Assembly (NCBI GenBank): GCA_023700255.1
Contig: JAJPRD010000012.1
Location: 1 to 38,908, forward strand
Direction of reading: 5' to 3'
From: Candidatus Thalassarchaeaceae archaeon
Lineage (GTDB): Archaea; Thermoplasmatota; Poseidoniia; Poseidoniales; Thalassarchaeaceae
Length of the DNA stretch: 38,908 nt
Made by a program: the position numbers and the translations under genes. Below are positions 1 through 38,908 of this stretch, piece by piece (the stretch's first letter is position 1; each line of letters begins with the position of its first letter). The notes beneath the pieces were generated by a model that was not told the origin of the DNA, ran no database searches, and saw only the letters and a program-made list of their open reading frames with translations.

Positions 1-1211
1 GATCCTTTTGCAATTCTTCTAATTCTACTATTTTTTAGTAAGAGTGGTTCATCTTTTTCGGTTTGAGTCATAGAATCCATGATTACTCTATACTTCTCCA
101 AGTTATCTTGCATCTGTTTTTTCTGACCTCTGTTTAAAGACCCCATTCCTCCAAACATTGTATCTGGAAGGTGAGAAATTAACTTATCAACAGTTCCTAT
201 CTTACTCATCATTTCCATCTGGGAATACATATCTGTTAATGTGAATCTACCTGACATCAATCTTTGGGCTAATCTCATTGCTTCTTCTTGATCTAAATCT
301 CCTGGCGCTAGATCAATCAATCCCTTTATGTCACCCATTCCAAGAAGTCGTGAAATGAATCTATCTGATTCGAACTTTTCTAGGTCTTTTAATAGTTCAC
401 CTTCTCCTACGAAAACGATGGGTGCTCCAGTAGTGGCTACTGCTGAAAGCGCACCACCACCTCTAGCAGTACCATCTAATTTTGTTACAATCGTACCAGT
501 GACTCCTACTAAGTCGTGGAATGTCTGAGCAACTTTCCCTGCTGCTTGCCCTACTTGAGCATCAATTACAAGGAATCTTTCTGTTGCATTAGCTATTTCT
601 GCAATTTCAATTAACTCGTTTCGTAAATCTTCATCTAAACTATCTCTTCCTGCAGTGTCAATAATTACTACGTCTGCATTTCCAACTATCTTCAAACCAT
701 TTTTTACAATTTTAGCTGCATTTTTTTCTTCTGGTTCACCGTATACTTCTACGTCTGTACCTTCTAACAGTTGGCATAGTTGTTGATATGCTCCTGGTCT
801 GTGAACATCCGCTTCAATGACACCTACTTTGACTCCATATTTTCTTCTCCACCAATCTGCCATTTTGGCTGTAGTGGTAGTTTTACCTTGACCATATAAT
901 CCAACCATCAAAATCGTTTCATTATGTGGTTTTATTTCTCTAGGAGGACCTAAAATCCTTACTAATTCAGAATAAATAAGATTCATGGCGTGTGTTTGAA
1001 GTTTCAAACCAGGTGGTTTTTCTTCCTCTAAAAGTCTTCTTTCAATTCTTTCAGTAATCTCTTTTGTTTGCCTTACATTGAAATCTGCTTCTAATAAGGC
1101 TCTTCTTAGAGATCGACTTAGGTCCTTTACAGATTCTTCATCTATCTGTTTTTTACCCTTCAATAAACCAATCGAACCAAGAATACGATTCTTGAGCCCG
1201 TCGAGTGCCAT
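1..1211 (-). CDS. srp54: Signal recognition particle GTPase SRP54 (3' end cut by window)
   Basis: SRP54 binds 7S RNA and signal sequences on ribosomes and delivers them to the FtsY receptor at the membrane. Translating 1211 downward gives about 403 uninterrupted codons beginning MALDGLKNRILG. The N helical bundle spans about 1-90. The G domain follows with P-loop GLYGQGKTTTT (about 104-114), DTAGR (185-189) and TKLDGTARGG (243-252). The start of the methionine-rich M domain comes next (SQMEMMSKIG). The reading frame is still open at base 1, so the rest of the M domain lies outside. The ATG has no visible Shine-Dalgarno and may be leaderless. It is divergent from the membrane-protein gene on its right. 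The P-loop reads LYGQGKT where LQGSGKT is usual, a mild change that keeps the key Gly, Lys and Thr. The family call is secure. Confidence 0.97.
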   Translation of the reverse strand, partial: MALDGLKNRILGSIGLLKGKKQIDEESVKDLSRSLRRALLEADFNVRQTKEITERIERRLLEEEKPPGLKLQTHAMNLIYSELVRILGPPREIKPHNETILMVGLYGQGKTTTTAKMADWWRRKYGVKVGVIEADVHRPGAYQQLCQLLEGTDVEVYGEPEEKNAAKIVKNGLKIVGNADVVIIDTAGRDSLDEDLRNELIEIAEIANATERFLVIDAQVGQAAGKVAQTFHDLVGVTGTIVTKLDGTARGGGALSAVATTGAPIVFVGEGELLKDLEKFESDRFISRLLGMGDIKGLIDLAPGDLDQEEAMRLAQRLMSGRFTLTDMYSQMEMMSKIGTVDKLISHLPDTMFGGMGSLNRGQKKQMQDNLEKYRVIMDSMTQTEKDEPLLLKNSRIRRIAKG

Positions 1212-1316
1212 AACCTTGGGTAATGTTGGGGTGGTTTGAAGGTTATTGGAGGCGGTGAACTGAAACGTGGAACCCTATCGCCAATCGTGGCAGTTACTCA
1301 GATACCCCTGATTCAG

Positions 1317-2087
1317 ATGCAATTTGCCTTTGCAATTGGCTTGTTAGGTGTGTATATTGGTTGGAGAGGCATCATAGCAAAGATGACTGGTTTCTATGAT
1401 ATGGCTGGTGCATTCAAGTATCTTCTATATGGTATAGTTTCAGGTATGATATTTGCAGTTGCATCTGATGAAATGATATTGCAATTTTCAGTGATCGAAT
1501 CTAGATTAAATATTGTTAGTGCATTTATGGTTACAGTGCTTATTGGATCTTCTGAATCTGCATTTGTTTTATTCTTACTTGGTAGGCCGAAAGTAGTGGC
1601 TTTACGTTCCTCTACTCCTTATGGTTGGACTCTAGGATTAGGGATGGGCGCCATGCTTACTTCAGTATTAATTGTCAGGCTTTTTGATCCTCAACTTCCG
1701 GGTTCTGATTTTTCGGGTTTCGATATACTTTCAGTATTGATGTCTTTTTCGATAGCCATAATTGCTTGTTTAGGTAATGCATTAATCTCAACATATCAAG
1801 GTTCTGGGGTTTTGAATTCTAAGAGATTCAAAACATTCTACATTAGTGCGATTTCTCGTTCGATTTTAATATTAGGATTAATATTTACATTATGGTACCC
1901 TTTGATTATCATTTTTTTGGCACCTATCTTACTTTATTTTTGGCCAATAGCACAAAAAAGTTGGTTGCCAATAGGCCTTACTCCTGCCGCTTCGCAAGCA
2001 TTTCGTCGAACTATTCGTCAAGATAAAAGAATCAGAATTGCAGCTAAAGATAGAGTTCGTGGAGAGAGAATTCTTGAGGAAGAATAA
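1317..2087 (+). CDS. Multi-spanning membrane protein, function unknown
   Basis: I do not recognise this family. From ATG 1317 it is 256 residues, with about six or seven hydrophobic segments, short loops and a basic cytoplasmic-type tail (FRRTIRQDKRIRIAAKDRVRGER) ending in EEE. The frame stays open upstream to a TTG at 1236 and a GTG at 1287. I prefer ATG 1317 because it opens directly into the first membrane helix (MQFAFAIGLL) and leaves about 100 bases for the divergent srp54 promoter; TTG 1236 would leave only 24. No ATPase, redox or peptidase motif is visible. The trkA gene starts 90 bases downstream behind its own TATA-like element, so a shared transcript is not required. It could be a transporter or a membrane scaffold. 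The gene is secure, the function unknown and the start uncertain. Confidence 0.8.
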   Translation: MQFAFAIGLLGVYIGWRGIIAKMTGFYDMAGAFKYLLYGIVSGMIFAVASDEMILQFSVIESRLNIVSAFMVTVLIGSSESAFVLFLLGRPKVVALRSSTPYGWTLGLGMGAMLTSVLIVRLFDPQLPGSDFSGFDILSVLMSFSIAIIACLGNALISTYQGSGVLNSKRFKTFYISAISRSILILGLIFTLWYPLIIIFLAPILLYFWPIAQKSWLPIGLTPAASQAFRRTIRQDKRIRIAAKDRVRGERILEEE

Positions 2088-2150
2088 TATTTTCAAATAG
2101 TACGGAAATATTGCTTAATCACAAGATTTAGGACTGACCAATAAGTATGA

Positions 2151-2157
2151 TTATATT
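2151..2157 (+). promoter_or_regulatory. TATA-like element upstream of trkA
   Basis: TTATATT lies about 24-27 bases before the ATG pair at 2178/2181. That is the spacing at which an archaeal TATA box would place transcription start on or next to the start codon, giving a leaderless or very short-leader trkA-trkH mRNA. No upstream BRE purine pair is obvious. Confidence 0.4.
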
Positions 2158-2177
2158 GGTTCAGTTAAGGCAGGTTA

Positions 2178-3599
2178 ATGATGAGAGTTATCATTGCTGG
2201 TGCTGGCGAGGTCGGTAGGGGTGTTGCTAACGCATTAAGACAAGAGAAACGCAGTGTCGCTTTAATTGATCCAAAACCAAGTGCAATAAATCAATCCCAA
2301 TCTATAGATTGTCTTCTAGTTACAGGTTCAGTACTTTCAAGAGATTCATTATTAAGAGCAGGGATTAGTGATGCTGAAATTATTGTTATGGCTACAAATA
2401 ATGATGAGATTAACCTTCTTGCTTGTGCATTTGCGAAAAGAGTTTACAGTGAGCAGGTAGGGGATAGAAATGCTACTGGACTTACTGCAATTGCAATTAT
2501 TAGTGATCCCAGTTTAATGAATAATGATAAAGGAGCAGGACCTCTTGAAAAATGGACTCGAGCAGACCATATTGTTAGTGCATCAGATGAAATTGTTGAA
2601 CAATTAGCTGCCGGATTACTAGCACCATCTATCGATGAAATACTTGCTTTTGGCGACACATCTTGGATCTCAGTTGTGGGAGTGACATCAAACTCTGTAT
2701 TGATAGGGGTGGAAACTGGTGATGTGAGTAATATAATGGTAGATTTACCATCAATTGTTGCAATATCAAATGATGAAAAAGGCGGGTTTTTAACAGATGG
2801 TAGTGAAATAATTAATGAAGGAGATAATCTTGTTTTCGTTTCTAAATCAACCTCTCAATTCGGACAGATTACTAAAGCGGTAGGGCGCACAGATCTCGAA
2901 CTTCCAGATAAACCTCTGGTGGCAATTTTTGGTGCAACTCAATTTGGAAATAAATTAGCTAAGCATTATCTTGATTTTGGTTCAGAGGTAGTTGTAATAG
3001 AGCCTAATTTAGATGCAGCCAATGAATTAGTTGGCTCACCAGTAGGTATCAATAAGAGATTAGATGTTATTCATGGTGATCCTCAAGATGAAGATTTACT
3101 AAGAGAATTAGGTATTGATCAACAAGATATTGCAGTAGCAGCATTGGATGATGATAATCTAAATATTGCAATTTCGATGAGAGCCAAAGATAAGGGTGTA
3201 CCAAGAACTGGATTGCTACTAAAAGATAGGGCATTAGTAGAAGCCGTCCAAAGGATTGGCCTAACTAGACCAATAAGTAGACGTCTAGTTACTATAACTT
3301 CTATCTTGAAATCAATCCATATGAATATCCCTGGGACTTATCAGTCTATACCAACAATTCCAGAAATAATTTCAATTTCCGCAACTTTAAGTTCGGGGAA
3401 TGGAGTAATAGGGTCCACAATTCAGGATGCAGAGAAAAAATTGGGTGCTAGGATTGTAATGATAGAAAAAGAAAATGATGATGGTATTCTTAATATCTTG
3501 ACTCCGAATCAAGTAGAAGTTCTTGAAGATTCAGATAAAATATATATATTCCTAAATAAGAGTGACATAAAACGAGTTGAGAGGTCCTTGGAGGACTGA
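2178..3599 (+). CDS. trkA: Trk potassium uptake system NAD-binding subunit TrkA
   Basis: This is the cytoplasmic gating ring subunit of a Trk/Ktr K+ channel, which binds NAD(H) or other nucleotides and controls TrkH. At 473 residues it is the duplicated full-length form. The first RCK-N Rossmann domain carries GAGEVG (8-13). A first TrkA-C domain lies around 155-235. A second RCK-N domain begins VAIFGATQFG (248-257), with the second glycine motif altered to GATQFG, followed by a C-terminal TrkA-C. Two ATGs sit in tandem (2178, 2181), and either could serve. The stop codon is 2 bases before trkH, so the two subunits are co-transcribed and probably made in matched amounts. The altered second Rossmann loop may bind nucleotide weakly. 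High confidence. Confidence 0.96.
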   Translation: MMRVIIAGAGEVGRGVANALRQEKRSVALIDPKPSAINQSQSIDCLLVTGSVLSRDSLLRAGISDAEIIVMATNNDEINLLACAFAKRVYSEQVGDRNATGLTAIAIISDPSLMNNDKGAGPLEKWTRADHIVSASDEIVEQLAAGLLAPSIDEILAFGDTSWISVVGVTSNSVLIGVETGDVSNIMVDLPSIVAISNDEKGGFLTDGSEIINEGDNLVFVSKSTSQFGQITKAVGRTDLELPDKPLVAIFGATQFGNKLAKHYLDFGSEVVVIEPNLDAANELVGSPVGINKRLDVIHGDPQDEDLLRELGIDQQDIAVAALDDDNLNIAISMRAKDKGVPRTGLLLKDRALVEAVQRIGLTRPISRRLVTITSILKSIHMNIPGTYQSIPTIPEIISISATLSSGNGVIGSTIQDAEKKLGARIVMIEKENDDGILNILTPNQVEVLEDSDKIYIFLNKSDIKRVERSLED

Positions 3600-3601
3600 T
3601 A

Positions 3602-5182
3602 ATGCGTTGGGATGTAATTGGATTAGTATTAGGATGGACAATTAGAGTCGTCTGTGTCCCTCTTGCTATAGTCGGATTATTCAGTGCCTATACTGAAACC
3701 CCAGAGTATGCTGCTAAAACATTCTTGATCCCACTAATATTAGCAGCTTTAGTAAGTCAATGGTTTATCATTCGCTCTAAGAAAAATACAAGTAATCAGA
3801 GAGTTAGAGATAGAGAAGCATTTGCTTCTGTTGCTTTAGGTTGGATCCCAGTCATCGCTCTTGGTTCTATGCCATTTTGGTTAGGTGGGACATTCTATGG
3901 GCCATACGATATTGGTGATGCTAGTAATGTGGAGATTCTCCGTGGGCTTCTTTATTCTTGGTTTGAATCAATGTCGGGGTTTACAACCACGGGTGCAACT
4001 GTAATTGATTCTTCAGTCAGCCCTGTTTGTATCAACGCATTAGAAAGTTTAGAGAGTGGAACTATTGATTGTATTGCTGAGCAAAAAGAAAGTATTTTAC
4101 TCTGGCGTTCTTTAACTCAATGGCTTGGAGGTATCGGAGTGATTATGCTCGGTTTATTGATATTCTCCAGTGTACTTGGGGGTGGAATGAACTTAGCTAG
4201 AGCTGAATTAAGTGGGCCTTCACTATCTCGTTTAGGGCCTAGTCTTCAGTCAACTGCAAGTAGGCTATGGCTTATTTACAGTGCTTTGACATTACTTGAG
4301 ATCGGTTTATTGTATTTTGTAACAGATATGTCAATGTTCAATTCAGTAAATTATTCTATGACTACTTTAGCATCTGGAGGTTTCGGGACTTCGGATAGTG
4401 GGATAATGGCATTTGATTCAGCTTTGATTGAATCAATAATAATGGTATTCATGGTTCTAACTTGTATAAATTATAGCCTTTACCACCTATTTCTTGCCGG
4501 TCGAGGTAAAGAGGCATTGAAGGATGAAGAACTTAGAGGTTATTTGTTAATCATATTAATTGCATGGCTGGCGATGGGTTTCAATCTTGTACGCTCTGGA
4601 GTAAGTGACGATGGTTTCTTTGAAACTATGAGGCATGCTGCATTCCAAGCTATTTCCATCTCAAGTACTGGGTATTCATCTGCTGATTTCTCTAAATGGC
4701 CTGTTTTCAGTCAATTTGTACTTCTGCTCTTGATGATTGTTGGTGCTTCCGCAGGTTCTACAGGTGGTGGATTAAAAGTTCTCAGAATTCGTGTCGCTTT
4801 CGAATTAGCTAAGAGGGAAGTACTCCGTATTATTCAGCCAAAGAAAGTAATAGCTATGAGGGTAAATGAGGATGTTATAGATGAAGATCAAGTATTCATT
4901 GTACTAGGAATGATTAGTGCTTGGTTAGTTCTTTCTATGTCCTCAATGCTATTCATTTCATTTTTAGAGCCTCAATGGAATATGGATGATGTCCTTTCAG
5001 TAGTTGTTTCATCACTAGGTAATACTGGACCCGCACTTGGTTCCTATGGTCCTACATCTACATGGTCTAGTATGAGTGATTTGACATTATTCTGGACTTC
5101 TATACTGATGTGGTTTGGACGTCTTGAATTACTTACGGTTTTGGTATTGTTACACCCAAGAACTTGGAAAGACATTAGTTAG
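3602..5182 (+). CDS. trkH: Trk potassium uptake channel subunit TrkH
   Basis: This is the membrane pore of the Trk K+ uptake system, partner of the TrkA encoded just upstream. At 526 residues it has the four pore-loop repeats of the SKT superfamily, visible as FTTTGATV (about 125), TTLASGGFG (about 255), ISSTGYSS (about 355) and SSLGNTGPALG (about 480). Each has the filter glycine. A Shine-Dalgarno GGAGG at 3590-3594 inside the end of trkA sits 7 bases before the ATG. The first extracellular loop holds two cysteines (PVCINA and DCIAEQ) that could form a disulfide. The stop codon overlaps the convergent rfcL stop by 4 bases. High confidence. Confidence 0.96.
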   Translation: MRWDVIGLVLGWTIRVVCVPLAIVGLFSAYTETPEYAAKTFLIPLILAALVSQWFIIRSKKNTSNQRVRDREAFASVALGWIPVIALGSMPFWLGGTFYGPYDIGDASNVEILRGLLYSWFESMSGFTTTGATVIDSSVSPVCINALESLESGTIDCIAEQKESILLWRSLTQWLGGIGVIMLGLLIFSSVLGGGMNLARAELSGPSLSRLGPSLQSTASRLWLIYSALTLLEIGLLYFVTDMSMFNSVNYSMTTLASGGFGTSDSGIMAFDSALIESIIMVFMVLTCINYSLYHLFLAGRGKEALKDEELRGYLLIILIAWLAMGFNLVRSGVSDDGFFETMRHAAFQAISISSTGYSSADFSKWPVFSQFVLLLLMIVGASAGSTGGGLKVLRIRVAFELAKREVLRIIQPKKVIAMRVNEDVIDEDQVFIVLGMISAWLVLSMSSMLFISFLEPQWNMDDVLSVVVSSLGNTGPALGSYGPTSTWSSMSDLTLFWTSILMWFGRLELLTVLVLLHPRTWKDIS

Positions 5183-6690
5183 AATGAATCTAATCTAAAT
5201 TGTGTTCCTACATCTTCTTTCTTTGTATCATTTTCCTTTTTTATTTCTTCATGTACTGGGACTGGGTCATATTCTTCTTCTTCATTATTTAATTCATTAA
5301 ATGCTTTAAGGATTTTAACTCCCATTGGTTTTGACTTAGCAATTCCATACAGTGCCAAGTGGTCTTCTACTGTGAGGTCAAGTTTAATCGATAATGAAAG
5401 ATCCATTGGGTCACCCCCAATATCTGGATCATGAACTGCTAATAAATTCGGCCATAATTCTTCCCTGACTGATGCTTTGCTTGTATCAAGTTGCTTACTT
5501 AAATTATCTATTACTGAACTCGTAATTCCTGTTTTCCCTCTTCTTAAGAAGTTAGGGAATGTGATGAATGGATCCCTCGCTGAATCTATTGGTTTCATCG
5601 CTACAGCTGCTTGTGCTGATAGAACCGATCCCCAATACCATGATCGATATGCTCTATTCTTGTATTTTGTAGCGAGAGCTTTGTCAGCACTAACCATTGC
5701 AGAGCTTAGTTCTTCTAACGTTCTGTTATCAAAAACACTTTGATTATTCCAGATGAACCATGAAATCATTTGGTCAGGATCTTTATCTGAGTTAAGTAAT
5801 ATTTTACCAGCATCTTGGCCCGATCTACTTTTGTATATTGCTTTTAATGCTTTGAAAACATCTATTTGAGAATCTCTCATTGCTACTGATGCAAGATCTT
5901 TCACCGCTTCTAAATCAATATGCTCGCCAGATATGACTGATACAGCCTGTATATCTCTGATGAGTGCTCTTAGGTCACCTGGATTCCCTTCAATTAGTAA
6001 CTCTAATGCTTCCGGATCAATTGTGTGTCCTTCATTGTCCAATACTCTACGAGAAATTTTCCTCATATGCATTTTTTCAACTCTTTGAAACATAATTTGA
6101 TCTGCAAGCTTCAGCAATCGCTGTTGATTTGTTTTCCAATTTCTGCCACTCCCCCAAAGTCTCATAGGATCATTACAAGTCATAATTATTGGTTGCCTAC
6201 TCTTTGTTAAGAGATTCATAAGTTCTGCTTTTCCACCGGAGTCTCCCTTTATTGTCACCTCTTCTCCTGTGATTTTCTTTTCTATTGTTTCATCTTTAAT
6301 TTTTGCAAAACTTCCACTAAGGTGGTCTACTTCATCTAACAAAATCAACGTCCGTCCATTTTTGGTAGGATTACCTGAAAATTGATCTAACGAAACATGT
6401 TGTGATCCTCTTGTTGCGGCTTTTCTTATAGCAGCAGCATTTCTTTCTTCTGAGGCATTTAATTCGATAACGGTCCAACCTTTTTCGTTTCCAATTGCTT
6501 TCGCTAACGTGGTCTTTCCAACACCTGGTGGACCAGATAGTAAAATCCCTTTTTTTGCTGGAGGATTTGGTGAGTCCCACTGTTCAAGCCACGTTCTTAT
6601 TCGTCTTAGTTGAGATTCATTCCCTTCCATTTTTTCTATTGAATTAGGTCTATATCGCTCAGTCCAATCTTCGACCAAGTGCTCATCCAC
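5179..6690 (-). CDS. rfcL: Replication factor C large subunit (clamp loader)
   Basis: This AAA+ ATPase works with the RFC small subunit to open PCNA and load it on primed DNA. It is 503 residues. Walker A GPPGVGKT is at 53-60 and Walker B LILLDEVDHL at 115-124. A helical clamp-loader domain fills the middle and an acidic, charged tail follows. The extreme C-terminus (497-503) reads QFRLDSF, a PCNA-interacting (PIP) box of the form QxxLxxF placed on the last residue, as expected for archaeal RfcL. Its start is 35 bases downstream of the glyS stop on the same strand, so the two may share a transcript. The small subunit is not in this window. The call is secure. Confidence 0.96.
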   Translation of the reverse strand: MDEHLVEDWTERYRPNSIEKMEGNESQLRRIRTWLEQWDSPNPPAKKGILLSGPPGVGKTTLAKAIGNEKGWTVIELNASEERNAAAIRKAATRGSQHVSLDQFSGNPTKNGRTLILLDEVDHLSGSFAKIKDETIEKKITGEEVTIKGDSGGKAELMNLLTKSRQPIIMTCNDPMRLWGSGRNWKTNQQRLLKLADQIMFQRVEKMHMRKISRRVLDNEGHTIDPEALELLIEGNPGDLRALIRDIQAVSVISGEHIDLEAVKDLASVAMRDSQIDVFKALKAIYKSRSGQDAGKILLNSDKDPDQMISWFIWNNQSVFDNRTLEELSSAMVSADKALATKYKNRAYRSWYWGSVLSAQAAVAMKPIDSARDPFITFPNFLRRGKTGITSSVIDNLSKQLDTSKASVREELWPNLLAVHDPDIGGDPMDLSLSIKLDLTVEDHLALYGIAKSKPMGVKILKAFNELNNEEEEYDPVPVHEEIKKENDTKKEDVGTQFRLDSF

Positions 6691-6725
6691 AGTCTATGCT
6701 TAAGTTGGCACTTATTGAAGATTCG

Positions 6726-8444
6726 TTAGAATAAAGATGAAACATTACCTAAACGAATCAAATTTAGTAATAGTTGAATCTCAGTTCTAACTTGCTTTTG
6801 GTCATCTCTTCTTCTTACAGTTACGGTTTCATCTTCTAGGGATATATGGTCGACAGTTACCGCCCAAGGTATTCCTATTTCATCCGCTCTAGCATATCTT
6901 CTTCCGATAGATTTACTTGAATCAATTGATGATATAACTCCTTTGATTTGATTAATTTGCAAGTTTAATTTCCTCGCAGTTTCACCCATTCCCTCTTTTT
7001 CAAACAATGGTAAAACTATCAGATCTACTGGTGCTATAGATTCAGATAATCTCAATAGATTATATTTTTCTCCTTCTTTTTCAGTCTCTTCATAGGCATG
7101 ATCTAGAATATGCCAAATAATTCGATCAATACCAAATGCAGGTTCAATTACATGTGGAGTAAACCACTCGCCCGCAATACTTGTATGGATAGTTTTTCTT
7201 TCAACCATTTCTTCAGTTATTTCGACCTTAGTCCCATCTTTAATTTGTAATTCAAAAGGGAAATTATCTGGTAATTCATCCAATTGCTTTAATGATTCTA
7301 AAACTAGCCCTGCTTTTCCTCTAAACATAGGCCCTAATATCGAAGTATTTGGTGCTAAGACTTCTTTTGTATCTGTTTTAGGCTCATCAAACTCTCTCCA
7401 AGCTCTCAATGAGTTAGAATTAGAGTGTTTTTCATGCGATAGTAAATCGTGACAAGTTCGATTTGCAATTCCTACGCATTCAATCCAACCATGTTCACCA
7501 AATATTTCACAATCCCAACAATCTTCAGCATAATGAGCCATTTCAGTTCCTTCATGTTGTCTGAATCTTATTTTAGAGGGGTTAATTCCTACATTAATTA
7601 GGAAATCCAGAGTTCTTGATAAGAAATAAGCAACGGTATGATCTTTCATTACCCCTTGATCAATAGCTTCAGAAAATGATATTTTTACTTCTTTGTAGTC
7701 CTCTCCATGAGGGTCGGGGATAAATGATACAATCTCTTTTTTCATTGAAAGATCAATTACTGGAGGGTTTTCAGGATCAATGAAATATTCTAATTCTGCC
7801 ATGTTGAATTCTCTCAATCTAATCATCCCTTGCCTTGGGCTAATTTCATTCCTATATCCTTTACCAGTTTGTATTGCTCCAAAAGGAAGTTTTTGTCTAA
7901 AGTGACGATATAATGATGGATATAACATAAACATTCCTTGTGCTGTTTCTGGCCTCATATATGCTTGTCTACTAGCTCGCATAGCCCCGATTTTCGTTCC
8001 GAACATTAGATTCATTGGTTTTGAGGGAGTCCAATTCTTATCACCACAATTAGGGCATTCAATTTCGTTTGAAATTAAAATTTCATCTATTTCATTTGCC
8101 TCTAATATCTCTGGATTCGGGTGATTATTCTCTGCTAATTGATCCGCTCTGAAAGCTGCTGAACATTTACCACATTGTGTCATTAAGTCATTAAATTCTC
8201 CAACGTGACCACTTGCAACTAGCACTGGTTCAGGAGTGATGGTGGGAGAATCGATTTCAACAATATCTCCATTGATTGTCCAGTGTTCAACCCAATTTTG
8301 AATTACTCTTCTTCTAATTGACGCTCCTACCGGCCCATAATCGATTAATCCTGAGACTCCACCGTATATTTCGAACGCTGGAAGGACGATTCCTCTGCGT
8401 TTCAGCATTGCTGACAGCCTTTCGATACGTTTCTCATCTGTCAT
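6726..8444 (-). CDS. glyS: Glycyl-tRNA synthetase (archaeal/eukaryotic dimeric type)
   Basis: This enzyme charges tRNA-Gly with glycine. It is a class II synthetase of the alpha2 type shared by archaea, eukaryotes and some bacteria. From ATG 8444 it has 572 residues. Visible features are the N-terminal catalytic start around LPAFEIYGGVSGLIDYGP, an inserted zinc-type pair of cysteine motifs (CGKC and CPNCGDKNW), class II motif 2 around YRNEISPRQG, and a C-terminal anticodon-binding domain (PVDLIVLPLF onward). A GTG nine codons upstream (8471) is also possible. I prefer the ATG because MTDEKRIERLSAMLKRRG is the usual sort of beginning and AAAGGT sits 5 bases before it. It is divergent from lhr. 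Secure. Confidence 0.96.
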   Translation of the reverse strand: MTDEKRIERLSAMLKRRGIVLPAFEIYGGVSGLIDYGPVGASIRRRVIQNWVEHWTINGDIVEIDSPTITPEPVLVASGHVGEFNDLMTQCGKCSAAFRADQLAENNHPNPEILEANEIDEILISNEIECPNCGDKNWTPSKPMNLMFGTKIGAMRASRQAYMRPETAQGMFMLYPSLYRHFRQKLPFGAIQTGKGYRNEISPRQGMIRLREFNMAELEYFIDPENPPVIDLSMKKEIVSFIPDPHGEDYKEVKISFSEAIDQGVMKDHTVAYFLSRTLDFLINVGINPSKIRFRQHEGTEMAHYAEDCWDCEIFGEHGWIECVGIANRTCHDLLSHEKHSNSNSLRAWREFDEPKTDTKEVLAPNTSILGPMFRGKAGLVLESLKQLDELPDNFPFELQIKDGTKVEITEEMVERKTIHTSIAGEWFTPHVIEPAFGIDRIIWHILDHAYEETEKEGEKYNLLRLSESIAPVDLIVLPLFEKEGMGETARKLNLQINQIKGVISSIDSSKSIGRRYARADEIGIPWAVTVDHISLEDETVTVRRRDDQKQVRTEIQLLLNLIRLGNVSSLF

Positions 8445-8578
8445 ATTATGAACCTTTGACCACGCTTTCACCTTTCAAGCCATCCTTAGATGATTGCATG
8501 ATAAATAGATTATTTGAGGAATTCAGGATTTAGGAGTCAGATATTGTTTGACTTATCAGATGTTTATTTAATCCAAGA

Positions 8579-8586
8579 TTATAAGT
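8579..8586 (+). promoter_or_regulatory. TATA box for lhr
   Basis: TTATAAGT lies in the 178-base divergent gap between glyS and lhr. Counting about 26 bases downstream puts the transcript start near 8609, leaving a leader of roughly 13 bases before ATG 8623. No strong Shine-Dalgarno is seen in that leader. Confidence 0.5.
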
Positions 8587-8622
8587 ACTCTATTGATACG
8601 CTTCGGTTCGCGGGTAAATTAA

Positions 8623-11600
8623 ATGCCAGAAATTGAATACGTTACTGAGGTAATGGAGACAGATGATCTCTACGAGGTGTTATGTCCTCCAGTTAGAGAT
8701 TGGTTCAAAGATAAGTTCCCTGATTTCACACACCCTCAGAAAGTCGCAATACCTCGAATAATGGCTGGTGATCACCTTCTATTATGTTCTCCGACTGGTT
8801 CTGGAAAAACATTAACTGCGTTTCTTACCGTGATTAATGATTTAGTTATCCGTTCATTGGATGGGAGCCTAGATAACTCTGTTCAATGTATGTATATATC
8901 TCCAATTAAGGCTCTAGCTAATGATATTCAGAAGAATCTAATAGGCCCTCTCACAGAGATTAAAGAGAATTATTTGCCATCAAATGCAAAAGACATAACT
9001 GTTGGTTTGAGGACTGGGGATACTCCTCAAAAAGATAGAGAGAGGATGCTCAAGAAACCACCTCATATCCTGATTACAACTCCTGAATCTCTTGGTCTGG
9101 CTCTTGCAAGTAAAAGATTCAGACCACTTCTTAATAATATGAAATGGATGATTATTGACGAGATGCATTCATTGGTACCTACGAAAAGGGGGACTCATCT
9201 ATCTTTGAGCCTTGCATTAATGGATTCAGTAATTGATTCCGATGTCCAAAGAATTGGAATAAGTGCCACGATGGAGCCTCTTGATGCAGTTGCTGAATAT
9301 CTTGTAGCATCAGATAGTCGAGATAGCGAAATAGCACCTCAAAAAGTCACAATAGCAAAAATTTCAGGATCTAGGGAATTAGATCTGGACATTATATTGC
9401 CTACTCCAAGATTTGCTTCAACACCGATTAAAGAAATTTTAGATCATAATGTTGACCGTATCAAAGAATTAGTCGAGGCTCATACTACGACTTTAGTTTT
9501 CGTTAATACAAGGAACATGACTGAAACAGTAGTTCAGAAGCTAAAAATTTCTGGATTACTAGGTGTAGAGGGCCATCATGGTTCAATGGATAAGGCAATA
9601 CGGCTTGATGTCGAACAACGTTTGAAGAATGGCTATCTTAGATGCGTAGTTTCATCTAGCAGTCTTGAGATGGGTATTGATATTGGTTCTGTAGATTTAG
9701 TTATACAAGTGGGTTCCCCTGGAAGCATAGCAACTGCATTACAACGAATAGGTCGAGCAGGTCACCAAGTCGATGGTTTACCAAGAGCACGTTTCCTACC
9801 TATATCTCCCCACGACTTACTAGAAATCGTTGCTCTTCAAACGGGAATTCTCAGAGGCTCAATGGATCTTCTCAAATTCCCTGAAAATTGTCTTGATGTA
9901 CTTGCTCAATTTTTAATTGGGTTATCAATAATTAAAGAATGGGATATAGATGAGGCATATGAGTTAGCTACTGCATCATGGCCGTATAGAAATTTACCTT
10001 ATGATGATTATATCGAAGTACTTGACTTATTAGAAGATGAAAGAAGAATTTGGATTGAGTGGGAAGATAATAAATTTGGTAAGCGTGGTTTTGCCCAGAT
10101 GATTTACTACACAAATATTGGAACAATTGCTCCAAATAATAATTATTTAGTTTTTACATCTGATGGGACAATGGTTGGTCAACTATCTTCCAGTTTCGTT
10201 TCAAGTTTAAGGAATGGAGATGTATTCTTACTCGGTGGATCAACATATCGGGTAAGTAGTATCCGAGGTACTAGAGTAAATGTCACTCCTGCAACTGGTT
10301 ACAGGCCAACAATCCCATCATGGACAGGTGAGGCTAATAGCAGGACTCATGAATTAAGTCAAGAAGTACTACAATTATTAGAAGAAGTAGCAACTTATAC
10401 TCGCTTAGAAAAAGATCCAATGACCATATTTACTAAGGTTTTAGGTCTCAATAGACCCGTTGCTCATGCTATTTCAGGATTTTTCCAAGAGCATGTCGCG
10501 ACTACTTTCCAAGTACCCAGTAATGACTTGATATTAGTCGAACAAGTCGAGTCTCCACTTCCTACTTACATCGTTACAACTTGTCGCGGTAGAGCATTTA
10601 ACCTTGCATTAGGCCATCTTTTCGCAGGTATTGCTACTAATGACAATATTCTTGTTCATGAACTTTCATTTGATGAAAATGGTTTCATGATTAAGTTAAG
10701 TCATGAAGTTGAAATCGCTTTGATTCCTGAAATATTCAAACAAGGTAACAGTAAAGACGTATTACAAAAATATATGATGGAATCCCAATTGTTTGCTAAG
10801 AGATTCCGTGAAATTTCTAGTAGGAGTATGCTTAATCCTAGAAGGATAGGTGCAGAAGAAGTAAGTCCTAAGCAATTCCAACAGAGAGCCGAGCAAATAA
10901 TGCAAAAGCATAGGCAAATGGAGGATTCAGTCTTAATCCGTGAAACGATGAGTGAAATTCTTCATGCGGATCTTGATATGGCTCAACTTGAGGTTTTCAT
11001 AAACCGGATGGACAGTGAAAATGTTCGAATCGTTCATCGCAGAGTGAAAATGCCCTCCCCATTAGGTATGACTCTATTCATGTCATCATTCGAAGATTTA
11101 CTATCTCTAAGAACACGGGCTTACTTGATTAAAGACGTAGATCCTGAAATTCTCCGTCGTCTTTTGGGTGCTCGTTCATTGGCTACAGATTTAGATAAAT
11201 CTAAGATGGTTGATTATTATCGTTCTAAAATCTCTGAGCCGACCAATGCCAACGGATTACTTAGATTAATGGATATGGGTGGTGGTTTAAACAGGGAATT
11301 ATCAAATCCATTGTATGAACACAAACTAAAAAATATTGATATTAAACAAGTTGCTGAATGGGTTCGTGAACTAGCCGAAAGAGGTTTAATTGCAAGAGTT
11401 AGAGGGACTGGGCACGAACAAATTGATCAGAAATGGTTCTCTATGAGAATGGCGGAGATTCATGGTACACTAGGCTGCCTTGCTGTAGCTGGTGGTTCAG
11501 AAATTGATGATATTCGAAAACTCTACACTGGAGGACTTACTTTCGAAGTTGGTAATGATTATGAAGGATCTACTGAAAAAGAATGGAAGAAGCACAATCT

Positions 11601-13914
11601 TTCAGACCCTCATGATTGTTTAAGGATGAAACTACTCGATATGCTTGGTTCAGAAGGTCCTCAAGTTTCCGATAGTTTATGTTCGCGTCTTCCATTCCCT
11701 AAAGCTCAAGTTGAGGCAGTATTGCAGGAATTAGAGATGAAAAATTTAGTTTCAATCGGATTCTTTACTCAAACTGATGAAGGAGAATATATTCTTCGAG
11801 TTGATGAATACAGAATCACTGGTGGAAGTGTAGAAGTTGTCGATTATCGTACATTACAAAATCATCTTCTTTCTAAGTCATTCAAAGAATATGACGAACC
11901 ATCTGATGCAATTAGAAATTTAACTCTTGTACAACGTAGAGATGAATTACTCCATAGAGTCACTAACTATAGATTCAGAGATTGGAAAGATATTAAGCAT
12001 GATTCTGATATCTATAATGGGAGATTATTGCATAATCGAGTAGGATACACAACCAAAGATCAGATTCCAATGTTCCTTGGTCTTCGAAGTGAGCCTTGGA
12101 TCGGATATCTGGAACAAGAGCTATTGGATAAAATCCCGCCAGGTGGAATGTCTAGATCCGAATTATTTGATGGTTACCCTAAAGGTAAAGAAAATGCACA
12201 CATTCAAAGAAGTCTAAAGAGTGCTTTAAGCAATCTTGAGAGACAATTGATTGTTGCTAAACAATACCTCGTATTACCTAATAGAAAGCGCTCATTGGCA
12301 GTTTTCCATAAAATCCATGAAGTGGTTGAGCCATTAGATTTCCATAGTGCAGTTAAGCAATTAATAGAAGCAATAGGACCTGTTAGATTACACACACTCA
12401 GATTCTTTGTCAGTCGACCTGTTGAAGAGTTAGCTGAAGTTCTGAGAGATCTTGATGATTCGAAGAGAATTCGTCGAATTGTTGCTTTACAACCTGATCC
12501 TACTGACTATTATGCGTCTCAAGAAGATGCAGAATTGTTACTTCAACCAATGGTTGAAGATCGTGTTATGAGAATTCTATCCCAATCTGACCCATTCTGT
12601 AGTCGGTTTATCCAAGAAGTACGGCTTATTTTGAAACAAGGTTGGTATCATCCAGTATTCAAAGGAGTAGATCCAATAGGCAGAATACTAATGTTTGTTG
12701 TTAATGATTACCTTGAGATCAAAGACATAAATATTCCTCATTCTTACTTAGATGAATTTAAAGATACATTTAATGAATTATTAGATAACTACAGAGACCG
12801 TTTGGTTGACGTATCAGTTTTACATGCTTTTAATTCAATTCCAGTCCATGATTGTGATGAAAATATACAGAAAATTTTAGCTGAATTAGGTTTCATATCA
12901 ATGGGTGATGGTGAAAGATATATTCGAGGAGGTGTTGTAGAACCTAGAACTAGGCAGGAAGTTAATCGTATGCTTTTCTACCATCACCAGATGCATCAGA
13001 ATTCAAGGCATGAAAATGAAACATTAGCATTAGAAAAAATGAATGAATTAAGAGATGATTTCGCGCTACGAGGTCGTTGTGAAATGTTTAGAGTGAATCT
13101 AAAGGCAATGGCTGCAGCTCACCAATTAGCTCAAGGGACAAATCTACGTGGTCATTTAGTGTGGGGTAAGAAAGCCCATTTCGAGAATCTGTTAACGATT
13201 CGTAATTTACAGCCGAATGAAGAAGATGAAGATATTCTTCAATTCTTCAGAGAACATCATGACCCTATAATTTTCATGGAGAGGCATGCTATGAAGAGAG
13301 CAGAATTTAGGAAATTAATATCTCCTCTTGTTAGAAGTGGCCACCTTATCCAAGATTACAGAGGGGGTTTCAAAACGGTCAAACCAAATGAAGGTCCTGA
13401 TTTATGGGATGTGAAATCAAAGTATCTTAGAGAACTTGTAAGTGGTTATCCAGTAATTTCTTTGAAACAGGTCGAGAGACTTGCAGGTTCTGCTTTCTCA
13501 GCAGAAGAAATTAGTGATGTGATGCATGAATTTGAATCGGACGGGACTTTAATCAAAGGTTTCCTTGTTGATGATTTACAAGATATTTGTTGGGGTAGAC
13601 AAGATATCCTTGAGGGGCTTAAAGGAATTAGAAAAACCAGAGATCTTGTGGTCCCACCATCTGATCCTTTGATTCATTACTTTGGAGGGCTTTTGAGAGA
13701 ACGTTTTGGTTTTGGTTCAGCATACATGGTATTCCACAAGGAAGAGCCAATTGCAGCGTTCAAAGCAAATACTAAAGATGGAGTTATCGAAGTAACCGAT
13801 TTCGTTGGTGATTCGGATTTAGAGAAAGAAGCTATTAGAGTTATGAAGGAATTTGCCTGGGAACATGATATGCCTTTGACTGGAAAGTTGTACGAGCAAC
13901 TTCGTTCAAGATGA
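8623..13914 (+). CDS. lhr: Giant Lhr-type superfamily 2 DNA helicase
   Basis: Lhr proteins are 3'-to-5' ATP-dependent helicases linked to DNA repair and replication stress. Helicase motifs lie in order: Walker A SPTGSGKT (56-63), TPESL (about 153), DEMH box (179-182), SAT (214-216) and motif VI QRIGRAGH (374-381). The Lhr winged-helix and beta-barrel core follows. At 1763 residues the protein is about twice the usual archaeal Lhr (roughly 850-950) and longer than E. coli Lhr (about 1540). The extra C-terminal 850 residues are continuous and look like folded helical and winged-helix modules, as in the bacterial Lhr-CTD; I cannot assign further domains by eye. The DEMH box replaces the usual DEVH. 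The last 9 bases overlap the convergent artA gene. The family is secure; the role of the long C-terminus is unknown. Confidence 0.93.
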   Translation: MPEIEYVTEVMETDDLYEVLCPPVRDWFKDKFPDFTHPQKVAIPRIMAGDHLLLCSPTGSGKTLTAFLTVINDLVIRSLDGSLDNSVQCMYISPIKALANDIQKNLIGPLTEIKENYLPSNAKDITVGLRTGDTPQKDRERMLKKPPHILITTPESLGLALASKRFRPLLNNMKWMIIDEMHSLVPTKRGTHLSLSLALMDSVIDSDVQRIGISATMEPLDAVAEYLVASDSRDSEIAPQKVTIAKISGSRELDLDIILPTPRFASTPIKEILDHNVDRIKELVEAHTTTLVFVNTRNMTETVVQKLKISGLLGVEGHHGSMDKAIRLDVEQRLKNGYLRCVVSSSSLEMGIDIGSVDLVIQVGSPGSIATALQRIGRAGHQVDGLPRARFLPISPHDLLEIVALQTGILRGSMDLLKFPENCLDVLAQFLIGLSIIKEWDIDEAYELATASWPYRNLPYDDYIEVLDLLEDERRIWIEWEDNKFGKRGFAQMIYYTNIGTIAPNNNYLVFTSDGTMVGQLSSSFVSSLRNGDVFLLGGSTYRVSSIRGTRVNVTPATGYRPTIPSWTGEANSRTHELSQEVLQLLEEVATYTRLEKDPMTIFTKVLGLNRPVAHAISGFFQEHVATTFQVPSNDLILVEQVESPLPTYIVTTCRGRAFNLALGHLFAGIATNDNILVHELSFDENGFMIKLSHEVEIALIPEIFKQGNSKDVLQKYMMESQLFAKRFREISSRSMLNPRRIGAEEVSPKQFQQRAEQIMQKHRQMEDSVLIRETMSEILHADLDMAQLEVFINRMDSENVRIVHRRVKMPSPLGMTLFMSSFEDLLSLRTRAYLIKDVDPEILRRLLGARSLATDLDKSKMVDYYRSKISEPTNANGLLRLMDMGGGLNRELSNPLYEHKLKNIDIKQVAEWVRELAERGLIARVRGTGHEQIDQKWFSMRMAEIHGTLGCLAVAGGSEIDDIRKLYTGGLTFEVGNDYEGSTEKEWKKHNLSDPHDCLRMKLLDMLGSEGPQVSDSLCSRLPFPKAQVEAVLQELEMKNLVSIGFFTQTDEGEYILRVDEYRITGGSVEVVDYRTLQNHLLSKSFKEYDEPSDAIRNLTLVQRRDELLHRVTNYRFRDWKDIKHDSDIYNGRLLHNRVGYTTKDQIPMFLGLRSEPWIGYLEQELLDKIPPGGMSRSELFDGYPKGKENAHIQRSLKSALSNLERQLIVAKQYLVLPNRKRSLAVFHKIHEVVEPLDFHSAVKQLIEAIGPVRLHTLRFFVSRPVEELAEVLRDLDDSKRIRRIVALQPDPTDYYASQEDAELLLQPMVEDRVMRILSQSDPFCSRFIQEVRLILKQGWYHPVFKGVDPIGRILMFVVNDYLEIKDINIPHSYLDEFKDTFNELLDNYRDRLVDVSVLHAFNSIPVHDCDENIQKILAELGFISMGDGERYIRGGVVEPRTRQEVNRMLFYHHQMHQNSRHENETLALEKMNELRDDFALRGRCEMFRVNLKAMAAAHQLAQGTNLRGHLVWGKKAHFENLLTIRNLQPNEEDEDILQFFREHHDPIIFMERHAMKRAEFRKLISPLVRSGHLIQDYRGGFKTVKPNEGPDLWDVKSKYLRELVSGYPVISLKQVERLAGSAFSAEEISDVMHEFESDGTLIKGFLVDDLQDICWGRQDILEGLKGIRKTRDLVVPPSDPLIHYFGGLLRERFGFGSAYMVFHKEEPIAAFKANTKDGVIEVTDFVGDSDLEKEAIRVMKEFAWEHDMPLTGKLYEQLRSR

Positions 13915-14886
13915 TTTATTTATATTCTTTATTTTATCCACTGCATTAAACATTGGATCTAAAATTTTCATTATGTGTTTATGCAATTCTGGTAGTAGAT
14001 CAAATAATGCGATAGCCATTAAGAACATTGCAAATAATGAGATTGCTTTGGCTGCATAACTGTGAGTGAAATCAAACATTCCAATACCCATTAATGACCA
14101 TTCAGGATAAGTTTCAGTCAACCAAACAATACCTGCATTTCTAAACATATTTAAGACAAATATTGTCGGTATTGCTATCAAAAGACCTCTTACTCTTCTT
14201 TTCCAAGATACTGAACTAAGAGCACCAATCGCTCCTACAAATATGATCATCGATTGAAGTCCTGAACAAGCCATTATGAATTGCACTACTACTATATTGT
14301 CTGAATTCAGGAATTGAACATAAAATCCCTCTTCTGATAATGACTCTGTGAGTATCCATTTGTTTCCATCCCATTCTGAAACAGGAATATCAGACCCATT
14401 ATCTAGAGCCACCATCATTTCTCCAATTTGATAGTTACCTAGTCCTGCAAACTCTAACATAAATTCAGCACTTTCTGCTGTAAATTGAATTAGAGCCATA
14501 TTTAGATAAGGTACACTAAATATTACAAAATATGGAATTATAGCCCAAGTAAAACAACCTCTTAGCCATTGTAATGCATCTGGTGTATTTTCTGTTTTTA
14601 TTTCCCAAATGGCTAAAATGATACTTCCTGGCAATGCACTCGCAGTCATTAGAATCAAAACAGGATCTGAAATCTCTACATAATGATCGGATTGTAGATA
14701 AAAATAGAGTCCTATGAAAATCCAACCAATTGCAGCGTAGTAACTCGATTTACTGTCCTTGGTTCGATGAAAACTTAACCCTAGGAATACCGCTCCCGAC
14801 ATTATTATAGCTAATTCTAATGCCATTTTATTGACTCCAATTGCATCTCCAATATTGGCGACGATAAGTCCGATAGGCTCCTCCAT
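13906..14886 (-). CDS. artA: Archaeosortase A-like membrane transpeptidase
   Basis: Archaeosortases are membrane enzymes that cut the PGF-CTERM-type tail of surface proteins and help attach a lipid anchor. From ATG 14886 the protein has 326 residues and about eight hydrophobic segments. In numbering from an upstream TTG (14907), the family triad is visible as Cys214 in MACSGLQSM, Arg256 in NMFRNAG and His282 in FDFTHSYAAK. These sit at ends of membrane helices in the order and spacing of the exosortase/archaeosortase family. The TTG would add only seven residues; AGGGGT before the ATG favours 14886. The gene is divergent from a sugar-enzyme operon across a 64-base gap. No PGF-CTERM substrate lies in this window. 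The superfamily is secure; subfamily A is likely. Confidence 0.85.
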   Translation of the reverse strand: MEEPIGLIVANIGDAIGVNKMALELAIIMSGAVFLGLSFHRTKDSKSSYYAAIGWIFIGLYFYLQSDHYVEISDPVLILMTASALPGSIILAIWEIKTENTPDALQWLRGCFTWAIIPYFVIFSVPYLNMALIQFTAESAEFMLEFAGLGNYQIGEMMVALDNGSDIPVSEWDGNKWILTESLSEEGFYVQFLNSDNIVVVQFIMACSGLQSMIIFVGAIGALSSVSWKRRVRGLLIAIPTIFVLNMFRNAGIVWLTETYPEWSLMGIGMFDFTHSYAAKAISLFAMFLMAIALFDLLPELHKHIMKILDPMFNAVDKIKNINKSS

Positions 14887-14910
14887 TGATACCCCTACTC
14901 CGCTCAACTC

Positions 14911-14931
14911 GTAAATAGGATGCCCTCATCC
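14911..14931. promoter_or_regulatory. Divergent artA/gmhA control region: TATA-like GTAAATAG and small inverted repeat
   Basis: GTAAATAG (14911-14918) reads CTATTTAC on the other strand. It is about 28 bases from the artA ATG and about 36 from the gmhA ATG, so one element could serve both directions. Next to it GGATG-CCCT-CATCC (14918-14931) forms a 5-base-pair inverted repeat that could be an operator or a short hairpin. Seen only as sequence; function inferred. Confidence 0.3.
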
Positions 14932-14950
14932 GTACACTCAGGGTTTAACC

Positions 14951-15520
14951 ATGGGATTCGACTTTTCTGACTTTGCTAACTCATATATTCGTGATTTAAA
15001 GCAAGCTCTAGACGATATTTCAATGGAGTCATTAGAGTCATTTTGGGAATTAGTAGAGATGACTCGAAAAGAGGGTGGTAGTGTTCATTTCATAGGTAAT
15101 GGAGGTAGTGCTGCAACTCCCTCGCATAGTGCTGGCGATTGGTCTAAAGAATTGAGTTTAAGAACAATTGCTCATACAGATAATATCTCTTCATTTACTG
15201 CTTGGGCTAATGATAACGACTATTCTAATGTATTTGTAGGGCAACTATCTACCTTTGTTAGAACAGGTGACTTAGTTGTTGCTTATACTGGGTCCGGTAA
15301 CTCTCCTAATGTAATTAATGGTATTAATTTCGCTAAAGAAAATGGTTGTAGAACAGTTGCAGTAACTGGTAACTACAATAATATGGCCGGTGGTAAAATT
15401 GTTAGTTTAGTTGATGTTGCGATAGTAGTACCTACTAAATCGATGGAAAGAATTGAAGATATTCAATTGATAATTAATCATATCATTAAGGAGGCAATTA
15501 AGTCTCATCATGGCTTGTGA
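14951..15520 (+). CDS. gmhA: SIS-domain sugar-phosphate isomerase, GmhA-like (sedoheptulose 7-phosphate isomerase)
   Basis: GmhA converts sedoheptulose 7-phosphate to D-glycero-manno-heptose 7-phosphate, first step to nucleotide-activated heptose. The 189-residue SIS fold has the phosphate loop FIGNGGSAATPSH (47-59) and TGSGNSPNV (113-121). By alignment to E. coli GmhA from memory, zinc and catalytic positions map to His59, Asp63 (Glu in E. coli), Glu169 (Gln in E. coli) and His177. The Glu-to-Asp change occurs in other SIS isomerases, so the exact sugar is less sure than the fold. The gene overlaps the next one (a GmhB-like phosphatase) by 11 bases, so the pair is translationally coupled. 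That pairing strongly supports a heptose-type pathway. It could alternatively act on another ketose phosphate. Confidence 0.83.
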   Translation: MGFDFSDFANSYIRDLKQALDDISMESLESFWELVEMTRKEGGSVHFIGNGGSAATPSHSAGDWSKELSLRTIAHTDNISSFTAWANDNDYSNVFVGQLSTFVRTGDLVVAYTGSGNSPNVINGINFAKENGCRTVAVTGNYNNMAGGKIVSLVDVAIVVPTKSMERIEDIQLIINHIIKEAIKSHHGL

Positions 15521-16148
15521 TTGCATGCATATTCCTCATAGATATGATGATTCACTTAGTACCCCTCTAGATTTATTGCCACTTCCTAATGGCTCTTGGG
15601 GCGGTAAAATCGCTTATCTTGATAGAGATGGAGTTCTGAATAAAGGTTCTGAGAATTATATTAATAATCCAGATGAATTAGTTATTTTACCAGGTGTGCC
15701 TGATTCGATAGCCGCTCTCAGAGAATCTGGATTTAGAATTTGTGTAGTTACTAATCAATCACCTATCGGAAGAGGTTTATGGACTTCTGAGAATCTTGAC
15801 TCTATTCATGAAAAAATGAGAATGTTACTTCTTGAAGAAAACTCTAATGCACATTTAGATTTGATTTTGTATAGCCCATACCCACCTTGGTATGGTGCTT
15901 GGGCTCGAAAACCAAATCCCGGTATGCTTGAAGCAGGTAGGCAAATTATTACTGCTGCAGAAAATAATGATGAAATTAATCTTAAATTCGGTCCAGAATG
16001 GATAAATAGACCTGATGAATCTTCCTCAGTAATGGTTGGAGACAGAGGGGTAGATATGGATGCAGCATTTAATTTCGGAGTTCGTGGGTTACAGTGTGAT
16101 CCTGAAAAAGGCCTCCCAGATGTTATTTCAATGATATTAGGTGATTAA
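15510..16148 (+). CDS. gmhB: HAD phosphatase, GmhB-like (heptose bisphosphate phosphatase)
   Basis: GmhB removes the C7 phosphate of heptose 1,7-bisphosphate. The 212-residue HAD protein shows motif I DRDGVLN (38-44, Asp38/Asp40), motif II VVTNQS (79-84), motif III lysine in ARKPNPGM (Lys134) and motif IV VGDRGVD (176-182). E. coli GmhB carries a four-ligand zinc loop just before the RKPxPGM lysine. Here that place reads YSPYPPWYGAW, with no cysteine or histidine, so the zinc site is absent. A Shine-Dalgarno AAGGAGG (15488-15494) lies 15 bases before the ATG; an internal ATG at 15525 is also possible. The fold and motifs are clear. Substrate is inferred from the coupled GmhA-like gene. It could also be a related histidinol-phosphatase-type HAD enzyme. 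Confidence 0.82.
   Translation: MACDCMHIPHRYDDSLSTPLDLLPLPNGSWGGKIAYLDRDGVLNKGSENYINNPDELVILPGVPDSIAALRESGFRICVVTNQSPIGRGLWTSENLDSIHEKMRMLLLEENSNAHLDLILYSPYPPWYGAWARKPNPGMLEAGRQIITAAENNDEINLKFGPEWINRPDESSSVMVGDRGVDMDAAFNFGVRGLQCDPEKGLPDVISMILGD
16139..16144 (+). promoter_or_regulatory. Shine-Dalgarno that fixes a TTG start for tiaS
   Basis: AGGTGA, complementary to the archaeal 16S tail ATCACCTCC, ends about 6 bases before TTG 16151. There is no ATG or GTG nearby in frame, and the conserved TiaS motif begins within 10 codons, so this site decides the TTG start. Confidence 0.6.
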
Positions 16149-16150
16149 AT

Positions 16151-17422
16151 TTGGCCGCGCAGGCCAACGCTAGTCGTGTTTGGATCGGATTAGATGATAC
16201 GGATAATCCTGATTCAGGTTGCACGACAGCTACATTTGACGATTTATTAAAATATATCTCTCATATTGATGGTTTTGAAATCATTGAAAGGAGATTAGTT
16301 AGGTTATGGCCATTCGCAGAAAGAAGAACTCGAGGTAACGGTGCCTTGGCTTGTTTGATTAGTTGTTCCAAAGAATCTATTCCCAATCTTGAAAAGTTGT
16401 TATCAAATTTTTTCGATGAATTAGTTTTAGATCTTAATGTCGAGATGAATGACATGACCTCCCCGGCTCTTCTATATTCTTACGAAGAACTTAATGAGGA
16501 CCTTTATTGGGAGGCCGTACGTCAAAAAGTAAATCTCAATGTGAGAAGAAATAGTTTAGATTCAGTTAAAATTCTAAGTCTCGATTCAGATTGGGGATTA
16601 ATCGGTGCCTCTTCTGCAATGGCTTGGAAATCTATTGAATCATCTACTTGGGAGTTAATTGCTTGGAGATTCTCAGATAATATTGGTAGCCAGAGGGAAG
16701 TTACTTCTTCTGTAGTTAAAAAGATGGAATCTCTTTTCCCTGATACTTTTGTTAATCGTGATCCTACTGCTGACAAAGGACTAATCGCTCCTCGAACTCC
16801 ATGTCCAGTGCTTTACGGTATTAGAGGTGCAACCTCTCAGGCAGTACTTTCAGCTCATGAATGGTTACAATCTAACCAAGATACTGAAAAATGTGAAAGA
16901 TATGCTATACACCGAACTAATCAATTAAGTGATGATCATATTCTAGGGTACTCTTCAGCTACTGTACTAACTAAACCAGTTGAAACTAAAGGTGCACACT
17001 CGAGTCTTGATGTATTTTCTCATGGGCGTAAAATTACACTTGTAGCCTTCAAAGAAGGAGGCGATGTCAATCGTCTTCTCAGGAGGTTAATTCCTGGTGA
17101 TCGCATTAACTGGCTAGGTTTGGAATCCCCAGATGGAAGTATACATTTAGAGAGATTGAAGGTGGAATCTTCGTTACCAAGGATAATTGGTAGGCCTATA
17201 TGTTGTAATGATAAAACTATGAGGAGCGCAGGATCTAATCAACCACTAAGATGCCTCAGCTGTCAAAAAATTGTTGAAAAACATTGGTTATTTGAAGATA
17301 TAAGTTTAACTGGAATTGAATTAGTTGATGGTTGGGCTGAACCTACAGCCTCTCAACGAAGACATCTTTCGAAACCATTGCTCCTAGGTTCTCCGATTAA
17401 ATTTGCAAATAAGGTGGTATAA
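16151..17422 (+). CDS. tiaS: tRNA(Ile2) 2-agmatinylcytidine synthetase TiaS
   Basis: TiaS couples agmatine to cytidine 34 of the CAU-anticodon tRNA-Ile, using ATP, so that it reads AUA. It is essential in archaea that read AUA this way. The 423-residue protein opens with the catalytic WIGLDDTDNPDSGCTT motif (from about 11), followed by the ferredoxin-like and FLD domains. A GIRG segment lies around 223 and an OB-fold around 285-345. A C-terminal zinc ribbon has Cys351, Cys352, Cys368 and Cys371. It starts at TTG, 2 bases after the gmhB stop. Its presence downstream of sugar genes looks like a simple operon of convenience. The final TAA shares its last base with the next ATG. Secure. Confidence 0.95.
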   Translation: MAAQANASRVWIGLDDTDNPDSGCTTATFDDLLKYISHIDGFEIIERRLVRLWPFAERRTRGNGALACLISCSKESIPNLEKLLSNFFDELVLDLNVEMNDMTSPALLYSYEELNEDLYWEAVRQKVNLNVRRNSLDSVKILSLDSDWGLIGASSAMAWKSIESSTWELIAWRFSDNIGSQREVTSSVVKKMESLFPDTFVNRDPTADKGLIAPRTPCPVLYGIRGATSQAVLSAHEWLQSNQDTEKCERYAIHRTNQLSDDHILGYSSATVLTKPVETKGAHSSLDVFSHGRKITLVAFKEGGDVNRLLRRLIPGDRINWLGLESPDGSIHLERLKVESSLPRIIGRPICCNDKTMRSAGSNQPLRCLSCQKIVEKHWLFEDISLTGIELVDGWAEPTASQRRHLSKPLLLGSPIKFANKVV

Positions 17423-17628
17423 TGGAAATAAGTAGAATAATCAATATGTTTTTGGTATTTGTTGCGGTTTCAATGTCATACTATCTCTTAACTCTTAAAT
17501 TGAAAAATATCAACTCACCAATATCTATTGAGGAAGACTATAGTGGGGCTGCAAAGAATCCTGAAGGATTATCTGAACCGAATGAGGATGCGTTAAGAGA
17601 GTTAGACGAATTACTAGATGGAAATTAA
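17422..17628 (+). CDS. Small single-pass membrane protein, unknown
   Basis: Sixty-eight residues with one hydrophobic segment near the N-terminus (about 8-25, MFLVFVAVSMSYYLLTL), then a hydrophilic, acidic tail with DALRELDELLDGN at the end. A strong Shine-Dalgarno AAGGTGGT (17410-17417) sits 4 bases before the ATG, and the start overlaps the tiaS stop in TAATG, so it is coupled to tiaS. That coupling is the main reason to accept such a short gene. I do not recognise a family. Its 3' end overlaps the convergent gene by 4 bases. The acidic tail could be a docking peptide. Confidence 0.65.
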   Translation: MEISRIINMFLVFVAVSMSYYLLTLKLKNINSPISIEEDYSGAAKNPEGLSEPNEDALRELDELLDGN

Positions 17629-18248
17629 GTATTTTTGAATCCATTTGGAGTTAGTATTACTAATTTCTGTGAATCACCATCTGTAATTATTACCTTCTGG
17701 AATTGTTCTTGGACTTTTGTCATCCACACAGTCCTATATGCTCCTAGTAATGCTTTTTCACCTCTAACCATCCAACCATCTAATCCTCTTTTCTGACCTG
17801 ATGCATCTTCATAAGAGTTTGAAGTTATAACAATCTGAAGATCTTTATTTATTTTTGTAAAGTCAACCATGATATTCGCATCTTTTGCTTTAACTCTTCC
17901 ATAACTTTCACACCAATCTTCAACTATTAATAAATCTCTTTTCTTTAATAATGGAATAATTTTCTTGATATTTTTACTATTTTCTTCTAAATTTTCACCG
18001 AATTCAATTATCATCATCCTATCCATTTCTTTTTCTTGAAGATGACCCAAGATGTCTAATGATTTCTGACTATCTGTTAATCTGCGTGCCACCCATATGA
18101 CTTTCCCACCTTCTTCTAATATGTTTGAAATCATTGTTAAACACATGGAATTAGGGTTTGAACCGGGACCTGATGAAATATGGATTGGCCCATTAGTTAA
18201 ATCAATCACGACCTTTCCTACAATCGGGAGTGCATGAGCATTCCCCAA
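17625..18248 (-). CDS. RecA/RadB-like fold protein with destroyed P-loop, unknown function
   Basis: The 207-residue protein has the layout of a small RecA-fold ATPase such as RadB. A beta-strand leads into SSGPGSNPNSMCLTM (25-39), where a Walker A GPPGSGKT would stand. Then come GGKVIWVARR (47-56) as the second strand, DLLIVEDW (105-112) as a Walker B-like strand, and LQIVITSN (137-144). The Walker A lysine and threonine are missing, so ATP hydrolysis is unlikely. It starts at TTG 18248, about 30 bases from a shared TATA box, consistent with a leaderless message. An in-frame GTG at 18209 is the alternative. Family assignment is inferred by strand order and spacing only. It may be a non-catalytic recombination mediator or a scaffold. 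Confidence 0.65.
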   Translation of the reverse strand: MGNAHALPIVGKVVIDLTNGPIHISSGPGSNPNSMCLTMISNILEEGGKVIWVARRLTDSQKSLDILGHLQEKEMDRMMIIEFGENLEENSKNIKKIIPLLKKRDLLIVEDWCESYGRVKAKDANIMVDFTKINKDLQIVITSNSYEDASGQKRGLDGWMVRGEKALLGAYRTVWMTKVQEQFQKVIITDGDSQKLVILTPNGFKNT

Positions 18249-18270
18249 ACTAATTATTCAACTAATTGAT

Positions 18271-18284
18271 AAGGATATAATAAA
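18271..18284. promoter_or_regulatory. Bidirectional TATA element between two unknown genes
   Basis: AAGGATATAATAAA is AT-rich in both directions: GATATAATAAA on plus and TTTATTATATCC on minus. Its centre is about 30 bases from the minus-strand TTG at 18248 and from the plus-strand ATG at 18309. It can therefore drive both divergent genes with very short leaders. An AGGAG Shine-Dalgarno (18299-18303) serves the plus gene. Confidence 0.5.
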
Positions 18285-18308
18285 TTACTTTGACATCTAG
18301 GAGTTGTC

Positions 18309-18530
18309 ATGGCGAGTCACTCTGGGTCGAATGAAAGAATCCAAAGAAGACCTGCTCCCGATTTTGAAGAAACAGAGTCAGGCGTTATTTCTGGCATACT
18401 GGAAGGAGGCTTTCTCAATGTAGCATTAGATGATGCTAATCAATACGGACCTCATGCTATGATTGCACTTTTAGGGATTGTAGCGACATTAACCGGATTA
18501 GCATTGGGTCTTGCAATGCTAATATTCTAG
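18309..18530 (+). CDS. Small tail-anchored membrane protein, unknown
   Basis: Seventy-three residues. The N-terminal half is hydrophilic (RIQRRPAPDFEETESG), followed by a short amphipathic stretch and one C-terminal membrane segment from about 50 to 73 ending in ALGLAMLIF. The layout resembles tail-anchored proteins such as Sec61 beta, but the Sec61 beta motif is not evident and I do not claim it. AGGAG 5 bases before the ATG and the TATA element upstream support expression. It is divergent from the RecA-like pseudo-ATPase and is followed by a 43-base gap to the convergent purB end. Unknown function. Confidence 0.65.
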   Translation: MASHSGSNERIQRRPAPDFEETESGVISGILEGGFLNVALDDANQYGPHAMIALLGIVATLTGLALGLAMLIF

Positions 18531-18573
18531 ATGCATAGTTCATTTCTCTTGAAATGATTATCTAAATGATGAT

Positions 18574-19920
18574 TCAAATTCTTTTTCTAGCGATACTTAC
18601 TGCTTGATCAACTATTTCACCACTAAATCCTAGATGGCTTTCTGGCTTGAATAACTCTGACAGTTCTTGTCTTGTGAATATTTTTGAGATTGAATCAGAG
18701 GTGGCGCATATATCTTCTAAATCAGTACCTGAATTTATTGCATTCATTGAAGCTGCTCTTAGAACTTCATGAGCTTCATCCCTTGGCATCCCATTATCAA
18801 CTAAAGCAATCATTAACTTTTCAGCCATTACTAGTCCTTTTTGTGCCTTGATGTTAAACATCATTCTTTCAGAATCAACTCCTAGTTTTGATAATACTTT
18901 GTCACACTTAATGATAATATCATCAAGCAAAATCATTGAATGAGATAATGTGAATCTTTCTGCCGAGGAGTTTGCTAAATCTCTTTCATGCCATAGTAAT
19001 GCATTTTCATATGACGGTATTATCATAGCTCTAACAATTCTTGCTAGTCCGCAAGCATTTTCTGCCATTATTGGATTTTTCTTATGAGCCATGGTCGAAG
19101 AACCAACTTGCTTTTCTGCATCAAAATATTCACCGACTTCAGCGATTTCGCTACGCTGCAGATTCCTTACTTCTTGCAATGCTTTTTCAATACTTGCAGA
19201 TACATTAGCCATCCATGCAACCCATTCAATATAACGATCTCTTCCAACTACTTGGGTAGTTGCAATCGGTGTTTGTAAGCCGAGGTTATCCATGATTAGT
19301 TGCTGTAATTCAAATGCATGCTCGCCTTGTGCAGCACCTGTTCCAACAGCTCCTAAGAATTTCCCAGTTGTTACTCTTGAAGTCAATTCATCCAATCTAT
19401 CTAGATGTCTTCTAAATTCATCAACCCAAACAGCTACTTTCAAACCAAATGTGATTGGCACTGCTGCTTGTCCATGAGTACGTCCTAACATCACTGTGTC
19501 TCTTTCTCTTTCTGCTAAGTCGCATAATGTTGAAAGTAATTTTTTAAGAGTTATTTGTTGTAATATGATGCTATCCCTTATTTGTAATGCTACTGCCGAA
19601 TCTACGATGTCATTACTTGTAGCTCCAAGGTGTATACACCACCCTGAATCTCCTGCTGCTTCAGCCATTGCTTTAGTCAGCGCCATAATGTCGTGTCTTG
19701 TTTCTCTTTCGATTTCATCAACACGATCAGCCGTTACAATGCTAGGGACTGCGATTTCAGCAACTTTATCATAGTCTTCAGGACTTACTCTGCCAAGTTG
19801 ACAATGAGCCCAGATAAGGGCTCTTTCTACGTCCAATTGTCTTTCGTGACGACCTTCTCTCGACCAGATGGATTTTGCTTCTTCTCTTCCATAACGATAG
19901 TCTAATGGTGATACTGTCAT
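18574..19920 (-). CDS. purB: Adenylosuccinate lyase
   Basis: PurB splits adenylosuccinate to AMP and SAICAR to AICAR, both releasing fumarate, in purine synthesis. The 448-residue protein belongs to the fumarase/aspartase superfamily. It shows TSNDIVDSA (101-109), the catalytic-base region RTHGQAA (147-153) and the signature loop GSSTMAHKKNP (273-283), whose serine is catalytic. The proline usual after Met in the signature is replaced by Ala-His, as in some adenylosuccinate lyases. ATG 19920 is preceded by its own TATA box right next to the dph6 stop, so it need not depend on dph6 transcription. High confidence. Confidence 0.96.
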   Translation of the reverse strand: MTVSPLDYRYGREEAKSIWSREGRHERQLDVERALIWAHCQLGRVSPEDYDKVAEIAVPSIVTADRVDEIERETRHDIMALTKAMAEAAGDSGWCIHLGATSNDIVDSAVALQIRDSIILQQITLKKLLSTLCDLAERERDTVMLGRTHGQAAVPITFGLKVAVWVDEFRRHLDRLDELTSRVTTGKFLGAVGTGAAQGEHAFELQQLIMDNLGLQTPIATTQVVGRDRYIEWVAWMANVSASIEKALQEVRNLQRSEIAEVGEYFDAEKQVGSSTMAHKKNPIMAENACGLARIVRAMIIPSYENALLWHERDLANSSAERFTLSHSMILLDDIIIKCDKVLSKLGVDSERMMFNIKAQKGLVMAEKLMIALVDNGMPRDEAHEVLRAASMNAINSGTDLEDICATSDSISKIFTRQELSELFKPESHLGFSGEIVDQAVSIARKRI

Positions 19921-19942
19921 GATGTTCCCCGTTTATTCGGAG

Positions 19943-19953
19943 AGGTGTCACCT
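19943..19953. promoter_or_regulatory. 11-base palindrome in the purB promoter, possible operator
   Basis: AGGTGTCACCT is a perfect inverted repeat of two 5-base arms around one base. It lies between the purB TATA box and the expected transcript start near 19936, where a bound repressor would block polymerase. Position is seen; an operator role is inference. Confidence 0.3.
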
Positions 19954-19957
19954 GTTT

Positions 19958-19967
19958 GATTATAACC
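19958..19967 (-). promoter_or_regulatory. TATA box for purB
   Basis: On the minus strand the sequence reads GGTTATAATC, immediately after the dph6 stop codon and about 42 bases before the purB ATG. This predicts transcript start near 19936 and a leader of about 16 bases. Confidence 0.45.
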
Positions 19968-20642
19968 CTATGCTGATAGTTGAATTTTAGTCAATTCCCA
20001 AGTTCCTCTAACCCCATCCCAGGAGGTTTCTCCTTCACAAATAATGGGTTTTTTGAAGTGGGGTGCATCAAGAGTTATGGTTTCAAATTCTCCTCCTTCT
20101 CCATCTAGGTTGAATCTGTATTTTTCTGAAAGTTTTTTCAGTCTATGAAGACTTTCTTTTGTGATTTTTTCACCCAGCCAACTTTCATCAAGGCCTTCTG
20201 ATGAAACTGAAATAATTCTTACATCAAATCCATGGTCAATTAAAGAATTCATATGCTCGTTTGGATCATGATGCCACATTGGACAAAATGAGATTATTCC
20301 TAATTTTTCACACATTCTTTCAATTCTAGTTTTTTGGTAATCAGATCTCAAAGCTCCAACCACTAATGCGTCTATTTCTTTCCCTATTGAGTTTCTAATA
20401 GCAATTTCTAGTTCATCAATTTCGTTATTCTCAATTCCAGATGAAATAACTTGAATCCATCGGGTACCTATAGATTTAGCCTGATATTCTGCAATTTCTG
20501 TATTTTGCAATTGGAACATCATGGAATCATCACCTTGAATCTTCACTGTAATTAGTGCGTCTAGGGACCAGCCTTGCATCTGTGCCCACCAAGATGCGTA
20601 GGTGGAATCTTTCCCTCCTGATGCTAGGACTGCCACTCTCAT
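19968..20642 (-). CDS. dph6: Diphthine-ammonia ligase-type PP-loop ATPase (Dph6 family)
   Basis: Dph6 performs the last step of diphthamide synthesis on elongation factor 2, amidating diphthine with ammonia and ATP. From ATG 20642 it is 224 residues: MRVAVLASGGKDST holds the PP-loop SGGKDS (8-13). RSDYQKTRIERMCEKLG and the closing GEGGEFETITLDAP motif are hallmarks of the family (older name DUF71). A TTG 20 codons upstream (20702) would add residues unlike the family's usual start and would crowd psmA, so I reject it. The target EF-2, with its modified histidine, is encoded in this same window. The family is secure; a few members act on other substrates. Confidence 0.88.
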   Translation of the reverse strand: MRVAVLASGGKDSTYASWWAQMQGWSLDALITVKIQGDDSMMFQLQNTEIAEYQAKSIGTRWIQVISSGIENNEIDELEIAIRNSIGKEIDALVVGALRSDYQKTRIERMCEKLGIISFCPMWHHDPNEHMNSLIDHGFDVRIISVSSEGLDESWLGEKITKESLHRLKKLSEKYRFNLDGEGGEFETITLDAPHFKKPIICEGETSWDGVRGTWELTKIQLSA

Positions 20643-20704
20643 GACTTTGCGGCAGCGTTCTTGTGCATGAATGCCCCGATAAGTCAGCCTTCTAACTGTC
20701 AAGA

Positions 20705-20712
20705 TTCATAAG
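20705..20712 (+). promoter_or_regulatory. TATA-like element for the psmA-exosome operon
   Basis: TTCATAAG lies about 30-37 bases before the psmA ATG in the gap between the divergent dph6 and psmA. A start near 20735 would leave a leader of only a few bases. The match is imperfect, so confidence is modest. Confidence 0.3.
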
Positions 20713-20741
20713 ACACCTTCGTTGGTTGCGGTCTGATTAAC

Positions 20742-21449
20742 ATGCAGCCAAGCGGACGCGGATATGACCATGGAGTTTCTACATTCTCTCCTGATGGTCG
20801 ACTATACCAGGTAGAATATGCTCGAGAATCGGTAAAAAGAGGGACTACAACAGTTGGCCTGAAGTTCAAAGATGGAGTTGTTCTAATCGTTGATAAAAGA
20901 ATTTCTAGTAAATTAATTCTAACAGACTCAATAGAAAAAATGTATCAAATCGATGACCATATTGGTATGACTACTTCTGGTTTAGTCGCTGATGCTAGGC
21001 AACTTGTCGATAAAGCAAGAGTTCAGTGCCAAGTTAATAGAATGACATATGGGGATTCTATTGCAATCACCACTTTAGTGAAGAAAATGTGTGATTTCAT
21101 GCAATCTTTCACTCAATATGGTGGAGCTAGGCCATTCGGTACAGCACTGCTAATAGCAGGTCTTGATGACGATGGAGTCCATCTTTTTGAAACAGATCCA
21201 TCTGGTGCTTACCAATCATACCAAGCAGGTGCAATCGGCCGTGGTCGATCCACTGTTATCGATCACTTCGAAAGCCATTGGAAGCTTAATATGACAAGAA
21301 ATGCGGCAATAAAACTTGGATTACAAGCATTAAAAGAATCTCTAGAAGATGATCTTAATAGAGAAACAGTTGAGATTGCTATTGTTGACTCTAATGGTTA
21401 TGAAAAATTAGATCGAGAATCTACATTGAAGCACTTAGACAAGTTATGA
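20742..21449 (+). CDS. psmA: Proteasome subunit alpha
   Basis: This is the outer-ring subunit of the 20S proteasome, which gates substrate entry and docks the PAN/Cdc48 ATPases. The 235-residue protein begins with the alpha-specific N-terminal extension including YDHGVSTFSPDGRLYQVEYA, the proteasome alpha signature that forms the gate. GTTTVGLKF and GIGRGRS-like loops (here GAIGRGRST) follow. The terminal segment is short and charged (LKHLDKL) and lacks the common HbYX-receptor oddities that would suggest degeneration. It leads the classical archaeal gene string psmA-SBDS-rrp4-rrp41-rrp42. The catalytic beta subunit is not in the window. Secure. Confidence 0.96.
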   Translation: MQPSGRGYDHGVSTFSPDGRLYQVEYARESVKRGTTTVGLKFKDGVVLIVDKRISSKLILTDSIEKMYQIDDHIGMTTSGLVADARQLVDKARVQCQVNRMTYGDSIAITTLVKKMCDFMQSFTQYGGARPFGTALLIAGLDDDGVHLFETDPSGAYQSYQAGAIGRGRSTVIDHFESHWKLNMTRNAAIKLGLQALKESLEDDLNRETVEIAIVDSNGYEKLDRESTLKHLDKL

Positions 21450-21496
21450 GTCTTTTTGACCTATTAGTCTAAGTTCTGTACCCTGTCTCAGCGTAT

Positions 21497-22186
21497 ATGG
21501 TTAGTCTTGACGATGCAGTTCTTGCTCGCCTTGAAAAGGGTGGTTCTCGATATGAAATTCTAGTTGATCCTGATTTAGTCGATATTTGGAAGAAAGATAA
21601 TAATTCAGTGACACTGGATGATCTTCTTGCGACAGGAGAAATTTGGAATGATGCTAAATCTGGTGATAGGCCTACGACAGAAGCGATTGAAAGTATCTTT
21701 GGAACTACAGATCTTCTAACATGCGTTCAAAAAATTCTAAAGGATGGTAATATTCAATTAACAACTGCTCAAAGGAAAAATTTGGTTGCAGAAAAGAGGA
21801 CTAAAATCATTCATCAAATTGCTACCACGGCGACAGATCCTCGAACAAAGCTGCCCCACCCTAAGACGAGGATTGAACTAGCTTTAGACGAAATTAAGTT
21901 TTCAATAGACCCTTTTCTATCTCTTGAAAGGCAAGTTCAAGATGCCATTAAAAAATTAAAACCAGTCATTCCTTTAGCGTTCATAACTGTTCGTATGGCG
22001 TTTAAAGTCCCAGGGTCGGATTATGGCGGAGTACATCGATTATTGAGAGAATCAATCCAGAAAGAGGAATGGCTTTCTGATGGTTCTTGGGTATGTGTAG
22101 TTGAGGTGCCTGGTGGCATGAAAAATGAGCTGATGAGTCAAGTAGCTCAACGGTCATCTGAAGTTTCTGTGAAAGAACTTGATTGA
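21497..22186 (+). CDS. sdo1: Ribosome maturation protein SDO1 (SBDS homologue)
   Basis: SBDS/Sdo1 helps eject the anti-association factor aIF6 from new large ribosomal subunits, together with an EF-2-like GTPase. At 229 residues it has the usual archaeal length and three domains. The N-terminal FYSH domain shows the basic, conserved GGSRYEILVDPDLV (15-28), then a helical middle (KRTKIIHQIATTATDP) and a ferredoxin-like C-terminal domain with VEVPGGM. It lies between psmA and rrp4, its standard place in archaeal genomes. A 47-base gap separates it from psmA, with a short T-run just after psmA that may slightly attenuate. Secure. Confidence 0.95.
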   Translation: MVSLDDAVLARLEKGGSRYEILVDPDLVDIWKKDNNSVTLDDLLATGEIWNDAKSGDRPTTEAIESIFGTTDLLTCVQKILKDGNIQLTTAQRKNLVAEKRTKIIHQIATTATDPRTKLPHPKTRIELALDEIKFSIDPFLSLERQVQDAIKKLKPVIPLAFITVRMAFKVPGSDYGGVHRLLRESIQKEEWLSDGSWVCVVEVPGGMKNELMSQVAQRSSEVSVKELD

Positions 22187-22217
22187 GTATGCCCCGTAGG
22201 GGTTCACATCAACGGTT

Positions 22218-22928
22218 ATGAAGGGAGTGTTGGTCGCGCGGCTCGATAACATGACTGAAAAGAAGAACGCGGCCGGGCCGCAAGACTCACAACGAGTATC
22301 TCGACTCGTTGCTCCAGGTGAAGATCTTGGAGATTTAGAGGGCTACGATGTTGGCCATGGCGTAGTTGCCATAGGTGGTCGTATTCGAGCAACAAAGAAC
22401 GGACAAATGAATGTGAATGGAAAGACAATTTCTGTAGAACCACGCAGAACTGCGTATATGCCAAGACCTGGTGACTTAGTCATTGGTTTTGTCGAAGGTT
22501 GTACAAACAATATCTGGTTTGTAGATATAGGTGCACCATTCAATGCAATATTACCTATGAGTCTTGGACCTTCCAAGGCTGATTTCGGTGGCACAAGGAG
22601 TGTTATCGATATTGGTGAAGCAATATTGTGCAGAGTCCAAGAAGTAGAAGAAACTCATTCTAGCGTGGTAACCATGAAAGGTATGGGTCTTCGTAAAATT
22701 CGCTCAGGAGCGATTGAGATTATTGATCCTCACCTTTTAGGTAGGTTAATTGGTAAACAAGGTAAAGCTCTTAGACAACTCAAGGAGGAATCTGAATGCA
22801 GAGTTATTGCTGGAGAAAACGGCAGACTTTGGATTGATGGAGATTTCGAGGGAACACTCGAAGTCAGAAACCGCCTCCGTTCAATGACTGCTGAAGCAAA
22901 AGCAGCAACACCTGGAGGTGTAGCATAA
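22218..22928 (+). CDS. rrp4: Exosome RNA-binding cap subunit Rrp4
   Basis: Rrp4 is one of the cap proteins above the Rrp41/Rrp42 hexamer and feeds RNA into the degradation channel. The 236-residue protein has an N-terminal domain with RLVAPGEDLGD (29-39), an S1 domain around 82-155 (RPGDLVIGFVE) and a KH domain around 164-225 with its GKQG loop (179-182). An ATG 11 codons in (22251) is an alternative start, and the first residues are weakly typical. Its TAA overlaps the rrp41 ATG in TAATG, behind the GGAGGTG Shine-Dalgarno (22915-22921), so translation is coupled. Secure. Confidence 0.95.
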   Translation: MKGVLVARLDNMTEKKNAAGPQDSQRVSRLVAPGEDLGDLEGYDVGHGVVAIGGRIRATKNGQMNVNGKTISVEPRRTAYMPRPGDLVIGFVEGCTNNIWFVDIGAPFNAILPMSLGPSKADFGGTRSVIDIGEAILCRVQEVEETHSSVVTMKGMGLRKIRSGAIEIIDPHLLGRLIGKQGKALRQLKEESECRVIAGENGRLWIDGDFEGTLEVRNRLRSMTAEAKAATPGGVA

Positions 22929-23647
22929 TGGGATATGGAGACGTACAAATGATTGATGCCAATGGCATCCGTAACGATGGCAGAAAAGCAGGCGATGTGA
23001 GACCAATTTCAATTGAATTGGGAGTAGTCCCTGTTGCTGATGGTTCATGCCGTATGAAGTGGGGTAGTAACGATGTTATTGCTGCAATTTACGGTCCTAT
23101 GGAAGCACACCCAAGGAAAATTCAACGACAAGATAGAGCGGTTCTCGATGTTAGGTACAATATGGCACCTTTTTCAACATCAGATAGAATTAGACCTGGT
23201 TTTAATCGTAGAAGCAGAGAAATCAGTAAAGTTACAGCAGAAGCACTAGAGAGTGTTGTTATGCTAGAACTTTATCCTCGTTCTAAAATAAGGGTCGAAA
23301 TTGAAATAATCTGTGCTGAAGCAGGTACTAGGTGTGTTGGTCTAACAGCCGCATCTATTGCTCTTGCACATGCAGGTATTCCAATGACTGACTTAGTAAT
23401 CTCAGTAGCATCTGGTAAAATTAACGATGTTGTTGTTTGTGATTTGAATAAATCTGAGGACAACTATGGAGAAGCAGATCTTCCAATGGGTATTTTACCT
23501 AATACTGGTGAATTAGTTTTCCTTCAAATGGATGGAAACTTATCTCAGGAAGAGTTCCAAGAAGCATGGGATTACAATATGGAAGCTGCTATGGTGATTC
23601 ACGAATATTGTGTTGAAGCATTAAAAACAGGGAGGTATCCTCAATGA
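22928..23647 (+). CDS. rrp41: Exosome catalytic subunit Rrp41
   Basis: Rrp41 carries the phosphorolytic 3'-to-5' RNase active site of the archaeal exosome (RNase PH fold). Among its 239 residues the phosphate- and RNA-binding arginines lie in GFNRRSREIS (91-100). The catalytic aspartate falls in EADLPMGI (Asp184), matching the active aspartate of characterised archaeal Rrp41. The N-terminal NDGRKAGDVRPISIELGV block is typical. It overlaps rrp4 by 1 base and rrp42 by 4 bases (ATGA), a tight translational chain for equal subunits. All catalytic residues I can check are present. Secure. Confidence 0.96.
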   Translation: MGYGDVQMIDANGIRNDGRKAGDVRPISIELGVVPVADGSCRMKWGSNDVIAAIYGPMEAHPRKIQRQDRAVLDVRYNMAPFSTSDRIRPGFNRRSREISKVTAEALESVVMLELYPRSKIRVEIEIICAEAGTRCVGLTAASIALAHAGIPMTDLVISVASGKINDVVVCDLNKSEDNYGEADLPMGILPNTGELVFLQMDGNLSQEEFQEAWDYNMEAAMVIHEYCVEALKTGRYPQ

Positions 23648-24435
23648 GTATCCCTCTTGTTCCTCAATTATTACGTAGTCATCTGACAGAATTAGCAGAT
23701 AATGATCAGCGTTTAGACGGACGTGGTCAGTACGAAGGTAGAGATTTAGAACTCGAAGTTGACGTACTTGCTAATGCCGAAGGTTCTGCACGCGTACGAA
23801 TGGGCGATACGATTGTATTCGCTGGAGTGAAATTCCAACTCATGACTCCTTACTCGGATCGTCCGAATGAAGGTGGATTGATGTGCATGGCTGAAGTAAG
23901 GCCAGTTGCAGGAAGACAACATGAAGCTGGACCACCAAGTGCAGAATCTATTGAACTAAGTCGAGTCGTTGACCGTGGTATTAGAGAATCAGGATGTATT
24001 GATACTTCTGATCTCTGTATCATACCTGGAGAAAAAGCGTGGCAAGTTATTCTTGATTTGTTTGCAGTTTCAGATGATGGTAATCTATTCGATGCATTTG
24101 CTTTGGCTGGTATAGCTGCTTTGCGTAATGCAACAATTCCCCAAGAAAAGTTCGAGGTAGGAGAGGACAGAAAATTAATTGTGTCTAAAACTCCAATCAT
24201 GTGCTCTTACCAAAGAGTTGGTGGCCGATTTATCTTCGATGCTAGTGGCAGAGAAGAATTAGGTGGCGATGAAAGAATTCACATTACTCTGGGTGATGAC
24301 AATAATGTCCATTCATTACAGAAGGGTCTTAAGGGAGCCTTCACGGCCGCTGAATTCAAAGAACTGATGGAAGAGGCTCGTAAAAAGGGTGACGAACTCA
24401 GAAAAATGGTTCATGCATTAGATGGAGGCAATTGA
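23644..24435 (+). CDS. rrp42: Exosome structural subunit Rrp42
   Basis: Rrp42 is the non-catalytic RNase PH-fold partner that alternates with Rrp41 in the hexameric ring and shapes the active site. At 263 residues it is the usual length. It has DQRLDGRGQYEGRDLELEV (20-38), VRMGDTIVFAGVKF, RVVDRGIRESGCID (arginine-rich RNA contact region) and LDLFAVSDDGNLFDAF. It lacks the catalytic aspartate motif seen in Rrp41, as expected. Overlap of 4 bases with rrp41 and 1 base of spacing to the L37Ae start show it is mid-operon. Secure. Confidence 0.95.
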   Translation: MSIPLVPQLLRSHLTELADNDQRLDGRGQYEGRDLELEVDVLANAEGSARVRMGDTIVFAGVKFQLMTPYSDRPNEGGLMCMAEVRPVAGRQHEAGPPSAESIELSRVVDRGIRESGCIDTSDLCIIPGEKAWQVILDLFAVSDDGNLFDAFALAGIAALRNATIPQEKFEVGEDRKLIVSKTPIMCSYQRVGGRFIFDASGREELGGDERIHITLGDDNNVHSLQKGLKGAFTAAEFKELMEEARKKGDELRKMVHALDGGN

Positions 24436-24436
24436 A

Positions 24437-24799
24437 ATGGCAAAGAGAACACAGAAATCAGGATTAACTGCACGATACGGTGCTAGATACGGTGTAAGCG
24501 TACGTAGGAGAGCTGGCTCAGCAATTGCTAAGAAGTCTCGAAATTACACTTGTCCTGAATGTCACTACCCTAAAGTTAGCCGTCAAGTAGCTGGTATTTG
24601 GGAGTGTAAAAAATGCTCTCATAAATTCACAGGAGGCGTTTGGGAACCATTCACAAGAGCTTCTGACTCAAATAATAGAGTTATTCGTAGAGGTATGGAA
24701 GGAGCAACTGCAACTGACATGACCGTTATTGCTCAACAAGCAGCTCTAGATTATGAGCGTAAACTTGCCGAGGCACCTTCTAATGACGAAGAAGAGTGA
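24437..24799 (+). CDS. rpl37ae: 50S ribosomal protein L37Ae (eL43)
   Basis: This small zinc-ribbon protein of the large ribosomal subunit starts at ATG 24437 with MAKRTQKSGLTARYGARYG, the normal beginning. A Met five codons upstream (24422) overlaps rrp42 and is rejected. The Shine-Dalgarno GGAGG is at 24424-24428. Zinc ligands are the pairs CPEC and CKKC, 14 residues apart. At 120 residues it is longer than many archaeal L37Ae (about 80-95), with a C-terminal extension ending in acidic NDEEE. That extension overlaps the next reading frame. Secure family; the tail is unusual. Confidence 0.94.
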   Translation: MAKRTQKSGLTARYGARYGVSVRRRAGSAIAKKSRNYTCPECHYPKVSRQVAGIWECKKCSHKFTGGVWEPFTRASDSNNRVIRRGMEGATATDMTVIAQQAALDYERKLAEAPSNDEEE

Positions 24800-25010
24800 A
24801 ATCACTCAATTTGAAATTTCTTTCAGACATAATGATGCGCAAGCATTGTCAGCCAGCTTAGTTACTGAATGTCAATTTGTTCGTGATAATGATACTATAA
24901 CTATCTCTGAAAAGGCTAAAACATTTGTCGATCTTAGGGCAAGATGGAATAGTTTGATGCGTGGGTTGATAGCATCGGAGCTAGCCCTTAGTGCTACAAA
25001 AGGTGATTAA
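24783..25010 (+). CDS. pcc1: KEOPS complex subunit Pcc1-like protein
   Basis: Pcc1 is the small dimerising subunit of KEOPS, the machine that makes threonylcarbamoyl-adenosine at position 37 of ANN-decoding tRNAs. From ATG 24783 the protein has 75 residues. It begins with a strand-rich half (FEISFRHNDAQALSASL) and ends with the characteristic helix, here DLRARWNSLMRGLIASE, which matches the Pcc1 pattern LRA-xxNS. A Met ten codons upstream (24753) would overlap L37Ae by 47 bases; the later start overlaps by 17. Its place between L37Ae and prefoldin beta is the standard one for archaeal pcc1. The short length makes this likely rather than certain. Confidence 0.78.
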   Translation: MTKKSEITQFEISFRHNDAQALSASLVTECQFVRDNDTITISEKAKTFVDLRARWNSLMRGLIASELALSATKGD

Positions 25011-25325
25011 ATGGATAATGTTGACTCTCAAGAATTTCAAGCATTAGTACAAGAACTGCAATTATTAAGGAATCAAATACAGACAGTATCTACTCAAGTA
25101 AATGAGATATCTCTTACTTTAGAGTCTCTTTCTACACAGGATGCCAATCGTCCAGTATTTCGAGCAGTAGGGAATCTATTGTTAGAAGTTGATGATAGAG
25201 ATAAGTTAATGGCTGAATTATCTGAATCGAAAGTGACCTTTGAAAGCCATCTTCAAAGAATGGTTGAAAGAGAGAACGAACTTAGAACTCAATATGAAAA
25301 AGTGGTTGATTCAATAGAAAAATGA
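25011..25325 (+). CDS. pfdB: Prefoldin beta subunit
   Basis: This subunit of the jellyfish-shaped prefoldin hexamer hands unfolded proteins to the thermosome. At 104 residues it has the two-helix coiled coil joined by beta-hairpins. The N-helix is QEFQALVQELQLLRNQIQ, the central hairpin region holds NRPVFRAVGNLLLEVD, and the C-helix is VTFESHLQRMVERENEL. It starts 1 base after pcc1 ends, as in other archaeal exosome superoperons. The alpha subunit is not here. High confidence. Confidence 0.93.
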   Translation: MDNVDSQEFQALVQELQLLRNQIQTVSTQVNEISLTLESLSTQDANRPVFRAVGNLLLEVDDRDKLMAELSESKVTFESHLQRMVERENELRTQYEKVVDSIEK

Positions 25326-25335
25326 AGGTGTTTCA

Positions 25336-26166
25336 ATGGTTAATTCGATAGAGGATACTACTCCTTTACAGTTGGACACGTTAATTCTTCAAAAAAAAAT
25401 ATCTCAAGGCGATTTAGATGGGATAGATATCTTTTCTGAACAAATCTTGAATCGATCACGCTCTACTTCAGAGAGAGATCATCTAGTTGAGGCTCGAGTG
25501 AGGATGGATCGAGCCCTACTTGGAATGATTGAAGTTGAATTAATTGGTGCTGAATTAAGATGGTGCGTTGATCGTCTTCATGCAATCTGCCCCGGTTCAC
25601 CATTACACGGTCTTGCATTGCTTAACTTAGCTAATTGGCACAGGAATGCTGGAGAATCCATGATGTCACTGATTGTTCATGCTGATATTAGTAGAGAGGA
25701 GGGTCACCCTGAGGATATAATTGGCCTTTCTCGATTAGAAGCTGCAAGAATTTACGTCACGTTAAATGATCTAGATCCTGCGATGAGACATCTTTGGTCA
25801 TCAAGACAATATTTTACCAACAATGGTATGCCATCAGAGAGTTTAGTGGCATCTTTAGAATGGCTAGATTTAGCTTTAGAAGAAGTTTCGGAATCAGCAC
25901 CCAGTATGGAATCACGGTTGGAAAATGCTGCTCCAAGAGGCATGTCTGGTGCTACTTGGATACCTTCTAATCCTCAAGATGTGAAAACAATAGTCGAAGA
26001 ACTGCTACCTGTTCTGACACGTGATCTTTCAGGTATTCAAAGAAATGACATAGGTTTAATCATTGATTCATCGAATATCCTCGGATTTAATGAATGGAAA
26101 AATGTTTTATTAGAAAGAATTGAGGAGATTCAAGACCCAAGGGTTTTGGATGTACTCCAATCATAA
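25336..26166 (+). CDS. Helical repeat-like protein of unknown function at the end of the exosome operon
   Basis: I do not recognise a family. The 276 residues are soluble and mostly helical. ALLNLANWHRNAGESMMSLIVHAD, then LSRLEAARIYVTLNDLDPAMRHLWSSRQYF, looks like two degenerate tetratricopeptide-type hairpins around 90-165. A less regular region (190-215, MESRLENAAPRGMSGATWIP) and a final helical part follow. A strong Shine-Dalgarno AAGGTG sits 5 bases before ATG 25336, 10 bases after prefoldin beta, so it is the last gene of the operon. Its 3' end overlaps the convergent Nudix gene by 37 bases. A role with the exosome, ribosome assembly or prefoldin is inferred from position alone. Confidence 0.72.
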   Translation: MVNSIEDTTPLQLDTLILQKKISQGDLDGIDIFSEQILNRSRSTSERDHLVEARVRMDRALLGMIEVELIGAELRWCVDRLHAICPGSPLHGLALLNLANWHRNAGESMMSLIVHADISREEGHPEDIIGLSRLEAARIYVTLNDLDPAMRHLWSSRQYFTNNGMPSESLVASLEWLDLALEEVSESAPSMESRLENAAPRGMSGATWIPSNPQDVKTIVEELLPVLTRDLSGIQRNDIGLIIDSSNILGFNEWKNVLLERIEEIQDPRVLDVLQS

Positions 26167-26534
26167 TCAATTAATTTTTTAATTTCTTTGTCTCCCCAAA
26201 ACAGGTCTCCTGGTATTTCTACACACCATCCTGCTTCTGAAATTTTTTCATCTTCGGATTCCCAGCCATATGCTTCCGGCTCTTCGTCAATCTCTACTAA
26301 TACAACAACTCCTCCTTTGATGATTGAACTATCTTCTGCGATTGCAACTCCTAAACATCCAGTTTCTTCATAGAGTTCTCTTAATGCTGCAATGTCATTA
26401 TCTTCTCCATCTAACTTATCTCCACCTGGTAATTCCCAGCCTCTTTCTAAATGTTTGACCATCATCCAACATGGTACATCAATCGGATTTTTTGGTATTG
26501 CCCAAACAATTACCCACGGTTTTTCAGTTCTCAT
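26130..26534 (-). CDS. Nudix hydrolase
   Basis: The 134-residue protein has a perfect Nudix box GX5EX7REUXEEXGU, read here as GDKLDGE-DNDIAAL-RELYEETGC (residues about 37-60). Such enzymes cut nucleoside diphosphates linked to another group. WELPGGDK just before it is typical of MutT-like clean-up enzymes. Substrate cannot be told from the sequence. Its start lies inside the end of the TPR-like gene (11-base overlap, ATGAGAACTGA), so it is translationally coupled as third gene of a UbiD-TPR-Nudix run. The 3' end overlaps the convergent helical protein by 37 bases. Fold secure. Confidence 0.9.
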   Translation of the reverse strand: MRTEKPWVIVWAIPKNPIDVPCWMMVKHLERGWELPGGDKLDGEDNDIAALRELYEETGCLGVAIAEDSSIIKGGVVVLVEIDEEPEAYGWESEDEKISEAGWCVEIPGDLFWGDKEIKKLIDYDWSTSKTLGS

Positions 26535-27507
26535 CTGTCATCTCCTCCATGATTTCCTTAACTAATTTTGTTCCCATGTCATTTCCCTCAGCTGATAACT
26601 GCCTTGCTATGAAAAATGCTCCTGAAAGATTACCCATGTCCCTCATATTCGTTATTTTTTGATAAATATCTATTTTATTTTCATCTTTTTCTTGTGTACC
26701 TAAATTCTCGATGTAATTTTTAGGAGTAGTCATGTTCTCCATTTTTCTTAAAAATTCAACTCTACTTTGGACAATGGGTTCTTTCCAAGGAATGATTTTA
26801 TCTCCATCCATCTTTGCTTCCATTCTTTTCTTGTATCTGTCTCTAACTTGTAATGTTGGGAAATATGTTTGCGCTTGGTCATAGCAGAACCATGCTTCAT
26901 CATATTCTGATCTTCTTTCATGTAATTTCCCTAGTTCGTTCCAAGTTTCATGATTTGATGGTCTCTGTGCTAATAAAATTCTTGATAAGTGAATGAATAA
27001 TTCTTCATCACCATTATCTCTTAACCGTTCAATTCTTCTAGAGAATAGTACGTTTGCTCTTACATCTCTCAGGTCTAATGTTTCGACTCTTTGTTTGAAA
27101 TTGATAATTTCCTCCTCATTACCAAGTACATTTCCTGCCCATTTGTCAGGGTCTAGAGGGTCTATATTTAGCCCTGCATGTAGTAAATTCATGCCATTAG
27201 GAGTTAAATCTACATCTTTTAATTGATTTAATAATTCAGGATCTCTACCAAGTATGGTGAATAATTCTTCTAATACAGCCCTTACTCCATTTTCATCGTT
27301 TTTCAAAATTTTTATCTTAGTTAGAGTTTCCCAATTTTGAGGATTAGTGAAATCATACAACACTGCTTGTTTAGCACTTTGTTCAGCCCAAGAAAGGTTT
27401 TCATTATCTTTTGAAATTTTCAGGAACTTTTCAGCCTGACTCCTATGCCTATTCCCAAGACTTCTTCTGGGGTGTTGCAATTTTCTTGTAATGTCAATAT
27501 CAGCCAT
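26524..27507 (-). CDS. TPR-like helical repeat protein, unknown function
   Basis: The 327-residue soluble protein is built of helix pairs resembling tetratricopeptide repeats. Examples are SWAEQSAKQAVLYDFTNPQNWETL near 38-61 and, clearest, HETWNELGKLHERRSEYDEAWFCYDQAQTYFP near 185-216. The N-terminus is basic (RKLQHPRRSLGNRHRSQ), which may bind nucleic acid or ribosome. It starts 9 bases after the UbiD gene, with TGAGGTTA overlapping that stop as Shine-Dalgarno, and is coupled to the Nudix gene downstream. No catalytic motif is visible. It could be an adaptor. Function unknown. Confidence 0.75.
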   Translation of the reverse strand: MADIDITRKLQHPRRSLGNRHRSQAEKFLKISKDNENLSWAEQSAKQAVLYDFTNPQNWETLTKIKILKNDENGVRAVLEELFTILGRDPELLNQLKDVDLTPNGMNLLHAGLNIDPLDPDKWAGNVLGNEEEIINFKQRVETLDLRDVRANVLFSRRIERLRDNGDEELFIHLSRILLAQRPSNHETWNELGKLHERRSEYDEAWFCYDQAQTYFPTLQVRDRYKKRMEAKMDGDKIIPWKEPIVQSRVEFLRKMENMTTPKNYIENLGTQEKDENKIDIYQKITNMRDMGNLSGAFFIARQLSAEGNDMGTKLVKEIMEEMTDEN

Positions 27508-27516
27508 TCTTTAACC

Positions 27517-28788
27517 TCAAAGTACAGATTCATAAGGTGACTTATCAATCCCTGGTGGTAAACTTGCATCCATTCCTATCTTACTAGTCAATCCGTCTTC
27601 CGATCTACTAGGATCTAAACTAGATCCTTTTTGATTCGATAATATGATCGTGTCTTTATCTGGCTGCCATCTGGTCATGAGTGCCCATTCTACTCTTACT
27701 GGGTCTGATGTATCGATATCTTCGTCAACTACTATTACTTGTTTCATTGAAGGGTGCCCCTCTAACGCTGCATGTATTGCTCTAATCCCATCTCCTTCTT
27801 TTTGAGGTATGATTTGTACTACTGATGATAGCCATCCACAACCCCCATCTGTAAGGTATACGTCACTACATGGTACAACCTCTGAGACCGCATTCTTGAT
27901 TGTTGGAGCTCTTGGCATACCCATCAGAGTTCTATGTTCTACTTCTCCCGGTATTAATGCATGGAAAACTGGATTATTTCTATGATGTATTGCATTATAC
28001 TGAATCACATTTTCTTGTCTAACATCATCAACAGTTCCAGTGATGTCAACATAAGGTCCTTCGTCATCTCTTTCAAGAGTTATTTGAGCTTCCATTGCAT
28101 ACTCAGCATTAGCAGGTACCTGTATTCCATTAGGTAATTCTACTAAATTTAGCGGCTTTCCGTGTAATTTTTGATGTAATGCCGCTGCTACTGTAAGTTC
28201 GTCTAGATCTACTGTGAATGACATTGCTGCGGCCAATAGTACTACTGCGTCAGCACCATTCACAACAGCGATGTCTACATTTTTTCCTTGACTTGCAGCG
28301 AGATCAGTCATAGTTCTAAGATGTCTAGGGACAAACCTTGAGACAGTATGATTCCCATCTCTCAAGAATTGTCTATGGAATGACATGTTTCTGACTCCGT
28401 TATATTGTGCGATAATTACAGATGCAGATTGGTATCTACCTCTATCTTCTGGATAGTGCCATGGTATAGGTATTTTTTCAAGATTTACTTCAGTCATAGT
28501 GTTCTCCATAACAGGAGCTAAGTCCGAATCTATTATTTCTGGTTCACAGGGGTTATTCATTGCCCATGCTAAGATATCAATAAGTTCGCCTGGACTGACA
28601 TCGAATGTTTCACAGATTCTTTTCCTTGTAAGTACGTTTAACGCTGCAGATTGATTAGGTGCTTCCGTTAAGTTAGAAAAGATCAGAGGTTGATGATTTT
28701 GTTCTTTAGAACCATTCATTATTCCATGTATGACACTGGTTTCAGCATCTATTTTTTTCACATTAACAAGTAAATCTCGGAACGCCAT
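27517..28788 (-). CDS. ubiD: UbiD-family decarboxylase, candidate anhydromevalonate phosphate decarboxylase
   Basis: UbiD enzymes are prenylated-FMN (de)carboxylases. From ATG 28788 the protein is 423 residues, near the short archaeal form. In numbering from an upstream ATG (28818), the active-site block reads DEGPYVDITG, with Glu253 and Asp258 at the two acidic positions known from Fdc1/UbiD. A likely arginine partner lies in MSFHRQF (Arg149). I prefer 28788 because MAFRDLLVNVKK is the usual beginning. Many archaea use a UbiD-family protein to decarboxylate trans-anhydromevalonate 5-phosphate to isopentenyl phosphate. The window also encodes an IPP isomerase-GGPP synthase, which makes that role attractive but unproven. 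It leads a UbiD-TPR-Nudix operon. Family secure; substrate inferred. Confidence 0.88.
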   Translation of the reverse strand: MAFRDLLVNVKKIDAETSVIHGIMNGSKEQNHQPLIFSNLTEAPNQSAALNVLTRKRICETFDVSPGELIDILAWAMNNPCEPEIIDSDLAPVMENTMTEVNLEKIPIPWHYPEDRGRYQSASVIIAQYNGVRNMSFHRQFLRDGNHTVSRFVPRHLRTMTDLAASQGKNVDIAVVNGADAVVLLAAAMSFTVDLDELTVAAALHQKLHGKPLNLVELPNGIQVPANAEYAMEAQITLERDDEGPYVDITGTVDDVRQENVIQYNAIHHRNNPVFHALIPGEVEHRTLMGMPRAPTIKNAVSEVVPCSDVYLTDGGCGWLSSVVQIIPQKEGDGIRAIHAALEGHPSMKQVIVVDEDIDTSDPVRVEWALMTRWQPDKDTIILSNQKGSSLDPSRSEDGLTSKIGMDASLPPGIDKSPYESVL

Positions 28789-28880
28789 GTTAACAACCCA
28801 ATGCCATTTCGATTTCAATGTTAGCGATGGAAAATGCGTATTAGTGTCGAAGTTCCACCTACTGCTTCCCCGTCATGCTC

Positions 28881-28920
28881 TTATACCAATGGTAGGTCGC
28901 CGGGCTGTCTTAGAGGTGAT
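28881..28920 (+). promoter_or_regulatory. TATA box and strong Shine-Dalgarno of the uS12 operon
   Basis: TTATACC (28881-28887) predicts transcript start near 28909. GAGGTGAT (28913-28920) is a near-perfect complement of the 16S tail and stands 5 bases before TTG 28926. This supports the TTG as the true uS12 start. Confidence 0.55.
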
Positions 28921-28925
28921 ATTAC

Positions 28926-29366
28926 TTGGGTAGAGGACTTTTCTCCGGATCGAAAATGAAAAGTGACCGTAGAAAGTATCGCTGGAAGGAGAAGAGGTTT
29001 CGTGATCGAGAGATCAAGAGACGACAAGGTGGAGTTTTGAAACACGACCCTCTAAATGGTTCATCACAAGCTAAGGGAATAGTTATCGAAAAAGTTGGTT
29101 TCGAGGCTAAACAACCAAATTCTGGTATCCGTAAAGCTGTTAAGATTTCTCTAATAAGAACAGGTAACAAACTTACTGCATTCGCTCCAGGAGATGGAGC
29201 AATTTCATTCATTGATGAGCACGACGAAGTACTGGTAGAAGGTATTGGTGGTCCTCGTGGTCAGTCTATGGGAGATCTTCCCGGTGTTCGATACAAAGTG
29301 ATCAAGGTCAACGGCGTCTCTCTAGATGAGATGGTTCGTGGCCGTAAAGAAAAACCAATCAGATGA
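28926..29366 (+). CDS. rps12: 30S ribosomal protein S12 (uS12), archaeal form
   Basis: uS12 shapes the decoding centre of the small subunit. The 146-residue archaeal/eukaryotic-type protein begins [12 protein letters not shown], matching the conserved MGxGLFxxxK start, which fixes the TTG codon. The decoding loop is [12 protein letters not shown] (about 59-70), and [22 protein letters not shown] is the second conserved block. It starts the uS12-uS7-EF-2 string, with uS7 9 bases later. Secure. Confidence 0.96.
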
Positions 29367-29375
29367 GGTCTATTT

Positions 29376-29984
29376 ATGTCAGAAGAAAATGAATCATCAC
29401 AAGATGCTCCTATTGCTGGAATCGGTACTATGGTTTTCGGACGATGGGATGCTACTGACGTAACTTGTTCAGATCCTGGACTTGCTCCATACATCAATCT
29501 AACAACTATTGGTACACCACACAGCGGTGGTAGGCATGCTAACTCTTGGTTTGGTAAAGCAAAGTTATCAGTTATCGAGAGATTCATTAACAATCTGATG
29601 AGGTCCGGAAAGTTTTCAGGAAAGAAACAGCATTGTGCTAAAGCTTTAGAAGATGCACTATTAGTTATCTCAGAGCGTAAAGATGAGAATCCACTTCAAA
29701 TATTCATTAATGCAATTATTGAATCAGCACCTTGTGAAGAAACAACAAGAATCAAGATGGGTGCAGTAAGTGCACCTAAAGCAGTGGATTCATCACCAAG
29801 CCGTCGTTTAGACATGGCTCTAAGGAATCTTGGAATAGGGTGCGCATCTGCTACTGCTAAGAGTAAAAAGACACTAACTGAGGGTATTATCTCAGAACTT
29901 TCTAAAGCTGCTAGTGGAGACGTTGGTTCTTATGCAGTTGGTAAGAGAGAAGAAGTTGAAAGAATCGCTTCCTCTGCTCGATGA
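29376..29984 (+). CDS. rps7: 30S ribosomal protein S7 (uS7)
   Basis: uS7 nucleates the head of the small subunit and lines the E site. It is 202 residues, the archaeal length with an N-terminal extension (about 1-35). Conserved blocks are KLSVIERFINNLMRSGKFSG, NPLQIFINAIIESAPCEET and SPSRRLDMALRNLGIGCA. The start is 9 bases after uS12. The C-terminal region (GKREEVERIASSAR) is typical. It is followed by a 107-base gap before EF-2, with a hairpin. Secure. Confidence 0.95.
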   Translation: MSEENESSQDAPIAGIGTMVFGRWDATDVTCSDPGLAPYINLTTIGTPHSGGRHANSWFGKAKLSVIERFINNLMRSGKFSGKKQHCAKALEDALLVISERKDENPLQIFINAIIESAPCEETTRIKMGAVSAPKAVDSSPSRRLDMALRNLGIGCASATAKSKKTLTEGIISELSKAASGDVGSYAVGKREEVERIASSAR

Positions 29985-30023
29985 TAATTTTCGTCCATCC
30001 CAAAGACCGGATAGTAATGCCTT

Positions 30024-30038
30024 TATCACTTCGTGATA
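30024..30038 (+). promoter_or_regulatory. Hairpin in the EF-2 leader
   Basis: TATCAC-TTC-GTGATA is a perfect 6-base-pair inverted repeat with a 3-base loop, in the 107-base gap between uS7 and EF-2. An overlapping pair ACTTCG (30028-30033) and CGAAGT (30056-30061) could form a competing longer hairpin. The EF-2 Shine-Dalgarno AAGGTGAT (30081-30088) lies just downstream. This could be a protein-binding control site, a processing site or chance. Confidence 0.3.
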
Positions 30039-30091
30039 CAATCGGCTTTATGAACCGAAGTTGGGTCGGGCGGCTATCATAAGGTGATTAT

Positions 30092-32299
30092 ATGGGTCGT
30101 AAAGAAGACAACATACTGCGAGCAACTGAAGTTATGCACGTCAGAGAGAGGATAAGGAATCTTGCAATTGCGGCTCACATTGACCACGGGAAGACTACTC
30201 TGTCGGACAATCTAATAGCTGGTGCGGGTATGATGTCCGAAGATCTTGCTGGTAAATCAAGAGTTCTTGATTTCGATCAACAAGAGGCTGCTCGTGGAAT
30301 TACTATCAATGCAGCAAGTGCATCAATGGTTCACGATATTGATGGCCAAGATTATTTGATTAATCTAATCGATACACCAGGTCACGTTGATTTTGGTGGT
30401 GACGTAACTCGTGCAATGAGAGCAGTTGATGGTTGTATCATATTAGCTTGTGCGGTTGAGGGTACTATGCCTCAGACTGAAACGGTTGTTCGTCAAGCAT
30501 TGAAGGAAAAAGTACGTCCTGTTCTATTTATCAATAAAGTTGATCGATTAATTAATGAATTACAAATTGATGGTCCTGAAATGATGAAGAGATTCGAAAA
30601 AATCATTACTAAAGTCAATAAATTAATTGAAACTTTCGCACCTGCTGACTTAGCAAAAGACTGGCAAGTTTCAGTTCAAAAAGGAACCGTTGCTTTTGGT
30701 TCGGCATACTACAACTGGGGGATGTCTATTCCTTACATGCAAAAATCTGGATTAAATTTCACTGATATTTTCGAACATTGTAAGAATGATGAACAAAAAG
30801 AATTAGCTAAGAAAGCTCCTGTCCATCGAATTTTATTAGATATGGCTGTAGCTGAACTTCCCTCTCCATTAGTTTCTCAGAAATATCGTATCCCGAATAT
30901 TTGGCAGGGCGACCTAGAATCAGAAGTTGGTAAAGCAATGCTTGAGACAGATCCTGATGGTCCTCTTCAATTAATGATTACAAAAATATGGATGGATCCT
31001 CATGCTGGAGAAGTAGCGGTAGGAAGAGTATACTCTGGTTCAATTAAACATGGTGAAACTGTATGGGCTATTGGTGCTGCAAAGGCTGAACGTGTTCAGC
31101 AAGTTAGCATGATGGTTGGTGGAGATAGAATTCAAGTCCCACAAGTATCTGCAGGTAATATTGCAGCATTAACAGGCGTTAAGAGTGCAGCAGCAGGTAT
31201 AACAATCGCTAGAGATCAAGATGCAACTCCTTTCGAAGCAATTAGACATTATTCAGAACCAGTAGTTACTGTAGCTGTGGAGCCTAAATCTATGAAAGAT
31301 TTGCCTAAATTTATTGATGCACTGCGAGGTCTTGCTAAGGCCGATGCTTCTTTGCAAGTCACTACTAACCAAGAAACTGGCGAAGCTCTATTAGCTGGTA
31401 TGGGTGAATTGCATCTTGAGATTACAATATTCCGTATGCAAGAAGAACAGAATATCAAAGTTACAGTTAGTGAGCCAATTGTTGTTTATCGTGAATCTAT
31501 TGAAAGTAACAATACTGGTCGCCCATTCGAAGGTAAATCACCTAACAGGCATAACAGATTCTATATTGAGTGTGAACCATTATCTCAAGAGATAATTAAC
31601 GCATTAAGAGAAGGTCACTTTGGTGACGGTCCTGTTCGAAGTAAGGATGCTAAAGAAACTGGTAATAAATTTGCAGAATTTGGTATGGATAAAAATCTTA
31701 TGAGAAAAATATATGCTATTCATGGTACGAATGTATTCGTTAATGATACTAAAGGTATTCAAAATCTTCACGAAACAAGAGAACTAATGATTGAAGGTTT
31801 CAATGATGTATGTAAGAAAGGTCCTACGGCTGAAGAACCTCTAATGGGTGTATTAGTTCGTCTAGTTGACGCTAAGCTTCACGAAGATGCAATTCATCGT
31901 GGTCCTGCTCAAACCATCCCTGCAGTACGTAATGCAGTTAAGGGCGCAATTATTAGATCAAGGTCTGTAATTTTCGAACCTATACAGAACATCCGTATTG
32001 ATGCTCCAAACGATGTTATTGGTGGAGTTACACGTGAGTTAACAACACGTCGAGGAATAATTGAAGATATGCCTGTAGATGGTGGAACAGCAAGCGTAAT
32101 TGGTAAAATGCCAGTTGCAGAATCTTTTGGTTTCTCAAATGACATCAGAGCAGCTAGTCAAGGAAGAGCGGTTTGGAATACAGAGAATGCTGGTTTCGTT
32201 CAACTACCTGCAATGCTATTCAATAAAGTAACTGCTGAAATCAGACAACGTAAGGGTCTGAAAGAAGAAGTTCCTGGTGAAGATAATTACCAAGCTTGA
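30092..32299 (+). CDS. fusA: Translation elongation factor 2 (aEF-2)
   Basis: aEF-2 is the GTPase that drives translocation of tRNA and mRNA. The 735-residue protein shows the P-loop AHIDHGKTT (28-36), the switch I region ARGITINAAS, DTPGHVDF and NKVDR, then the OB, fold III and V, and domain IV. The diphthamide target lies in DAIHRGPAQTIPAVR; by count His602 (codon 31895-31897). This histidine is modified by the Dph pathway, whose last enzyme, Dph6, is encoded at 19968-20642. In many euryarchaea EF-1 alpha and uS10 follow directly; here a minus-strand exporter follows instead. Secure. Confidence 0.97.
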   Translation: MGRKEDNILRATEVMHVRERIRNLAIAAHIDHGKTTLSDNLIAGAGMMSEDLAGKSRVLDFDQQEAARGITINAASASMVHDIDGQDYLINLIDTPGHVDFGGDVTRAMRAVDGCIILACAVEGTMPQTETVVRQALKEKVRPVLFINKVDRLINELQIDGPEMMKRFEKIITKVNKLIETFAPADLAKDWQVSVQKGTVAFGSAYYNWGMSIPYMQKSGLNFTDIFEHCKNDEQKELAKKAPVHRILLDMAVAELPSPLVSQKYRIPNIWQGDLESEVGKAMLETDPDGPLQLMITKIWMDPHAGEVAVGRVYSGSIKHGETVWAIGAAKAERVQQVSMMVGGDRIQVPQVSAGNIAALTGVKSAAAGITIARDQDATPFEAIRHYSEPVVTVAVEPKSMKDLPKFIDALRGLAKADASLQVTTNQETGEALLAGMGELHLEITIFRMQEEQNIKVTVSEPIVVYRESIESNNTGRPFEGKSPNRHNRFYIECEPLSQEIINALREGHFGDGPVRSKDAKETGNKFAEFGMDKNLMRKIYAIHGTNVFVNDTKGIQNLHETRELMIEGFNDVCKKGPTAEEPLMGVLVRLVDAKLHEDAIHRGPAQTIPAVRNAVKGAIIRSRSVIFEPIQNIRIDAPNDVIGGVTRELTTRRGIIEDMPVDGGTASVIGKMPVAESFGFSNDIRAASQGRAVWNTENAGFVQLPAMLFNKVTAEIRQRKGLKEEVPGEDNYQA

Positions 32300-32304
32300 A
32301 AATA

Positions 32305-32330
32305 ATTAGTTTAAACTAATATTTTTCTTT
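32305..32330 (+). terminator. Palindrome plus T-run after EF-2, likely terminator
   Basis: ATTAGTTTAAACTAAT (32305-32320) is a perfect 16-base palindrome starting 6 bases after the EF-2 stop, followed by ATTTTTCTTT. A short stem with a T-rich tail fits archaeal transcription termination. The palindrome also contains the stop codon of the convergent exporter gene. Confidence 0.45.
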
Positions 32331-35300
32331 CTATATACAACGCCTATTAGAGCGGGAGTTAGGATCATGCTTGCTATTAGTGATAATCCAATCATAATTG
32401 CACAGAATAATCCGAAAGTTGAGAAGAATCCCATACTTGATTGAGTGATGACTAGGAATCCACCAATATCTGATAAAGCAGAACCAAATAGTGCTAGTCC
32501 TGATGCACCTCCAACTATTTCTATAGCCTTGAGATTATCATGACCATTCTCTTGCTCTTCTCTGAATCTCTCTACAACGTGTATGACATAGTCAATTCCT
32601 ACACCTAATGACATTGCAGCAATAGCAACTGTCACCATATTCAAGCCATAACCTGCAACTTCAATCATACCATACAGCCATATGATTACTAAAAATATAG
32701 GAGTGGTTGTAACAATAGCTATTCCAAATCCAGAAATCCCCCATAATATACTTAATATTAGAGTTAATAATGCAAAAACCAAGGCAACCTTAGCACTCAC
32801 CAGTATGTACATAATTCCTCCCATAAAGCTCATTGCAGCAATGGTTTTAATTGAATATGATTTTTTATTTTTCTTAATTCGGTTGAATCTTTCTTCCATA
32901 GTTTCCTCATCCCTGAAACCCCACCATAATGTGATTGTACAGAATACTATTCCTAGTAAAAGAGTAGATTGCATCTCATTTTGCATTGAATCAGCTGCTA
33001 CAAATCTAATTACAGGATCTCCCGTTGGTATCGCCCAAGTCACTGGATATTCATCTGAAATAAATGCAGTTTCTATATTACTTCTTTCAACCAAATTCGA
33101 TGAAGATAAGTTTTGGAATGGGGCTAAATCATCTACAAGTTGCTCAAGTGCTGGACCTACCTTGGCAAATTGTTCAGCATTTGACAAACCAAATCTCATA
33201 GTCATTCTTACATATTTAGGAGTATTACCTGAAACATCTAGCCATGGTTTATCATAATCTATATCAGTTTCAGATTGAATATATTCTGAGGTTATTGATG
33301 GAGGTAATGCTGGATATCCTCCGCTAGCAGGGACACCTCTTGTTAATATGAAACCATAAAGGAATACTAGGCATTCTCTATCTTCGAGAATTGGTATTTT
33401 TCTCATTCCTACTCCTGGATATAGTAGACTCATAGTTTCACAATCTAATCCTCCACCTTCTTCTCCTGAGTCCCAACCTGCTTCCTCAAATGGTGTTATG
33501 TTTTCATACATTGATGCTTGTATAAACATTAAAATTTCATCTAAAGCAATTAATTCTACCTCTCCCGAAGGTGTTCTCGATATCTGATCAGGATCTATTT
33601 CAGGATTATGTGAATTCATATTATCTCTAGTTATACCAATTGCCTCAATGACCTTAGGATTAGCCATATCACCTTCAACAAGTATGTAACCAGGTTCTCC
33701 ATCAGTAAATCTTTCATTAACTAAGTATACTCCTTGTGCAAAATCTGATTCTTCATCCAAGAAATCATCTATCTGGAAATCTCCCTCTAATGATAACATT
33801 AGTGGAATTGCAGCAAAAGTTATTAAAATCGCTACAATTCCAACTGTAATACCTTTTTGGGTTGATAGAGAGGTGGTTTTAGCCAGCCACTCTTTTGGAA
33901 TAAGATGTAACTTTTCTTCTTTTTCTATTGTCAATTTACCTTTCTTTTCCAGCCATAAATCAGCATCCATTCGTAATAATGGTACCCAAAGTCCAGTTAG
34001 TAAGAAAGCAGCAGCAACACCTAATCCTGCCTCAATACCAAATGATCTTAATGCTGCAATATCTGATGTCAAATTTGCAAGGAATGCTACTATGGTTGTT
34101 GACGATGTAAGTAAAATCGCTCTACCTACTCGTGAAATTGATTCTTCAGCTGAATTTGTTATTGATTTCCCCTTCTTTCTCTCTTCTTTGTATCGGTGCA
34201 GCGCATGAAGGCTATCATCAATACCCAACGCTAGAATTAAGATAGGTAATAGATTCGAGAATTGGGATCTGAATATTATTTCAAAACCATATTTTTCACC
34301 AAACATCGACCCCCAACCAATTAATCCTTGCATCCATAGTAAGGACAAGAAAAGCCCTACACCAACTATCAGGACATCAGAAATTCTTCGTAGACTTAGC
34401 CATAGTAAAATAATGACAACTATAGCCATTAAGACGATAAGATATGCACTAGAGAGTAATTCTCTGTTTATTTCTACATTAGGTCCTTCGCCAAGAAGTA
34501 TAGATACCACTAAATCATCTTGTTCACGTAAATCTTCTTCAATAGACAAATACAACCACTCTACTGAACATAGTGGTTGATTGTTTTCTTCTTTTTCTTT
34601 GCATTCATTTATCGAGTATCTTATTGGATTAGTCGATAATTCAACTCCATCGAGATCATATCCCCATTCTGCACTTGCATTAATCCATGTAAAAGTCCAG
34701 CCTTCATTCTGCATTCTTTCCCTATCAAGATTCAGTATTAGCCAAGCTGATGATGCCGACCATCTTCCATTACCCCATGAATCAGTATTTATGGCGCCAC
34801 TTTCATTTAATACTCCTCCAATAGGACCAATTAGTGAACTACTATTATCCTGAATAAATGATCTATCAATAGAAAGGAATCTGAGAAATGCTCCTTTGCT
34901 ATTATTTGCCATTCTATGAGCTGCTAGATCGATGTGTTCTTGTGTCAAATTCACATCATCAAATGAAAGGCATTCTAGACCCCCACAATCATCCCAATTA
35001 GTAGGCGCATCTTCCATCCTCAGAGTTTCTGGATTAAACTGTGGTTTTGTTAGAAGAGATTGATTCGCCATAAATACTCTAAATTCAGTCGCTAAATCAA
35101 GAACTCCTATGATTGGCTGCCCTGAAATTTCAGAAGCAAAAGATAGGTAGTACTCTGATATTTCATGATTCTGTAAAAAGTTTGCTTTACTATCAATTTC
35201 TCTTAATACTGTTAAATTAAGTATGCCACCTAATGGTTCACTTTGACCCGTATTTATCCCTGAAAAGTCATCTACTTGATTAATCTCAGATGGAGAATCT

Positions 35301-35545
35301 CCAAAGTATTGAGAATCTCTAACAAATAGTCCGAATCCCCAAATATTTCCTGCTCCAGAAAATTCTTCCCTCATGACTTCTGCTGCTTCTAGCTCGGGGG
35401 ATTCTAAGTTATATGATTCGACATCAATGGGTGTTAGAGTAGCAGCGAAACCTGGAACCATTAATAATGATAAAATGAACACTGCAAGATGAACATTCTT
35501 TCTTTGAGGAATTAGAAAATTAGCGACTTTCTTGAAGTCCCTCAT
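32306..35545 (-). CDS. RND-superfamily (MMPL-type) membrane exporter
   Basis: The 1079-residue protein has the two-fold RND layout. The order is one N-terminal membrane helix (about 17-36), a large outer domain (about 40-360), a helix cluster (364-525), a second single helix (about 557-577), a second outer domain (to about 850) and a final helix cluster (about 865-1070). Each cluster has the proton-relay motif in its fourth helix: LALGIDDSLHALHRY (Asp443/444) and GVGIDYVIHVVERF (Asp985). MMPL-type members move lipids or other hydrophobic cargo out of the membrane. The first outer domain contains paired cysteines (CGGLEC; CKEK-LCS) that may be disulfides. No membrane-fusion partner is nearby, as expected in a single-membrane cell. 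Cargo unknown. Confidence 0.9.
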   Translation of the reverse strand: MRDFKKVANFLIPQRKNVHLAVFILSLLMVPGFAATLTPIDVESYNLESPELEAAEVMREEFSGAGNIWGFGLFVRDSQYFGDSPSEINQVDDFSGINTGQSEPLGGILNLTVLREIDSKANFLQNHEISEYYLSFASEISGQPIIGVLDLATEFRVFMANQSLLTKPQFNPETLRMEDAPTNWDDCGGLECLSFDDVNLTQEHIDLAAHRMANNSKGAFLRFLSIDRSFIQDNSSSLIGPIGGVLNESGAINTDSWGNGRWSASSAWLILNLDRERMQNEGWTFTWINASAEWGYDLDGVELSTNPIRYSINECKEKEENNQPLCSVEWLYLSIEEDLREQDDLVVSILLGEGPNVEINRELLSSAYLIVLMAIVVIILLWLSLRRISDVLIVGVGLFLSLLWMQGLIGWGSMFGEKYGFEIIFRSQFSNLLPILILALGIDDSLHALHRYKEERKKGKSITNSAEESISRVGRAILLTSSTTIVAFLANLTSDIAALRSFGIEAGLGVAAAFLLTGLWVPLLRMDADLWLEKKGKLTIEKEEKLHLIPKEWLAKTTSLSTQKGITVGIVAILITFAAIPLMLSLEGDFQIDDFLDEESDFAQGVYLVNERFTDGEPGYILVEGDMANPKVIEAIGITRDNMNSHNPEIDPDQISRTPSGEVELIALDEILMFIQASMYENITPFEEAGWDSGEEGGGLDCETMSLLYPGVGMRKIPILEDRECLVFLYGFILTRGVPASGGYPALPPSITSEYIQSETDIDYDKPWLDVSGNTPKYVRMTMRFGLSNAEQFAKVGPALEQLVDDLAPFQNLSSSNLVERSNIETAFISDEYPVTWAIPTGDPVIRFVAADSMQNEMQSTLLLGIVFCTITLWWGFRDEETMEERFNRIKKNKKSYSIKTIAAMSFMGGIMYILVSAKVALVFALLTLILSILWGISGFGIAIVTTTPIFLVIIWLYGMIEVAGYGLNMVTVAIAAMSLGVGIDYVIHVVERFREEQENGHDNLKAIEIVGGASGLALFGSALSDIGGFLVITQSSMGFFSTFGLFCAIMIGLSLIASMILTPALIGVVYRKKNISLN

Positions 35546-35567
35546 ATCTCTATGCCATAATTTCTCG

Positions 35568-35576
35568 TATATTATT
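35568..35576 (-). promoter_or_regulatory. TATA box for the RND exporter
   Basis: On the minus strand AATAATATA is centred about 27 bases before ATG 35545. Transcription would start on the ATG itself, a leaderless message. It lies in the 43-base gap after dnaJ, so the exporter can be expressed separately. Confidence 0.5.
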
Positions 35577-35588
35577 GGTTGTAATCAA

Positions 35589-36563
35589 TCATAAGCCAAG
35601 CTCTTTCAATTTCTCTAGTGCTGCTATCTGTTTTTTATTCAATTTTTCTGGTTCTAAAATTGAAAATTCAATATCTAATGGACCTCCATCATGTCCATGC
35701 CCATTCAATCTTCTTCTATCTCCAATTTTACTTCTTGGAGGAACCACGATTTGTATTCTTTCGTTATTGGGGGTTTTAATTTGAATTTTACCACCGAGTA
35801 TAATTGTAGTATAACTAATTGCTACTTCTTGTATTAATCTACCATTCTCCCACCTACGTCCCTCGTCGGCATCAAGACGAATATTTATTATCAAATCTCC
35901 AGGTTCTCCGTTAGGATGTTCATTCCCCATCTTGTTTAGTCTCAATTGTTGGCCATGAATAGCTCCAGGGGGTACTTTAACTGTGATTGTAGATTCTCTA
36001 GTACTAACTCCAGATGCATTACATTCTGAACAGTTTTTTGTCGTTCCAAATGTGCTTCCATTGCATTTTTTACAGACTTTTAACCTTCTATGGTTGAATT
36101 GAATGTCAGTTCCTACTACTGCATCTTCTAGTGTGATATCTAATCCTGATTCAATATCGCTACCTTTTTGTGATTCATTAGTAGCTTGCCTTTGTGTTCT
36201 TTTCTCACGTGGTTTACTTCTGAAATTTTGATTTTGTTGTTGGTTTCTACCACCCATAAATTGTGAAAACATATCTCCAATATCAGGTCCTCTAGGAAAC
36301 CCCCCTCCTCCAAAATTAGAGAAAGGATTCCCATCTCCAAACATATCTTGAACTCGTCCTTGATTGTCAAATTCTTTCCTTGCTTCTGCAGTTCCGATTA
36401 TATCATAAGCAGCCTGTATTGATTTAAATTTCTCTTCTGCAGCCGCATCTCCGGGGTTCCGATCCGGATGATATTGTCTTGCTAATTTCCTATATACACG
36501 TTTGATCTCGGCATTAGTTGCATCTTTTGGAACTCCCAAAACTGCATACGGGTTATCTGCCAT
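35589..36563 (-). CDS. dnaJ: J-domain co-chaperone with half a zinc finger (DnaJ/CbpA-like)
   Basis: J-proteins stimulate Hsp70 ATPase and deliver clients. From ATG 36563 the protein has 324 residues. The J domain (1-70) carries the essential HPD at 32-34. A Gly/Phe-rich linker with GNPFSNFGGGGF follows, then a Gln/Asn- and Arg-rich stretch. A zinc region has only two CxxC motifs, CKKC (164-167) and CSEC (178-181), instead of the four of type I DnaJ. The usual C-terminal beta domains (VKVPPGAIHGQQLRL) complete it. An upstream TTG (36593) is rejected: MADNPYAVLGVPKDAT is the normal start. No dnaK or grpE is adjacent. The single Cys-pair module could bind one zinc. Family secure; type unusual. 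Confidence 0.9.
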   Translation of the reverse strand: MADNPYAVLGVPKDATNAEIKRVYRKLARQYHPDRNPGDAAAEEKFKSIQAAYDIIGTAEARKEFDNQGRVQDMFGDGNPFSNFGGGGFPRGPDIGDMFSQFMGGRNQQQNQNFRSKPREKRTQRQATNESQKGSDIESGLDITLEDAVVGTDIQFNHRRLKVCKKCNGSTFGTTKNCSECNASGVSTRESTITVKVPPGAIHGQQLRLNKMGNEHPNGEPGDLIINIRLDADEGRRWENGRLIQEVAISYTTIILGGKIQIKTPNNERIQIVVPPRSKIGDRRRLNGHGHDGGPLDIEFSILEPEKLNKKQIAALEKLKELGL

Positions 36564-36655
36564 CAGTACTACTAGACAGCCATCTAACTTCAACCCTATC
36601 GAATTCTAAATCTCTTCATCGATGCTCTGAATACCTATTGTTGCTTAGGACTAGT

Positions 36656-37258
36656 ATGGCTATTGGTTGGGCTTGCTTTCGTAACTATGTTGAACATGCT
36701 GAAGAAATAGGTGGAGATATTACTGATTATCCTCGCTTTTTTATTATGCCTAATTCATCTCATATACATTCAGATGCTGAAGGAAACAATGTAATTAAAT
36801 TAATGAATAATGATGAACATGTAGATCATGAAGTTGAGCTTGTAATAGAACTAGGTGATGATTTGTTGCCTAAATCTATGTGCGTTGGTTGCGATTCAAC
36901 TAACCGAACTAGGCAGGGACTTGCTAAGGAAAAAGGATGGCCTTGGACTGAAGGTAAGTCATTTCGAGGGTCTGCTGTTTTGGGAACGTGGGCTGATTGG
37001 GATCCAAATGTAGTGGAAATTTGTTTATCTGTGAATGGTGAAGTCAGACAACTGGCAAATACTAATCTTATGGTTCACAATGTAGATTCTTTGCTAAATC
37101 ATCTTAATCAGTGGTATGATCTATCACCTGGTGATTATATTTGGACTGGAACCCCGAAAGGCGTAGGAAGAATGTTCGTCGGCGATCAAGTGAACGCATG
37201 GATGAAAGATTCAGAAGGTAACGTTGTAAGTAGACTTAACGCTAATTGCATTAATTAA
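36656..37258 (+). CDS. FAH-family hydrolase or decarboxylase (fumarylacetoacetase fold)
   Basis: FAH-fold enzymes cleave or decarboxylate 2-oxo acids with a divalent metal. Examples are FAHD1-like acylpyruvases and oxaloacetate decarboxylases. From ATG 36656 the protein has 200 residues, a compact single-domain member. Metal ligands appear as Glu59 and Glu61 in HEVELVIELGDD and Asp80 in GCDSTNR. KSFRGSAVLG (101-110) and YIWTGTPKGVG (161-171) are family signatures. The frame is open far upstream (to 36518), but that part overlaps dnaJ and looks like out-of-frame coding, so it is rejected. Its end overlaps the convergent isoprenoid gene by 8 bases. Family secure; substrate unknown. Confidence 0.87.
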   Translation: MAIGWACFRNYVEHAEEIGGDITDYPRFFIMPNSSHIHSDAEGNNVIKLMNNDEHVDHEVELVIELGDDLLPKSMCVGCDSTNRTRQGLAKEKGWPWTEGKSFRGSAVLGTWADWDPNVVEICLSVNGEVRQLANTNLMVHNVDSLLNHLNQWYDLSPGDYIWTGTPKGVGRMFVGDQVNAWMKDSEGNVVSRLNANCIN

Positions 37259-38908
37259 TTCTAGTTAATTGCATGTCAGTTAATTGCCTTAAAACTTCTA
37301 ATGCTGGAGATTGTCCTAATCCATTTAGGATTTGATGTGCCTCTGAATGATATTTCATTGCTCTATCCATTGCATAATCAATTGAGCCATTATTTCTTAA
37401 TTCATCTACTGCTGCTTTAAGATCAACATCTGAGCATTCACCTTTTCCATATACTTTTGAGAATGCTGGTAGGTCATTACCACTATCTAGGGCATGGATA
37501 GCAATCAAGGTCTTCTTTCCTTGAACTACGTCTGATCCAGCAGGTTTACCTAATGTCTCAGTATCTCCAGTGATATCTATTAAATCATCCATTAACTGGA
37601 AACATAATCCTAACTTAAGACCCCATTCTGCCATATTTCCGACAGTTTTTGCATCTGCACCTGCTAGCTTCGCTCCAGTTTCTGCACAAGTTTCAAACAT
37701 TGCACTAGTTTTTCCAGCAATCATTGCAATATATTCATCTTCACTAACATAGTCTCTTTCTTCAAAGTCAAAGTCTTCTTGTTGACCTTCTGCTACTCTT
37801 CTTACCATCTCGCCAATAGACTGGACTAAGAATTTTAGATTATCAGGGGTTATGTCATCTGAATCAGCAAGGATCTCAAATCCTACAGCTAACATTGCAT
37901 CTCCAGCATTTATTGCTGTTGCATCATCATATTCGATATGTACAGCATTTAATCCTCTTCTTATCGGATCTTGATCCATTATATCATCATGAACTAATGT
38001 GAAATTATGGATTATTTCAATACTTGAACCAAGCGTATAATGGCCATCATGAGCCATTCCAGTAGCTTCACCAACTAGTCTAGGTAATATTGCTCTGTAT
38101 CTTTTTCCACCACCAGTGAAAAGATGAGTCATAGCACCATGTAAACGACTTTGTTTAATTTTCTTCATTGAATTCATAATTTCATTTTCAACAATGTCTT
38201 TATGTTTTCCAAGTGCTTTTTTCAGCTCTTGGCCTGATGGAGGTGTACCCATTATCGATAATCTCCCACAATCAATTATTTTATCATTGTTGGAATTAAC
38301 CAATGAATCCATGTCTGGATAGTGGGGTTCAATGAAATTTTGCCAAATCATCCTAAACCATGGAGCGACAATCATGTCCTTCCATTCATTCTTCCCTTCA
38401 ATCATTTCGATTATTTGCCCGTGGTCAAGCCATCTTGTTTCTTTAATTTCATTTTCATTAATTGATAATTCGACATTTGCTCTAACTATTAAGACGTGAT
38501 CAATCTCATGTTCAATCCATTCGTCATCCCATCTACAACTATATTCGAATCTTCCAATATGATTGTATTCCCATGATTCTGAAACCTCCATTGGGATTCC
38601 CAGTTCTTGAAACATTTTTCTTTTACTAGCGTGAATAACTCCTTCTATTGGGTCACCATTTTCGAATTCAATATCAAGAGGATGGCTACAACAACTATTT
38701 GCCCAAATACCTGGGAATGTGATTTTCTCCACTGCTCTTTGTTGCATAAGAAGTCTGTTTTTTGAATCAAAAATAAGAACGCTAAAGGCACGATGCCTGA
38801 TTCCTTCTCCTCTATGACAATCTATTTTACTAGCCGAACCTATGGCATTGTCATGTTCATCTACAACTAAGCACATTTCTTTCATCATTTCTAATTGTGA
38901 TGAATCTA
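37251..38908 (-). CDS. idi-ggps: Fusion: type 1 IPP isomerase plus geranylgeranyl diphosphate synthase (5' end cut by window)
   Basis: One continuous frame joins two isoprenoid enzymes. Numbered from ATG 38888, residues 1-195 are a Nudix-fold isopentenyl diphosphate isomerase. It has active-site Cys67 in NSCCSHP, and WIEHEIDH (124-131) holds the catalytic glutamate. After a short linker, residues about 220-545 form a polyprenyl synthase with DDIMD (301-305) and DDLID (434-438). Phe296, five residues before DDIMD, no insertion in that motif and Thr297 at -4 match archaeal-type (type I) C20 synthases, so GGPP is the expected product, precursor of archaeal lipids. No stop or clear start precedes 38888. 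The upstream codons DSSQLE align with eukaryotic Idi N-termini, so the true start lies beyond the window. Confidence 0.93.
   Translation of the reverse strand, partial: DSSQLEMMKEMCLVVDEHDNAIGSASKIDCHRGEGIRHRAFSVLIFDSKNRLLMQQRAVEKITFPGIWANSCCSHPLDIEFENGDPIEGVIHASKRKMFQELGIPMEVSESWEYNHIGRFEYSCRWDDEWIEHEIDHVLIVRANVELSINENEIKETRWLDHGQIIEMIEGKNEWKDMIVAPWFRMIWQNFIEPHYPDMDSLVNSNNDKIIDCGRLSIMGTPPSGQELKKALGKHKDIVENEIMNSMKKIKQSRLHGAMTHLFTGGGKRYRAILPRLVGEATGMAHDGHYTLGSSIEIIHNFTLVHDDIMDQDPIRRGLNAVHIEYDDATAINAGDAMLAVGFEILADSDDITPDNLKFLVQSIGEMVRRVAEGQQEDFDFEERDYVSEDEYIAMIAGKTSAMFETCAETGAKLAGADAKTVGNMAEWGLKLGLCFQLMDDLIDITGDTETLGKPAGSDVVQGKKTLIAIHALDSGNDLPAFSKVYGKGECSDVDLKAAVDELRNNGSIDYAMDRAMKYHSEAHQILNGLGQSPALEVLRQLTDMQLTRIN

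Follow-up and report, generated by a model that had tools for sequence, protein, structure and literature searches.

Fusions in which an IPP isomerase and a prenyl-chain enzyme from one pathway share a polypeptide are documented in diatoms (Phaeodactylum), where IDI is fused to squalene synthase (PMC6330534). The nearest solved enzymes to the locus described here are human IDI1 (2icj, 2dho and 2i6k) and the GGPP synthase of Geoglobus acetivorans (5jfq), both of which, unlike our protein, stand alone. For archaea, a 2012 review recorded IDI1 from Haloarchaea and Thaumarchaeota and traced it to bacterial donors (PMC3533463), and an archaeal modified mevalonate pathway has been described (PMC10040528). 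Published accounts rank Marine Group II first in abundance among the planktonic archaea of surface waters and note that it has no cultured representatives (PMC6461757, PMC6336850), and how it builds its membrane lipids is disputed (PMC6962369, PMC6461757).

One more fusion was obtained in our search of a plasmid collection. CP123774.1, recorded as Bacillus subtilis DK01, encodes a 543-aa protein annotated simply as idi (L186:5989-7620), in which Idi is followed by a polyprenyl synthetase in one frame, as in the archaeal protein. Unlike the latter, its isomerase is of bacterial type (163 bits with the E. coli-type entries); its synthase half is nearest to PDB 8f8f and 3lk5, and the gene adjoins UbiA and FAD-monooxygenase genes. 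It is independent of the archaeal fusion and probably part of a terpenoid cluster. Because its domains look actinobacterial, the assignment to Bacillus subtilis may be mistaken. This unrelated bacterial protein and the diatom IDI-squalene synthase, which differs in its partner enzyme and its eukaryotic host, are the nearest precedents.

The window analysed here, a stretch of 38,908 nucleotides, belongs to a Ca. Poseidoniales (Marine Group II) archaeon and carries at 37251-38908 (reverse strand) a gene in which a type 1 (Nudix) IPP isomerase precedes an archaeal short-chain prenyl synthase. We consider it, with a probability of roughly 0.9, a genuine bifunctional Marine Group II enzyme, predicted to make DMAPP and to act as a GGPP synthase, and born from the merger of an operon pair. 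An earlier report of an archaeal Idi-GGPPS fusion was not found in the literature searched, which included few subscription journals; each half is an ordinary enzyme, and the combination may be a new architecture for archaea. The fusion would mark the isoprenoid entry point of Marine Group II, with Idi2 gone and a eukaryote-type Idi1 joined to the maker of the C20 chain, and could be used as a naturally occurring component in terpenoid engineering, which as a rule brings in Idi and GGPPS as two separate enzymes.

A single frame conserved across most of the order

A preliminary description, made from the letters of the window, had placed both enzymes in one polypeptide with intact active sites. 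ORF translation revealed a single uninterrupted frame that is open to the window edge, ends with the stop codon at 37251-37253 and gives 545 aa when counted from the first in-window ATG at 38888. Pfam places NUDIX at residues 31-165 and polyprenyl_synt (PF00348, 208 bits) at residues 248-496, both above cut-off, and together with the TIGR02150 match reported below these results bear out the two-enzyme polypeptide. The isomerase domain comprises residues 1-195 (38304-38888, reverse strand, as are all parts of the gene) and the synthase domain residues 222-545 (37254-38225); the linker, residues 196-229 (38202-38303), runs from the last part of the Idi C-terminal tail through the join into the beginning of the synthase. 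The contig does not reach the true start of the gene. A second contig of this genome, C16, shares 55 exact bases with the window end (38854-38908), which makes the two contigs neighbours in the genome, and extends the frame by 22 codons to an ATG. The 22 additional N-terminal residues, in frame, are MRDMVDEYQNSSLSKLDSSQLE, giving 567 aa in all. The fusion gene of the nearest relative is also 567 aa long, with isopentenyl phosphate kinase (IPK) ahead of it.

The active-site motifs quoted in the preliminary description are all intact, the catalytic residues of both domains being invariant or almost so in the 90 rows of an alignment of fused proteins; two of these rows are the window's own protein and one is the bacterial plasmid protein. 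In the isomerase these are NSCCSHP (residues 64-70, 38679-38699), with Cys67 in 90/90 and His69 in 89/90, and WIEHEIDH (residues 124-131, 38496-38519), with Glu126 in 89/90 and Glu128 in 90/90. The first Asp-rich motif of the synthase, DDIMD (residues 301-305, 37974-37988), has invariant Asp (90/90), and the second is DDLID (residues 434-438, 37575-37589). Where measurable, dN/dS is about 0.02-0.09 in both domains, synonymous sites being near saturation, and to that extent both are under strong purifying selection.

It had also been proposed to look among related genomes for the same domain order and for a stop or frameshift in the linker. The Idi-Nudix domain followed by the polyprenyl synthetase was found as one frame across the join, free of stops, in 86 of 98 genomes from both families of the order, a set of uncultured assemblies that includes the window's own genome. 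The relatives that bear names are recorded as Ca. Thalassarchaeum, Ca. Thalassarchaeaceae and Marine Group II. Such a distribution bears on the possibility that the fusion is an artefact of assembly or a frameshift, for which one might cite that the gene reaches a contig end in this genome and that the pair is broken at a run of N in a relative (G358). Because the same single frame recurs in 86/98 genomes, among them a one-contig genome (G060) and many in which the locus lies deep inside long contigs, we reject this explanation and regard its probability as negligible. G358 was considered as a further case of split genes and dismissed, the break being that run of N.

Of the other genomes in the set, one (1/98) has the gene truncated where its contig stops and 11/98 are without the fusion. 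Real loss was considered for the latter and set aside: ten are likewise without a full-length match to IPK, and in the eleventh (G034) IPK sits at the edge of a contig, so that a missing stretch of assembly is likelier than gene loss. Phage records gave no full-length match to the fusion. One record labelled Pedosphaera, a bacterium (L081), carries the Marine Group II fusion and is probably mislabelled or a mixed bin.

The isomerase and synthase halves

The isomerase half passes the type 1 IPP isomerase model TIGR02150 with 143.3 bits (cut-off 105.8), and Cys67, His25, His32, His69, Glu126 and Glu128 are all present, each kept in 89-90 of the 90 aligned rows. We take their roles, namely catalytic Cys and Glu and a metal-binding His/Glu set, to be those of the E. 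coli and human IDI enzymes. The domain is accordingly named here a predicted IPP to DMAPP isomerase. Its match to human IDI1 reaches 159 bits, with 2i6k as fold match, versus at most 59 bits for bacterial IDI, and the Idi of the sister family leans further the same way (196 bits for human IDI1 versus 59 for bacterial), which by sequence puts the isomerase of the fusion in the eukaryote-type subfamily. The type 2 isomerase (Idi2, TIGR02151) was over cut-off in none of 60 Poseidoniales genomes; among 245 Thermoplasmatota genomes it was over cut-off in 145, none of them in the class Poseidoniia. Since Idi2 over cut-off is missing from the Poseidoniia tested, the fusion is the only isomerase candidate above cut-off, and the unusual use of Idi1 instead of Idi2, pointed out at the outset, is upheld. 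Several genomes of the window's family, including G049:C79, G297:C11, G018:C34, G015:C18 and G022:C14, encode short second Idi-like Nudix proteins, which score 57-78 bits, well under the Idi1 cut-off.

The synthase half belongs with the archaeal short-chain trans-prenyl diphosphate synthases, having PF00348 and both Asp-rich motifs, and the Geoglobus GGPP synthase is its best match both by sequence and by fold. The best NCBIfam models are archaeal IdsA and GGPP synthase, both under their equivalog cut-offs (IdsA_Meth 251.6 of 468; GGPP_syn 237.5 of 500), which places the domain in the same superfamily and outside the curated equivalogs. As these cut-offs are missed, the name of the product rests on the residue at position -5 of the first Asp-rich motif, the domain profiles being compatible also with a C15 or a mixed C15/C20 product. 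This residue, Phe296 (38001-38003), is Phe in 89/90 fused proteins. The Sulfolobus GGPP synthase has Phe at the same position, and its replacement lengthens the product (PMC4244643). The second prenyl synthase of the genome, on contig C63, has Ala at -5. Owing to Phe at -5, versus Ala in the second synthase, C20 is assigned to the fusion as its predicted product.

Another possibility is that FPP (C15), or a mixture of C15 and C20, is the main product of the domain and that the second synthase provides the C20 chain for lipids. Among the NCBIfam models the methanogen IdsA scores best, the Methanobacterium enzyme reportedly yields C15 as well as C20 (PMC4244643), and the second synthase adjoins a geranylgeranyl reductase-like gene, all of which would fit. 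However, the gate residue resembles that of the Sulfolobus GGPP synthase and the Ala of the second synthase predicts a longer product, and we regard the C15 alternative as rather improbable.

Split relatives and the origin of the fusion

All 7 genomes examined from the sister family within the class Poseidoniia, which is probably Marine Group III, carry idi and ggpps as two distinct neighbouring genes whose order is that of the fusion, and the same arrangement was observed in 5/5 genomes of one Poseidoniales genus (g20; L147, L148, L188, L189 and L191). These pairs resemble the fusion in enzymes, order and adjacency but yield two proteins, and only the gene ends overlap. Most of them share 4 bases between the idi stop and the ggpps start (ATGA, once TTGA); in a genus of the sister family (L151, L183) about ten bases are shared. 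The end of the Idi encoded by the split genes (e.g., VHHMGEVE or IHHMGEVE) aligns with the start of the fused linker (IHDMGDVS). The finding that would have contradicted the preliminary description, only separate genes in close relatives, was looked for and not obtained: close relatives carry the fusion, with separate overlapping genes retained in one genus of the order and in the sister family.

From these separate overlapping pairs in relatives we conclude that the fusion arose from an operon pair, and living relatives display the series from separate overlapping genes to the fused gene. A single-base indel at the overlap could have merged the frames. The lineage would have exchanged its type 2 isomerase for a eukaryote-type Idi1 whose gene lay immediately ahead of ggpps and overlapped it, the frames merging at a later stage. 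In the tree, the split genus g20 takes a basal position within the order, and its grouping with the second family has a support of 46/31. The fused proteins as one clade are not rejected (p-AU 0.455), and the tree is compatible with an ancestral split state in g20 as well as with re-splitting; the overlap that g20 has in common with the sister family favours the ancestral state.

Linker, neighbouring genes and possible coupling

The structure model of the two-domain protein has a mean pLDDT of 86.5, which falls below 50 at linker residues 214-217; two loops of the synthase, 306-309 and 442-447, are also of low confidence. In fold searches the halves matched human IDI1 (2i6k) and the archaeal GGPP synthase (5jfq), and among the best 50 matches none covers both domains. 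The length between the APWF and GGKR motifs varies from 79 to 100 residues, and replacement changes accumulate faster in the linker. The low confidence at 214-217 and the fast-changing linker fit a flexible tether and not a fixed intrachain tunnel.

IPK lies on contig C16 (L205/L214), 143 bases from the contig end, and with the two contigs joined its stop precedes the fusion start by 35 nt. The kinase scores 165 bits (cut-off 120). It is found just upstream of the idi/ggpps locus in three lineages, over the curated cut-off in all three, and IPK and the fusion probably form one operon. The two neighbouring genes would then encode the sequence from IP via IPP and DMAPP to GGPP. In the proposed mechanism, the N-terminal domain would isomerise part of the IPP pool to DMAPP by means of Cys67 and Glu126/Glu128, with the metal held by His25, His32 and His69, and the C-terminal domain would be primed with that DMAPP and extend it by three IPP, the resulting GGPP (C20) going into ether lipids. 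A kinetic gain might come from the fixed 1:1 supply and from local DMAPP.

Whether the two reactions are coupled is a separate matter. The synthase may receive its DMAPP locally from the isomerase, the two forming an IP-to-GGPP unit together with the adjacent IPK, so that the DMAPP:IPP ratio available for C20 chains would be set by this unit and not by a free pool of DMAPP, a proposal that we put forward tentatively and consider unlikely. If true, the fusion would be a natural channelled starter of prenyl chains, selected after the eukaryote-type Idi1 had displaced the archaeal Idi2. We incline instead to a variant of the bifunctional-enzyme reading from which channelling is left out, namely that two independent enzymes sit on a tether and the fusion gives only co-expression and equal amounts. 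The low-confidence, fast-changing linker is in line with this, and the overlapping gene ends of the split relatives suggest that translation was already coupled. Retention of the fusion in both families points the other way; it is weak evidence for coupling, because a stop in the join would also end translation of the synthase.

Further candidate genes of the supply route are present in the same genome, namely an AcnX-type protein (L217:1474-3219), which could be the phosphomevalonate dehydratase, and a UbiD-family decarboxylase within the window (27517-28818, reverse strand). AcnX, UbiD and IPK fit the archaeal modified mevalonate pathway feeding the fusion, with the steps of AcnX and UbiD assigned provisionally. 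The AcnX frame is about 580-600 aa long against 400 positions of the AcnX model; its C-terminal part resembles the small subunit, and it is possibly another fused enzyme of the pathway. The window also encodes, at 32306-35545 (reverse strand), a large RND/MMPL-type transporter that matches sterol-sensing and Patched domains as well as hopanoid and sterol transporter models.
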